This document shows positions 1 through 47,732 of a DNA stretch of 47,732 nucleotides, piece after piece. Numbering within the stretch: position 1 is the stretch's first letter; the number at the start of each line of letters is the position of its first letter. Source of the stretch: a virus; the IMG/VR virus record IMGVR_UViG_3300012964_000001, positions 64,001 through 111,732 of that record. One strand, given 5' to 3'. A model generated the notes under the pieces. The model did not search any database and was not told the origin of the DNA. It was given only the letters and a program-made list of their open reading frames with translations. Both the position numbers and the translations under genes were made by a program.

Positions 1-63
1 TTTCAGAGTCCGGTCGTCGTGGCGATACGGCTTCTTTCCAAGGCGAACTTGTGCGGGATTCAT
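1..63 (-). CDS. Start of a gene running off the left edge
   Basis: Only the first 21 codons are present. They begin MNPAQVRLGKKPYRHDDRTL, and the ATG overlaps the stop of the lipoprotein gene upstream in an ATGA arrangement, so it is probably translationally coupled. The fragment is basic and has no signal peptide. It is too short to assign. Its place after a membrane protein and a lipoprotein makes a lysis function possible, but this is inference from position only. Confidence 0.6.
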   Translation of the reverse strand, partial: MNPAQVRLGKKPYRHDDRTLK

Positions 64-449
64 CGGCAGACTCCGTTGTGGCACTTCACCAGCGCGGCTC
101 GGTCCGTGGCGTCAACCCAGCACTGTAGGTCGGCATCACTGAGGGTCGCGTAGCTCGCGTCCTTGAGCTGGTTCACCTGCCGAAGGCACTCGGTAAGGTC
201 GACGCCGCAAAGCATCAGGGCCCGGGCGCAGGCGCGCGCGGTGAGGCTATCAGGGGCCGGAGCCGCACCGCCGGTGAGGTTACCGCCTTGTGCCCCGGTC
301 CCGCCCTCAGGCCCCGGGATGGGCTGGGATCCACCGGTGGGACCCGGGGGCTGCGGAGGATTCGGCTGGCAGCTCGCCCCGGGCAGCGTGGCCACGAGGT
401 ACGCCACCGCAAAGATCAGTCCGACTAGTCGCTTGGTCGAATTCTGCAC
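60..449 (-). CDS. Predicted Cys-rich lipoprotein (possible outer-membrane spanin or surface protein)
   Basis: The 129-residue product begins with a basic N-terminus and a hydrophobic stretch (about residues 8-22). This ends in LPGASC, so Cys27 is a plausible though imperfect lipidation site. A Pro/Gly-rich linker follows (about 28-65), then a compact domain with several Cys residues. I chose the GTG start because AAGGAG lies 6 nt upstream; the TTG six codons earlier has no such site. It follows a multi-spanning membrane protein and a 30-residue single-span peptide in a tight cluster. A lysis accessory (o-spanin-like) or host-envelope protein is plausible. No family is recognised. Confidence 0.65.
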   Translation of the reverse strand: MQNSTKRLVGLIFAVAYLVATLPGASCQPNPPQPPGPTGGSQPIPGPEGGTGAQGGNLTGGAAPAPDSLTARACARALMLCGVDLTECLRQVNQLKDASYATLSDADLQCWVDATDRAALVKCHNGVCR

Positions 450-516
450 GTTTGTCTCCTTCTCCAATCGGTCTCAATCGGGAGCGTTCGGGGCGCGCTT
501 AACTCTTATCTGGCAG

Positions 517-609
517 TCACCGCGTCACCAACCACGCACCGATCACTATCCCGACCCAAAACACCACCACTGCGATCAGGGCCCAGCACAGGATGGCACT
601 GCGCGTCAT
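517..609 (-). CDS. 30-residue single-span membrane peptide
   Basis: The ATG overlaps the stop of the preceding membrane-protein gene as ATGA. The frame encodes a short Met-Thr-Arg start, about 22 hydrophobic residues (ILCWALIAVVVFW and onward) and a Thr-Arg end, which is a textbook single transmembrane helix. The coupling and clean hydrophobic profile support a real gene despite its size. Small single-span peptides in phage lysis cassettes can be holins, antiholins or regulators; which applies here cannot be told from sequence. About 67 nt of non-coding sequence separates it from the next start. Confidence 0.55.
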   Translation of the reverse strand: MTRSAILCWALIAVVVFWVGIVIGAWLVTR

Positions 610-1436
610 GCCGCGGGCTTCCCGCAGCCTAGAGCCACCCAGTCGGTCTTGTAGCCGTCCGCAATGGTACGGGCGAAGATGGCTGCGGCGTCAAGCAGCC
701 CGCCGGCAATCAGTGCCGCGTAGACGGCGGCCTTTGCCTCGTTGTCCTGTTGGAGCAACACCACGATGCCTCCGGCCGTTCCGGCCGCACCAAGCATCCC
801 GGTCGCTAGGGAAGTCCCGAGCCACAGATGCTCGCTCTGGCTGAGGTCTCGGCACTCCTGGGAAGTCGGTTCCGCGAGCTTCAGCGATACCCCAGCGATG
901 CTCGTCAGGCGCGGGCGAGCGCCCTCCAGGGTTCCAGCGCATCCATGATTCAGCATGCCGCCCAAGGCCAATAGGATCAGCAGCCCCGCCGCGGGGGGCG
1001 GAGGGTCCGTGTTGCCGACCACTCCACGCTCGTAGGCTTCGATCTTGACCCGCTCCGCCGCCTTGGCTTCATCGATCATCCGTTCTTCAAGCTTTTTGAT
1101 GCGCTCGGAACGCGCGGTAGAGGACTGCATCGTTGCCAATGCCTGGGACAATAGCACCATCCAGTTCGCACTCGAGGTCACGATGGCCACCAAGAAGGAT
1201 TGTCCGACTGGTTCCCCAGTGAGCGCCATGTTGCAGCCGGCGATCAACGCCATAACGATTGCCGCAATGGCGGTACGCCAAGCGCCTGAAAGCGACCACG
1301 GTAGCCAGGTGGAGTTGGGCGACATAGCGTTCGCCAGCACGCCCAACGCGGCCCAGAGCAGTGTGAGGCCAGCGGTCGTGGGGTCCATTGCGACAAGCGT
1401 TGCTAGCGCAATGAGACAGATGAATTTCGTTACCAT
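606..1436 (-). CDS. Multi-spanning membrane protein, holin candidate
   Basis: The 276-residue product starts at an ATG with AGGAG 7 nt upstream. Hydrophobic segments lie near residues 5-17, 22-37, 53-68, 82-100, 149-162, 204-228 and 236-256, with a charged helix at 105-140. The second half begins with PPPP followed by a hydrophobic stretch ending in GGMLNHGC, which resembles a lipoprotein signal. The gene therefore looks like a holin-like part fused to a second membrane or lipoprotein part. No internal start with a good ribosome site was found to split it. The next gene overlaps its stop. A lysis role is inferred from membrane topology and cluster position; no endolysin is visible in the window. 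Confidence 0.6.
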   Translation of the reverse strand: MVTKFICLIALATLVAMDPTTAGLTLLWAALGVLANAMSPNSTWLPWSLSGAWRTAIAAIVMALIAGCNMALTGEPVGQSFLVAIVTSSANWMVLLSQALATMQSSTARSERIKKLEERMIDEAKAAERVKIEAYERGVVGNTDPPPPAAGLLILLALGGMLNHGCAGTLEGARPRLTSIAGVSLKLAEPTSQECRDLSQSEHLWLGTSLATGMLGAAGTAGGIVVLLQQDNEAKAAVYAALIAGGLLDAAAIFARTIADGYKTDWVALGCGKPAA

Positions 1437-1453
1437 GGTTTGCTCCTGTGTAC

Positions 1454-2143
1454 CTATGATGCGCGAATGATGCGCGTCGTGTTGCCTGAAAAATCGCACG
1501 GTACGACCAGTGCATCTCCGTTGGCGAGCAGCGCAACCGAATTTGCGTGGTCGTGTGAGAACGCCGGGACGACCGCGGGACGCCATCCGGCTATCGCATT
1601 CCACCGCCAAAGCGTGCGTTGGTTGCGGTAGGATGATCCGGGTATCAAGCACATTCCACCCTTGAGATACAAGTCATTTGCGTCGGACCATAGGGTCTCC
1701 CAAATCGCCCCCACCGGCGCGGTATGGGCTTCGACCTCGACCCAAGTGGTACCATCAAACGTCCAATGATCATCGTATACCGCAATAATCTCTCCCGGAG
1801 ACGAGTATCGACCGCCATGAACAACGTGAATCTTGCCGCCGAACACCGGTAGCAGACGTCCAAGTTCAGCGCGCGCAGTGCCCGGGAAATCTGCGAGCTT
1901 GGTGAAGTTGAATCCGCCGTCTAGCGAACGGAAAACGTGCGGAGTGGCTGTGTTTCCGTCTGCCTGACTCGTCTGCCCGAACATGCAATAAATTGCTCCG
2001 TCGAGCACGGCCCACGAGCACTGCCAATGGTCGTTGAATTCTTCCTCACCAGTCGTAGTCTCGACCCAGGTCGCTCCGTCCGTGGTACGGAATAACCGAG
2101 ACCCAGTGTCGTTGCAGACCCCGGCGTACATGTACTCAGTCAT
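1454..2143 (-). CDS. Beta-propeller (BNR/Asp-box) tail-fibre segment
   Basis: The 229-residue product carries Asp-box-like repeats, LFRTTDGATW near the start and VFRSLDGGFNF about 50 residues on, as in sialidase-type beta-propellers that bind or cleave glycans. It begins 6 nt after the stop of the preceding fibre frame, with only a weak GGA ribosome site. That preceding frame ends in another Asp-box repeat (HRSDDNGRTW), so the propeller appears continuous across the stop. The two frames are related by -1. This may be a coupled second gene, a recoding site or an indel. The likely role is receptor binding at the tail. Confidence 0.7.
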   Translation of the reverse strand: MTEYMYAGVCNDTGSRLFRTTDGATWVETTTGEEEFNDHWQCSWAVLDGAIYCMFGQTSQADGNTATPHVFRSLDGGFNFTKLADFPGTARAELGRLLPVFGGKIHVVHGGRYSSPGEIIAVYDDHWTFDGTTWVEVEAHTAPVGAIWETLWSDANDLYLKGGMCLIPGSSYRNQRTLWRWNAIAGWRPAVVPAFSHDHANSVALLANGDALVVPCDFSGNTTRIIRAS

Positions 2144-2148
2144 TCGGT

Positions 2149-3606
2149 TTATCCGATCGTCAACGCGAACCCAGCCACGCCATCGGAGGCCACGAACGGC
2201 ACTATCTGGGTGATTTGCTGCCAAGTTCGCCCATTGTCGTCCGAGCGGTGCACGTCATTGTTTGGGATCGACCGCAGGACCGCTCCGCCCAAGACCCAAT
2301 TTGCGCCTTGGAACCGGCACGCTCCAGCGTCATCCTTGTAGGTCCAAGGCGCTCGGTGCGGGTAGGTCAAAATCTCGACGCCGTCGTGCGTGACGTAGCG
2401 CTCGACGGCGGATGCTCCACCGGACCGACCGATCATGGCCAGTGCTTTTTGCACGAGTGCCGCCTCGTTAAGCGCGGAGTCGAACACGGCCCATTCGCGC
2501 GCTGCCACCGAGTTGCCACCGAATCTCACGCTCGCAATCGTTCCGGTAGAGACGGCTGACGGACCCGCTACCAGTTCGACTCCGTCTGTGCAATCATAGA
2601 TCGACACGCTACCACCGGAGCGCACTGCCGCGACCACTCTCCAGCACTCGTAAGGATATCGCACGTCGTCAGCCGCCTTCGCTCCGGTCACGCCGAGTAC
2701 ACCGGCATAGACGTGCGGCGCCGAATCGGACCCGGAAGCATCCACCCCAATCGTAAAACCGTTCCCGGCTGATGCAACGGCTTCGAACCACTGATCGGGA
2801 AGACCCTGCATCCAAAGCACCCGGACCAGTCCCATGACCGTCACCGGAGCATCACCACTCAGCGCCGCATTAAGCGCCGCGTACTCTCCCCCAACGTGCT
2901 TGTGGTCGTATCCGTCGGCAGACCAGAGTATTGCCCGCGCAGGTACCCAACAGGGGAACTGCGAAGTCCCATCGGCAGCCTGGTAGAGTGGCGCGTCTGC
3001 CAACGTTTCGGTCAGGTGGTAGGCATTGCCACTCACGTCCGCAACGGTCAGCGCATGATCCTGCAAGACTACCGGCACGTTCGGCACCGGGCACAAGTAC
3101 CAACCTTTGGTCGGGTCGTTCGGTGAGTGGCCCCATTCGACCTCGTCGCCCAGCGTGAACAGAACGCCTTCTCGAATCGCATAGCCGTTGCAAACCCAGA
3201 ACTTGTATTGCGACCACCCAACAGTCAGCTCGGTATGTATCCAGTGAACCGAATCCGGGCCATAATTGTCGGCGCTGAGTTTGGTAATCGACCCGTCTCC
3301 GTTGAACCGACAGATGGGCACACCGGACGAAGAGTTCAGATAGAGGCATCGATCCCCAATCGACTTGCCACAGAACTCAAGGACAAGAGCTCCACGAGCG
3401 AAGTTCGTCGCCACGCTGATCGAGTCGATTCTCGGGTACGATCCGCCCTCGTTTTCGAGCACTCGCGTGGCCGTGGTGCCGCTGTAAGGGTCGACAAATC
3501 CGGCAGCCGCCGTACACCCTGAGGTCGTCCAGAGCGCGAAGTCCGGAACCGATGCTACCGTGCGCTCAGCGTTCTCCGCTGACCAATGGGCCAGCGGAAT
3601 TATGCT
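2149..3606 (-). CDS. Tail-fibre extension frame, probably reached by -1 frameshift
   Basis: This frame continues from the slippery site at the end of the upstream fibre gene. It reads SIIPLAHWSAENAERTV and onward for 485 codons. Coding character is clear from the first codons, yet there is no ATG, GTG or TTG before the GTG at 3462, which is 48 codons in and has no ribosome site. The start of the segment (FALWTTSG, GFVDPYSGTTATRVLENE) resembles the carbohydrate-binding-like beta-sandwich of the upstream product. The middle is a lectin/concanavalin-like region and the end is an Asp-box strand. Read through the frameshift, the fusion would be about 753 residues. Confidence 0.7.
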   Translation of the reverse strand, partial: SIIPLAHWSAENAERTVASVPDFALWTTSGCTAAAGFVDPYSGTTATRVLENEGGSYPRIDSISVATNFARGALVLEFCGKSIGDRCLYLNSSSGVPICRFNGDGSITKLSADNYGPDSVHWIHTELTVGWSQYKFWVCNGYAIREGVLFTLGDEVEWGHSPNDPTKGWYLCPVPNVPVVLQDHALTVADVSGNAYHLTETLADAPLYQAADGTSQFPCWVPARAILWSADGYDHKHVGGEYAALNAALSGDAPVTVMGLVRVLWMQGLPDQWFEAVASAGNGFTIGVDASGSDSAPHVYAGVLGVTGAKAADDVRYPYECWRVVAAVRSGGSVSIYDCTDGVELVAGPSAVSTGTIASVRFGGNSVAAREWAVFDSALNEAALVQKALAMIGRSGGASAVERYVTHDGVEILTYPHRAPWTYKDDAGACRFQGANWVLGGAVLRSIPNNDVHRSDDNGRTWQQITQIVPFVASDGVAGFALTIG

Positions 3607-3612
3607 AAAAAA
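3575..3612 (-). promoter_or_regulatory. Programmed -1 frameshift signal in a tail-fibre gene
   Basis: On the minus strand the zero frame reads GGT TTT TTA GCA TAA. It contains the canonical slippery heptamer T TTT TTA (3606-3612) two codons before the stop. A 7-nt spacer leads to an inverted repeat at 3575-3598, with arms TCCGCTGGCC and GGTCAGCGGA and loop CATT: 10 pairs, one of them G-U. Heptamer, spacer and stem match the known architecture of -1 recoding signals. The -1 frame is open for 485 codons. Confidence 0.75.
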
Positions 3613-4409
3613 CCGTCACACTGATAGAGGTAGATCACCTCAGTCCCATTGGTTGGGAAGTTGTCCGCAACTTCCGTCGTACAGATCCCAATGTGCGCCA
3701 CGTCCCCAGTGAGCCCCGCCGTCCAAAACAGCCACCAATCCGGGTCTTTGGACGATCGAATCGCCCCACCGGGAAGGCTGCCTGAGCCGTGTGTCACTTG
3801 GCCCGTGTACGTATTGAGCCGGTTGTAGGTCGCGCTCGCGCTGCGAATCCTAGCGTAGCCCGCGTCCGCATGAACGCGAACCATGATGCCCTCTAGTCCC
3901 GTCCCAGCGTTGGTGCAGAATCCGTACTGCCCCGCGGAAACTCCTGCTGCCACCTTTTCCGCGGTGTAGGTGCCTTCAGGGTCCGTCACGTCCGTCGTGT
4001 TGGCGTACACTGTCCCGACAAGAAAACCATGGGGCCACGTTTCAAAAGCGTTGGCGCCGTACTCGAGTGCGACCGGCGTCATCCCAGGGATCACAACCAG
4101 ATTCCAGGGGACGCCGACCAGGCTCACGCCGCCCGCCTCCGACCAAGCCCAGGCGTAGAGCGTGATTGCCCCCGAGAGGGCCGTCGTGTGCATGCGCGGC
4201 TGGCCCGCGAGCGTCCACGTCTCATCGTGTGTCGGCTGCGCAGCGCTCTCAGTGACCGTCCACTGTTCAGCGTCGGCGGATAGCGTCGCTGTGCATTCGA
4301 CTGTCTCGTCGGAGAGCTCGGCAGCGGCGAAGGCGTCGACCGTAGGAAGCGGGGCTGAGGCTCCGCCGCTTCCTCCTAGCCCGAATCTGAATCCGAATCC
4401 AAAACCCAT
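3600..4409 (-). CDS. Tail fibre/adhesin, zero-frame product
   Basis: The 269-residue product begins with a Gly/Phe-rich tip (MGFGFGFRFGLGGSGG). An Ig-like beta domain follows (about 25-105), then a beta-sandwich region (about 110-265) with aromatic-rich strands such as PDWWLFW, typical of carbohydrate-binding-like folds. A GCGAGG ribosome site lies 5 nt from the ATG. It ends CDGFLA followed by TAA, with a slippery T TTT TTA just before the stop, so it is probably made in two lengths. It follows a beta-helix fibre gene. The role is inferred to be receptor recognition; no close named family is recognised. Confidence 0.7.
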   Translation of the reverse strand: MGFGFGFRFGLGGSGGASAPLPTVDAFAAAELSDETVECTATLSADAEQWTVTESAAQPTHDETWTLAGQPRMHTTALSGAITLYAWAWSEAGGVSLVGVPWNLVVIPGMTPVALEYGANAFETWPHGFLVGTVYANTTDVTDPEGTYTAEKVAAGVSAGQYGFCTNAGTGLEGIMVRVHADAGYARIRSASATYNRLNTYTGQVTHGSGSLPGGAIRSSKDPDWWLFWTAGLTGDVAHIGICTTEVADNFPTNGTEVIYLYQCDGFLA

Positions 4410-4436
4410 GGTGACCTCGCTACAACCAGCGTGGCG

Positions 4437-6236
4437 TCATATAGTGCGTAGTTCTATCGTCCTGTCGAAGTCAATGGTAGCCCGAGCCTTGCACGCGACT
4501 CCCGCTGGGCGCGTGATACTGACGGTTAGTACGTTATCATCCACCGCAACGTCCATCGTCGGTTCAAAGCCTGCGGGTAGCCTCGAGTAGTCCGGCACCG
4601 GTGTCGTGTTCAAGGATAAGGTGGCGTCGCCGTCACCATCGGTCGTCACTATGACATCAAGCGCGCAGCTAATTGACCCCTCTTCGGTAACGCTCCACAC
4701 GTGCACATCGATGTTGATCGGAGCCAAAAAGCGTTTTGATGCGGGGAATCCCGTCACGGTCCAGGTCGCTACCGCGATCGGCGCATCGGTACTCAGACTG
4801 ACGTCAGTCCATGGACTCGGTCCCACGATGCCGGCCTGTACCAGTTCGTTCCAGTACGGATACTGGGACCACGACATTGCGTCATAGACCGGGTATTGCG
4901 ATACCGCAAAGTCTCCTAGCGCTCCGGTTATACTGGGTAACGATGGTCCTCCGGCAACCAACACCATACGTGAGCCTTCCGCAAAAAACGCGCCAAGGTG
5001 AAGATTTCCCTTCCCCATGATGCGACCGACGGCGCGCACTGTAATGTTGGCAGTGGGAGTTAGATTAATGGCGGGCTCACCGATAGGCGCATCCCATACC
5101 CCAAGTGGTACATAGAACGAACAAGTTCCCAAAATACTCAGGGTGGTTGATTGGATGATTGAATAGAGTAAATTGCATACACTTACACTAAACCCCAGTC
5201 CCCCAATTATTGCAGACGTATACACCCCGACGGGTATCTGAAATCCTTGCACATTCACAAACCCTGTTGGTACAAAACAGGATCCGTAGACATTAATATT
5301 TGCGAGTCCAGCTTGTAGCCTACAGGCCAATATCGATGGTCCGCCTCCGGAATCAACAAGGCCAGTGAGGGCAATATTCGGCAGCGCACAATTCCGAAGC
5401 TGGCCTCGGTTCCATAGTCGGGTACCCGTGATGTAAGTCAGTGCAGGAAGATCCTCAACTACTACTTCGTCGCCAGCTTCCCACGGAGTGCTTGCTTCTG
5501 TTCCGACTGCTTCGGGAATGAGTACTACGGGCCAGCTAATCCGCGCGACATTGAGGCCGAGACTATTTGGATTGGCTTTGACGATCCAACAATAAGCGTA
5601 CTGCCGAGGACCCGACGTGATACGGACTCGTTTACCGATATAGGGCGTCATATCTGAGACGCCAGAGAGCGTAAGTAAGAACCACTCATTGTCTAGGTCC
5701 GACAGCGCTGTGTAGGTGCCGACAACAGTCGTCAAAACCGTCGTTGTCGCCAGACGCCCATCAATCGCCAAAATCGATCCGACCGCAAGGTTGGCGGTTT
5801 CCGCTAGTACAGCGCCACCGGCAAGCAGATAGATAAACGTGTTCTGAGCGATAATCGTTCCACGTAGGCGTCGGGTGACCTCTTTGATGGTACGCAGTGG
5901 CGAACCCAGCGTACCCAGAGCTTCGTCGTCGCCGGTGCTCGGATGAACGTACCACTCAGTTTGGATCGCCCACGGATTGGCCTTGTCGAGCGACATGGAC
6001 TGCCGCATCCACTTACGGCCCGCTTCGGAGCTCGCCACAACCTCTTCGTCGACTGCGGCAGCAGCGGTCGTTTCGAGCACAAACAGGCACTTGATCGTTG
6101 CGACCCGGACAACATTTCCGTCGGGCCAGAGTGCAGTCGGCAGTGCGGTCAACGCAGCCAGGTTCTCGACCTGGTACTCATGGAACCCGTATCCTTGGCC
6201 GATGCGTTCAACGTCGCCTGTGAATCGGACTGCCAT
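4437..6236 (-). CDS. Beta-helix tail fibre
   Basis: The 599-residue protein has an N-terminal segment ending in a Trp-rich boundary. A right-handed beta-helix-like region follows, opening with WYVHPSTGDDEALGT and a proximal strand series. This block is clearly paralogous to the central part of the 985-residue collagen-like fibre, which has YINASTGNDENLGT at the matching place and a shared GVSxxxPYI and VARxSWW pattern. The C-terminus is a separate beta domain. GGAG lies 9 nt before the ATG. Nucleotides about 5101-5280 inside the gene are much more A+T rich than their surroundings, suggesting mosaic origin. It probably forms a receptor-binding or depolymerase fibre; no catalytic site was recognised. 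Confidence 0.7.
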   Translation of the reverse strand: MAVRFTGDVERIGQGYGFHEYQVENLAALTALPTALWPDGNVVRVATIKCLFVLETTAAAAVDEEVVASSEAGRKWMRQSMSLDKANPWAIQTEWYVHPSTGDDEALGTLGSPLRTIKEVTRRLRGTIIAQNTFIYLLAGGAVLAETANLAVGSILAIDGRLATTTVLTTVVGTYTALSDLDNEWFLLTLSGVSDMTPYIGKRVRITSGPRQYAYCWIVKANPNSLGLNVARISWPVVLIPEAVGTEASTPWEAGDEVVVEDLPALTYITGTRLWNRGQLRNCALPNIALTGLVDSGGGPSILACRLQAGLANINVYGSCFVPTGFVNVQGFQIPVGVYTSAIIGGLGFSVSVCNLLYSIIQSTTLSILGTCSFYVPLGVWDAPIGEPAINLTPTANITVRAVGRIMGKGNLHLGAFFAEGSRMVLVAGGPSLPSITGALGDFAVSQYPVYDAMSWSQYPYWNELVQAGIVGPSPWTDVSLSTDAPIAVATWTVTGFPASKRFLAPINIDVHVWSVTEEGSISCALDVIVTTDGDGDATLSLNTTPVPDYSRLPAGFEPTMDVAVDDNVLTVSITRPAGVACKARATIDFDRTIELRTI

Positions 6237-6239
6237 GTT

Positions 6240-7529
6240 TTAGATCTCCAAAACTCCGTGAGGTCGCGTCCCTCCGTCCTTCAGCGCGATCAAGTCGGCT
6301 CGGACGTAGGGAATGCAGTTGTCCTGGTGCCACTGACTGGGCCAGCAGTTCTCCAGCAAAGCTGGCATGAAGCGCACGGTCGTGTTGTCGATGTACTGGG
6401 CTTGCTGGGACCGCGTGACGTACCAGAAAGCATTACGGTTCCAGCGCGACACATGCGTCGGGTCCTGGTCGGCGCCCATGCCGGCCTCGCCATTCGGTCC
6501 CGTAGTGCTGGGGGTCTGCGACAAGAGATAGCCGCCATGGCGAAGCACGCGGTGAATCTCCCGGAGCGAATGCATCTTGTCGGCGATGTGTTCGAGGAAA
6601 TCGAAGGCTCGCACCACACCGACCTCTCCGTCTTCGAAGGGGTAGCGTGCATTCAGGTCCGCAACGACTCCGGGTCCCGTCTGGTCCACCGCCGTGTAGC
6701 CCTTGGGGCATCCGAAGCGGCCCCCTAAGTCGATCATCTTCCAGCCCGCCCGACGCGCTTCGGCTTCGACCATCGAGTACAGGTAGGTCCGCTGAATGCG
6801 CCGCGTGTTCTGCTGGATCTCTCCGTTACGCTTGATCCAAGCGTTCTCTCCATGCACTCGGTAGAGGTAGCCGCATCGATCAATGTGGTAGAAAGGACCG
6901 ACCAAAAAGAGCCGGCACATCAGATCCTGATCGTCCAGGACCGAGAGGCTTTCGTTGTAGCCTCCAGCTGCGTCGTATGCAGAGCGCCGAAACGCCCGAA
7001 TGTGGTTCGGCGCGTACCAGATCAGGCTCGCGTGGTAGGCCGTCGGCGGAGGAGCCAAGATCTCCAGGTAGCGGCGTCCCTGATGCGCAAACTCCAAGTA
7101 CTCCCAACCATTCGTTGTACCGTAGGTGCGTGGGGACCCATCGGAGTCGTTGAATTCCGCGCAGTTCGAATAGACGAGCGAGATATCGGGGTGATCGTCG
7201 AATGCAGCTCCAACATCTTCGAGAATCCGCGGCATCAGCAGATCGTCGTGGTCGACCTCGACGAGCGCCTCTCCGGTGCAGGCTTTGCACGCCACGGACT
7301 TCAGAGTTCCGATCTTTGCCTTGCCATCGGAGCTCAGCGCTAGGTCTGATGGGGCTTCGATGAGGCGCACGCGGCTATCCGCGAGCATCTCGTCCGGGAA
7401 GGCGTCGCGTTTCGCTTCGCCATTGAGCAATACGACCCACTCGTGCCAGGTCTGAAAGCGGAGCGAAGCGTAGAGCTCCGCCATCCACCGCGGGTCGTGG
7501 GTGGCTGTGAACAGCGACAGCGTCGTCAT
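6240..7529 (-). CDS. Glycosyltransferase family 2 / SAM methyltransferase fusion
   Basis: Of 429 residues, about 1-235 form a GT-A glycosyltransferase. It begins with the TLSLFTATHD strand, has the metal-binding DHDD motif at 93-96 and the acceptor-side GGYNESLSVLDDQD at 189-202. Residues about 262-400 resemble a class I methyltransferase: the MIDLGG glycine strand at 265-270, then FDFLEHI and EIHRVLRHGGYL, a pattern common in family-11-type methyltransferases. It overlaps the stop of the collagen-like fibre gene (TGATG) and precedes a fibre gene, so it is co-expressed with adhesins. It may modify virion fibres or host surface glycans; the substrate is unknown. Confidence 0.85.
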   Translation of the reverse strand: MTTLSLFTATHDPRWMAELYASLRFQTWHEWVVLLNGEAKRDAFPDEMLADSRVRLIEAPSDLALSSDGKAKIGTLKSVACKACTGEALVEVDHDDLLMPRILEDVGAAFDDHPDISLVYSNCAEFNDSDGSPRTYGTTNGWEYLEFAHQGRRYLEILAPPPTAYHASLIWYAPNHIRAFRRSAYDAAGGYNESLSVLDDQDLMCRLFLVGPFYHIDRCGYLYRVHGENAWIKRNGEIQQNTRRIQRTYLYSMVEAEARRAGWKMIDLGGRFGCPKGYTAVDQTGPGVVADLNARYPFEDGEVGVVRAFDFLEHIADKMHSLREIHRVLRHGGYLLSQTPSTTGPNGEAGMGADQDPTHVSRWNRNAFWYVTRSQQAQYIDNTTVRFMPALLENCWPSQWHQDNCIPYVRADLIALKDGGTRPHGVLEI

Positions 7530-9304
7530 CAGGTTACGCGAACTTCAATCGCGAGGTTCGTCCCGGTGAGCAGGTAGGTGGTCTCGTAGACCGAGCACGT
7601 GCGGTCGACTCCGTTGGAATTCGCCACAACCAACGGTCTGACGTCGAGCATGTCGACCCCGATTCCATCGAGCCAGAACGTGAGGGCTCCGTAGGTCTGG
7701 GGCGCCACGAAGTAGACCTTCTCGTTGATGGGGCTCACCGTAATGGTCCGCGCGGCGGAGCTCGCCAAGATGTTGTTGCCGAGCGCATAGACCTCGGACT
7801 CCTCGTCGATCCCCGCGGGGCCTTCGCCCCACCAGAGGTCTCCGGTCCACAGGATCTGGAAGTTTCGGGTTTGCTCGGTCGCGCCGTAGGCGGTGACCGA
7901 AACCGTCATCGTCGGGTCTGCGCCGGCGTCGGAGCCGTCGCGGCGTACCGAACCCGCCAAAGTGGCGGAGGTCCACGGGTCGTCGAAGGTCCAGATCCCG
8001 GGGTCGATGTCGCCGCCCCCCGAGCTGCCGCCGAAGGTGTGATTGATGTCGGCGTCTGTCGGTGGGCCCGTCACGTAGACGACGGACGCCGCCACCCCAG
8101 TCAAGGTGTCTCCGCGCCGGTAGGTCAGGACCGCCCCATTCGGCGCCGTCTTCTCCACCGTCAGGCTGAAGGCCGGTGCGATCATGTCCAGCGTGAGCGG
8201 GATTTGGATGATCGTCCCGGCCTCGAGCTCAATTGGCACCGAATACTGCACACCCGTTGGCGTGAGCTCCGCCGCGCCCTGTACACCCTGGACACCCTGG
8301 GGACCCTGGGGACCCCCGGGTGTGCCCTGGTATCCCTGGAAGCCCTGCGTACCCTGAATACCTTGTGCCCCATCGAACCCTTGAGGACCAGTATCTCCTG
8401 GATCTCCTTGACTACCCGTGTCGCCTTGGGCGCCGGATATACCCTGCGCACCTGTATTTCCCTGGAAACCTTGGTTGCCCTGGAATCCTTGGCTCCCGGT
8501 CGAACCTTGCGTCCCCTGCTGTCCTACCGCGCCTTGTGCCCCTGGAGCTCCCTGCGGCCCCGGAGTGCCGGCGGTCCCCTGCGGCCCGGAGTCACCAATG
8601 AATCCCTGGTAGCCTTGGTATCCACGGTTGCCTTGGGATCCTTGGAAGCCCTGGAAGCCCTGGAAGCCCTGCTGCCCTTGTGCACCTGGAGTTCCCTGGA
8701 ATCCCTGAGCGCCATCATCTCCCTGGGCTCCCTCATCTCCCTGGAATCCCTGTGGTCCTCCGAAGTCTCCCTGCGGACCCTGCGTCCCCTGTCCCCCTTG
8801 GGTCCCCTGAACTCCCTGATGACCTTGCGTGCCCTGCGCACCCTCTGAGGTCGCGACGTAGGGATAAACCGTCCTGTCATCGCGCATGAAGGAACGAAAT
8901 CCAGTCGTTGCGTCCAGGAATTCTGTCGTACCTCCCGGAGTCACCGGAATCTGATCTGGATCCAGAGGCAGGAGCCGGGTGTGGCTCACCGTCTCCATCG
9001 GCGCCACGGTTGTCACCGAGAGCGTGATCGAGTAGACGGTGCCCTCGTCAGTGACTGAGAAAACGAAGCTACCGTTGACGTCAGGGCGGAACGTCGGTGC
9101 TGTTTCGCTGCTACTCGACAGGTAAGCTCGTGCTGCCGAACTTCCCTCGGGACGCGCCACGGACCACTCATACTGCACAAATGGAGGCGTTACGGAGAGA
9201 AGTATCTCTTCGTCCCGTGAGTAGCCGCCACGCACCAAACCCGACGGCTCAGTCTCGGACGCATCCATCGGCACGGTGGCCGAAATCGCTAGAATGCCTG
9301 ACAT
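7529..9304 (-). CDS. Collagen-like tail fibre (GXQ repeats)
   Basis: This 591-residue protein has an N-terminal beta domain (1-154) and about 65 Gly-X-Y triplets (about 155-354) with two phase breaks (near GDFGGPQG and TPGGPQG). A C-terminal beta domain of about 237 residues, probably a trimerising or binding head, ends it. The Y position is overwhelmingly Gln (GFQ, GTQ, GAQ), not the Pro/Lys of animal collagen. Phage collagen-like regions are known to form trimeric fibre shafts. The upstream fibre gene has a similar shaft. The start is coupled to the previous stop four nucleotides upstream. Confidence 0.85.
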   Translation of the reverse strand: MSGILAISATVPMDASETEPSGLVRGGYSRDEEILLSVTPPFVQYEWSVARPEGSSAARAYLSSSSETAPTFRPDVNGSFVFSVTDEGTVYSITLSVTTVAPMETVSHTRLLPLDPDQIPVTPGGTTEFLDATTGFRSFMRDDRTVYPYVATSEGAQGTQGHQGVQGTQGGQGTQGPQGDFGGPQGFQGDEGAQGDDGAQGFQGTPGAQGQQGFQGFQGFQGSQGNRGYQGYQGFIGDSGPQGTAGTPGPQGAPGAQGAVGQQGTQGSTGSQGFQGNQGFQGNTGAQGISGAQGDTGSQGDPGDTGPQGFDGAQGIQGTQGFQGYQGTPGGPQGPQGVQGVQGAAELTPTGVQYSVPIELEAGTIIQIPLTLDMIAPAFSLTVEKTAPNGAVLTYRRGDTLTGVAASVVYVTGPPTDADINHTFGGSSGGGDIDPGIWTFDDPWTSATLAGSVRRDGSDAGADPTMTVSVTAYGATEQTRNFQILWTGDLWWGEGPAGIDEESEVYALGNNILASSAARTITVSPINEKVYFVAPQTYGALTFWLDGIGVDMLDVRPLVVANSNGVDRTCSVYETTYLLTGTNLAIEVRVT

Positions 9305-9307
9305 GGT

Positions 9308-12265
9308 TCACCCGTAAGGCATGAAGATTCGAATCTTGCGAGTCAGCATCCAGTCGGTCGATATTGCCGCGCTTGGTTGGATCTGAAGACGCATCGTATG
9401 GTTGTCGGCGACCTGCCAAAATGTACTAGGATCGCCACCCATACAATCCGCGATGAGCGCCGAGTAATCCATAATTAGTACGTTTGCCGGATACGTAAAG
9501 GTGTAATGAACCTTCCAGGTTCTGGACCCAGAAGTCACGCCACCGGTGATATATGGTGTCTGCAGCACTGCCTCGATATCAATCGAAGCACCCAATCCAG
9601 CCGGGAAGAATATGAATCCTCCCAGGGTCCCGAGCTCCATGTTCCACTGTACCGCGCTTATGGTCGCCGTCCGCGCCACCCAGCAATCTTCGAATAACCC
9701 GACTATGGGGGCGTTTCCACCACCGGGAATGATGTTGAGCTTTCCCACATAGCTCTGCCGGAGCCTAGACGCAGAGACCCCACCCGCTGCCCCGTCCAGC
9801 GTCCAGTGCTGAACTCTTCCGGTCGTCGTCGGCGCTACCGCCGTGTAGGCCGGAGCGGTCAACGCAAGCAGCCCGTACTGATTGGCACGCAGAATGGCAT
9901 TGCCGGTGACGAAGATCCCGGTGTGCTTATCGACCCCGAGCTGCACCGATTCGGACCACGTCAGGTATTCACCATGGACGCGCACATCACCGCCCGTACC
10001 GGTGATCGTCGGCGTCAACGCCGGGACCTCGAGAATCGCCCCACTATCCACCCACATCCCACGCTGCGCATTGCCGTTGCCGAAAATCCCGGTGTTATTG
10101 ACGACCTGATTGTATCCGCTCACCAAGATCACGCCGTAACCCAGAGCTCCGGCACTATCTGCCACCATGCTCTGGTAATTCCAGATCAGATCCGAACCCG
10201 AGATGTATCTGTATTGACTCAGCACGGAAGCCAGAGTGCATCGTGCTGCGGTGAGCGAATAACCACTCGTCCCGCCGGTTAGGCATCCGACGACGTCAGT
10301 GTCGGTAACATGGAATATAGCCCCCTGACCGCGCAGATAGCACTGATAGAGCTTCGGACCTCCGATAATCTCGGTGGCGTTGATCCGGCATCCGTAGAAC
10401 GCGCTCTTGGCGGTCCCGGAGGTCGTTATCCCAACCTTGGTGTTCGCCGTGCCGACGCTGTTGATCGTCGCGTTCGCGATGATGACTCCCCATTGGGAAT
10501 CGGTCGGAAGCGCGGCTTCGGATACGACATCGAGCGCCACGTCCGTCAGGTTGCCCAAGGTCTCGATGACGAGCGTACCGCCTACCGCCGGTAGGGCGTT
10601 CGTCGCACCGGTCGGAGCTAGAGCCGTGATGCTATTGGTCGCCATGCTGGTCCACCAGGACATGCGCGCGACCGAGTCACCAGTGCCGTGCGGATTCTGA
10701 AGGGCGATCCAGGAGAGCGCCCCGAGGTTAGTACCGCTCGTGAGCCGCGCCCGCATTTCTATGTAGGGCAGGAATGTCGAGACTCCGCTACAGGAGAGCG
10801 TGTTGAATTCGTGCGCCGCCGGATTGATTGTCGCCGCAGCACTTACGGTCAGGGATGCCTGAGTCGTAGCCGCCGTCGCCATATCGAGCACGACCATGCC
10901 GAGCGGACCCAGATGGATCTTCCCGCGAATAGCGCCGAGCGCTGTCATGCCGTACACGGTGATGAGCCGATTGATGCGCTGGTGGTTCCATCTGCGCATC
11001 AACTCGTCCCAGCTCTGTAGCGGTACCCCTGAGGTAGTTCCTAGGTTCTCGTCATTCCCCGTCGAAGCGTTGATGTAGAAGGTGCTGAATTCGGTCCAGC
11101 GCGTGTGGCCGGTGAGCTTACGGTGCCAACGCGCCGTTGCCGACGCGCCGGCTTGCACGATGAGGCCAACGATCGGAGTATCGCTGGAGTTGTTCAGCAA
11201 CTCCCAGAGGTCCTGATGGCTGCCGACGAAGCAGAGCTGCCCATCGGTGAGCCCTGCGTAGGCCAACGCGTTGAGCGCGGCTTCGTTGATCGCGTAGAGC
11301 ACGGACGGAGGCCCCTGGGGGCCCTGGAAGCCCTGCGGTCCTTGCGCTCCGGCGGTCCCCTGGAAGCCCTGGACGCCCTGGGTGCCCTGATTCCCTTGGA
11401 AGCCCTGAGTCCCCTGGAAGCCTTGGGTTCCTTGCGCGCCGGCCGTGCCCTGCGCGCCCGCGGTCCCCTGTGAGCCCTGGAAGCCCTGGAAGCCCTGAGT
11501 GCCTCCAGTCCCCTGCGTGCCCTGAAAACCTTGAGAGCCCTGGGAGCCTGCAGTCCCCTGGGTCCCTTGGAAACCCTGGAAGCCCTGGAAGCCCCCACTG
11601 CCGGCTGTTCCCTGGAACCCCTGAGCACCCTCGGTACCCTGAGCCCCCTGAGTCCCTGCTGTGCCCTGCGTGCCCTGAGCGCCCGCGTAGCCCTGTGTAC
11701 CCTGAGCGCCCGGCGGACCCTGGGGGCCGACTTCACTCTCGGTGTCGGTCACGGCCGGCCGCCGGCAAATCGTCAGATTCCCCTCAGGGTCGAGCGTTCC
11801 GAGCGGGTAGTCGCCGACCGAATAGACCGACACGGCCTGCGCCCGCGCCGTCGCGGTGTTGACCTTCACGAACTGCGGGACGCCGGGCTCTGCGAGTCCG
11901 TGAATGACCCACGGCAAGACCCCATCGAGCGCCCCGAGAATCCACGCCCCCGGCGCGCACACCCTCATCGCAATGCCGGCGGCCATGCCGGCGGCGAGTA
12001 TCGTCGATGCGGTCACCCGTGTGACGGTGCGACCCAGCGGATCAGACTCGCTGACGACGAAGACATCTCCAACCGCGAGCCCCGAGCTCCCGATGGACAG
12101 CTGGTACCACGTGCACGTGACGCCGCCGAGCACGCAGTCCACGACCTGCCGCTCGGTCCCGAGTATCTCGTCGTCGATCAGACGCCGATCGGCGTTATCG
12201 AGCTGATAGTTCGCCGGCAGGACGACCGGATCGTCGACCTCTCGGTCGCTTAGGATTTGGGACAT
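9308..12265 (-). CDS. Large collagen-like and beta-helix tail fibre
   Basis: The 985-residue product has an N-terminal domain (1-179) that probably attaches to the baseplate. About 47 Gly-X-Gln triplets follow (about 180-321), then a linker similar to the N-terminal part of the 599-residue fibre, and a beta-helix-like body starting near FYINASTGNDENLGT. The C-terminus is a beta domain ending in IFMPYG. It is the largest adhesin in the window and probably the main receptor-binding or polysaccharide-degrading fibre, although no catalytic residues were identified. The gene starts 3 nt after the preceding fibre gene, in a tightly packed fibre operon. Confidence 0.8.
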   Translation of the reverse strand: MSQILSDREVDDPVVLPANYQLDNADRRLIDDEILGTERQVVDCVLGGVTCTWYQLSIGSSGLAVGDVFVVSESDPLGRTVTRVTASTILAAGMAAGIAMRVCAPGAWILGALDGVLPWVIHGLAEPGVPQFVKVNTATARAQAVSVYSVGDYPLGTLDPEGNLTICRRPAVTDTESEVGPQGPPGAQGTQGYAGAQGTQGTAGTQGAQGTEGAQGFQGTAGSGGFQGFQGFQGTQGTAGSQGSQGFQGTQGTGGTQGFQGFQGSQGTAGAQGTAGAQGTQGFQGTQGFQGNQGTQGVQGFQGTAGAQGPQGFQGPQGPPSVLYAINEAALNALAYAGLTDGQLCFVGSHQDLWELLNNSSDTPIVGLIVQAGASATARWHRKLTGHTRWTEFSTFYINASTGNDENLGTTSGVPLQSWDELMRRWNHQRINRLITVYGMTALGAIRGKIHLGPLGMVVLDMATAATTQASLTVSAAATINPAAHEFNTLSCSGVSTFLPYIEMRARLTSGTNLGALSWIALQNPHGTGDSVARMSWWTSMATNSITALAPTGATNALPAVGGTLVIETLGNLTDVALDVVSEAALPTDSQWGVIIANATINSVGTANTKVGITTSGTAKSAFYGCRINATEIIGGPKLYQCYLRGQGAIFHVTDTDVVGCLTGGTSGYSLTAARCTLASVLSQYRYISGSDLIWNYQSMVADSAGALGYGVILVSGYNQVVNNTGIFGNGNAQRGMWVDSGAILEVPALTPTITGTGGDVRVHGEYLTWSESVQLGVDKHTGIFVTGNAILRANQYGLLALTAPAYTAVAPTTTGRVQHWTLDGAAGGVSASRLRQSYVGKLNIIPGGGNAPIVGLFEDCWVARTATISAVQWNMELGTLGGFIFFPAGLGASIDIEAVLQTPYITGGVTSGSRTWKVHYTFTYPANVLIMDYSALIADCMGGDPSTFWQVADNHTMRLQIQPSAAISTDWMLTRKIRIFMPYG

Positions 12266-12268
12266 CGG

Positions 12269-13543
12269 CTACTTTGCGTTTCGGTACTGCGCTGAAGCGA
12301 TGGCCAAAATCATCAGCCGCATATCGATATCCGTCGTGTCGAAATCATAGGTCGCCGTCAAGTAGCCCGAAGCATCGACCCCAATCTCGATACTGCTTGT
12401 CTCGGCCACTCCCCACCAGGGCCAGTTAGCATTGAGCGCAAGTGCTGGCAGTGTCACGTCAAAGGTGTTGCCAACAAATAGCGCAGTCTGGTTGATTTCC
12501 GCCGGGGCCACATCATACGTTCCTTGTGGCTCTCGACCTCCAGTCATCCAGGCGAAATCGAATCCACCACGTGTAGCGTAGACCAAGAACCAGATGACCC
12601 GGTTACTCCAATCCAACGAATTATCGATAATCACCGTCGCATCGTCCGCAATGCTCTTCGTGGCGTCGCTCATATCGAGCGCGATAAACCGCATGATCGA
12701 TCCGCTCATAATCGATGGCAGAAACTCTTGCGGCCGCCCCACAGCTGGGCTCCAAGCACGTTGTCCCCATAGGGTTGAAGCATCGCTATTGGCAAAACTG
12801 ACTGGACCCATCGTCGCCGCCCCCGTCGACTGGGACAAGTGCGCCACAGGCGCGATTTCGCGGATGTTCGCCGTCTCCACGACTGATCCTAACGTGAACG
12901 GGTGCTCGAGCAGCACGTAGGCCAATGGGATGTAGTAGTAGTAAGCCGATGGCGTACCATCGGTGGGCAACGCCGGTAAGGTCGGCGCCGTTGCCTCTGA
13001 CCCAGCTACTACCCCGAGTGAGACAAGCGTGTTCGTGTACAGCGGAAGTGACTGAGTCGCAACGCCCCCGATGGTCCTCACGACTCGGTTTTCCGAAGCG
13101 CTCGGAATCTCCACCGCCACTCGCGCATAGATCAGATCCCATCGGTTGTTGGCGACGGTCGCGGCGAGCTGCACGGCAGAGCTATAAATGGGGCTATTAC
13201 CGCTGCCCTCATAGCGTCCGGTGCGGATCTCGTACCACGCACCCGGAATGGTCGTGTTGCGTGTCCCAATGATGGCCCGGAACGAATACACCATCACCTG
13301 CCCGGTAGCTCCGTTGGGTCGGATCATGGCCGAGGTATTGACACCGTCTCCCCATGTTCCTTCGATGCGATACGGAAGAATCAGCTTTTCCAAAACGGGC
13401 GATCCGCCACCCTTGTAGGGACGGCATCGTAGGAGCTCTGCAAGCAGCCGATCATCGGCTAATGCCGCTTCCTGGGAGACCAGGTTGAGTTCTGGCTCGT
13501 CGAAGGCCTGCCCGTCGACGGTGTGGGTATATTGCTGTTCCAT
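12269..13543 (-). CDS. Tail fibre/baseplate adhesin, tandem paralogue B
   Basis: The 424-residue protein is paralogous along its length to the gene immediately upstream. Both have a MExxYxHTVxGQ start, a LLAELLR helix, an LPYRxE strand, the block RWDLIYARV, the block RxVRTxGG, an ALPTDG loop, and an end in NAK. The C-terminal half is a beta-rich binding-like domain and is more divergent. It sits between the baseplate genes and the collagen-like fibres. It may be a connector or short fibre of the kind that holds longer fibres on the baseplate. No named family is recognised. Confidence 0.7.
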   Translation of the reverse strand: MEQQYTHTVDGQAFDEPELNLVSQEAALADDRLLAELLRCRPYKGGGSPVLEKLILPYRIEGTWGDGVNTSAMIRPNGATGQVMVYSFRAIIGTRNTTIPGAWYEIRTGRYEGSGNSPIYSSAVQLAATVANNRWDLIYARVAVEIPSASENRVVRTIGGVATQSLPLYTNTLVSLGVVAGSEATAPTLPALPTDGTPSAYYYYIPLAYVLLEHPFTLGSVVETANIREIAPVAHLSQSTGAATMGPVSFANSDASTLWGQRAWSPAVGRPQEFLPSIMSGSIMRFIALDMSDATKSIADDATVIIDNSLDWSNRVIWFLVYATRGGFDFAWMTGGREPQGTYDVAPAEINQTALFVGNTFDVTLPALALNANWPWWGVAETSSIEIGVDASGYLTATYDFDTTDIDMRLMILAIASAQYRNAK

Positions 13544-13547
13544 GGCG

Positions 13548-14795
13548 CTACTTTGCGTTCGTGAACTGCCCAGTGGCCTGCACGATAATGCAGTATTTCT
13601 CTAGCAGCGGCGTCGTGCCTGAGACGTAGGTTGCGGTGAGTTCTCCGGTGGCGCTAATACCAATTACTAAGCTTGAGTCACTGGTGATAATCGGGAAAGT
13701 TGTTGCATTCAGGACAAGCGCCGGCATGTCCAGGTTGAACGTACTGCCCATGAAGGTCAACGCAGGTCCAGACGGCTCGAGTTCGACGAACGGAAGACTA
13801 TCGGGCATCCATGCAAACCGACGCCCTGCGACGGCATTGCCATAGACGACGAACGTCAGAACGCGATTCCGCCAATCAATCGTGTTGTCCATCACGGTCG
13901 GGACGTCGGGGTCGAGGCTCTTCGTAACGTCCATGAAGTCCAGTGCGATGAATCGCTGTGCTCCACCGAGCATCGTCGCCGGTAGGTGTTCTTCGGGCCG
14001 TTCGTCGGCTGGTCCCCAAGCTCTCTGCGCCCAGAGCGCCGAATCGTCGGCGTAGGCGAATGACGCAGGCCTGAACGTGACGGCTCCCGTCGACGCCGCC
14101 AGTGGCGCAACCGGAACGTGTTCGCAAATCCACTCGGGTTCGACCGCCGTGCTTGACGTAAAGGGATGCGGCAAGAGCACGTAGGCGATCCCGATGTAGT
14201 AGGCTCCGCTCCCGTCGGTCGGTAGCGCCGGCCTAACTGGCGTCGCTCCTTCGGCGCCCTCTACTACCCCAATCGTCACGGTGGTATCGGTGTAGAGGCT
14301 GATGTTCTGCGCGACATCTCCGCCAACCGTTCTCACGATGCGCTCGACTGGGGCGGAAGTGACAGTCAGATCAACCCGGGCGTAGATGAGGTCCCAACGA
14401 CTATTCGTGACCGTTGCGGACAAGACCCGTTGAGCTGCTAGGACGGGGGCTATGGTACCCATAAAGCGCGCTGTTCGGATGTCGTACCAGATCGACTGAT
14501 CTCCGACGTATCGGCTACCGATGAGCGCCCTGAATGGGTACACGAGTACGCTGCCGGTGGTCCCGAAGGGCGTGATGATGCCCGTGGTGTTCACCGCGAC
14601 ACCGCTGGGATGAAGCGCTTCAACTCGGTAAGGCAGGATGGCCTTGTGCACGAATCCGCCAGAGAGTCCCGGAATCATCCGCAGTAGCTCGGCCAAGACG
14701 TGGTCATCTGTCTTGGCTGCTGTTTCGGCGACCCAGTTCAGTTCTTCTTCCGCAACGTCTTGGCCCGGGACGGTGTGTTGGTACAACGTTTCCAT
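13548..14795 (-). CDS. Tail fibre/baseplate adhesin, tandem paralogue A
   Basis: The 415-residue protein is the partner of the following tandem gene. The N-terminal 230 residues align by eye (YRVE, YPFRALIGSR, RWDLIYARVDL, RIVRTVGG, VVEGAEGATP, ALPTDG), whereas the distal domains diverge. That is the pattern expected after duplication of an adhesin. AGGA lies 7 nt before the ATG, which overlaps the stop of the tail-protein-I-like gene. It is probably the first component attached to the baseplate rim. Function is inferred from position and duplication. Confidence 0.7.
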   Translation of the reverse strand: METLYQHTVPGQDVAEEELNWVAETAAKTDDHVLAELLRMIPGLSGGFVHKAILPYRVEALHPSGVAVNTTGIITPFGTTGSVLVYPFRALIGSRYVGDQSIWYDIRTARFMGTIAPVLAAQRVLSATVTNSRWDLIYARVDLTVTSAPVERIVRTVGGDVAQNISLYTDTTVTIGVVEGAEGATPVRPALPTDGSGAYYIGIAYVLLPHPFTSSTAVEPEWICEHVPVAPLAASTGAVTFRPASFAYADDSALWAQRAWGPADERPEEHLPATMLGGAQRFIALDFMDVTKSLDPDVPTVMDNTIDWRNRVLTFVVYGNAVAGRRFAWMPDSLPFVELEPSGPALTFMGSTFNLDMPALVLNATTFPIITSDSSLVIGISATGELTATYVSGTTPLLEKYCIIVQATGQFTNAK

Positions 14796-15556
14796 CAGAG
14801 CGTCCTATCTTCGATCATGGTGAAGCTCACTGAATGGCCCGCAATCTGCAGCACTGCGTTTTCGATCGCTCGGTAGACCGCGGTCATATTGGCGCCCGAC
14901 GGAAACACGAATGCTTCGTAGCCCACGAACAGGCTCCATCCGGGGGCCGCCGGCTGCAACATGCTCAGACTAGGCAGAAGAATCGTGAACATCCGGAGCG
15001 CGGTGTTCGAATAGATGTGCGCTCCGGTGCCGCCCCGTCCCGGTACCGTTGACGATGTCCCATCATCATAGAGGCGATCGGGGTAAAGTGCTTGATAGCC
15101 AATGAATGCGTGCCAATCGAGTGCCGTAGTGTTCGACCGCACGAAAAACCGGTCTAGGTGGCTTTCGATGATCAGACAGGTCGTCGCGGTCCACGGTGCC
15201 AAGATGGCGTTGACCGCGGCGTAGATCGCCGGCATCGAGGCATTCGGGGTGATGCCCAGGGTACGGGCCCGGAAAGCCTCATCCTCTTCATCATTGGCCC
15301 GCGCCGCCCCGCGGTCTGCTGCAATGGCGTCGAGCGGTGAATCCTCAGCACGGTCTGGATCACATCCGGCGATGCATCGGTCGGAATCTCGCTGATACTC
15401 GAGGCTCATCGCCACCAGAATGTCGACGATGGCGTCTAGAACGGGCTGCGGCTCTTCGGAGCGTAGCTCTGCCGGAATCAGTGCCTGAATGTCCTCACGC
15501 TCGGCATAGGCCAGCCGTGGAGCCCCGGGCACCAGGTATTCGACGTCAACGGTCAT
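14795..15556 (-). CDS. Tail protein I / Mu gp48-like baseplate protein
   Basis: The 253-residue product follows directly after a J-like baseplate gene, the usual place of tail protein I (P2 I, Mu gp48). The N-terminal helical part (LQALIPAEL, ILVAMSLEYQRDSDRC) and the segment with DEEDEAFRARTLGITPNAS fit this group. The C-terminus carries a WSLFVGYEAF block and a final beta-hairpin. These proteins sit at the baseplate periphery and link the wedge to fibres, which matches the fibre genes downstream. The assignment rests mainly on order and weak motif similarity. Confidence 0.65.
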   Translation of the reverse strand: MTVDVEYLVPGAPRLAYAEREDIQALIPAELRSEEPQPVLDAIVDILVAMSLEYQRDSDRCIAGCDPDRAEDSPLDAIAADRGAARANDEEDEAFRARTLGITPNASMPAIYAAVNAILAPWTATTCLIIESHLDRFFVRSNTTALDWHAFIGYQALYPDRLYDDGTSSTVPGRGGTGAHIYSNTALRMFTILLPSLSMLQPAAPGWSLFVGYEAFVFPSGANMTAVYRAIENAVLQIAGHSVSFTMIEDRTL

Positions 15557-15559
15557 TGG

Positions 15560-16687
15560 TTAAGCCGCAACAGTGATCTGAACGGTGATGTTCCAGGCGC
15601 AGGCTTCCCATTCCACGACGGGCGGAGTGAAGAGCGTAGCGAGCACAGGTTCCTCGGTCCCGGAGACCGCGATCGTGTGCACATTGCTCAGCCCCTTCAG
15701 GGCCGCGGCCTCGACTGCCGAGTACTTCCAGACGAAGGGGTTATGCCGATTCTGGAAGTAGTCAATGATGGCATTCGCGGCTTCGATTTCGGATTCTCGC
15801 GGATTGGACGTCGGCTGCCAGAGTTCAACATCGACCGCGAGCTCTACCTGCTGCCGGGTCATCGGTAGCGCCTGGGCGTTGACACCCAGTATGGCGACGC
15901 GCGCTAGGGCGAGCCGGCACGCTAAGAGGATGGCATCTGGGGTTTCGCCGCCGGCATCGCCCACAATGACGTTATTGATCCCTGTGTCGATCCCGGTGTA
16001 GTCGGAGCGAAAGAGCGCTACTCGTGAAGCCCCGGCATCACGGCATGCATGCTCGATTGCGGATTCGTACCCGACGCGCTCTTCAAGCACCGTGTCATTG
16101 GCCCGAGCGAGGTAGGCCTCATCCTTCTCGTAAGCCTGTCCTGCTGTGCAGACGAGCTTAGTGATCGTCCAGGTATCCTCGAGCAGATCCAGCAGTTCAA
16201 GCCGACGGCACTGCACAGCGATAACCGAGATATCGGCTGAAAGGCCCGAGATCTCTTGCTCGACGGGCAGGGGAATCGACGTCACGCCGGGAAGTACCGT
16301 GTAGTCGGATGATGCCCGGACGATGATTGGATCCTGTCCCTCGAGCGACACCAGAATGCGGGTCCATCGCCAGATCGTCGTGCCGGCTGTACCGACGCGG
16401 GTCATGTAGGCGATTCCGGTACCGCGCTGGTCGGCGTTACGCGTGACTCCACGGCGGCTCAGGACGCGCCGGTCGAGCTCGGCATCCTTGGCCCCCGAGA
16501 GGTAGATCTTCCGTGCATGGTCACGTTCTCGTGCCGAGAGCCCGCGGAACACCAGGGCTCCGACTCCAGCGAGGTAGTCATAGAGGGATCCGGTGTGCCC
16601 GTCGGCATCTTCGCGACGGGCATGTGCGGCCGCATGGAAGGCGCTCTCGAGCTCGAACAGGGTCGGTATGGAACGATGGCTAGGCAC
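15560..16687 (-). CDS. Baseplate J-like (wedge) protein
   Basis: This 375-residue protein has the features of the J/gp47 family: the RGLSARERDHARKIYLSG helix, a GVTRNADQRGTGIAYM strand, and the TVLPGVTSIPLPVEQEISG block typical of the added beta domain. The late EIEAANAIIDYFQNRHNPF region is followed by a final beta domain. I chose the GTG start that overlaps the previous gene by 8 nt, with GGAG 10 nt upstream. The order gp46-like, J-like, tail-protein-I-like is the usual baseplate-wedge order in P2/Mu-type phages. A second J-like protein lies between the chaperone and tape-measure genes. Confidence 0.8.
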   Translation of the reverse strand: MPSHRSIPTLFELESAFHAAAHARREDADGHTGSLYDYLAGVGALVFRGLSARERDHARKIYLSGAKDAELDRRVLSRRGVTRNADQRGTGIAYMTRVGTAGTTIWRWTRILVSLEGQDPIIVRASSDYTVLPGVTSIPLPVEQEISGLSADISVIAVQCRRLELLDLLEDTWTITKLVCTAGQAYEKDEAYLARANDTVLEERVGYESAIEHACRDAGASRVALFRSDYTGIDTGINNVIVGDAGGETPDAILLACRLALARVAILGVNAQALPMTRQQVELAVDVELWQPTSNPRESEIEAANAIIDYFQNRHNPFVWKYSAVEAAALKGLSNVHTIAVSGTEEPVLATLFTPPVVEWEACAWNITVQITVAA

Positions 16688-17360
16688 GGCCGAGCATCTC
16701 CAGGCCTGAGCTGGTTGCACCGCTCGACCACTCGACGTCTCCGAAGATCGTCACCTCTCCGTCTGGCAGTCGGGTCGCATCGGCCGCCAGGATTACACGG
16801 CCAATTCGGTCATCTCGACGTGCCTGTGCCGTGATGTTTCCGCTCATCTGAATGAGCACCGGATCCGGAGCCCCGACGAATTCCCGGAGCTTTCCTCCCC
16901 AACCCGGAGCCCAGGGCAGCCCTTCGCAGAGCAGCCCACGCCGGAAAGCCGCACGCCCGTTGGGCTCCCCCGCGCACTCCCCCAGATCCCCATCAATCTG
17001 CTCGACGAAGTCGGTTCCGTCAAAGAACAGGTCGGCCCCAAAGAACTCTCGGTCGAATGCGCTGCCGGTGAGGCCCGCCGCAACGGCGGGACGCGGCTCG
17101 GGCGTCATGAAGCTGGTGGTCGACACCCCATCGGTTAGCGAATAGCTGGCTCCACCCACGAGTTCCCAGCTCAGGACGAGTTCACGCTGCGTGGAGTCGG
17201 CGGCAACGACTAGGACCGCCACGATCGTCGGCGGCGCCCCGCGGCCATCGAGGGATAGGATGGTGTAGCTTCCGGGTGCCGATGGGATTCCACCGGCGGA
17301 GTCCCAAAAGACCCGAATCCGCGTAGTACTGCGAATTTCCAGCGTTTTTATCGAGGCCAT
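16680..17360 (-). CDS. Baseplate wedge protein, gp46/gp25-like with N-terminal beta domain
   Basis: Residues 1-95 look like a fibronectin-type beta domain. The C-terminal 120 residues contain FDGTDFVEQIDGDLGE, RRGLLCEGLPWAPGWGGKL and the closing DRIGRVILAADATRL pattern, which matches the small wedge proteins of the Mu gp46/GPW-gp25 type. The gene precedes the J-like gene and overlaps it slightly, as expected for a wedge operon. It is the first minus-strand gene after the plus-strand lipoprotein insertion, so transcription must either cross that insertion or restart nearby. The ribosome site is weak. Confidence 0.65.
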   Translation of the reverse strand: MASIKTLEIRSTTRIRVFWDSAGGIPSAPGSYTILSLDGRGAPPTIVAVLVVAADSTQRELVLSWELVGGASYSLTDGVSTTSFMTPEPRPAVAAGLTGSAFDREFFGADLFFDGTDFVEQIDGDLGECAGEPNGRAAFRRGLLCEGLPWAPGWGGKLREFVGAPDPVLIQMSGNITAQARRDDRIGRVILAADATRLPDGEVTIFGDVEWSSGATSSGLEMLGRA

Positions 17361-17418
17361 CGATACAGCTCAGGCGTTCAGATTGCGGGCCGCCTTCCGA
17401 GCGGTCACCCTAAACGGC

Positions 17419-17877
17419 ATGCGCACTCTTCAGCTCTTGGTCGGCAGTTTCATCGTCTATGGGGTGGTGGCTTCGTGCGGGAACTCGTCCTCACCGGTCT
17501 CCACCCGCTCGAGCTCAGAATCACCCGGGCTCACCGCACCCGTCCCGCTGGCGTCGGCCCAGGAGAGCGGGGGGTCACCCAGTGCTTCTCCGGCTTCTCC
17601 GGCGGCACCGGCAGCTCCGATCGTAATCTCCACGACCTGCGACAAGACGTTCCTGGCGCCTACGGGCTCGGTTCAGCACTACTACGCTGAGGCGTCATTC
17701 CCAGGTAAGACGATGACCGACCTGACTCGAGTCGTCGTGCTTGCGCGCCCCGTGGCCATTGCCGGGTATGACTGGGCAACGATGGGGTACGCTCATGTGA
17801 AAGATGGATCGGTCGCCTACTACTGCGGAAATACAGCTTCAGTACTCCCGACTGAAGTCCGCTTCGTCCTGCACTAG
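17419..17877 (+). CDS. Lipoprotein inserted on the opposite strand (moron candidate)
   Basis: This is the only plus-strand gene inside the virion module. The 152-residue product begins MRTLQLLVGSFIVYGVVASC. The lipobox VASC gives Cys20 as lipidation site; a Ser/Pro/Ala-rich tether runs to about residue 62 and a beta-rich globular domain with two Cys follows. The ATG was chosen because it places the signal sequence correctly; the start twelve codons earlier adds a non-signal leader. It ends with a 4-nt overlap of stops with the proline-rich gene facing it. Independent orientation and an envelope-targeted product fit a moron, perhaps superinfection exclusion. No family is recognised. Confidence 0.7.
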   Translation: MRTLQLLVGSFIVYGVVASCGNSSSPVSTRSSSESPGLTAPVPLASAQESGGSPSASPASPAAPAAPIVISTTCDKTFLAPTGSVQHYYAEASFPGKTMTDLTRVVVLARPVAIAGYDWATMGYAHVKDGSVAYYCGNTASVLPTEVRFVLH

Positions 17878-18062
17878 TTCAGCGGGCAGCTAACGTCGAT
17901 CGTGAAGACGAAGTCCAGGTCGGGCAGCGGAAACTCCGGAGGAATCGGCGGGATCGGAAGCTCGAACGGCAGCGGGGGCAGGGGAAACGTGCACAGCAAT
18001 ACCTCGACCGATCCGGGTGGAGCCGGGGGGCGCGGGGGCGGCGGCGGGAAGTTGTAGGCCAC
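17874..18062 (-). CDS. Proline-rich 62-residue protein next to the spike gene
   Basis: Starting at a GTG two nucleotides past the spike stop, with AAGGG about 11 nt upstream, the frame gives a tract of PPPPPRPPAPPG. An alternating Pro/hydrophobic region follows (FPLPPLPFELPIPPIPP), then LPDLDFVF and a short C-terminal beta strand. About 40 percent of residues are Pro. It is compactly placed between the spike gene and the converging lipoprotein gene. It might be a small spike-associated or tail-tip component; this is inference from position. No PAAR motif is present. Confidence 0.6.
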   Translation of the reverse strand: MAYNFPPPPPRPPAPPGSVEVLLCTFPLPPLPFELPIPPIPPEFPLPDLDFVFTIDVSCPLN

Positions 18063-18064
18063 CG

Positions 18065-18895
18065 TTATGCGACCCTTACGAAGGTATTGGTCGACGGGAT
18101 TGTTGGAGCTCCAAGACCCAACACCGGGACCGGTACCCCCACGATCCCCCCTAGAAATCCCTGTTGGTATGAGCATACCCAATTGACGGAAGCGAGCGAA
18201 TTCCAGGTGCCGTTCTGCATCTTGAGCTTCACCTGTTGACCGCCAGCCGCCACATTGAAAAGCTGCGTCCCTTCATCCCCTGCCAGCTGCAGTCCAGCCA
18301 CTGATTCACCGGCGGCGTTCGAGCAGTAGAACATCCACTTCCCGTCTTTGAGGATGCAGCCCGAAAGGTCCTGCGCTGAGTTGTCGGTCATCCTCCCGGC
18401 GCCCATCTTGATGCCGTAGTCGGGACCGATCGTGATATAGCGATCTTGGTAGTCGGTGAGCGTGATGGATCGGGCCTTGATTACCAGGTCCACCTCAGGT
18501 CCGAAGTCTGGCTTGGCCTTCGTCGCCGAATGCTGGATATCCGGAGCGTTGCTCGCAACGGCCAGAATGAACCCAGCTGCCGGGGTCTCCTGAAATCCCG
18601 CCGGAATGCCAACCAAAACCTCCTCACCATCCTCCGGGATGAAGTTCATCGGTCGGGTTAGCCTACATAGGATCTGCATGCCACCGGCGCGCCCATCGCG
18701 CGGCTTCTTATCCGCCCCGGGGCGATACCCACGGTACAGCGTCACTTTGACCAGCGTGCGCTTCCCGCCCACTAGGTCGTAGTGGTCCTTTCCGTCGTCC
18801 CAGCCTACCGTCCCGATCTCTAGCCGGCCTCCGTCTTCAACCGCTGCGCCAAAGCATTCCATGGCTCGCCGGAAGTTTTCACCTTCAGTGCTCAT
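18065..18895 (-). CDS. Probable baseplate spike (gpV/OB-fold type)
   Basis: The 276-residue protein starts at an ATG overlapping the hub stop (ATGA). Residues about 75-110 (MQILCRLTRPMNFIPEDGEEVLVGIP) fit the OB-fold region of phage spike proteins. The later part has repeating short beta strands (ITLTDYQDRYITIGPDYGIKM, GLQLAGDEGTQLFNV) as in spike beta-helices. Its position directly after the hub gene supports this. An alternative is another hub-associated baseplate protein. Confidence 0.6.
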   Translation of the reverse strand: MSTEGENFRRAMECFGAAVEDGGRLEIGTVGWDDGKDHYDLVGGKRTLVKVTLYRGYRPGADKKPRDGRAGGMQILCRLTRPMNFIPEDGEEVLVGIPAGFQETPAAGFILAVASNAPDIQHSATKAKPDFGPEVDLVIKARSITLTDYQDRYITIGPDYGIKMGAGRMTDNSAQDLSGCILKDGKWMFYCSNAAGESVAGLQLAGDEGTQLFNVAAGGQQVKLKMQNGTWNSLASVNWVCSYQQGFLGGIVGVPVPVLGLGAPTIPSTNTFVRVA

Positions 18896-20277
18896 GACGC
18901 GGACTCGTAGGCGCTGCCATCCAGCTGGATTCGGTTGATGTACTCGATTGAGAGCTCGAACGTTCCGTCGTCGCGGCTCACATCCAACACGATCTGGCAG
19001 CTCTTGACCATGAAGACCGAAGGAAGCCCGGCGATGATCTCGGCGTTTTTTGCGATGAGCTCCGCCGCGTCTGCCGAGTATCCGCGCCGAGTCAGGTAGT
19101 TGATGCGCTCTTGGGTGCTGCCGAGTTTGACGAGTCGGTTTCGGTCGGCGGGATCGATCGATACCTCGATCGAGTCTCCAGCCTTTAGATTTAGGAGGTC
19201 GAACTCGCCTTGCTGCATCGTCGACACCTTCATCTCGGCCGTTGTGCAGCGCCCCGTCAGTTCCTGCCGGCTCCGCTCTTCCCAGATGCGTTCGGCCATC
19301 GTGTCGAGCCACGCCTGGTCGGAGATGCCCGGGACCTGGAGGTATTCGCGGTCTTCACCCTGCAGAGCCGCTGCATCCGACTTGGCTTTCTTGGCTCCAA
19401 TACGCTTCTTTTTCGACCGTGGGTCCCCGATGGGGGGGAAGAACGATTCGATGACCCGGGAAGTCTCTGGATCGAAACTCGTGAGCGCGATTCCCTTGTG
19501 CGCCAAGTAGCCGGAGCGGGATTCTTCCCAGCTCTTGATGTTCCGCCCCCACACGAGCTTCGGGGTCGTCGTCTGTCCCGTGTAGAGATCAGTGGCGGTC
19601 GAGACAATACAGGCATCGAGGTCGATCCAACTGACGAGCCCCAGCATCCCGACGCAGTGCTGCCACACCGACCACGCATCGGAATCGGGCTTCGTGTGGA
19701 CCTTACCAGCCTTCCGGAAGCGCTCGGGGACCGCCTTACCGATCTGCGCGCTCTTGTCGACGTCCCCCAGAAAGAGCAACCGGTCCTTCAAGATCTCGGC
19801 TCCGGGGCTTTGCGAAACGACCCGGCGCCACGCGTCCTCCAGTGTGTCGGAGTACAGGGGGGTGCCGCTCGATCCGAACGGCTTCGCCATGATGAAGAGG
19901 CTCGTGTAATCGACGCACGTCATGTGTACGGCCGGCGGAGCCCCTTCGGCCATCTCGTTGCTCACGTTCCGGGCATGCCCGAGGAATCGAAGCTCGGTTT
20001 CTCCGGGTCCCCAGGATCCAAACTCATCTGCATTGGCGAGATAGAACTCGACCTCCGTATCGTCCAAGAGACGGGGGTCCATGCCACTCTCCATCCAGTC
20101 GATGTCGAGCTCGAGCGTGTCCGCTTGGTTATGGTCCTGACGGTCGATGCGCGCACGCCGGGGACGCACCTCAAGCCGAACGACGTCGGTCGACTTGGCT
20201 TGTCGGATCCGCTGCTCACGAGTCCCGAAAACCGGGACCGTCAGCATCGCCAGCATCCGGGGTCGGTAGAGCGGCAT
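18892..20277 (-). CDS. Baseplate hub protein (gpD/gp27-like)
   Basis: The 461-residue protein has the general layout of late-control D/gp27 hub proteins. An N-terminal beta barrel (RLEVRPRRARIDRQDHNQADTLELDIDW) is followed by ELRFLGHARNVSNEM, a central domain with DAWSVWQHCVGMLGL, and a C-terminal barrel with LNLKAGDSIEVSIDP. A basic insert of KKKRIGAKKAK lies near residue 300. AGGA is 7 nt before the ATG. It follows the LysM protein and precedes the spike, which is the conserved myovirus order. It probably joins the tube to the spike. Confidence 0.75.
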   Translation of the reverse strand: MPLYRPRMLAMLTVPVFGTREQRIRQAKSTDVVRLEVRPRRARIDRQDHNQADTLELDIDWMESGMDPRLLDDTEVEFYLANADEFGSWGPGETELRFLGHARNVSNEMAEGAPPAVHMTCVDYTSLFIMAKPFGSSGTPLYSDTLEDAWRRVVSQSPGAEILKDRLLFLGDVDKSAQIGKAVPERFRKAGKVHTKPDSDAWSVWQHCVGMLGLVSWIDLDACIVSTATDLYTGQTTTPKLVWGRNIKSWEESRSGYLAHKGIALTSFDPETSRVIESFFPPIGDPRSKKKRIGAKKAKSDAAALQGEDREYLQVPGISDQAWLDTMAERIWEERSRQELTGRCTTAEMKVSTMQQGEFDLLNLKAGDSIEVSIDPADRNRLVKLGSTQERINYLTRRGYSADAAELIAKNAEIIAGLPSVFMVKSCQIVLDVSRDDGTFELSIEYINRIQLDGSAYESAS

Positions 20278-20284
20278 GGATATC

Positions 20285-20467
20285 CTAAGAAGGGGACTTC
20301 TTTACGCGGATAAATTTCCCCATGTCGTCGAAGGTTCCATACGCAAATCTCGCTGGCTTCGCCGATGGGTGCGCTTTGATAATGTCCGGCATGTCCCCGA
20401 ATTCGCAATTCGCGTTCGGAGCAAGGAGTCGTGAAAACCAGAGTCGTAGCTTCTTTCGCAAGGTCAT
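20285..20467 (-). CDS. Small basic protein between LysM and hub genes
   Basis: The 60-residue product begins MTLRKKLRLWFSRLL and has an acidic/aromatic C-terminal half (FAYGTFDDMGKFIRV). Its ATG overlaps the stop of the LysM gene (ATGA) and it ends 7 nt before the hub start, so it is part of the baseplate operon. It is amphipathic at the N-terminus and lacks Cys. No family is recognised. A tail-tube initiation or hub accessory function is possible from position alone. Confidence 0.6.
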   Translation of the reverse strand: MTLRKKLRLWFSRLLAPNANCEFGDMPDIIKAHPSAKPARFAYGTFDDMGKFIRVKKSPS

Positions 20468-21522
20468 TTCGGTATCCTGTACGTCGCCCCCTCGAGCGGT
20501 GGCTGCCCGGCATCGATGCCATTGGCCTGCCGGATGGCGTCGGCCTTCTCCGATGAACCCGCCTTGTTGGCCGCGATACTCTCCCAGGTATCTCCGCCCT
20601 TGGCCGTGTAGAGAGAGAGTGTCTGGCCGCGCTCGGCCAGCACCGTTTGACGATCGAGCTCTGCCGCCGTCCTGAGCGCTTGGTACTGGCCGGCGCTGAA
20701 CTCAGCCCGGATTCCCAGAAAGCTCTGAATATCCTCAGCGCGCTGTGTCTCGAGGGCAGCGTTCGCCAAGAGATCATCGTAGGTCGTGTGCAGACGCACC
20801 AGCACGGTCCGGAATTGCCGGTTGGTGGCCCGGAGGGACCGAAGGGCGGCGAAGGGAGCATTGGCAAGCGAGTCGATTTGGCCCGCCACGCTCAAGAGCG
20901 ACGATGATATCGAGTTCAATGAAGCAAGCAGTCCGTTCAGGACGTCCAGGATCGATCCCTTGAGCCTCGGCTGCTTCGTGAAATCGACATCTACGAGCCG
21001 TAAGGCTGCGATGATCTCTCCGATGTATTCCTTAGGGCGCTTCGAGCTGATGAGCTCAGGCGTAACAAGTAGGAAGTTGTCCTTGTCGATCTGAATGTGC
21101 ATCGACCAGACGACCTCGCCCCTTCCTTCGTGGGTCGAGTCAAACTGGTCGATGAATCCACCGAGTGACAGGATGTTTCCCCATGTGACCAAGACTTCCT
21201 GACGGTCATCGACGAAGCTCCGCATCACCTCGTTCATGGCGTCGGCGGCACCGCTACCGAGATAGCGGTCCGACCACCGTCCATTCAGGTCGATGGGCTC
21301 GAAGCGGCGCCCGAATTCGTGCCGCGTGGGCTCGGTGTCGCCGGAGTAGTAGACGGTCTCGTTGGCGATCTTGAGCGAGTTCTTGACGACGGTGCCGCGA
21401 CGGGGGCGACCAAAGGGAGCGTACTTCCCGGACAGAGAAATGCGCTTCCGTTTCGCCCCGAGCTGCTCGAACGACCAAACATCGTTGGCGCCCGCCACGG
21501 CCGCCGACATCGACATCGTCAT
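20464..21522 (-). CDS. LysM-containing baseplate hub assembly protein
   Basis: The 352-residue protein has an N-terminal beta domain (WSFEQLGAKRKRISLSG, ISGKYAPFGRPRRG), a helical middle (about 185-290) and a C-terminal LysM-like domain (about 305-352: YTAKGGDTWESIAANKAG, AIRQANGID, GATYRIP). In phages such as Mu, P2 relatives and PBSX, a LysM protein follows the tape measure and bridges the tail tube to the hub. Its start overlaps the tape-measure stop (ATGA). LysM here is probably structural, although peptidoglycan contact during injection is possible. Confidence 0.8.
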   Translation of the reverse strand: MTMSMSAAVAGANDVWSFEQLGAKRKRISLSGKYAPFGRPRRGTVVKNSLKIANETVYYSGDTEPTRHEFGRRFEPIDLNGRWSDRYLGSGAADAMNEVMRSFVDDRQEVLVTWGNILSLGGFIDQFDSTHEGRGEVVWSMHIQIDKDNFLLVTPELISSKRPKEYIGEIIAALRLVDVDFTKQPRLKGSILDVLNGLLASLNSISSSLLSVAGQIDSLANAPFAALRSLRATNRQFRTVLVRLHTTYDDLLANAALETQRAEDIQSFLGIRAEFSAGQYQALRTAAELDRQTVLAERGQTLSLYTAKGGDTWESIAANKAGSSEKADAIRQANGIDAGQPPLEGATYRIPK

Positions 21523-23432
21523 GGGACAGCATTCCGTGCCGAGAAGTTGGTAGCATACCCCGACGTCCGCTTAACCTTCGAGAACTTACCGAGCTCATCC
21601 AGGACTCCGCGGGCGAAGCGGCTCGGGTTCTGGTTCGTCGTGACGACGATCTCAACCTTCTGGATTGACGTTCCGCCTCCGCCACCTCGATGCGCAGGGG
21701 TTTTCTTGAGGTCCTCCTCTTTGTGTCGAGTACCTCTACCACCCTCATCCTCCCATGGAGGAAGCCACCCTGTCGGTGGTTTCTTTCCTGCTTGGGTTCC
21801 GAACATCTCGTATTCTTGCCGAGGAGTTATATCGATGCTCGGAGGGCGTATCGAAGCGAAGCTATTGAGCTGATTGGTCGCACCAGCCAGGGCAACATTG
21901 AAGGTGTCGATCGCCAGTGGCGCCCCGGTACCGATGTCCCCGATCAGCTTCTTGGTCGCGTCTTCCTCCATCTTCTTAGTCGCGGCCATCTTGCGCTGTT
22001 CCTCGTCAGCTTTTGCTGATGCATCTGCCATACCGGCGATCACACCAGCCAAGAGAACCATCGACACGCCAAGAGCAGCCGTTCCGGCCATTCCGCCCGC
22101 CGCGAGCCCACCAAGAGCTGTTCCTCCGGCTCCCGCGCCCGCGGTCGCACTTGCTGCGGCTGCTCCACCCGCACCCACCGTGGTCAGCATCCCAGGGTTC
22201 AGCAAAGACATCATCTGCATGGTTCCAGCGCCCATCTTCAGTAGGTCGCCGCCGATGCTGAGCCCGCCCATCCCGACCTTCAAGGCCAGGTAAGCCTCTG
22301 CCAGGTGAATAAGCTTGTCGATCGTTCCGGGGTCCTTTAGCGCCTCCTTCAGGGTTTCGCCGAAGGACTTCACGGTCGGCGCGATGTCGTCCCAGATAGC
22401 GCTCAGGCGATAGTAGGCGTTGGTCGCGAATTCGCGGAGCGATGGCCACCACTCTTGGATCTTTCGTTTGCCCCACTCGAACGCTGCGACAAGCCGTTCT
22501 CCGATCTCTGAGGCCCAGTACTGGACCTGACCCTGGTTTTTCGTGAACCAATCATTGAACCAACCCAGTACTTCTTTCCCCTTCTCGAACATCGGTGCCG
22601 TCGCGAGCCGCACGAACGTCTTTCCGTTGTCGATCGCGGTGCTGAACATCGCATCGAAGCTTTTCTCGTACACCTTGATTACCGGTGCGTACTTGTCGAG
22701 CTCGGTACGGAGCCGCTCTAGGCGCTTCTCCGGAGCGAGCTTGTTGAATTCCTCGGCCTTCGCCCCCGTAAGCCCCATGATGCGGGTACCGAAGACGTTG
22801 TGCGCCCCAGATCTCCCGCTCATCAACTGCGCCATCTCGCGCGCCACCATGTCCATCGGTAACTGCGACACGGCGCCCGCGGCCATTACGTTTGACGCCA
22901 TCTTGCGCCACTCGTCCGGATTCATTCCCATTTGGAACGCTGGGATGGCGCCGGTAACGAAGATGCTTCGAAGGTCTTGAAACTCTCCGGGAAGTGCCGC
23001 AGCGTCCTTCCTCATCTCGGCGACCTGCTCGGCCGCCATCGTCATGCCGCTCAGAACGTCCTTGGTGATCCCCTGGGCGGCGAAGACGCCCGCCAAGGCA
23101 ATCTGTGCCCCCTCGGCCTCCCGGTTGAGTCCCATGACGCCGTAGGTCAGGCCGGCAACCGCTGCCCCCGCGGCACCACCGATGGCCCATTTGCCAATGG
23201 TGAATCCTACTCCAGCAATCTTATCAGCAACCCCTTCGATGCTATGAAGCATCCCTTTGGCGCCAGTCGCGAATTCGTTCCAGCCGCTGCGTAGCGATGC
23301 GAAGCGGTTCTTGATCCCGCCTAGGTTACGGTCGAGATAAACCGCCTTCTGCGCAGCCGTTACCATCGCAACGGCGCCAAAATCACCCGTCTTGCTGAGG
23401 TTCAGCTCAACCGTGTACTTGGTGTCGGACAT
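21519..23432 (-). CDS. Tape measure protein
   Basis: The 637-residue protein has a hydrophobic Gly/Ala segment at about 76-100 (GFTIGKWAIGGAAGAAVAGL), long helical stretches, and a second Gly/Ala-rich hydrophobic region near 420-480 followed by a charged helix. These are usual for tape measures that set tail length and enter the host membrane. At the commonly quoted 1.5 angstrom per residue it would correspond to a tail of roughly 95 nm, a short myovirus tail. It lies between the first J-like gene and the LysM gene, with start and stop coupled on both sides. Confidence 0.85.
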   Translation of the reverse strand: MSDTKYTVELNLSKTGDFGAVAMVTAAQKAVYLDRNLGGIKNRFASLRSGWNEFATGAKGMLHSIEGVADKIAGVGFTIGKWAIGGAAGAAVAGLTYGVMGLNREAEGAQIALAGVFAAQGITKDVLSGMTMAAEQVAEMRKDAAALPGEFQDLRSIFVTGAIPAFQMGMNPDEWRKMASNVMAAGAVSQLPMDMVAREMAQLMSGRSGAHNVFGTRIMGLTGAKAEEFNKLAPEKRLERLRTELDKYAPVIKVYEKSFDAMFSTAIDNGKTFVRLATAPMFEKGKEVLGWFNDWFTKNQGQVQYWASEIGERLVAAFEWGKRKIQEWWPSLREFATNAYYRLSAIWDDIAPTVKSFGETLKEALKDPGTIDKLIHLAEAYLALKVGMGGLSIGGDLLKMGAGTMQMMSLLNPGMLTTVGAGGAAAASATAGAGAGGTALGGLAAGGMAGTAALGVSMVLLAGVIAGMADASAKADEEQRKMAATKKMEEDATKKLIGDIGTGAPLAIDTFNVALAGATNQLNSFASIRPPSIDITPRQEYEMFGTQAGKKPPTGWLPPWEDEGGRGTRHKEEDLKKTPAHRGGGGGTSIQKVEIVVTTNQNPSRFARGVLDELGKFSKVKRTSGYATNFSARNAVP

Positions 23433-23433
23433 C

Positions 23434-24639
23434 TCAGGAAACCGTCTGAATGGTCAGCCGTACCCCGTCGGACACGAGGTAGTAGTGAACGAGTAGCGTG
23501 CTCCCTGATGGAACCCACCGAGCCGATGTCTCAGAAATCGCAGTCCCGGCTGGGCTCGTCAGCTCTACCGTCGGCACACCGACGATGCGCCGGTCTGCAT
23601 TGCAAATGGCCCCCGCCAGCGTCTTGTTCGTGTAGGTCCACCAGCCCGGGCGATCATCGAAGTACCACTTACACGCCTTCGCTACGGCTGTCGTGAGTTC
23701 CGTCGCATTGACGACCTCGCGGGTCTGGACCGTGGCGTGCACCACCGTGCGGATGCTCTGAATGCCCATGACCTCCACGAGCGCCCCGAACCCGAGCCAG
23801 TTGCGCTGCCCATCTCGTCCCCTGAGGTCCTGCCCGAGGAGCTGACAGAGATGAGTCGACCATCCCCACGAGGCATCCGCGACATAAACGACGCCTCGAT
23901 GGCCATCAGGGTCGTGGAAGTAAGCGGCATGCCGAACTCCGCGCCCCGCGGTCAGTACACCCGCCAGAATCGCTGAATCATTCGGACCTTGCCGGCCCAG
24001 GTAGCAGTGCCGGCCGATGTCCTGGATGACCTGGTCATCCAACCCCACTGCTCCGCCCCCCGCGTACATCTCGTAGACCGTAAAGGCCGAATCGAACATC
24101 GTCTCGCAGGTTCCGGCGTTTAGGTCTCCATCGAGGTACGGTATGTTTCCGTGTTCTCCGGTGGCCGAGCAGAGTAGCTTCACCCCTGCGACTGACACGT
24201 TGGGCTGCACGACGACCGGCTGCACGATCGTATAGTCAGCGCCGAGGACAGGCGGACTCGCCTGGTCGTCAGCCGTCTTGAAGATCTTCTGCCCTGCCCG
24301 AATGACTCCCCCGGGCATGTTCACTGAAATGGGACGCACCAAGACGGCGTCACCAATCGCCGCTGTGCCCTCCTCGGAGGCCAAAATGGCGAAGTACTCC
24401 GACAGAACGAGCTCTCTCAGTCCTTCCCCATCGGCCTTGGTAAGCCGCGACTGGTAGAGCTCGTCCTTTAGCCTAGAACGACAAATGGCCGCCTGGGCGA
24501 CCCATCCTTCGACGGCGTCGCCGTAGCGGCCAGCATAGAGGTGCGTGTACGCCCTCCTTCGATTGTCGTACAGGAATTGCGCTGCTGCACTCCGATAGTC
24601 CGCGAGTCGCGGAATCTGATCAGTCCTCGGAATCGGCAT
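23434..24639 (-). CDS. J-like baseplate protein in an unusual position
   Basis: The 401-residue protein has several J-family traits. These are DGEGLRELVLSEYFA near residue 72, VNMPGGVIRAGQKIFKTADD (the strand leading into the added beta domain), a KLLCSATGEHGNIP segment corresponding to the usual G..GN turn, and a C-terminal beta unit (VPTVELTSPAGTAI). This resembles the J-like gene of the wedge operon, but here the gene lies between tail chaperone and tape measure. The ATG overlaps the end of the frameshifted chaperone extension by 20 nt. It might be an adaptor for tube initiation. Family assignment is by motif pattern only. Confidence 0.6.
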   Translation of the reverse strand: MPIPRTDQIPRLADYRSAAAQFLYDNRRRAYTHLYAGRYGDAVEGWVAQAAICRSRLKDELYQSRLTKADGEGLRELVLSEYFAILASEEGTAAIGDAVLVRPISVNMPGGVIRAGQKIFKTADDQASPPVLGADYTIVQPVVVQPNVSVAGVKLLCSATGEHGNIPYLDGDLNAGTCETMFDSAFTVYEMYAGGGAVGLDDQVIQDIGRHCYLGRQGPNDSAILAGVLTAGRGVRHAAYFHDPDGHRGVVYVADASWGWSTHLCQLLGQDLRGRDGQRNWLGFGALVEVMGIQSIRTVVHATVQTREVVNATELTTAVAKACKWYFDDRPGWWTYTNKTLAGAICNADRRIVGVPTVELTSPAGTAISETSARWVPSGSTLLVHYYLVSDGVRLTIQTVS

Positions 24640-24880
24640 GGTCGTCGGGCTGCAGCGTTGTTACGGTCTTGTCGTCGTCGCGTGGTGTAAATTCTCGATC
24701 CAGGAGCTGGTCGAGGCTTGCTACGAAGGATGCACGATAGAACCCCGTCCACTTCCGGCTTTCCGACGGCGGGACTCCACCATAACGAGCGATGTAGGCC
24801 TCGATCTGTACCTGGCTAAAGTATCGCTCCCAGTACTCTCCTGGTCGTCCACGGTACCACTTCAGACGACCTGAATCGCT
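24620..24880 (-). CDS. Tail assembly chaperone T extension (made by -1 frameshift)
   Basis: This frame has no ATG, GTG or TTG start, so it is invisible to start-based gene finding. It is open from the slippery site for 86 codons, beginning SDSGRLKWYRGRPGEYWERY and ending in an acidic tail (DDHADSED). Translation entering by -1 slippage in GGGAAAA joins residue 151 of the upstream protein to these 86 residues, giving a fusion of about 237 residues. In lambda the equivalent G-T fusion is needed for tail assembly; the same arrangement occurs widely in phages with long tails. The J-like gene overlaps its last 20 nt. Confidence 0.85.
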   Translation of the reverse strand, partial: SDSGRLKWYRGRPGEYWERYFSQVQIEAYIARYGGVPPSESRKWTGFYRASFVASLDQLLDREFTPRDDDKTVTTLQPDDHADSED

Positions 24881-24886
24881 TTTCCC
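24843..24886 (-). promoter_or_regulatory. Programmed -1 frameshift signal in the tail assembly chaperone
   Basis: The zero frame reads ATG GGA AAA GCG, giving the slippery heptamer G GGA AAA at 24880-24886, one base different from the lambda site GGGAAAG. After an 8-nt spacer there is an inverted repeat with 7-bp arms GGTCGTC (24865-24871) and GACGACC (24843-24849) and a 15-nt loop that holds the zero-frame TGA stop. Heptamer and hairpin together form a standard -1 signal. Confidence 0.85.
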
Positions 24887-25332
24887 ATCAGCTCCTGAAC
24901 CTCACCATAGGTGATGTGGTGCAGTTGCGCGTAGAGCTGCTTCAATGCCTCGAGGTCCTTAACCTTCAGAAGCCCACCGCCTCCGGCCTGCATCAGCTGC
25001 GCATTCATGCGCTTGAACTTGACCTCCTGCAGCGCGGGGTAGTTCTTGGGGTCGACCGGATGCTCGGAGACCTCGACCGTGAACCGGTTGGCTCCGAGCC
25101 GCTGAATGGATTTCTGAAGCTTGTCGACCCATTGGGCGCGCTCCCACTCATTCTCTCTGCCGACCGGGGGCGGACCCGCCATCGTGTTGGCGGTGTTTTC
25201 GAACCCTGCGATCGTCTCTTCATCGAGTTCTCGGAAGCGCACGACGCGCCCCGAGAACCCGAATCCGCACAGATGCACCTGGTAAGAGGTGCCGCCATCC
25301 GTTGCCGTAACTTCGCTGACTTCCGCCTTCAT
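24862..25332 (-). CDS. Tail assembly chaperone (G-like), zero-frame product
   Basis: The 156-residue protein follows the tail tube gene and precedes the tape-measure region, the conserved place of the assembly chaperone. It has a beta-rich N-terminus, a central helical part (ERAQWVDKLQKSIQRL) and a C-terminal helix (DLEALKQLYAQLHHITYGEVQELMG). Five codons before its stop lies the slippery G GGA AAA. AAGGGAG is 9 nt from the ATG. It probably coats the tape measure before tube polymerisation. The longer fusion form is described with the extension frame. Confidence 0.8.
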   Translation of the reverse strand: MKAEVSEVTATDGGTSYQVHLCGFGFSGRVVRFRELDEETIAGFENTANTMAGPPPVGRENEWERAQWVDKLQKSIQRLGANRFTVEVSEHPVDPKNYPALQEVKFKRMNAQLMQAGGGGLLKVKDLEALKQLYAQLHHITYGEVQELMGKAIQVV

Positions 25333-25387
25333 GATGCACGACTCCCTTCACTCCTGTTGACCCCACATGGACCCGAGCGCTGTGGCC

Positions 25388-25831
25388 TTACAGCGCCAGA
25401 CCCTTGATGTACTTGACGCGAACTTTCAGCGGCATCTCGTTGCGTTGTCGCTGTCCTCCGACGGTCATCTTCCACGGAAGGATGGTGAAGCCCGCCATGG
25501 TGAGCGCCTTCTGCGTCCCGTCGTTGAACTGCACCTTCACCGCCACCCAGCCCTCGAGGGGTTCGGTGTTCGAGTCGGTGTTCTCGGTATCGACGAGAAT
25601 GCGCTCCAATAGCTCGAACTTAGTCTGCTTTGTCAGAAGCTCGATCTCGTAGAACTTCGTTAGCTTCTGAGAGTCGGTACGGTCTTCTCCGCAGAAGTCG
25701 TCCTCGACCACATCGGCGATTTCGTCCACCGTGAACGACACCACGTCAATCGCGGTTTGTTGATCATCTAGGCTAAACAGCCACTTGGCGTTTTTGCCTG
25801 CCCACTTCGGTGTGCGCGTACCACGTGCCAT
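25388..25831 (-). CDS. Tail tube protein
   Basis: The 147-residue protein directly follows the sheath gene, the standard place for the tube subunit. It is predominantly beta (FSLDDQQTAIDVVSFTVDEIADVVEDDF; GWVAVKVQFNDGTQKALTMAGFTI; VRVKYIKGLAL), with one short helix (KFELLERIL), consistent with the shared tube/Hcp-like fold. The ribosome site GGGAGA is about 9 nt from the ATG. Intergenic gaps of 45 nt to the sheath gene and 55 nt to the chaperone gene are relatively long for this region. Confidence 0.8.
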   Translation of the reverse strand: MARGTRTPKWAGKNAKWLFSLDDQQTAIDVVSFTVDEIADVVEDDFCGEDRTDSQKLTKFYEIELLTKQTKFELLERILVDTENTDSNTEPLEGWVAVKVQFNDGTQKALTMAGFTILPWKMTVGGQRQRNEMPLKVRVKYIKGLAL

Positions 25832-25876
25832 AGTCGTAGTTCTCCCGCTGCCTTTGGGGTTTCTGGGTGCCCCCGG

Positions 25877-27388
25877 TTAGGACGCCGTTACCGTGACGGT
25901 CTCGCCGAACTTCATGCTCAGGAAGATCTTGTCCATCCCGCTTGAGGTCTGGACGTCGAGCGGAACGATGAAGTTACCCTCGGCGATCGACTGCGCCGAG
26001 TTGGCCGCTGCTCGGTCTCCAAAGCCGTAGTCAACGACGTGCGGCATCTTCATCGGGTCTTGCTTCACGTTCTTCTTCAGATTCGCCATGAAGCGGTCGA
26101 CTGCGATCAGGACATCATCCTGAATTACCGTGACGTTCGGTGCCCCCGCGAAATCCCGCAGGCTGCTAACAATGCTGGTGGCGATGTAGTGACCGATGCG
26201 TGTGCGAGTGATGCGCTTCTTGGCCGGAGACGATGGTGCAATCGTCGTGACTCCACCCTCGATGCTCCATCCACCATTCGGCTCGGCGATGATGGTGTTG
26301 ATACCGCGTAGCGTATTCGATCCGGCGGCTTCTCCACGCGGCGTCTCGAGTGAGACAATGCCGTTCAGCATCTCGCGGATGAACGCGGCCTTGCAGGCCG
26401 GTGAGGTGGAGGGAGAAATCCTCGTCATGACCGAAGCCATGAAGGAGTCTCCGGGGACCAGTCTCAGCGTCCCATCGATGTCATCATGGATCCGGACCCA
26501 TCCGTCGACATAGGCGGCTTGCCACGACGAGTAGCCCGCGGTTGCAACGTCTGTCTGGACCAGAGCCAGTGTTAGGCCCGAGTCCCCATGCAGCAAAGCC
26601 ATCCGGTCTCCCATGAGGGACGAATGCGCCACGAGACCTGCCATGACAGCTGCGCGGTCTGTGTCGCCGGGGTCATCGGCAAAGCAGACGCGAACGTCAC
26701 GGTCACTCTCTGCAAGCGCTAGGCCATAGTCGCCAGCTCCTGGGGTTCCGAGATAACGCGCCGAGTTGATCGTGCCATCGGAACCACCACTGAACGTCCC
26801 CGTCCCATCTGTTGGGCGTCCGGTGTTCGAGCGGGTCAAGGATCCCAAGAGACGCAGTGAACTGGTCGTCGGATCGCTGAAGGTCGTCCCTGAAGCATCC
26901 ACGTTGTACAGAAGATCCGTGGTCGTGCCGCTTGCCCCAGTGATCGCAATCGCTAGATTGAAGTGGTTGGCATCGCCATCGCTGGCCGCGCTAATCGTCC
27001 AGGTAACGGCATTCCCTTCCGCTCCGACGTATTTCAGCGTAGCGACCAGGATGGTCGTCCCTCCGGTCACCAGATTGACCGTCGCCTTAGCGGCCGCGCT
27101 CCCCACGACGCGTACGGTCCGGAGGTCGTACCAGCCCTTTTTGAGCAGGGCGAGATAGCCGCTTCCTGTCCGGGTCATTCCGGGCGGCGCCATCGTCAAC
27201 GCCAAATCACCGATGTTGGTCGGGTGAAACGGCGTCCCCTGGTCTACCTGCGTAGGACCCCAAGGAAACTGACCCAAAAGCAACGCCGTCGCAGTACCGG
27301 CGGACTGCACCAGCGCCGGGGGCTCCCGCTCAATCGCGTAGATCCCCATCAACGTCGGAGTCGTGATGGATTCGACGAATACAGGCAT
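25877..27388 (-). CDS. Contractile tail sheath protein
   Basis: The 503-residue protein opens with the extended arm seen in sheath proteins (ESITTPTLMGIYAIEREPPA). An inserted beta domain lies at about 105-215 (TILVATLKYVGAEGNAVTWTI onward). The conserved C-terminal half includes AAYVDGWVRIHDDIDG, RGEAAGSNTLRGINTI, RITRTRIGHYIATSIVSSLR and the closing IVPLDVQTSSGMDKIFLSMKFGE, the strand that interlocks with neighbours. It establishes a contractile tail. GAGGG is 5 nt from the ATG. The tube gene follows. Confidence 0.9.
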   Translation of the reverse strand: MPVFVESITTPTLMGIYAIEREPPALVQSAGTATALLLGQFPWGPTQVDQGTPFHPTNIGDLALTMAPPGMTRTGSGYLALLKKGWYDLRTVRVVGSAAAKATVNLVTGGTTILVATLKYVGAEGNAVTWTISAASDGDANHFNLAIAITGASGTTTDLLYNVDASGTTFSDPTTSSLRLLGSLTRSNTGRPTDGTGTFSGGSDGTINSARYLGTPGAGDYGLALAESDRDVRVCFADDPGDTDRAAVMAGLVAHSSLMGDRMALLHGDSGLTLALVQTDVATAGYSSWQAAYVDGWVRIHDDIDGTLRLVPGDSFMASVMTRISPSTSPACKAAFIREMLNGIVSLETPRGEAAGSNTLRGINTIIAEPNGGWSIEGGVTTIAPSSPAKKRITRTRIGHYIATSIVSSLRDFAGAPNVTVIQDDVLIAVDRFMANLKKNVKQDPMKMPHVVDYGFGDRAAANSAQSIAEGNFIVPLDVQTSSGMDKIFLSMKFGETVTVTAS

Positions 27389-27410
27389 GTAGCCCTCGTT
27401 TTGGTTGTGA

Positions 27411-27431
27411 CGAGGGCAGAGATTGCCCTCG
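27411..27431. other. Perfect hairpin between small tail gene and sheath gene
   Basis: The arms CGAGGGCA and TGCCCTCG (8 bp, 5-nt loop) lie 23 nt before the sheath start on the minus strand. There is no T-run after it, so it is not a classical terminator. A second dyad (CTGAGCTC, GAGCTCAG) lies 15 nt away at 27446-27462 and overlaps the stop of the small gene. Either may act in mRNA processing or stability ahead of the highly expressed sheath gene. Confidence 0.5.
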
Positions 27432-27458
27432 GGTTCCTACGTCAGCTGAGCTCGGAGC

Positions 27459-27644
27459 TCAGGAAACCCAGATCGGATCACCGCCTACGGTGATGTTTTG
27501 GCCATTCAGCGTCAGGTAATCGTGCTCCGGAGCCTCGGCCGTGCCGAGCACCAGGACGCACGTTCGATCGAAGACACGGGACGGAGTGACCGGCACTTCC
27601 GGTACCGGAAAACCCAGCACCAGGACGCACTCTATATCGGCCAC
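27459..27644 (-). CDS. Small protein with an internal repeat
   Basis: The 61-residue product starts at a GTG with GGAG 6 nt upstream, touching the stop of the tail-terminator gene. It contains CVLVLG twice, encoded by an exact 15-nt direct repeat (27547-27561 and 27616-27630). The rest is beta-like with a Gly-rich end (LTLNGQNITVGGDPIWVS). No family is recognised. Its position between terminator and sheath suggests a small tail component. It may have grown by the internal duplication. Confidence 0.65.
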   Translation of the reverse strand: MADIECVLVLGFPVPEVPVTPSRVFDRTCVLVLGTAEAPEHDYLTLNGQNITVGGDPIWVS

Positions 27645-28229
27645 CTAGATCTCCAATTCGAGAGCCATGCAGAGGTAGACACGCAGGAGACGCGGGCTCT
27701 GTGCGCTCACGGTCGCCACCATGTGTGATTCTCCGTCAATAGTGGCTCGCCATTCGTTGATCCGGACGGGTCCTGGAGAATCCGTGATGTCTGGAGCATC
27801 GAAGTCGAAGTCGACGTATCCGCCGAACCCGTCGAGCTGCGCATCGAACTGCAGAAGGATCCCATTCCGTACCGGATTGCCGGATCCAAGCGTGAACAGC
27901 GTCCCCTTGTGCAGTACGTCCTCGAGCTCGGCCAGCATCTGGTCACGCTCGGACTGAGACTGCGACCAGATGTCGAGCTGGATCGGTTGGTCCCGGTCGG
28001 CAAAGCGCCACGTGTAAAGCCCCGTAGTCGCGTCCATCGGCACCATGTCGACATCGTCGATGTTCACCTGCTCATCGTCAGCGGAGCCGGCACACAGAAT
28101 CGTGATGGCCCGGGGAGGAAGGGGTGCGTCCGCTGCTGGCCACTCGTAGCTGATGACGGTGTCGGGCATGTACCCGGCGATGAATCGCCCCAGCGCAGCA
28201 CAGGCGGCTTTCTGAATCGGCTGGGCCAT
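27645..28229 (-). CDS. Putative tail terminator / completion protein
   Basis: The 194-residue protein begins with a helix (MAQPIQKAACAALGRFIAGY). A beta-alpha-beta arrangement with RAITILCAGSADDE follows, then YTWRFADRDQPIQLDIWSQSQSERDQMLAELEDVLH, the pattern typical of tail-terminator and completion proteins. There the central sheet is followed by a helix with W and E/D residues. It precedes the sheath gene as expected. AAGG lies about 8 nt before the ATG, and 3 nt separate it from the preceding stop. Confidence 0.6.
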   Translation of the reverse strand: MAQPIQKAACAALGRFIAGYMPDTVISYEWPAADAPLPPRAITILCAGSADDEQVNIDDVDMVPMDATTGLYTWRFADRDQPIQLDIWSQSQSERDQMLAELEDVLHKGTLFTLGSGNPVRNGILLQFDAQLDGFGGYVDFDFDAPDITDSPGPVRINEWRATIDGESHMVATVSAQSPRLLRVYLCMALELEI

Positions 28230-28232
28230 AAG

Positions 28233-28496
28233 CTAGGCCTTGGGGAAGTCCGATGCTCCGCAGTACTCGCAGAAGTTGAACTCGTGGCCCAGCCAAATCC
28301 TTAGGACCATCGGTCGCAGGTGGTAGACAACCTGGGACTCGTCAGTCGGTGGCGCGTCGCACAGCCTAGCCTTGCCCATCCTGAGCAGTAAGCCATCATG
28401 GGGGCGTCCGAAGACCTGGACATCAGCTCCGTCGGTGTGTAACTCGGCTCGCCCGAGTGCGACTAGCGCCGCTGCCGTCTGTCGGTCGTAGATCAC
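28233..28496 (-). CDS. Small protein with a C-terminal CxxC
   Basis: The frame can start at one of two GTG codons. The second is preferred because TAAGGA lies 7 nt upstream, giving 87 residues (VIYDRQTAAALVALGRAEL onward). The C-terminus has HEFNFCEYCGASDF, a single CxxC that could be half a zinc site or a redox pair. It lies between a 45-residue basic protein and the tail terminator. No family is recognised; in this position a head-tail joining or scaffolding role is possible. Confidence 0.6.
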   Translation of the reverse strand: MIYDRQTAAALVALGRAELHTDGADVQVFGRPHDGLLLRMGKARLCDAPPTDESQVVYHLRPMVLRIWLGHEFNFCEYCGASDFPKA

Positions 28497-28506
28497 CAGC
28501 ACGTCC

Positions 28507-28644
28507 TTACTTCTTCTTCGGCTTTGGCGGAGGCACGTGCTTTGGCAATTTGGCGCCCTTGGGAGTTGCCGCGGCAAACTCCTTCGCGATCTTGGGGTGA
28601 TGGATGAACATGTAGCCGCGTTGCGCCTGTGACTTGAACGGCAT
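28507..28644 (-). CDS. 45-residue basic phage protein (MPFKSQAQRGYMF type)
   Basis: The gene encodes MPFKSQAQRGYMFIHHPKIA followed by KEFAAATPKGAKLPKHV and a PPPKPKKK tail. Short proteins with this start (MPFKSxAQRRYMF..HPKIAK) recur in many tailed-phage genomes near head and tail genes; their function is not established. AAGGA is 7 nt from the ATG, and 2 nt separate it from the preceding stop. The high positive charge suggests contact with DNA or acidic proteins. Confidence 0.8.
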   Translation of the reverse strand: MPFKSQAQRGYMFIHHPKIAKEFAAATPKGAKLPKHVPPPKPKKK

Positions 28645-28646
28645 GA

Positions 28647-29339
28647 TCAATCCTTGCCTCCCCTGTCTGGCAGCGCCTTCCGGACTTCCTCGGCCAATAT
28701 CTCGCGCACTTTGGGAATAGCGGCGCGCATGTACCAGTGGGGTTTTGTTCCGTGGGCGGCGATCGAGCGTTGGATTCCGCGGGCGATCGCCACTGCGTCG
28801 CCCGTCTGTTGTCCGGGTCCAGATTCGATGATGGAGTTTAGGCGTCCAACTGTTCCAGCAAACTCGGCGCTTGCTCGGCGCCTCTTACCAAGCTTCCGGA
28901 GCGCCTTCTTTGCTGCCTTGAACCGCTCATCTCGTTGCTTTCGACGGTTATAGAGCTGCGCGGCAGCGCGCCAGGCGTGTTCTCTAGTGGTGCTACCAGT
29001 TAGCCGTTTGTGCGGCTTGACCGTTCCTCGTGCGTTTATCCCCTGCATCCCCCGGAGCTTCACCCAGGCGACTAGCGGCGCAAGCGGCGGGGTGTGGGGT
29101 CTTGATCCCCTCTCGATCGCCGCAGCATGGGGCGCATCGACAACTATGGTGTGAGCCGGGGATGTGTGAGCGCTTTTTTCCAGACCTCCAAAGGCGACCG
29201 GGATTTTACGGCGCACCACACTGAGACCTCGGCTCGCTGCCTTCTCACGGGCTCGATCGAGTCGATTCTCTCGCGCTTCATGGTCCCGGGCGATCTTCTT
29301 GAAGGCCGCCGTGAGCGACATGAATTTGAACTCAGGCAT
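28647..29339 (-). CDS. HK97 gp10-like neck / tail completion protein
   Basis: The 230-residue product has the characteristic PHAAAIERGSRPHTPPLAPLVAWV segment of gp10-like neck proteins, in which YA..vE.GT..m.p.PFl recurs. It also has a very basic helical middle (NRRKQRDERFKAAKKALRKLGKRRR) and GTKPHWYMRAAIPKVREIL near the C-terminus, the usual final helix. The ATG used has a weak GGA site; the TTG two codons earlier is less likely. It lies between the head connector genes and the tail terminator. It probably joins head and tail. Confidence 0.75.
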   Translation of the reverse strand: MPEFKFMSLTAAFKKIARDHEARENRLDRAREKAASRGLSVVRRKIPVAFGGLEKSAHTSPAHTIVVDAPHAAAIERGSRPHTPPLAPLVAWVKLRGMQGINARGTVKPHKRLTGSTTREHAWRAAAQLYNRRKQRDERFKAAKKALRKLGKRRRASAEFAGTVGRLNSIIESGPGQQTGDAVAIARGIQRSIAAHGTKPHWYMRAAIPKVREILAEEVRKALPDRGGKD

Positions 29340-29367
29340 GGGCAATTATCCGAACCAACGGATGATG

Positions 29368-29817
29368 CTACGGAGTTGGTCGGTTCCGAATCAGCGTGAG
29401 CATGTAGCGAAATGGCTTAGCGGTGTCGATGTTGTCGAGCCTGTATTCACCCGTGATTCCACCACTCAGCATGTACAGGATTTCGGTATGGGTATCCGCG
29501 GCTGGGTTCAGTTGTGCGATACTGTAACCGCCGGAACCCGAAGTTCCGGCGTAGAGCGGAGTGATGGGGCCCCACCGAACATCTTCCGTCGTGTAGCGTC
29601 CGCCGCTTGCTGCGATTTCCTTCGACGTTAGGTACCGCACCAGGTAGCGGAGCGGCATCACCAGATCGTAGTCGCGTGGGCTCGTGTTCGGCTGCTTGAT
29701 ACGCTGCGGCCAGACGCGCGTTCGAACGATGACCTGAGTCGTGCGGATCGGTATCGTCGTCTCGGAGATGGCTCGGACGCCATCCGCGAGTTCCCGCATA
29801 TCGTCCAGGAATCCCAT
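29368..29817 (-). CDS. Head-closure / connector protein candidate
   Basis: The 149-residue protein is beta-rich (IRTTQVIVRTRVWPQRIKQP; YDLVMPLRYLVRYLTSKEI; DTHTEILYMLSGG), with a short N-terminal helix. Its position, two genes before the tail terminator and after another connector candidate, matches head-closure proteins (gp16 of SPP1-like phages). There is no clear ribosome site. Instead, a long hairpin ends 14 nt before the ATG. The call is positional. Confidence 0.5.
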   Translation of the reverse strand: MGFLDDMRELADGVRAISETTIPIRTTQVIVRTRVWPQRIKQPNTSPRDYDLVMPLRYLVRYLTSKEIAASGGRYTTEDVRWGPITPLYAGTSGSGGYSIAQLNPAADTHTEILYMLSGGITGEYRLDNIDTAKPFRYMLTLIRNRPTP

Positions 29818-29830
29818 GGGATAGATCTAA

Positions 29831-29877
29831 GGTCGGCCCCGGTGAGATAAGGGGCTGGATCCTCACCGGGACCGACC
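29831..29877. other. 16-bp hairpin between two connector genes
   Basis: Two 16-nt arms (29831-29846, 29862-29877) pair with one G-U type mismatch around a 15-nt loop. It lies just after the stop of one connector gene and before the next start. No T-run follows on the minus strand, so it is not a standard intrinsic terminator. Its stem precedes a start with no visible Shine-Dalgarno. It could therefore influence translation or mRNA processing. Confidence 0.6.
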
Positions 29878-29886
29878 AGAGTGGTC

Positions 29887-30492
29887 TCAGTAGAGGCAGA
29901 TCGCTCCGCCGCTATGCCGCTTCTGGTTCAGGATGCTCTCGAGGCCGAGCGCCAGAGCAAGCTCACGGCGCCACATAGCAAGCATCTGTTGCGCGGTTTC
30001 GATGGACGTCTGGTTTCCAGGTGGATGGAACTCGATTTCATCAACCCGCTTGATTGGTCCCGCGGTCGGGTTCAGAAGAGCGATGCGGGCCTTGCACTCA
30101 CGGATACGCCGGAGGCACTCGCGCACGATGACCAGGCCCCCGTCCACGGTCACCGGATAGGTCCCGGAGTGCGCCTTCTTGAGGATAAGTGAAATCCCCC
30201 CGGTCACGAGCCCGCGCACCGTGACCTTTTCCTCTAGATCATCCAGATCGACCACGACTTGGTCGTGTGCCGCAAACCCCATGGTGCTCACCAGAGTGAG
30301 ACTGACGATAGCCCCCGCCGGAACGGCGGTGACGGTGGTCGACGTCGTAGTGTCTGATCCCTCTCGTAGATACGGCTGAATGACCTTCTCGAACACGGCA
30401 TGGACGCCGATGTACGGTTCCGCGCCGACATCGAGGGTATTGACCCCGAGCTCGGCGCGGATCCGGTCCAGTTCGGCGCTGGTGAGCGGCAT
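29887..30492 (-). CDS. Head-tail connector (adaptor) candidate
   Basis: The 201-residue product has a helical start (SAELDRIRAELGV), a beta domain (TTSTTVTAVPAGAIVSLTLVS; DQVVVDLDDLEEKVTVRG), and a C-terminal helical part (ECLRRIRECKARIALL; AQQMLAMWRRELALALG). Mixed helical-beta adaptors are common after the capsid gene. The ATG follows the previous stop by 3 nt. No named family is certain; an adaptor or head-completion role is inferred from location. Confidence 0.45.
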   Translation of the reverse strand: MPLTSAELDRIRAELGVNTLDVGAEPYIGVHAVFEKVIQPYLREGSDTTTSTTVTAVPAGAIVSLTLVSTMGFAAHDQVVVDLDDLEEKVTVRGLVTGGISLILKKAHSGTYPVTVDGGLVIVRECLRRIRECKARIALLNPTAGPIKRVDEIEFHPPGNQTSIETAQQMLAMWRRELALALGLESILNQKRHSGGAICLY

Positions 30493-30495
30493 GGC

Positions 30496-30894
30496 TCAAT
30501 CGACTGCGTAGTTGTACGAGATTCCGCAGGTATTGACCGTGACCCCAGTCACACCACCGGTTACCAGCTTCAAACGAGCATACCGCGCTCCGTAGACGGC
30601 ATTCGGGGCGTCGATGACCTTCCCGGTCGTCGTGGTACTGATCGCCACATCCGCCACGTTGGCGGCCGGCGAAACGTTATAGTAGTTGGTCGCATCGTTG
30701 CTGATCTGCCAGCTCGGCGTCCAGGTGACGCCTCCAGTGCAGTCAGCAGCCACGAACGCTGACAGCGTCCCTAGCTTAGGACCACCACTCTCTTTCCCCA
30801 CTGATAGGGCCGAGCCATTGACCGTATAGCCAACAGCTTGACCGTTGGCGGTCCCGGTCGTTGCAGAGTTCTGAAAACGGATCTTCGACTTCAT
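30496..30894 (-). CDS. Possible head decoration protein
   Basis: The 132-residue protein is Thr/Ala/Val-rich and almost fully beta (MKSKIRFQNSATTGTANG; GKVIDAPNAVYGARYARLKL; TVNTCGISYNYAVD). It immediately follows the capsid gene, where decoration or small head proteins are common. AAGGACG lies 6 nt before the ATG. No family is recognised. Size, beta content and position are the only support for a capsid-binding role. Confidence 0.5.
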   Translation of the reverse strand: MKSKIRFQNSATTGTANGQAVGYTVNGSALSVGKESGGPKLGTLSAFVAADCTGGVTWTPSWQISNDATNYYNVSPAANVADVAISTTTTGKVIDAPNAVYGARYARLKLVTGGVTGVTVNTCGISYNYAVD

Positions 30895-30959
30895 CGGAAC
30901 GTCCTTGGTTCGATGCTTTGGTATTCAAGCGTTAGGCTGACTTCGTTGCGTCCGCCGTA

Positions 30960-32051
30960 TCAGCCGGTGTGGATGCTTCGGCACATGCGCGAGTCAGCGA
31001 GCCCGAGCGCCAAGAACGCGATCCAGAGCGCCTTCGGGGTCTGAGCGTAGTTGTCATCGCTTGCCGGATAGACGCCCGGCATCGCCTTCCCGAGACCCGC
31101 CAGGAACAGGTCACGCCCGAATGCTTGGGCGTAGTTGATGGTCACGCTACTGGTGTTCGCCGCAGTCGTGTTAGTTGTCGACTCGATGAAGTGGAAGCCC
31201 AATGCGCTTCCCATATAGGACTTCGGGAAGAGGATGTTGAACTCCGGGTGGAACTTCGATAGATGTTGCCAATCCCGCGTCGCCTCGACCTGACGACGCT
31301 GCGTCGGTGTCACGCGCAAGATGTACCGACCATCCGAGAAGGCGTCGATATTGGCGTCGACCAAGGACTGCCGAGTCCGCTGGATGGTATCGATGTCCAG
31401 ACCGAAGTCGTCGGCTACCGTCGGCGTGTTGTCGTCGGTCATCCCATTCGGGCGAATGATGGCGCCATTATCCCCGAGCAGGGTCAACCCGGTGTCGATG
31501 AAGCGGCTGAAGTCACGTCGAATCTGCGACCCAAGCATCGTCTCGACCTGATGCACGCCCATCGACCAATCGAACGTGTCGAGCCCTATGGGCGCGATAC
31601 GGCTGTTTTCTTGGTCGTAGGGTCCGCCGAAGCGGAACAGGGTGAGCGAGGTTTGCTCGGAGTTGAACGCGATAGGGGTAACGCTCAGGGTCGCTCCGGT
31701 CGGAATACGACGAGAATCCAGCGTGTAGGTCGTGTTCTGGTATGCGGGGCGATTGAACCGGATGGTGTGGCCGGGCTCGGCGTCCCACTTGACCTTCGCC
31801 GCAAAGAGTTCTTGCGGTAGCCCAGTGGAAAGCAGGAGCTGGTCCCGCTCGAACCCCGTGAACGGTGCACCGTTCTGGAGCAGAGCCGGTCGGCCCGGAT
31901 TCATCAGATTGCCCACGTCGGGCATTGCAGCCATCATGGCAACCCGCCAGAGTTGGGCCATGACGTATTGGGGCTCGGGTTGGGTGAGAACGAGGTCCGA
32001 GACGCGGTCGTAGAAATTCTCGGGAACTTGCAGGCGTGACAGAAGAGCCAT
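30960..32051 (-). CDS. Major capsid protein
   Basis: The 363-residue protein follows a scaffold-like gene and is the expected size of an HK97-fold capsid subunit. It begins with a helical segment (FYDRVSDLVLTQPEPQY), then an E-loop-like region (GHTIRFNRPAYQNTTYTLDSRRI). Long-helix and spine regions follow (FDWSMGVHQVETMLGSQIRRDF; DDFGLDIDTIQRTRQSL; YILRVTPTQRRQVEA) and the C-terminal part has NYAQAFGRDLFLAGLGKAMP. AAGGA is 9 nt from the ATG. No direct sequence motif proves the fold, so the call combines order, size and layout. Confidence 0.75.
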   Translation of the reverse strand: MALLSRLQVPENFYDRVSDLVLTQPEPQYVMAQLWRVAMMAAMPDVGNLMNPGRPALLQNGAPFTGFERDQLLLSTGLPQELFAAKVKWDAEPGHTIRFNRPAYQNTTYTLDSRRIPTGATLSVTPIAFNSEQTSLTLFRFGGPYDQENSRIAPIGLDTFDWSMGVHQVETMLGSQIRRDFSRFIDTGLTLLGDNGAIIRPNGMTDDNTPTVADDFGLDIDTIQRTRQSLVDANIDAFSDGRYILRVTPTQRRQVEATRDWQHLSKFHPEFNILFPKSYMGSALGFHFIESTTNTTAANTSSVTINYAQAFGRDLFLAGLGKAMPGVYPASDDNYAQTPKALWIAFLALGLADSRMCRSIHTG

Positions 32052-32124
32052 GATGACTTTTCCTTCTCACCCGCACTCGAGCCCCTTAGAACGGAGCGGG
32101 TGTTAGTTGCGAACTGTTTATTGT

Positions 32125-32979
32125 TTATCGAGGTCCGTAGACCTCTTTGACGTGTTCCTGGGCGTACTGAGCCGCCAGAAACGGGTTTCCTGTTGGAGAC
32201 GAAAGCCGCTCGTATTCTTTCTTAGGATCTGGCGGCACGGTGGACGCGGGAGCCGGAGCACCCGACGGATTTGCAGTGGTAGCAGGGACCACCGGTACTG
32301 CTGGAGCTCCAGCAGGTGCTGCGGAAGTTGCCGCAACGGTTATAGGAGCGGAGGTCGCGGCAGTAGCTGGAACAGCCGCCGTGGTGGACGTAGATTCCGT
32401 TCCAGTCGATGTCTGAGCTACGGGAGTTAACCAGGTGGGGCGAAGCACCGCAATCGCTCGGAGCTGGGCTGCGGCGTCGTCGCCAGCTAGGTCCGTGACC
32501 GCCTTCTTTTGGACCTCGGTGAGGCCCTTCATCTCGTTGTCGCGGTAGACCTTGATGGTCTCCTCGTGCGACTGAAGCCGCCTTTCCGCTTCGGTGAGCT
32601 TCTGATTGGCTTCGGCCGCCTTGGTCTCTGCGGTCTTGTCTTTCTCCCGACGCTCTTTGACTTCGGCGGTAATCGCCTTCAGTTCCTTTTCGTCGGCGAC
32701 CCCGAGTTCCTTGAAGAGCGCCGCCCTCTCTGCGGCACGTTCTCGCTCCAGACGTGGCTTGAGCGCATTTTCCGGAAGGTCGTCCAAGGTCACCGGACGG
32801 CCCTGAGGCGGAACCGCGGTGGTTCCGGTAGCCGGGGTTGTTACTGGCGCCGCTGTCGTTCCGGTGGATCCGGCAGCCGGAGCAGCAGGGGGCGCACCCG
32901 CAGGCGCCCCCGCAGCCGGGGTTTCGGTAGTGACTGAACTTGCTGCGCGTCCCGGATGATCGTTTGCTTCAGATGGCAT
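32125..32979 (-). CDS. Scaffold / capsid assembly protein
   Basis: The 284-residue product has Ala/Pro/Thr low-complexity ends and a charged coiled-coil core (about residues 70-150: RPRLERERAAERAALFKELG; AEVKERREKDKTAETKAAEA; QKLTEAERRLQSHEETIKV). That is the classic profile of scaffolding proteins. It lies directly upstream of the capsid gene. GGAG is 6 nt before the ATG. Its leader contains a 23-bp sequence shared with the leader of the large-terminase gene. No protease motif is visible, so capsid maturation, if any, must use another protein. Confidence 0.75.
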   Translation of the reverse strand: MPSEANDHPGRAASSVTTETPAAGAPAGAPPAAPAAGSTGTTAAPVTTPATGTTAVPPQGRPVTLDDLPENALKPRLERERAAERAALFKELGVADEKELKAITAEVKERREKDKTAETKAAEANQKLTEAERRLQSHEETIKVYRDNEMKGLTEVQKKAVTDLAGDDAAAQLRAIAVLRPTWLTPVAQTSTGTESTSTTAAVPATAATSAPITVAATSAAPAGAPAVPVVPATTANPSGAPAPASTVPPDPKKEYERLSSPTGNPFLAAQYAQEHVKEVYGPR

Positions 32980-32996
32980 GTGTTTCTCCAGTTCGA

Positions 32997-33020
32997 CCGA
33001 TTGTCCGCCGTCGTCGCGGT
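32997..33020 (-). promoter_or_regulatory. Repeated leader element, copy 1 (scaffold gene)
   Basis: Read on the minus strand it is CCGCGACG-A-CGGCGGACAATCGG, one mismatch from the copy before the large-terminase gene. It lies about 18 nt before the scaffold ATG. GACAAT resembles a -10 hexamer at a similar distance from the start codon in both copies. A late promoter or a regulator site is likely. Confidence 0.6.
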
Positions 33021-33061
33021 GGAGAACGCCAGGGACTCAGAGCACCCGGCGGTCAACGAAT

Positions 33062-33520
33062 TCAGCTGAGGTCGTAGGAAACGTCGATCGTGATGGGGTG
33101 TCCGCCGCCAGTGCTTGCGGCAGTCGTCTGGTCAACGTTCGCGGCACTACAGAGAGAACCGAGTAGGTTCCCCGAGCTCACCTTCAGGCCATAGGAAGGC
33201 GGAGTCGCTGGGTTCACGCTCGTGATGAATGCAGCATAGAACGCGACGCCGGCGGAGCTTCTACCCGCCATAGCCGTTATGGCTGCCGCAAGCGTGACGG
33301 TCTTGTTGTCACGACGACTATTCTGGATGGCCGTGGCGAGTGTCGGTGAAGCATCAGCTCCAACGTCCCTTTCCCCACTGAACGTCATCGCATCGAGATC
33401 AGTCGCCGCCGTATAGGCCGGGGTGTCGAACGTGCAGCGCGCCACTTGGCGCACTCCGGTTCCGGGGAAGTTTTCCTGCATGATTTCAATGCCACGAAGG
33501 ACTGCGTACTTGGTTGCCAT
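33062..33520 (-). CDS. Unknown head-region protein
   Basis: The 152-residue protein is Ala/Thr/Ser-rich with a beta pattern (YAVLRGIEIMQ; RQVARCTFDTPAYTAATDLDA; GLKVSSGNLLGSLCSAANV). A short helical part (ATAIQNSRRDNKTVTLAAAI) interrupts it. It lies between the zinc-ribbon coiled-coil gene and the scaffold gene. AAGG is about 10 nt before the ATG. No family is recognised; a minor capsid or internal head component is possible. Confidence 0.55.
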   Translation of the reverse strand: MATKYAVLRGIEIMQENFPGTGVRQVARCTFDTPAYTAATDLDAMTFSGERDVGADASPTLATAIQNSRRDNKTVTLAAAITAMAGRSSAGVAFYAAFITSVNPATPPSYGLKVSSGNLLGSLCSAANVDQTTAASTGGGHPITIDVSYDLS

Positions 33521-33542
33521 GGGCAGCTCTTTCCTTTTTGAG

Positions 33543-34022
33543 TTACGCGATAGCCCTGAGCGGCTTCGCTTGTTGTTTCTTCTCGGCGGCGATGTCCTTC
33601 GCCGCGGCGAGCATTCGAGCCAGCTCGGCTCGCTGAGCCTTCAACTTGTCGAGATGCTTGATCTGTTGATCGAGTTCCCGAATTTCGGCACGCATTTCCG
33701 CTATGTAGCTGCGGCGCTTATGCGGCTCTCGGGGACCCTGCGCCGTATACTGAGCAATCGGACCCGGGCGTTGACGCTTCGTCTCTCGCCCAGTGGCAAC
33801 CGTCTCTTGTTGAATGATCGGAAGTGAGAGCTGGGCCGGTTGATCGATGCGCTCCGGATCCCGGAACATGTTGACATCGCCCAGCACGGGCGCCTGAGCA
33901 AGCGGGTGAGCGCAGTTCGTACAGACCTGGAGCATTCCGCGGTCCGTGATCTGAAACTGTGCCCGGCGTACCGGAGCGCCGCACGCCGGGCAGTTCTCAG
34001 GTACGCGCTGTTCTTCGTTCAC
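33543..34022 (-). CDS. Zinc-ribbon and coiled-coil protein
   Basis: From the GTG that overlaps the previous stop (GTGA; GAGG 5 nt upstream) the product is 159 residues. Residues 11-37 hold two CxxC pairs (CPAC at 11-14, CTNC at 34-37), a zinc ribbon. A proline-containing linker follows, then a strong coiled coil (about 105-145: MRAEIRELDQQIKHLDKLK; AQRAELARMLAAAK) with a basic tail. It is located in the head gene block but has no recognised structural family. It might bind nucleic acid or act as an assembly factor. Confidence 0.65.
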   Translation of the reverse strand: MNEEQRVPENCPACGAPVRRAQFQITDRGMLQVCTNCAHPLAQAPVLGDVNMFRDPERIDQPAQLSLPIIQQETVATGRETKRQRPGPIAQYTAQGPREPHKRRSYIAEMRAEIRELDQQIKHLDKLKAQRAELARMLAAAKDIAAEKKQQAKPLRAIA

Positions 34023-34708
34023 AGGCACCTCACGAGTCCAGTTGCCGTAGTAGCTTCGTGCAGCGATCTAACCCAAAGGTCCATGAACCCCACCGGCGCC
34101 GCGGCGTAGGACGGTACAGCATCCTCCGCGGTGTTGAACATGAGCTTCGGAGCCACGATCCCGGTGCCGCCCACGTAGATCGCGCGTGACCCTCCGCCGT
34201 TCACGTTGTGCGGGCTCTTGTTTCCCTGGAGCGCCGTCGCAATTCCGCACCCAACCGTGATGGTCCCGGTATCCAATAGCTGCGCCGGTACCACGATGCT
34301 GGTGATGCTCGATAAGAGGTCCGAGGTGTATCGTGTTTCATTTCCACTGGCCAGTGTCAGGTAGACGCTCAAAGTCACCGGCAGTCCGGTCCACCACCAA
34401 ATGCCGTTAATAAGAATCGGGTCCGTGGTGTTGTAGGCGTTGGCCTGCGTAGTGGTCAGGATGGACACACTCCGCGGAGTCGGAGTGCCGTCGTCGACGT
34501 CGAGAAGATTTCCCGTTGCATCCACGAGCACTCCGTTGAAGTTCGCAAGAACATAGGTCGTCTCTACGATGGGGGTCGCGGCAGAACTCTTTACACCGTC
34601 GGTATCGGCGGTGTTGAGCGTGATTGCCGCGTTCCAGAGGCCGCCAAAGCTCGCCTGATCGCGAGCGCTTGGGCGCACCAATCCGTCGATCACCTTGTTC
34701 GGGATCAT
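34019..34708 (-). CDS. Unknown structural protein downstream of head morphogenesis gene
   Basis: The 229-residue product is beta-rich (LVRPSARDQASFGGLWNAAI; TPIVETTYVLANFNGVLVD; LPVTLSVYLTLASGNETRY), with Gly-rich turns near GGGSRAIYVGGTG. It has an excellent ribosome site (AAAGGAG, about 8 nt from the ATG), suggesting strong expression. It lies between the gpF-like gene and the zinc-ribbon gene. No family is recognised. A head fibre or decoration protein is conceivable given the beta content and strong translation signal. Confidence 0.55.
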   Translation of the reverse strand: MIPNKVIDGLVRPSARDQASFGGLWNAAITLNTADTDGVKSSAATPIVETTYVLANFNGVLVDATGNLLDVDDGTPTPRSVSILTTTQANAYNTTDPILINGIWWWTGLPVTLSVYLTLASGNETRYTSDLLSSITSIVVPAQLLDTGTITVGCGIATALQGNKSPHNVNGGGSRAIYVGGTGIVAPKLMFNTAEDAVPSYAAAPVGFMDLWVRSLHEATTATGLVRCL

Positions 34709-34721
34709 GAGACTTACTCCT

Positions 34722-35345
34722 TTAGGCCGCTAAAGACAGCCGTTGGCTCCAAGACGATGGAACGAGGTCGGGGTAGCACCCGCAATTCGGATGAAGCGGG
34801 GGTTCACCATACGGAAAGTGCCATCCCACTGGGCGCCATGTATTCGCCAAGTCAGCGCACTGCGCACAGGTTCCTTTGCACCAGCTCACGTTCCATACCT
34901 GGATGAGGTTTTTGTCCTGGAGTTCCGACTGGACGATGAATCGCTCGTCCGCGAATGCCCCAAGCATCGCCGTCTTGGTCGCTACCGCAAGGCGCTTATC
35001 CGACTCTGCGATAGCCAAACTGAGCGCGTCTTCTGCATCCTTGGCTACGTTCTGTCGATAGCGCTTCAGCACGATTCCGAGGTACCCGCGGCCCGCGGTG
35101 ACCGAATACCCGAGGTCCGCGTCTTCTGAATGGAGCAGGGACCCGCGAACCGGAATGCGGTATCCGACCGCCCGGAGCTCACGATTCAGGCTTTCGATGC
35201 TGAGGCGCCGAGCCTGCCGCCGTCCCAGGTAGACGTGGTCCCGAATCCCGCGCCCAAGCTGACCCAGTAGGTCGTGGACATCACTCCGTTGTTGACTCAG
35301 GCTTCTGACCTTCTTTTGCAGAAGCAGCAGAAGCGCCGCCGCCAA
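34722..35345 (-). CDS. Head morphogenesis protein (SPP1 gp7 / Mu gpF-like)
   Basis: The C-terminal region carries the family signature: WCKGTCAQCADL with C156, C160 and C163, then PPLHPNCGC (H185, C188, C190), a putative metal-binding cluster found in gpF-type minor head proteins. The N-terminal 120 residues are helical and basic. It follows the portal gene, as is usual. The exact start is uncertain: the longest form uses TTG with no ribosome site and overlaps portal by 65 nt. No better in-frame start lies near the portal stop. Confidence 0.75.
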   Translation of the reverse strand: MAAALLLLLQKKVRSLSQQRSDVHDLLGQLGRGIRDHVYLGRRQARRLSIESLNRELRAVGYRIPVRGSLLHSEDADLGYSVTAGRGYLGIVLKRYRQNVAKDAEDALSLAIAESDKRLAVATKTAMLGAFADERFIVQSELQDKNLIQVWNVSWCKGTCAQCADLANTWRPVGWHFPYGEPPLHPNCGCYPDLVPSSWSQRLSLAA

Positions 35346-37059
35346 GCGTTTTCGTTCCCGATAGGTTTTCTCCTGCTAGCTTTCCAGCTCCCGTCTTTCT
35401 TCCATTCGGCTTCACCTTCGGAACCAAAGTTTTGGTGAGTGTGTGCGCGGCTTCGGCTTCTTTGGCCTCGCGCTCCGCGTTCTCTGCTTCGAGTGAAGCG
35501 AGGTACGTTTCGACGTCTTCGATCTCGAAGATCGGTGCGACTTTTTGCACCCGAGTACGGAGCGTAGTGAGTCCCACCGATTGGGTGGTGGTCGTCACGG
35601 TCTTCTGTTCGTCTTCGGCGTCTGGGCGGTAGTACTTGCCCCACTTCAACGTCAGCCTAGGGCCCGACCATGACCCATCTCCCTCTACGAACTTCTTCAA
35701 CAGCGGTAGTGACTTATTCAGCCCAGGAAGCTTAAGTTTCTGGGGCCCGAGCACCCAGGTAATGCGCAGTAGCTTATCGATCGCTGCGAGGATGAAGCCT
35801 TCACCGAAGTCATCGCGATACCCGTCGCATCGGTCGAGCTGCTTGGCGCGGAGCGATTCGATCCCTTTGCCGGTAATGACCTGCAACATCTTGCCCATCG
35901 ATGGCGCAGGAATTACCACGTCCATCGAATCGCAGAGCTTGTTATAAAGATCCTCGCAATGGTTGAAGATGCTCTCGATGGCCCCCGGGGGCAGCGTCAG
36001 ATAGAAGACCTTGACGTTTGGATCCGAGTACTGCCACGGATATCCAGGCCCCTTCTTTCGGGCTCCGCGTGGTCCGCCTCGAGGTCGTTTCCTTCCGTAG
36101 GTCCCGACGATCGGGTTTCCGCCATCCGGCGGTGTCTCTTGCCCACCATGCGGCGTAGCATCAGCCACCGGGGAATCCGCGACCCCCGTCGGATTGGTTC
36201 CTGGCTCTACCCCGATTTCAACCAACTGCGGATCACCGGTATAAATTACTGCTCGGTGTCGAATGGATAGCGCGTAGTTCAGCGCGTCCATTTCGTCGAG
36301 AACGATCTCGTGAATCGCGTGACCGTCGAACTGTGTGACATCGTCATCCGGTTTGGGATCGTTCTTGTGCCAGATAACCGGGCAAAATCCGAAGCCATGC
36401 AGGACTGTGCTCTTGACGCTCCATGATGGTTCACTCCCATCATCAGGCGCTTTCTGTTCGTTGTAGAGAATATCCTGGGTTCCGTCGATAGTGCGCCGAT
36501 AGAGGTAGCACTGCCAGCGCTTCTCTTCGTCTCGCTTCAGGTACGGGTACTTGATTTCGAGCGAGGTAGGTTCTCCATCATCGTCAAACGTCGGAACACA
36601 GCGCTTAGGTGACAGGATTTCGATAAAGAGTTTGCCGCGCCTAGCGCCCAAGAGCGCGACCGCGGTGGATGCCCCCTGAGCACTATCGAATCCCTTGCGA
36701 GTGCTCGTGCATAACTTGACCTCTTTGGTGAGTTGCTTGATCAGAGCATCGAGCTTTCTACTGCTCTCCTCGTCGAGTCCTTCGTCGGCCTCGTCTTGTT
36801 CGGGCCGGCTCGTGATGACCGGGAAGCGCTCCCTCCCAAGAACGAGCTCCTTGTTGGAGTCAATCGCCAGCTTTCCTGCTGGGTACACGATGCACGGTGC
36901 CTTTTCCCAAAGCGGGCAATCGTCCCACCAGTCGTTTTTTCCGATGTACTGGGTTCCTTCGATGTAGCGCTGAAGCCGATCAATGCGCCGATATCGATCT
37001 GATAGGTACTTCTGCGCCAGAGCGTTGGCGCGCTCGAGCCCCGCATCGTTGTCCGTCAT
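35281..37059 (-). CDS. Portal protein
   Basis: The 592-residue protein follows the large terminase with an ATGA overlap. Features of the portal family are the N-terminal YLSDRYRRIDRLQRYIEGTQY; a wing region with VALLGARRGKLFIEILSPKRC; the stem-proximal segment FDGHAIHEIVLDEMDALNYALSIRHRAV; PSMGKMLQVITGKGIESLRA; and a C-terminal helical and low-complexity tail. An insert rich in Gly and basic residues lies near 300-345 (RKRPRGGPRGARKKGPG). It forms the dodecameric DNA channel at the capsid vertex. No fused protease or F domain is seen. Confidence 0.85.
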   Translation of the reverse strand: MTDNDAGLERANALAQKYLSDRYRRIDRLQRYIEGTQYIGKNDWWDDCPLWEKAPCIVYPAGKLAIDSNKELVLGRERFPVITSRPEQDEADEGLDEESSRKLDALIKQLTKEVKLCTSTRKGFDSAQGASTAVALLGARRGKLFIEILSPKRCVPTFDDDGEPTSLEIKYPYLKRDEEKRWQCYLYRRTIDGTQDILYNEQKAPDDGSEPSWSVKSTVLHGFGFCPVIWHKNDPKPDDDVTQFDGHAIHEIVLDEMDALNYALSIRHRAVIYTGDPQLVEIGVEPGTNPTGVADSPVADATPHGGQETPPDGGNPIVGTYGRKRPRGGPRGARKKGPGYPWQYSDPNVKVFYLTLPPGAIESIFNHCEDLYNKLCDSMDVVIPAPSMGKMLQVITGKGIESLRAKQLDRCDGYRDDFGEGFILAAIDKLLRITWVLGPQKLKLPGLNKSLPLLKKFVEGDGSWSGPRLTLKWGKYYRPDAEDEQKTVTTTTQSVGLTTLRTRVQKVAPIFEIEDVETYLASLEAENAEREAKEAEAAHTLTKTLVPKVKPNGRKTGAGKLAGENLSGTKTLGGGASAASAKEGQKPESTTE

Positions 37060-38396
37060 CGGCTAGTTTCGCTCTCGTGGCGATAGCTTGGCGGTCTCGA
37101 GCAGGCATGCAGCGCCAAAGCAAGCGCCCAAGCCTTGTCAGCGTGACCCTCGTCGGTGTGGGGAGCGTCGTAGCGAACGTTGCCGGCTTTGGTCACGATG
37201 CGGCGAAGGGACAGAAGATCCTTGAACAGTTGCTCATCTTCGGACGGGAACTTGAGCATCCGATCCTGTAGGACTTGAAACACTACTCCGGCCAGCTCCT
37301 CTTTGATGCGAGGATTAAAGGTTACCGGCTCGACCTTCGTTCGTCCAAAGTGAGACTGTATCTGCTGGGATGGGAAGTATCCCATGCCGGTCGCATCGAT
37401 TGCGACTCGGACGCAATGATGCGTTTCAAGTGCGTACTTCACGAGCGCTACCAAGTCTTGATATGCGGTGCGCTTTCTGGTTTGCGAATCGATGACATAG
37501 CGGGTTCCGTTGGGCGCCACGCGAACCACAATGAGTTCCGTCCGGTCAACCGTGGCTCCGATATCGAGTCCTGCATAGGTCTCGCCCTGGTTCGTCCACC
37601 GCATCCCATGCCGGGCGTCTTGTAGCAGCTCTGTCGGCAGGTACTGGTCATCGGAATCCAGGAACGAGCATTCGAACATCTGCCCGAAGAGCCGCGGGTC
37701 ACCGCGTGCCATCCGCCAGCAGTGGTCGAGGTCGACGTACATGCCACCTTCGATGGCCTGCCAGACCGAAACCGCGTGCCCCGCCCATCCTTTGGATTTG
37801 TGATCTTCCTCCCAGAACGAGTGGAACATGTTGCCGACGCCATTCGGCGTCGAAATAACACGTAGGTCGAAGCCATGGAACGTCGCTCCCGCTGCTGCCT
37901 CCCACACGGAATCAGGGTGCTGCATGTAGGCGAATTCATCGAGCACGACGTTCCCGTGATACCCACGGGCGCCGGAGGTCGATGGTCTGACTTCGATCGA
38001 TCCTCCGCTAATGAATTCCAGTGTAGTCGCCAGATCCCGGGTAACCCTGGCCATGCTCGACCCGAGCCCACGAAGCACTTCGGCGTGCTTTCGCGCGTAC
38101 TTGAGCGCAATCAGCCCTTCATCTTCGCCTTTGCTTACGATGTAGTTGGGCTGTCCTAAAAAGACCGCCTTCAGCAGAGTCCATGCCGAAAATGTGTAGG
38201 TTGCGCCGACTTGGCGGCACTTATTCAGGATCCCATATCGAGCCGGCTCGTAGAGCCATCGCTGCTGGTACGGATGAAAGGTGCTAGTCCAGGCATTGAG
38301 AGCCCGGGCCTCTTGGGGACGTTCGTGATCGAACAGCTTAAGCAGGGCGTCACGTGCACGTTCGTGCGCCTTATCCTGCGGTGAGCGCAGAAACAT
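37056..38396 (-). CDS. terL: Terminase large subunit (Mu gp28-like)
   Basis: The 446-residue ATPase-nuclease packages DNA into the prohead. The Walker A-like motif is CRQVGATYT (60-68), a form with Q-V-G-A-T typical of gp28/FluMu-type terminases. Walker B is VVLDEF (150-155). A coupling motif is ISTPNG (181-186). The nuclease domain shows D278 in YAGLDIG, D334 in VAIDATGMG, and a C-terminal DEGHADKAWALA with D420. GGAGG lies 5 nt upstream of the ATG. The leader has the 23-bp element shared with the scaffold leader. Portal follows in an ATGA overlap. Confidence 0.9.
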   Translation of the reverse strand: MFLRSPQDKAHERARDALLKLFDHERPQEARALNAWTSTFHPYQQRWLYEPARYGILNKCRQVGATYTFSAWTLLKAVFLGQPNYIVSKGEDEGLIALKYARKHAEVLRGLGSSMARVTRDLATTLEFISGGSIEVRPSTSGARGYHGNVVLDEFAYMQHPDSVWEAAAGATFHGFDLRVISTPNGVGNMFHSFWEEDHKSKGWAGHAVSVWQAIEGGMYVDLDHCWRMARGDPRLFGQMFECSFLDSDDQYLPTELLQDARHGMRWTNQGETYAGLDIGATVDRTELIVVRVAPNGTRYVIDSQTRKRTAYQDLVALVKYALETHHCVRVAIDATGMGYFPSQQIQSHFGRTKVEPVTFNPRIKEELAGVVFQVLQDRMLKFPSEDEQLFKDLLSLRRIVTKAGNVRYDAPHTDEGHADKAWALALALHACSRPPSYRHESETSR

Positions 38397-38412
38397 AGTT
38401 CCTCCGTATCGC

Positions 38413-38436
38413 CCGATTGTCCGCCGGCGTCGCGGG
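38413..38436 (-). promoter_or_regulatory. Repeated leader element, copy 2 (large terminase gene)
   Basis: Minus-strand CCGCGACG-C-CGGCGGACAATCGG, with a single mismatch to the copy upstream of the scaffold gene. It lies 17 nt before the large-terminase ATG. Because both copies precede genes that begin transcription blocks (packaging and head assembly), a late promoter is the simplest reading. Confidence 0.6.
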
Positions 38437-38468
38437 GAGGATGGCCAAACATTGGCCTATCGTTGCGC

Positions 38469-38828
38469 TCAGTACTCTCCCTTGAAGACGACCTCGTCTC
38501 CCACCTTTCCGGTGTCGGGGTCAAACTCGAAGTAGTGCATCGTGCAACCTGCGCCATTATTGGCGTAGACGGGACGCTCGATGAATCCCTTCAGCTCTTC
38601 GCGCATGACCTCTTTCACCTTCCGACCAAGCGTGGTGCGCAATGCGAACGCGTCGGTAGGCGCGTCCGGCTTCTGAGCGTCGGACTGGGCGGGCTTCTGT
38701 GTAGGCGCGGAGGGATGCGGGATGGAAGCGGGAGGCGTAGCGGCTCCGCCCGGTACCGGGTACGGAGACGCCGGGACCACAGGCTGCCGCATCTGCTGTT
38801 GCTGCTGACGCTGGTTGTATGAGGCCAC
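38469..38828 (-). CDS. Q/P-rich linker protein upstream of the large terminase
   Basis: I chose the GTG that begins 2 nt after the previous stop (GAGG upstream), giving 119 residues. The N-terminus is Gln-rich (NQRQQQQQMRQ), then Pro/Ala-rich to about residue 60. The C-terminal 55 residues form a compact domain (LRTTLGRKVKEVMREELKGF; GCTMHYFEFDPDTGKVGDEV). No family is recognised. Position next to the large terminase could mean a packaging accessory. Confidence 0.55.
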   Translation of the reverse strand: MASYNQRQQQQQMRQPVVPASPYPVPGGAATPPASIPHPSAPTQKPAQSDAQKPDAPTDAFALRTTLGRKVKEVMREELKGFIERPVYANNGAGCTMHYFEFDPDTGKVGDEVVFKGEY

Positions 38829-38830
38829 GG

Positions 38831-39241
38831 CTACTTGACCTCGAGCGAGATGTCGAACTTTGCCTGGTTCTCGTTGTCGGTCCACGCAAAGGCGATTCCT
38901 TGCGAGTCGGCAGCAGCCGCGGCTTTCGCCAGAGTGTCCGCCCCGATCCCCTTCGGGCAGAGTAGGCACATCACCGGCGGGGAACCCGCCCATAGACTCG
39001 GCTGGAAGAGCATCGACTTCGCCTCCGGGACTCGAGCACCGATCATGACGGCGGAGTCCCGTGCCTTAACGTTGCCGGCGTCGTTCCATCCCTTACCGAC
39101 CCAGTATTCTTTCGCCTTTTTGGTATCGACCATCCCCAATAGGGATTGTTGCGGGTCTTCTCGTTCGACCTTGGGTTTCGGCGCCGGCAGCTTACGCGCG
39201 GTTCCGATGGAAGACGTGGCCTTCTCTGCTACTGCGTCCAT
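38831..39241 (-). CDS. Unknown protein between bacterioferritin and terminase
   Basis: The 136-residue product starts at an ATG with GAAAGG about 8 nt upstream. It has a Lys/Pro-rich N-terminal part (ARKLPAPKPKVEREDPQQS), then a compact domain with KKAKEYWVGKGWNDAGNVKA, VPEAKSMLFQPSLW and VMCLLCPKGIGADTL (two Cys in CLLC). The end is FAWTDNENQAKFDISLEV, a final beta strand. The CxxC might bind metal. It sits directly downstream of the bacterioferritin gene and could be a partner, though this is only positional. Confidence 0.55.
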   Translation of the reverse strand: MDAVAEKATSSIGTARKLPAPKPKVEREDPQQSLLGMVDTKKAKEYWVGKGWNDAGNVKARDSAVMIGARVPEAKSMLFQPSLWAGSPPVMCLLCPKGIGADTLAKAAAAADSQGIAFAWTDNENQAKFDISLEVK

Positions 39242-39258
39242 GGTTGCCCCTTTCGTGC

Positions 39259-39717
39259 TCACGTCTGTTCGGTGAGCCAGTTGTCTAAGCCCATTTGGGA
39301 GATCAGAGTCTTCTGTGCCTCGATCCACAGGAGGTGTCCTTCCTCGTCGACCAAAATGCTCTCGAGCATATGAGCAGTACCGTGATCCCAGGACTCACGT
39401 GTGGCCGTGATCGCCGCGTCATAGTTCCGGATGGCCCGGAGTTCCGACTGGAGATTGTTGTCCAGCATCTGCTGGAGTGAATCTCCGACGTTGACCTCTC
39501 CGATGGTCTTCGGATCTGGCGTACCGCTCAGGAAGTAGATGCGTGCAACTAGCTTGCCGGCGTGCTCCGACTCTTCGTGCTGTTCTTCCGCGAATTTCGC
39601 AGCAATGGTCTTGTATCCCCAGCGCTCGGCCAGGCCACTTTGGAGCCGATACTGGTTCTCGGCGGCGCGTTCGTCCGCCAGAAGATCATTGAGCGTTTGG
39701 ATCAGGTTTGTTGCCAT
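39259..39717 (-). CDS. bfr: Bacterioferritin-like di-iron protein
   Basis: The 152-residue protein aligns by eye along the length of E. coli Bfr. All six ferroxidase ligands are conserved: E16, E49, H52, E92, E125 and H128 (LLADERAAENQY; EESEHAGKL; SELRAIRNYD; DEEGHLLWIE). The haem-coordinating Met52 of Bfr is Ser50 here, so a haem-free ferroxidase cage is expected. AAGG lies 8 nt before the ATG. The gene sits between probable small terminase and the terminase operon. Function in a phage could be iron storage, protection from iron-driven oxidation, or a virion component; none is proven. Confidence 0.9.
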   Translation of the reverse strand: MATNLIQTLNDLLADERAAENQYRLQSGLAERWGYKTIAAKFAEEQHEESEHAGKLVARIYFLSGTPDPKTIGEVNVGDSLQQMLDNNLQSELRAIRNYDAAITATRESWDHGTAHMLESILVDEEGHLLWIEAQKTLISQMGLDNWLTEQT

Positions 39718-40297
39718 CCGGTTCGCCTTCTGGGTCTTCGATGGGCACGCTCGGGGCCGAGTCGGCGTCCGTCACCAGAGCGACCTCCCGCAAGAGCTGC
39801 TGGGCGCGAGCTCGAAGTTCGACGTCAGTCAGGCCATCCACCTTGATGGGGCCGCCATCTCGGCCCGTGACTTCCTGCTTGGCCGCCGGGTAGATGTCCA
39901 GGACCTTTCCGAGCTCGGAACCAGCCGCGATAGCGGCACGATAGTCTGGATTGAGTCTGGTTTCCGTCCGCTCGGTGATGACCTCGTGCCCCGCGTCATC
40001 CAGCGTTTTGCGCACCGTCACAACAGTGGTTGGATTTCCCTTCGTAAGCGCCTGACCAGCGATACGCTGGAAGAACGCCGCAAGGTCGCCTCGCGTCTTA
40101 TCGCGATCCTGCGCGTAAACTCGCCGAATGATTCGCGACGCCTCGGCGGCAATCCGAGCCATCTGGCTCGCCGTGACTTCCCACTTCTTTTGGAGCTCGA
40201 TCGATGCGACATCGTTCCAGATCATCGACATCATGGCGTCAGCAACGAACTGGACGCGCCGGATGTATTCCTCCGAAGTGGTCTTATTGCGTGACAT
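39686..40297 (-). CDS. Probable terminase small subunit
   Basis: The 203-residue protein has an N-terminal helix-turn-helix-like part (YIRRVQFVADAMMSMIWND; LQKKWEVTASQMARIAAEAS), common in terminase small subunits that recognise the packaging site. A helical middle (RGDLAAFFQRIAGQAL) and an acidic, disordered C-terminus (DSAPSVPIEDPEGEPDG) follow. It is the usual size and lies four genes upstream of the large subunit. No family motif is diagnostic; the call rests on HTH layout and neighbourhood. The ribosome site is poor. Its end overlaps the bacterioferritin start. Confidence 0.6.
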   Translation of the reverse strand: MSRNKTTSEEYIRRVQFVADAMMSMIWNDVASIELQKKWEVTASQMARIAAEASRIIRRVYAQDRDKTRGDLAAFFQRIAGQALTKGNPTTVVTVRKTLDDAGHEVITERTETRLNPDYRAAIAAGSELGKVLDIYPAAKQEVTGRDGGPIKVDGLTDVELRARAQQLLREVALVTDADSAPSVPIEDPEGEPDGNKPDPNAQ

Positions 40298-40312
40298 CTG
40301 TCGATGCGGCTT

Positions 40313-41140
40313 TTACTCCGCCGCTTCCGGCTCTCTGGTCCTAGCGCGAAAGATCCTTCGTAGGTCGCGGCCGTCGAGGTACCAGTGCTGATGGTCGAGT
40401 ACGATAAGCGGATCGTCTTCACCCGCTTCCTTGTACCCGTAGATCTCACGCAGAAACGAGTCACGATCCTTACCATCTTGGAAGACGATTACCGCGTAGT
40501 AGGCCTCACCCTCCGTGCGCCGACTCTCTGCCTCTTGGCTGTTCTTGGCGGTGTTGACTACGCGCTCGTAGGACTCACGCTTCTCTCGAAGTTGGTCCGC
40601 TAGCTTATCGATCTGCGATGTACCTTCGTCACCATTGAAGGCTTGGTGCCCAAACATCGTGTAGAGGTCATCGGCACCGAACCCCGTGGCCTCGAGCTTT
40701 AGAGGCGTATCGCGATTCACGAGCAAATCGTGAAGCTTCCCGATGTCCCATTCTCCCTGGGTTTCGGGGTTGTTCAAAAGTAGGTTGATCGCCTGCTCCC
40801 TTTCGAGCTCGACGTCGATCTGAGCCACCGTGAGCCAGTAGTTGCGGGTATGCTCTAGACCATCGATTACTGAGAGACGCTGGTGTCCGCTAACTAGGTT
40901 TCCGGTACGCTTGTTCCAGGTTAGTGGGACAACTAGCTTGACCTCTTCGAGCCCATCCTTGAGCCTACCTCGGGCCTTGTCCCGCATCACCCGCGGGTTG
41001 TACGGCGCCTCGTTGATCTGCGAACGGTGGACGACCTTCGTCTCGAACCCCTCCCACTTCGTCATCCGATGGATGGACGGATCGAAATGCGGCAGCTCAC
41101 CGGTGGGAGCCGGCGTCTGGTCCTGGATGGGTCTGGGCAT
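40313..41140 (-). CDS. ParB/Srx-fold protein (IbrB-like)
   Basis: The 275-residue protein has the ParB N-terminal-type fold: NPRVM at 48-52 (box I), a LTWNKRTGNLVSGHQRL stretch with GHQR at 85-88 (box II), then a helical linker. There is no C-terminal DNA-segregation domain, so it is not a plasmid ParB. With the adjacent PAPS-reductase-fold gene it forms the same pair as IbrA/IbrB, a coupling seen in several phages and prophages; in E. coli those genes activate eib expression. The exact role here is unknown. It may act on nucleotides (CTP-type binding is known in ParB) or in DNA modification. Confidence 0.75.
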   Translation of the reverse strand: MPRPIQDQTPAPTGELPHFDPSIHRMTKWEGFETKVVHRSQINEAPYNPRVMRDKARGRLKDGLEEVKLVVPLTWNKRTGNLVSGHQRLSVIDGLEHTRNYWLTVAQIDVELEREQAINLLLNNPETQGEWDIGKLHDLLVNRDTPLKLEATGFGADDLYTMFGHQAFNGDEGTSQIDKLADQLREKRESYERVVNTAKNSQEAESRRTEGEAYYAVIVFQDGKDRDSFLREIYGYKEAGEDDPLIVLDHQHWYLDGRDLRRIFRARTREPEAAE

Positions 41141-41281
41141 GGGGATTAAGCGGCTTGCACTGGCCTGGTTTACTCGTGGCCGCGGGCGAGTGTCGTGCGT
41201 CGCCCCGGGATAGAGTCGCCGCTCTTCGCCCGACCTGTGGGTAGCAGGAAGGGCTAGGCCAGCGGCGTGGCCCGTAGTTCG

Positions 41282-42070
41282 TTACCCCGTCGTGCTGACG
41301 TCGCCGTAGAACTTGCGGTGCCAAACCACCGCTTCCGCGAACGGGAAGACCTCGCAGATCTTCCAGAAGTCGTCAGGGTAGGTGTCGTGCATCCAGAGCA
41401 GGCTCTTCTGCGTGAGGTCGATTCCCGTCGAGCTCCCGCTAGTTCCGCCCGGAATCGGAATCTTCTGAGCCATCAGGTATGCGTAGACATCCGGCTTGTT
41501 CCAGTCCTTGAGCGGGTAGATGATATCGGGCCGCGTCCCCCAGTTCCCGAGCATCTTGCGCCGCCAAAGCGAATCGGCCTTCTTGGCCCCGGTGGCGATG
41601 AGCGAAATCCCCGTCTCGGTTTTCGCCATCGCGTAGACGTCGTTCAGCGATAGCTCCGGGATGCCCTCGCCGTTCATCCGGAACTTCTTGCGGTTCTTTT
41701 TGGCTTTTTCTCCAAGAGTCCCGATAAGCGCTTCGTCGTCCAAATCCCCCGTGTAGACGTAGTTCTGCGAGGTGAGCCCATCCTTGCCAACGAAACGATA
41801 GACACCAGCCTGCAGGATTCGCGTCAGACACCAATGGGGGAACTGATGGATCTTGAGTCCCCAACGCTGGCGCCCGTATTCGAGCTGCCGATCGACACAC
41901 TCTAGCCCCGGAACGAAGTACATGAAGACTCCCTCAACCCGCTCGAAGGCGCGAACACACAGGTCCGCCATAGCCAGGGAGTCCTTGCCGCCACTGTAGA
42001 ATATGAGGCACGCGGGACTTCTCTCGCGTGCCTCACCCAGTATCTTCAGCGTCGACGCCAGAATCTTCAT
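41282..42070 (-). CDS. PAPS reductase-fold PP-loop protein (IbrA-like)
   Basis: The 262-residue protein has the PP-loop SGGKDS at residues 26-31, an RQRWGLKIHQF strand, the GAKKADSLWRR motif and the PLKDWNKPDVYAYL motif of PAPS/ATP-pyrophosphatase enzymes. The C-terminal catalytic ECGLH of assimilatory PAPS reductases is missing, so sulphate reduction is unlikely. It precedes the ParB-fold gene by about 140 nt. Phage members may serve in nucleotide or nucleic-acid sulphur chemistry or in regulation (IbrA). It is the first gene of the packaging segment. Confidence 0.8.
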   Translation of the reverse strand: MKILASTLKILGEARERSPACLIFYSGGKDSLAMADLCVRAFERVEGVFMYFVPGLECVDRQLEYGRQRWGLKIHQFPHWCLTRILQAGVYRFVGKDGLTSQNYVYTGDLDDEALIGTLGEKAKKNRKKFRMNGEGIPELSLNDVYAMAKTETGISLIATGAKKADSLWRRKMLGNWGTRPDIIYPLKDWNKPDVYAYLMAQKIPIPGGTSGSSTGIDLTQKSLLWMHDTYPDDFWKICEVFPFAEAVVWHRKFYGDVSTTG

Positions 42071-42082
42071 TCGGAAGCGCGG

Positions 42083-42331
42083 CTACCAGGCGCCGCCGAG
42101 GCCAGCGCTGAACTTCATCGCTCCGCCTCCAGCCGCTTTGGCGAAAACGCGAGTGGCACGCACGCCGCGTTCTCCACGCTTGCCACCCGTTGCGGTACCG
42201 AGTCCGCCTCCGGCACCTAGTCCGGTAGCGCCTCTCGCGAAATTACCGCCTCCTCTGACCCCACCACGTGCACTCATCCCCGCCCGAGCACGCCGCCCAG
42301 CTTCCGCCATTGTGATCTTCACTGCTGCCAT
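42083..42331 (-). CDS. Small basic Gly/Ala/Arg-rich protein
   Basis: I start at the ATG preceded by AAAGG, giving 82 residues with MAAVKITMAEAGRRARAG and then low-complexity Gly/Ala/Arg sequence (ARGGVRGGGNFARGATGLGA). The net positive charge and lack of hydrophobic core suggest disorder and nucleic-acid binding. It follows another small basic protein and lies just upstream of the PP-loop gene. No family is recognised. Confidence 0.55.
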   Translation of the reverse strand: MAAVKITMAEAGRRARAGMSARGGVRGGGNFARGATGLGAGGGLGTATGGKRGERGVRATRVFAKAAGGGAMKFSAGLGGAW

Positions 42332-42357
42332 GGCACTTACCTTTCGTTGTTGTCGAA

Positions 42358-42407
42358 TGCGGGTCGTCACCCGCAGGAAAACTCTAGCAAACGCGCGCAA
42401 ACGCGCG
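42358..42407. repeat. Hairpin and tandem 10-bp repeat between two basic-protein genes
   Basis: The intergenic region contains a perfect 7-bp hairpin with tetraloop CGTC (42358-42375). A 10-bp direct repeat CAAACGCGCG follows at 42388-42397 and 42398-42407. No T-run follows on the minus strand. It may separate the K/G-rich protein gene from the Gly/Ala-rich gene as an attenuator or processing site. Confidence 0.45.
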
Positions 42408-42437
42408 CGCAGGAGGCGATTTGTAGGCTATTGTGCC

Positions 42438-42533
42438 CTACTTTCCCTTACCTTTTCCGCCCTTGCCGCCCTTGGGCATCTTCGGACCGTCGTTTCCTTT
42501 GCCCTTGCCTTTACCTTTTCCGCCACACGCCAT
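42438..42533 (-). CDS. 31-residue Gly/Lys-rich peptide from an internal start
   Basis: Within the last quarter of the 134-residue gene, in the same frame, lies an ATG with AGGAG 9 nt upstream. From it the product is MACGGKGKGKGKGNDGPKMP and a further GGKGGKGKGK. The ribosome site is far better than that of the full-length gene, so the basic tail may be made on its own in addition to the long form. It would be a minimal polycation, possibly DNA-binding. Confidence 0.45.
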   Translation of the reverse strand: MACGGKGKGKGKGNDGPKMPKGGKGGKGKGK

Positions 42534-42842
42534 GATGGTCTTCTCCTGTTGCGGCCGCCGTCCGGCGGCTTGAAGTCTTCGAATCCAGGCCTCGAGCTCG
42601 ACGCTAAAGAGCGACGCGCGACGCGTCGTGACTAGTTCGAACCGGTTTTTCCCGCGACACCGCACCACGAACAGCGGCCTATCCTCCGGCTCTCCCGCGA
42701 GACTCTGAGCGATACTGGGCGGTACCAGGCCGCCGTTGCGGCGATGCAGCTCCAGTGCTCGCTTCGCCAGTCTGGCCATCAGACTAGCCGCCTGCGCGCA
42801 CGGTCGTAGGTCGATGTCTACGGTGTAGGTGGATTGTGCCAT
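42438..42842 (-). CDS. Small protein with Gly/Lys-rich tail, start abuts tRNA-Ser
   Basis: The 134-residue product has a structured part (about 1-95: TYTVDIDLRPCAQAASLMAR; RLAKRALELHRRNGGLVPP; LFVVRCRGKNRFELV) and a basic Gly/Lys tail. The ATG lies only 7 nt from the CCA end of the tRNA-Ser, and no ribosome site fits between them. If the tRNA is cut from a joint transcript, the mRNA would be almost leaderless. No family is recognised. Confidence 0.5.
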   Translation of the reverse strand: MAQSTYTVDIDLRPCAQAASLMARLAKRALELHRRNGGLVPPSIAQSLAGEPEDRPLFVVRCRGKNRFELVTTRRASLFSVELEAWIRRLQAAGRRPQQEKTIMACGGKGKGKGKGNDGPKMPKGGKGGKGKGK

Positions 42843-42849
42843 CGCAGGT

Positions 42850-42937
42850 TGGCGGAATCTGAGCGATTCGAACGCCCAAGGCCTTGCGGCTCACCCGGGT
42901 TCAGGCCGGGCCCCGTCGCCAATCGGGTTGAGATTCC
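42850..42937 (-). tRNA. tRNA-Ser (anticodon UGA)
   Basis: Acceptor GGAATCT pairs with AGATTCC, followed by discriminator G and an encoded CCA. The D arm has three CCC/GGG pairs. The anticodon stem CCCGG/CCGGG holds loop CCTGAAC, anticodon TGA; base 33 is C, not the usual T. A long variable arm with GCC-GCAA-GGC marks a class II tRNA. The T arm has a TTCGAAT loop and stem GGGCG/CGCTC. It is 88 nt long, normal for tRNA-Ser. It probably supplements host UCN decoding. Confidence 0.85.
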
Positions 42938-43101
42938 GTGAAATCGGCTGTGGACTCCGGCGCCCACACTTGCGTCCTACCAGCGGGTGTCAGCCGTTCG
43001 GAACCGAATTCGAGCCCTCGACTGGTGCCGACCCAGTCCCCGGCGGGTACAGGCCGCCGGTCATCGCCGGATGGCGAGGGCTTGATTGGGCGCTCGCTCC
43101 T

Positions 43102-43151
43102 AGTCGGGCGCGGAGCAGTGGCCCTTTTAGCTGGTAGGATCTAGCCCGACT
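43102..43151. other. Inverted repeat in the tRNA spacer
   Basis: Between the two tRNAs (42938-43160) I find no gene. The only structure is a pair of 8-nt perfect arms, AGTCGGGC and GCCCGACT, enclosing 34 nt. The arms could pair like an acceptor stem, but there is no T-loop, so it is not called a tRNA. It may be a decayed tRNA or a processing hairpin. Confidence 0.35.
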
Positions 43152-43160
43152 CCCAGCCGG

Positions 43161-43232
43161 TCTGAGCCGCAGGGGTCGAACCTGCCGTGTCCTGGTCCCA
43201 AACCAGGCGCCTCACCCCGGGGCTCGGCTCAG
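43161..43232 (-). tRNA. tRNA-Pro (anticodon UGG)
   Basis: Acceptor CTGAGCC pairs with GGCTCAG, followed by discriminator A; CCA is not encoded (CCG follows). The D stem GCC/GGC encloses a GG-containing loop. The anticodon stem CCTGG/CCAGG has loop TTTGGGA with anticodon TGG. The T stem GCAGG/CCTGC has loop TTCGACC. All arms pair well and the length of 72 nt is normal. The host CCA-adding enzyme is needed for maturation. Confidence 0.9.
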
Positions 43233-43276
43233 AGTGGTCTAAAGCTCTGGTTGGCCAGCCCATTGTCGCAGGTAAC

Positions 43277-43293
43277 TTGACCACAGTGGTCAA
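43277..43293. promoter_or_regulatory. 17-bp perfect dyad between tRNA-Pro and endonuclease gene
   Basis: TTGACCAC-A-GTGGTCAA is a perfect 8+8 dyad. It lies in the 89-nt gap between the endonuclease stop and tRNA-Pro, upstream of the tRNA on the minus strand. GTAAC and GTTAC flank it in further, interrupted symmetry. The pattern fits an operator or protein-binding site controlling the tRNA segment; a transcript hairpin is also possible. Confidence 0.5.
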
Positions 43294-43321
43294 CCAGTTA
43301 CTTCTAAAGTCCTACCTGAGG

Positions 43322-43867
43322 TCAGAGAGGGCACTCGCCGGGAAGTAGGATTGGTCTGAAACCGTGTTTCGTCCACCGCATTCGAGCTGGCGGTTTTCCT
43401 GGTTTCTTAGGCTTAAGAGCGACTGTTTCGTCTTTCCTGACTTTTCGTTTTGGTAAGCGTGCAATCGCCTCTCGCACCGCATCTACAGCTCGATCGACGT
43501 CATCTTCAACCAGCCCAGAAGGTATACGAACCACGGTGATTCCGTGCGCCGCCATCACGCGGTCGCGATAGGCATCCGCCTCTGGGTCGTGGCATCCTCC
43601 GTCGACCTCAACAACGATTCGATCGAGCGGGCTGGCGAAGTCGGCGATGTACCCAAGCAGCGGAAACTGCCGCCTGAACCTCACCCCGAGTTGCCTGGCA
43701 TTTAGACGACTCCACAGGATGCGCTCAGATCTCGTCGGAGCTCTCCGCATCTGCTTCGCCTTCTCGAACTTCCACTCAGGCATGCGCCTACTGAGCGCGC
43801 CCAGCGGTTTCGTCTTTTTGGCCACCAACGCGCCAACCCCAGGTTCCAAACTGCCCCCTATTCTCAT
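43322..43867 (-). CDS. DUF559 (Vsr-like fold) endonuclease
   Basis: The 181-residue product has the DUF559 signature: RRAPTRSERILWSRLNARQLG (E48), VRFRRQFPLLGYIADFASP (D76), IVVEVDGGCHD (E87, D89, H93) and an R101-containing helix, then GITVVRIPSG. This corresponds to a PD-(D/E)xK nuclease related to the Vsr fold. Residues 130-181 form a basic tail. The start is uncertain: ATG at 43867 has a weak site and a second ATG at codon 29 is also possible. Phage members are often solitary mobile nucleases; its place next to tRNA genes fits this. Confidence 0.8.
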   Translation of the reverse strand: MRIGGSLEPGVGALVAKKTKPLGALSRRMPEWKFEKAKQMRRAPTRSERILWSRLNARQLGVRFRRQFPLLGYIADFASPLDRIVVEVDGGCHDPEADAYRDRVMAAHGITVVRIPSGLVEDDVDRAVDAVREAIARLPKRKVRKDETVALKPKKPGKPPARMRWTKHGFRPILLPGECPL

Positions 43868-43877
43868 AGCGACGGTC

Positions 43878-43975
43878 GTCGAACTCTGTCGAACTCTGTC
43901 GAATTCCGTACTGGTGCAATTTTAGTCAATCGGCGGGAATTTTCCCTCAATTGGCAATTTTTAGATTTTTCGACC
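43878..43975. promoter_or_regulatory. Tandem 10-bp repeats and A+T-rich tract upstream of endonuclease gene
   Basis: Three tandem copies of GTCGAACTCT (the third GTCGAATTCC) lie at 43878-43907. They are followed by an A+T-rich tract (about 43917-43975) with several AAAATT blocks, unusual in this GC-rich genome. This lies 11 nt and more before the endonuclease start on the minus strand, and the A+T-rich part overlaps the end of a 55-codon gene. It probably holds the promoter of the leftward tRNA and endonuclease segment. Confidence 0.45.
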
Positions 43976-44114
43976 GGCCTGATGCGTTTTGGTGTGCCGA
44001 GAGCAGCCACCGAGCCAGCCTGGTCTCGTTCGGCCCCCAGATTTCGACGACGGCGCCGCGACGCGTCCGCTCGGCGCCGCATCCCTGGAAGTGGGTTCGG
44101 GCCTGGTCAAGCAC
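43947..44114 (-). CDS. Small unrecognised gene (55 residues)
   Basis: A GTG-started frame encodes VLDQARTHFQGCGAERTRRG, AVVEIWGPNETRLARWLLSA and a basic tail. Codon positions are strongly GC3-rich for most of its length, and the composition looks protein-like (WGPNETRLARWLLSAH). Upstream the frame stays open for only 12 codons before a TAA. The ribosome site is weak. It shows no family and may begin at a non-standard codon or be the remnant of a longer gene, since the same frame upstream of the TAA also encodes the 20-codon peptide at 44151-44213. Confidence 0.4.
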   Translation of the reverse strand: MLDQARTHFQGCGAERTRRGAVVEIWGPNETRLARWLLSAHQNASGRSKNLKIAN

Positions 44115-44150
44115 TAGGTTGACCGCGAGGACTGGATCGATCCGAGGGTT

Positions 44151-44213
44151 TTACCGGACCGACGCTTCTCTGGCCGACTTTTCGGCCTTTTTGGCCTGGT
44201 AGGCCGCAATCAT
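44151..44213 (-). CDS. 20-residue basic peptide frame
   Basis: After the 119-residue gene an ATG opens a frame encoding MIAAYQAKKAEKSAREASVR. It is a charged helix-forming peptide. It has no clear ribosome site and is listed only because it lies 5 nt past the preceding stop in a densely packed region. It is in the same frame as the 55-codon candidate after one TAA, so the two may once have been a single gene. Confidence 0.25.
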   Translation of the reverse strand: MIAAYQAKKAEKSAREASVR

Positions 44214-44218
44214 CGGGT

Positions 44219-44578
44219 TCACCAGCAGACCTCGGCCGGAGGCGGTATGGTGACGGGGCCGAGCGAAAGGGCAAGCCCGGTCTCGCCCTCGATCAAGTCT
44301 CGCAGACCATCGGCATAGACCTCCGAGTAGGACGAGACCACTTTCGGGTCGCAGGCCCGGATCGACCAAAACTGAACCGTGTAGGTGTCGGTAGGGTCGA
44401 GCCATACCGCGATCGAATTGATCCGACGGCGGGCTCGGGACCGAAACCGGACCATGAGGCCGCATCGGCCCTCGTGTTCCGCTGGCATGGCTCGGGTCAT
44501 CCCGATCATGGCCGTCAGCCGGCCGTGGCCGCCTAGTTGGGCTAGAATCGTTGTAGCGATCTGGTGTCGGTCGGTCAT
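44219..44578 (-). CDS. Conserved small phage protein of unknown function
   Basis: The 119-residue protein begins MTDRHQIATTILAQLGGHGR, then LTAMIGMTRAM, followed by GLMVRFRSRARRRINSIAVW, LDPTDTYTVQFWSIRACD and YADGLRDLIEGETGLALSL. I recall this arrangement (ILxQLGGxRFIAMTGA, then LxPxDTYTVEF, then YADxLRxxFxxxTGL) as recurrent in phage and mobile-element genomes, without known function. AGGTAGG precedes the ATG. The leader is rich in CA, like two other right-arm genes. Confidence 0.7.
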   Translation of the reverse strand: MTDRHQIATTILAQLGGHGRLTAMIGMTRAMPAEHEGRCGLMVRFRSRARRRINSIAVWLDPTDTYTVQFWSIRACDPKVVSSYSEVYADGLRDLIEGETGLALSLGPVTIPPPAEVCW

Positions 44579-44666
44579 TCGCCTACCTGTGTGGTGTGGG
44601 TTCGGTGGCCGTGTGTGGCCCCCGCTACTGGGCCCGAGCCGGTTGGCAGGGGCCCAGGCGCCGGGG

Positions 44667-44864
44667 TCAGCCGTGGGCCCAACGCTCGAACTTCGCGGCC
44701 GCTCTCGACTCCGCCCGACTCTCCGCTCGCTCAGCGGCGCGCCATAGTTTCGCGATTCGACGAGCATCCGATTCGGATGGCAGCTTCACCGTCCGATCTA
44801 GCAGCACCGTCCCGTCATGGTTTACTAGCAGGTCATATCCTAGGACTTTCACTGGTCTTGGCAT
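44667..44864 (-). CDS. Small unknown protein, first leftward gene
   Basis: The 65-residue product begins MPRPVKVLGYDLLVNHDGTV and continues into a highly charged Arg/Glu/Ala helix (IAKLWRAAERAESRAESRAA). It is the first gene read leftward from the divergent control region. AGGTG lies about 7 nt from the ATG, and a 20-bp operator-like dyad ends 20 nt upstream. That arrangement is the same as in front of several rightward genes. No family is recognised. Confidence 0.6.
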   Translation of the reverse strand: MPRPVKVLGYDLLVNHDGTVLLDRTVKLPSESDARRIAKLWRAAERAESRAESRAAAKFERWAHG

Positions 44865-44884
44865 ACCCGAACACCTAGCAACTA

Positions 44885-44904
44885 CCATACCACCGTCGGC
44901 ATAG
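44885..44904 (-). promoter_or_regulatory. Operator-like dyad upstream of first leftward gene
   Basis: On the minus strand it reads CTATGCC-N6-GGTATGG and belongs to the CYATKVC-N6-GKYATGG family found eight times nearby. It ends 20 nt before the ATG of the 65-residue gene. TGGTATGGT at its right half resembles an extended -10 element. Confidence 0.6.
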
Positions 44905-44955
44905 TAGAGAGGACGCGGTTTGGTCGGTAGAGCCCTACCCCGACAGACCACCATA

Positions 44956-45262
44956 CTATGACTAGTGTGTCATGGTCTACCGCTCTGACTATCTGGCCGG
45001 CTCTCCAAAACCGAAGGAGTCACGGCAACTTGAGTCGTTTTGGCCCACCATGACGCCATTGTCATGGTCTATGAAAGGAAGTCATGGGGGCAGGTTTGGG
45101 ACCAAATCGGTCGGCCTAACTCGCAATTCGTTCATAGTCTATGGCGAGCTTGTCATGGTTGGGGTCGATCGACATAACTGGTCAAGACTCCACAGCTTTT
45201 AGAGCTAGCCGGCCGGTAGGCTCGACCAGAATCCGTATCGCACCATGACACGGTGGTCATAG
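44956..45262. promoter_or_regulatory. Control region with an array of dyad operators
   Basis: About 390 bp (44955-45341) between divergent genes hold no credible gene. They contain four 20-bp dyads at 44956-44975, 45048-45067, 45139-45158 and 45243-45262; the second is perfect (CCATGAC-N6-GTCATGG). A shortened copy (N5) lies at 45069-45087 and extra half-sites lie at 45131-45137. Spacing between dyads is about 91-104 bp, not strictly helical. The array may be repressor operators, stoperator-like sites, a partition centromere or origin iterons. The binding protein is not identified in the window. Confidence 0.7.
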
Positions 45263-45301
45263 TCCAGTGACCCTACAGGCAGCATATTGGCGCCGTCTCG
45301 A

Positions 45302-45321
45302 CTATGGGACGCTTGGCATGG
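45302..45321 (+). promoter_or_regulatory. Operator-like dyad before rightward gene 1
   Basis: CTATGGG-N6-GGCATGG, ending 20 nt before the ATG of the 110-residue gene. It is the same family as the upstream array. GGCATGGT may double as the -10 region, giving a short 5' leader. Confidence 0.6.
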
Positions 45322-45341
45322 TCATCGCATATCGGTTGGGC

Positions 45342-45674
45342 ATGACCCGCAACACCCTCAGCCAACCAATCGTCCTAGTCGGACTCCCCGGAATGTCCCG
45401 CACCTACACCCCGCGCCCGGACGGGATGGTCGACCAAATCACCCGAAAAGACGACCTAGAAAAGGCATGTGTCGTTACGACCGAACAGGCCGTCGAAGCA
45501 GTCGAGCGGATTACCCGGAAGGGCTGGCAGGTCACTGTCAGCGGCCCCGAGCTCACCAGGCTCCGGCGCAGCGCTCGCTCCCGAGCGGCGCGCGCGGCCC
45601 GACGGGACGTCCTGGACTCTCTCGGCATGACGGCCGTTCGTGGCTCGGTGTCCGGCCGAACCTATTATGAGTGA
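45342..45674 (+). CDS. Unknown protein, rightward gene 1
   Basis: I start at the ATG 20 nt after the dyad; the product is 110 residues. It begins MTRNTLSQPIVLVGLPGMSR, has YTPRPDGMVDQITRKDDLEK, then a helix with VVTTEQAVEAVERITRKGW, a VTVSGPEL strand and an Arg-rich helix (RRSARSRAARAARRDVL). The final part may bind nucleic acid. No family is recognised. The operator-like dyad of the next gene lies directly after its stop. Confidence 0.65.
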   Translation: MTRNTLSQPIVLVGLPGMSRTYTPRPDGMVDQITRKDDLEKACVVTTEQAVEAVERITRKGWQVTVSGPELTRLRRSARSRAARAARRDVLDSLGMTAVRGSVSGRTYYE

Positions 45675-45676
45675 CA

Positions 45677-45696
45677 CCATTACTACGCTGGTATGG
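45677..45696 (+). promoter_or_regulatory. Operator-like dyad before rightward gene 2
   Basis: CCATTAC-N6-GGTATGG, ending 20 nt before the ATG. It starts 2 nt after the stop of the previous gene, so the gene has its own control site. Confidence 0.6.
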
Positions 45697-45716
45697 TTAT
45701 CGCAATGGATCCAGCC

Positions 45717-45953
45717 ATGACACTGACCCCGAAAGCCATCCACGCGCTTGAGACTCTGGTGATCCTGACCGCCGAGCAAGGCTCCGGCCTGGTTCAACGG
45801 CTCGCGGCCGAGATTCAGATCGAATTCGGCCTAACGGACGAAGAGCGCCAAACGATTCTCTACCTGTGGGCCGTCGGGTACCGACTCCCAAACCTACCGG
45901 TCTGGGACCGAATCTCCTCCGGGCTCGAGCATTACCAAGCCGTAGACGAGTAG
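45717..45953 (+). CDS. Small helical protein, rightward gene 2
   Basis: The 78-residue acidic product is mostly helical (MTLTPKAIHALETLVILTAE; GLVQRLAAEIQIEFGLTDEE; RQTILYLWAVGYRLPNLPVW). A GGA ribosome site lies 7 nt upstream of the ATG I prefer; an earlier ATG four codons upstream would sit inside the operator region. No family is recognised. It is followed by a strong hairpin. Confidence 0.6.
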   Translation: MTLTPKAIHALETLVILTAEQGSGLVQRLAAEIQIEFGLTDEERQTILYLWAVGYRLPNLPVWDRISSGLEHYQAVDE

Positions 45954-45972
45954 CCGACTTGACCGCAGGCCC

Positions 45973-46001
45973 AGGCCCGCACCCCTAGAGGGGCCGGGCC
46001 T
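45973..46001 (+). terminator. GC-rich hairpin after rightward gene 2
   Basis: Outer arms AGGCCCG and CGGGCCT enclose inner arms CCCCT and AGGGG around a 2-nt loop, 19 nt after the stop codon. Only TT follows, so termination would depend on structure more than on a U-tract. It separates this gene from the CA-rich leader of the next gene. Confidence 0.5.
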
Positions 46002-46089
46002 TCACCCGTTAGAGGGCGCCCCGCATCCGTCGGCCGTGACCCTCGCCCCCTACACGCACCACACGCACCACGCACCATTGGAGCTAAGC

Positions 46090-46374
46090 ATGGCCACCTA
46101 CACGAAATTGAAGAATGGATCCTGGGGAATCAAGGTTCAGGGCACGGCGTCCGCCGGTCAGTCGGTAACCGTCACCAAGCGCGACGGCTCGAGCAAGGCC
46201 GAGCTGGTCGACCGAGTCCTTTGGGCCGGCGATGGGGTCGCAATCTGTTCGATCGCCCAGCACGCTCACTCAAGCGGCAGCCGTCGCGGATACTCGGGCC
46301 GCTACGAATGTGATGAATGTGGCGACATGGTGGTTCCGGGGTCCCGGTGTTGGGAGACCGGCTGTACTCACTGA
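46090..46374 (+). CDS. Small zinc-ribbon protein
   Basis: The 94-residue product starts at an ATG with GGAG 6 nt upstream, after a CA-rich leader. Residues 1-55 form a beta domain (MATYTKLKNGSWGIKVQGTA; SVTVTKRDGSSKAELVDRVL) of a type that I recall in many phage and mobile-element proteins. Residues 74-92 form a zinc ribbon (CDEC at 74-77, then C87 and C92 in GSRCWETGC). A DNA- or protein-binding role is plausible; the domain is often seen near helicase and replication genes, as here. Confidence 0.7.
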   Translation: MATYTKLKNGSWGIKVQGTASAGQSVTVTKRDGSSKAELVDRVLWAGDGVAICSIAQHAHSSGSRRGYSGRYECDECGDMVVPGSRCWETGCTH

Positions 46375-46394
46375 CCATTACTATCCTGGTATGG
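46375..46394 (+). promoter_or_regulatory. Operator-like dyad before coiled-coil gene
   Basis: CCATTAC-N6-GGTATGG, ending 23 nt before the ATG. It differs from the dyad before rightward gene 2 only in the spacer. Confidence 0.6.
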
Positions 46395-46417
46395 TTCTCG
46401 CATTAGGATCCTTCATC

Positions 46418-47071
46418 ATGACCCACCTACTACGCACCCTAGTTCTCGGTCTCGTCGCCCGAGAAGCCATCCAGGCGTCCGGTTACTCGGACCTTACCGG
46501 CCGAGCGAACCCGATCATCGGGGATGACGTTGAGCTCACGGACTCGATTCTCCGAGAGCTCGGAGAGCTGATGGGTCGGCCACTGACCCAGCAAGAGGTC
46601 GAGCTCGTCGCACGCGAGACCGGGACATGGGACCAGCGTGGCCAGTGGTCCTCATGGCCTGACCAGGCCGAGCGACTGACGTCGGCCCTCCAAGCCGCCG
46701 ACCGCGCCAGCGTGTCGGCCGCGGCCGAAGAGCGCGTTTTGGCCGCCGAGCAGGCGACCCAGGCCGCCCAGGCCGAAGTCGAGTCGCTCAAAAAACGGCT
46801 GAACGACCAACTTCTGGTAGAGCATGAGCTCAGCCGACAGGTGGCACTCAACGGATATCCGACCAAACTGGCCTATCAGTCGGTGGAAGACTCTCTATGG
46901 TTCGAGGCTGAGACGCTCCGAATCGAGGTCTCGCGCAACGCCAAGCCGTACCGAACCCAACGGGCGGCCAACCAAGCTATCATCCGAGCGGACGCTCTTC
47001 AAGAGGCGGCCATCCGGATGGCTCAGATCCGAAACCCTGGAGCCAAACGAGTCGTCCCCCAGGTGGCATAA
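46418..47071 (+). CDS. Coiled-coil protein, rightward
   Basis: The 217-residue product has a hydrophobic start (MTHLLRTLVLGLVAREAIQA) and then a domain with LTDSILRELGELMGRPLTQQ and WDQRGQWSSWPDQAERLTSA. A long Ala/Glu-rich coiled coil follows (about 95-140: AEERVLAAEQATQAAQAEVE; SLKKRLNDQLLVEHELSRQV), then a basic C-terminal region. AGGA lies about 8 nt upstream of the ATG. No family is recognised. Early expression with its neighbours is inferred from the shared operator. Confidence 0.65.
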   Translation: MTHLLRTLVLGLVAREAIQASGYSDLTGRANPIIGDDVELTDSILRELGELMGRPLTQQEVELVARETGTWDQRGQWSSWPDQAERLTSALQAADRASVSAAAEERVLAAEQATQAAQAEVESLKKRLNDQLLVEHELSRQVALNGYPTKLAYQSVEDSLWFEAETLRIEVSRNAKPYRTQRAANQAIIRADALQEAAIRMAQIRNPGAKRVVPQVA

Positions 47072-47129
47072 ATCTCGCAAACTCGTCGGTTACACCACAC
47101 ACACAACCCACACACCGGACCACTGACCA

Positions 47130-47732
47130 ATGCTCATTATCTCTAAATACCCCGGAATCTGTTCCGTCTGTCACCGAGCCATCGATCCCGGAGACCGAAT
47201 CGAGTGGACGCGCGGCCAGCGAGCCGTCCAGCACGCTGAATGTTCGTCCGACGGACGCAAGGCCGCCGAGGCCGCCGAGGCATCCCGAGCGACCGACGCG
47301 GCCATCGAAGTCCCGGCACCGTCAGGTCGCGAATACCTACCGTTCCAACGGGCCGGAATCGCCTACGCGTCCAAGCGCGCCGGAACCCTCCTAGCCGACG
47401 AGATGGGGCTCGGAAAGACGATCCAGGCCATCGGCCTGATTAACTCCGACCCGTCGCTCGAGCACATTTTGGTCGTCTGTCCGAAATCCCTGACCCTGAA
47501 CTGGGAGCGCGAGCTCCGCCGGTGGCTGGTCCGACGGGACCTTCACGTGAGCCGCTCGCCCGCGAGCCCGGTCGGCATCCGGATCGTGGGCTTCGACCAA
47601 GCCATCGGCCTAGTCGAGACGAAGCAGCCGGCTCCGGGCGCGGTTGGCCGACCCGATCGCTATGGCCGGTGTTATCGACCGAAGCCGACCAAGGTCGCGC
47701 ATCCGGTCCCGTCGCTTGACCGGGATTGGGAC
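47130..47732 (+). CDS. SNF2-type helicase with N-terminal zinc finger (3' end outside window)
   Basis: The visible 201 residues begin with a small zinc finger (C11-x2-C14 ... H35-x2-C38), then an Ala/Glu linker. The helicase core follows with YLPFQRAGIAYA (Q-motif region), LLADEMGLGKT at 88-97 (Walker A, motif I), and HILVVCPKSLTLNWERELRR (motif Ia). The DEAH box and later motifs lie past the edge. SNF2 ATPases in phages act in DNA replication, recombination or repair. The leader has CA-rich sequence and no ribosome site. Confidence 0.85.
   Translation, partial: MLIISKYPGICSVCHRAIDPGDRIEWTRGQRAVQHAECSSDGRKAAEAAEASRATDAAIEVPAPSGREYLPFQRAGIAYASKRAGTLLADEMGLGKTIQAIGLINSDPSLEHILVVCPKSLTLNWERELRRWLVRRDLHVSRSPASPVGIRIVGFDQAIGLVETKQPAPGAVGRPDRYGRCYRPKPTKVAHPVPSLDRDWD

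Follow-up and report, generated by a model that had tools for sequence, protein, structure and literature searches.

In the gene that ends the fiber cluster of a myovirus, we identified a sequence cassette that most likely directs a programmed −1 frameshift and thereby yields two adhesins, of 269 and 753 amino acids (aa). While we infer the slippage itself, its rate, and the presence of the products in the virion, we observed directly how the cassette is built, that no other start codon is available, that the coding frame changes at this point, and that the associated stem is rare. The cassette lies within a stretch of 47,732 nucleotides (the window), spanning bases 64,001-111,732 of a 111,732-base virus contig, which is a single metagenome contig. 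Nearly all genes of the first 42 kb of the window are located on the − strand, and a tail sheath gene (25877-27388) indicates a contractile tail. Downstream of the contractile-tail and baseplate block sits the fiber cluster, in which two collagen-like fiber genes (7529-12265) are followed by a 429-aa methyltransferase-like gene, a 599-aa gene, and finally the putative frameshift gene. The protein encoded within this cluster at 6240-7529 (− strand) combines a methyltransferase domain with a weak glycosyltransferase match, and it may modify fibers or surface sugars. Genes for tRNA-Ser(TGA) and tRNA-Pro(TGG) were found at 42850-43232 on the − strand.

Anatomy of the proposed frameshift cassette

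The preliminary description of this DNA had reported a slippery heptamer close to a stop codon, followed by a short spacer and a hairpin, and this layout proved exact to the base. The cassette and its neighborhood comprise the following features:

4437..6236, − strand: 599-aa gene of the fiber cluster, the upstream neighbor, with homologs that precede the anchor gene in relatives
3600..4409, − strand: zero-frame open reading frame (ORF), 269 aa, with an N-terminal anchor (about residues 1-97, common to relatives) and then a module of no known family
3606..3612, − strand: slippery heptamer T TTT TTA (X XXY YYZ, in zero-frame phase)
3600..3602, − strand: zero-frame TAA stop, separated from the heptamer by the single sense codon GCA
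3599..3605, − strand: spacer GCATAAT, 7 nt
3575..3598, − strand: stem-loop, the proposed frameshift stimulator, about −19 kcal/mol
2149..3606, − strand: −1 frame extension of 485 codons, with a weak Laminin_G_3 match and a BNR motif near its C terminus
1454..2143, − strand: next gene, whose own ATG lies six bases beyond the −1-frame stop; marks the limit of the system

The 269-aa ORF starts at ATG 4409, preceded by GAGGTCACC, and at its end the zero frame reads GAC GGT TTT TTA GCA TAA on the − strand. The stem pairs 3598-3589 with 3584-3575 (10 bp, one of them G-U) and closes the loop CATT at 3588-3585, with an eleventh pair possible at its base (U3599-G3574). TTA, the A-site codon of the heptamer, accounts for 0.19% of codons and is the rarest leucine codon, and no Shine-Dalgarno-like enhancer is present upstream of the heptamer. 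The −1 frame contains a TGA just ahead of the heptamer (3618-3616) and is open thereafter until the TAA at 2151-2149. The 2149/2143 boundary was considered as a further −1 site and rejected, as the next gene has its own ATG and inspection of the overlap revealed no heptamer.

In the proposed mechanism, ribosomes would decode TTT and then the rare TTA, while the stem-loop, located 7 nt further on, would slow them down. A fraction of them would re-pair one base back, so that T TTT TTA is read as TTT TTT, and proceed on AGC ATA ATT, and unshifted ribosomes would terminate one codon further. The short product of 269 aa would consist of the anchor and one module, and the long product, a predicted transframe protein of 753 aa (268 + 485), would show lectin-like and BNR-like features in its 485 additional residues. 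Both products are proposed to reach the virion, where they would form a short and a long adhesin with a common attachment domain, and a fixed ratio between them could provide virions with two adhesin lengths.

Start codons and domains of the predicted products

As the preliminary description had noted, the 485-codon −1 frame has no early start: the first ATG, GTG, or TTG after the junction is GTG 3462, 48 codons in, which is not preceded by a Shine-Dalgarno sequence. The impression that these 48 codons look protein-like was borne out as well, since coding-like sequence is present upstream of GTG 3462, and a codon-usage segmentation that was blind to the site puts the change of coding frame at 3602/3603. 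These observations bear on the possibility that the distal ORF is a separate gene, translated by termination-reinitiation at a nonstandard start by the TAA (ATA/ATT, 3603-3598) or from GTG 3462. In a second phage (L024), the second part of the homologous gene has an ATG two bases past the stop (CTG CCC TTT TGA G ATG at 5010-5035), so that translational coupling is possible in this family. In the window, however, the absence of starts over 48 codons, the lack of a Shine-Dalgarno sequence at GTG 3462, and the coding character of the sequence upstream of it argue against such a reinitiation, which would also leave both stem and heptamer unexplained; we regard it as quite improbable.

We then looked for known domains in the two products. 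Searches of the short protein and the distal part against Pfam, PHROGs, and NCBIfam returned nothing beyond a weak Laminin_G_3 match in the distal part (E value of 0.0017, under the curated cutoff) and a single copy of the BNR motif, and a PDB sequence search gave no match. The AlphaFold2 models were too poor to use, also for a Foldseek search, with a mean pLDDT of 33 for the distal part and a pLDDT of 39 for the short protein, in which values above 50 were mainly confined to a small beta domain at residues 19-97. The designation of the two frames as a tail fiber in the preliminary description is sustained in part, by context: the gene ends the fiber cluster, its N-terminal domain recurs in relatives in genes at the corresponding position, and the distal part has the weak Laminin_G_3 and BNR features; neither part matches a named fiber family.

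Chance and control analyses

The same genome provides controls for the recoding hypothesis. Among the 19 same-strand joins of neighboring coding frames in the window, 17 have a start codon for the new frame, and the two that lack one are the cassette described above and a GGGAAAA tail-chaperone site:

24640-25332 (join 24866), − strand: tail-chaperone −1 site; the GGGAAAA heptamer lies five codons ahead of the stop in a 156-aa gene and is followed by an extension of 86 codons in the −1 frame

This 156-aa gene lies upstream of the tape-measure region, and both its heptamer and its −1 extension are conserved in a related contig (G002) and in a related 85-kb phage (G001), the latter of which has no copy of the frameshift gene. 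Since the start-less join at 24866 is a classic tail-chaperone site, the scan picks up a −1 site of a type already known. Elsewhere, the frames of the contig are intact; a generally poor assembly was rejected as an explanation because every other frame join except that of the chaperone has a start.

The stem itself is rare. The hairpin folds at −19.1 kcal/mol, compared with a mean of −6.1 for random 30-nt coding segments, of which 0.07% reach −18 kcal/mol or lower, and only 0.085% of synonymous recodings of the same peptide (n = 20,000) are as stable. Only 11 loci on the coding strand reach −18 kcal/mol or lower within the first 42 kb, which sets the chance of finding one at a spacing of 5-9 nt at approximately 0.001. 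In addition, we scanned 303 in-frame X XXY YYZ heptamers, covering the window and 100 kb of relatives (about 148 kb), and only in one of them, the cassette, does a strong stem occur together with an adjacent stop and a long open −1 frame. In G002, a GGGAAAA within a 442-codon frame was dismissed as a frameshift site, given that the gene that follows has a Shine-Dalgarno sequence and an ATG of its own. Taken together, the anatomy of the cassette and these controls give good support to the claim of programmed −1 recoding made in the preliminary description.

The same fusion would also arise if transcriptional slippage on the T6 run added one U to some mRNAs, which would restore the frame. Transcriptional slippage usually requires runs of about nine or more bases, though; moreover, it has no need of a downstream stem at ribosomal spacing. 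We therefore consider this route highly improbable.

Homologous genes in related phages

The comparison with related phages covered three nearly identical contigs (G002, G003, and G004, with loci L002-L004) and the second phage, L024. The first ~97 residues of the frameshift gene are 52-60% identical to gene starts in all four, and its position is the same in G002-G004, as the upstream and downstream genes match too. In G002 and G004, the anchor and a different distal domain are encoded in one 674-aa frame. This distal domain has no Pfam match and looks like a hydrolase, judging from its GxSGGG motif. In G003, which is 99.96% identical to G002 and G004, the homologous gene is interrupted by an in-frame stop at CCCTTTTTAG: the junction CCCTTTTTTTGACGGG becomes CCCTTTTTAGACGGG, which places TAG straight after C CCT TTT, and a −1 shift at this point would restore the G002 protein bar one changed residue. 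In L024, the homologous halves lie in different frames, split at TTTTGAGATG in the homologous place, and the second half could alternatively be reached by a +1 slip on TTT T before TGA. Since the junctions in these relatives lie elsewhere in the protein and lack a strong stem, they back a pattern at the level of the family and not the window's own site. The preliminary description had held that homologs with both parts in one continuous frame would refute recoding, and on this point the outcome is mixed: the parts are in frame in G002 and G004 but with a different distal domain, and they occupy two frames in G003 and L024, where the break falls in a T-run between the domains. This pattern is as expected if distal modules were swapped and re-joined in either frame. 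At position ~1769 of L004, a one-base deletion (GGCGCC to GGCCC) breaks the frame of the collagen-like fiber gene.

No homolog of the distal 485 codons was found in any collection searched. A tblastn search of both parts against annotated phages gave no match, the anchor was not found in GTDB genome contigs, and neither a DNA search with the region nor a search of viral contigs for an exact copy of the cassette gave a match, in collections that may omit records near the window.

A mutational origin of the frame break is the main alternative to recoding. As the window is a single metagenome contig, a one-base error or mutation from T7 to T6 would produce an identical break, and the two frames would then represent either one long adhesin gene, present as a mutant or phase-off allele and switched on and off by mutation instead of recoding, or a consensus error. 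The G003 allele shows, at the sequence level, that T-run changes do occur in the anchor gene family, as TTTTTAG at L003 6981-6988 replaces TTTTTTTG at L002 6981-6988 and breaks the homologous adhesin gene relative to G002 and G004. The three contigs differ at no more than 19 positions in 50 kb, and the only two indels among them hit the anchor gene and the collagen-like fiber gene; the T6 is one of just six A/T runs of at least six bases in the window. On the other hand, the loss of one base leaves unexplained why a stem that ranks among the top 11 in 42 kb lies exactly 7 nt away (~0.001) and why the heptamer is in phase (one in three). Furthermore, a run of six T residues is on the short side for slipped-strand switching and short-read error alike, and the rest of the contig holds no unexplained frame breaks. 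Because it accounts for neither the stem spacing nor the heptamer phase, we regard a one-base loss as unlikely and favor programmed frameshifting.

It is tempting to speculate that the junction between anchor and exchangeable distal module is a T-rich recoding point throughout this phage group, although we regard this generalization as doubtful. The length of the T-run and its context would then decide the fate of the distal module. It would always be attached in G002 and G004, which have T7; ribosomal slippage would attach it to a fraction of the products in the window, with T6A and the stem, and in G003, with CCCTTTT-TAG; and L024, with TTTTGAGATG, would make it as a protein of its own through coupled translation. 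Single-base changes would, in that case, set how many virion adhesins bear the distal domain.

Comparison with known recoding systems

The preliminary description had called programmed frameshifting rare for receptor-binding fibers. The mechanism is less isolated than this suggests, as there are well-known cases in which frameshifting adds an Ig-like or carbohydrate-binding extension to a capsid or tail-tube protein (PMC5009743, PMC6669499, PMC4281155), but we found no fiber case in the literature on frameshifting with tail fibers or receptor-binding proteins, a survey mostly at the level of titles and abstracts. Frameshift-appended adhesive domains on virion proteins are already well established, and what sets the present case apart is its site in a putative fiber gene.

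The closest parallels differ in the protein that is extended. In TpeX of the lactococcal 936 phages, a programmed frameshift appends a carbohydrate-binding extension, giving short and long forms (PMC6669499). The cassette described here would likewise append a putatively adhesive extension to a candidate virion protein, as suggested by the fiber cluster and the conserved anchor; however, TpeX extends the major tail tube protein, of which there are many copies, whereas here a fiber-cluster protein would be extended, by more residues than it has itself. SPP1 carries a frameshift-appended Ig-like domain (PMC6669499). According to a review (PMC5009743), the Ig-like domains of T3, A2, and the Listeria phages A118, A500, and PSA are surface domains gained through −1 or +1 shifting close to where a structural gene ends, and such domains are in frame in some phages and shifted in others, which the review credits to the chance landing of mobile domains; in the sections consulted, the terms tail fiber and adhesin are absent. 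The proteins extended in the Ig-like systems are major capsid or tail-tube proteins, in contrast to the putative fiber gene described here. In the major head protein of phiEco32-like phages (SU10, YF01), −1 slippage at GGGAAAG near the stop leads to a much longer isoform; a stem-loop is present in SU10, for which proteomics gave two head-protein forms of 38.5 and 55.4 kDa (PMC4281155, PMC9965538). This system parallels the one proposed here in its −1 slippage near the stop that yields a much longer isoform, and SU10 also in its stem-loop, but it acts on a capsid protein, with a different heptamer and a stem that overlaps the slippery site. Finally, the lambda G/GT-type tail chaperones use the −1 mechanism proposed here, and this phage has its own copy near 24,880 (GGGAAAA), but they are assembly chaperones with a short extension and no adhesin.

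Recoding is known for capsid, tail-tube, and chaperone proteins of phages. If our reading is true, one putative fiber gene would let the phage display two adhesin lengths, and automatic annotation would truncate such adhesins. The system would also be a tangible example in favor of the view that frameshifting rescues exchangeable surface domains which have landed out of frame.
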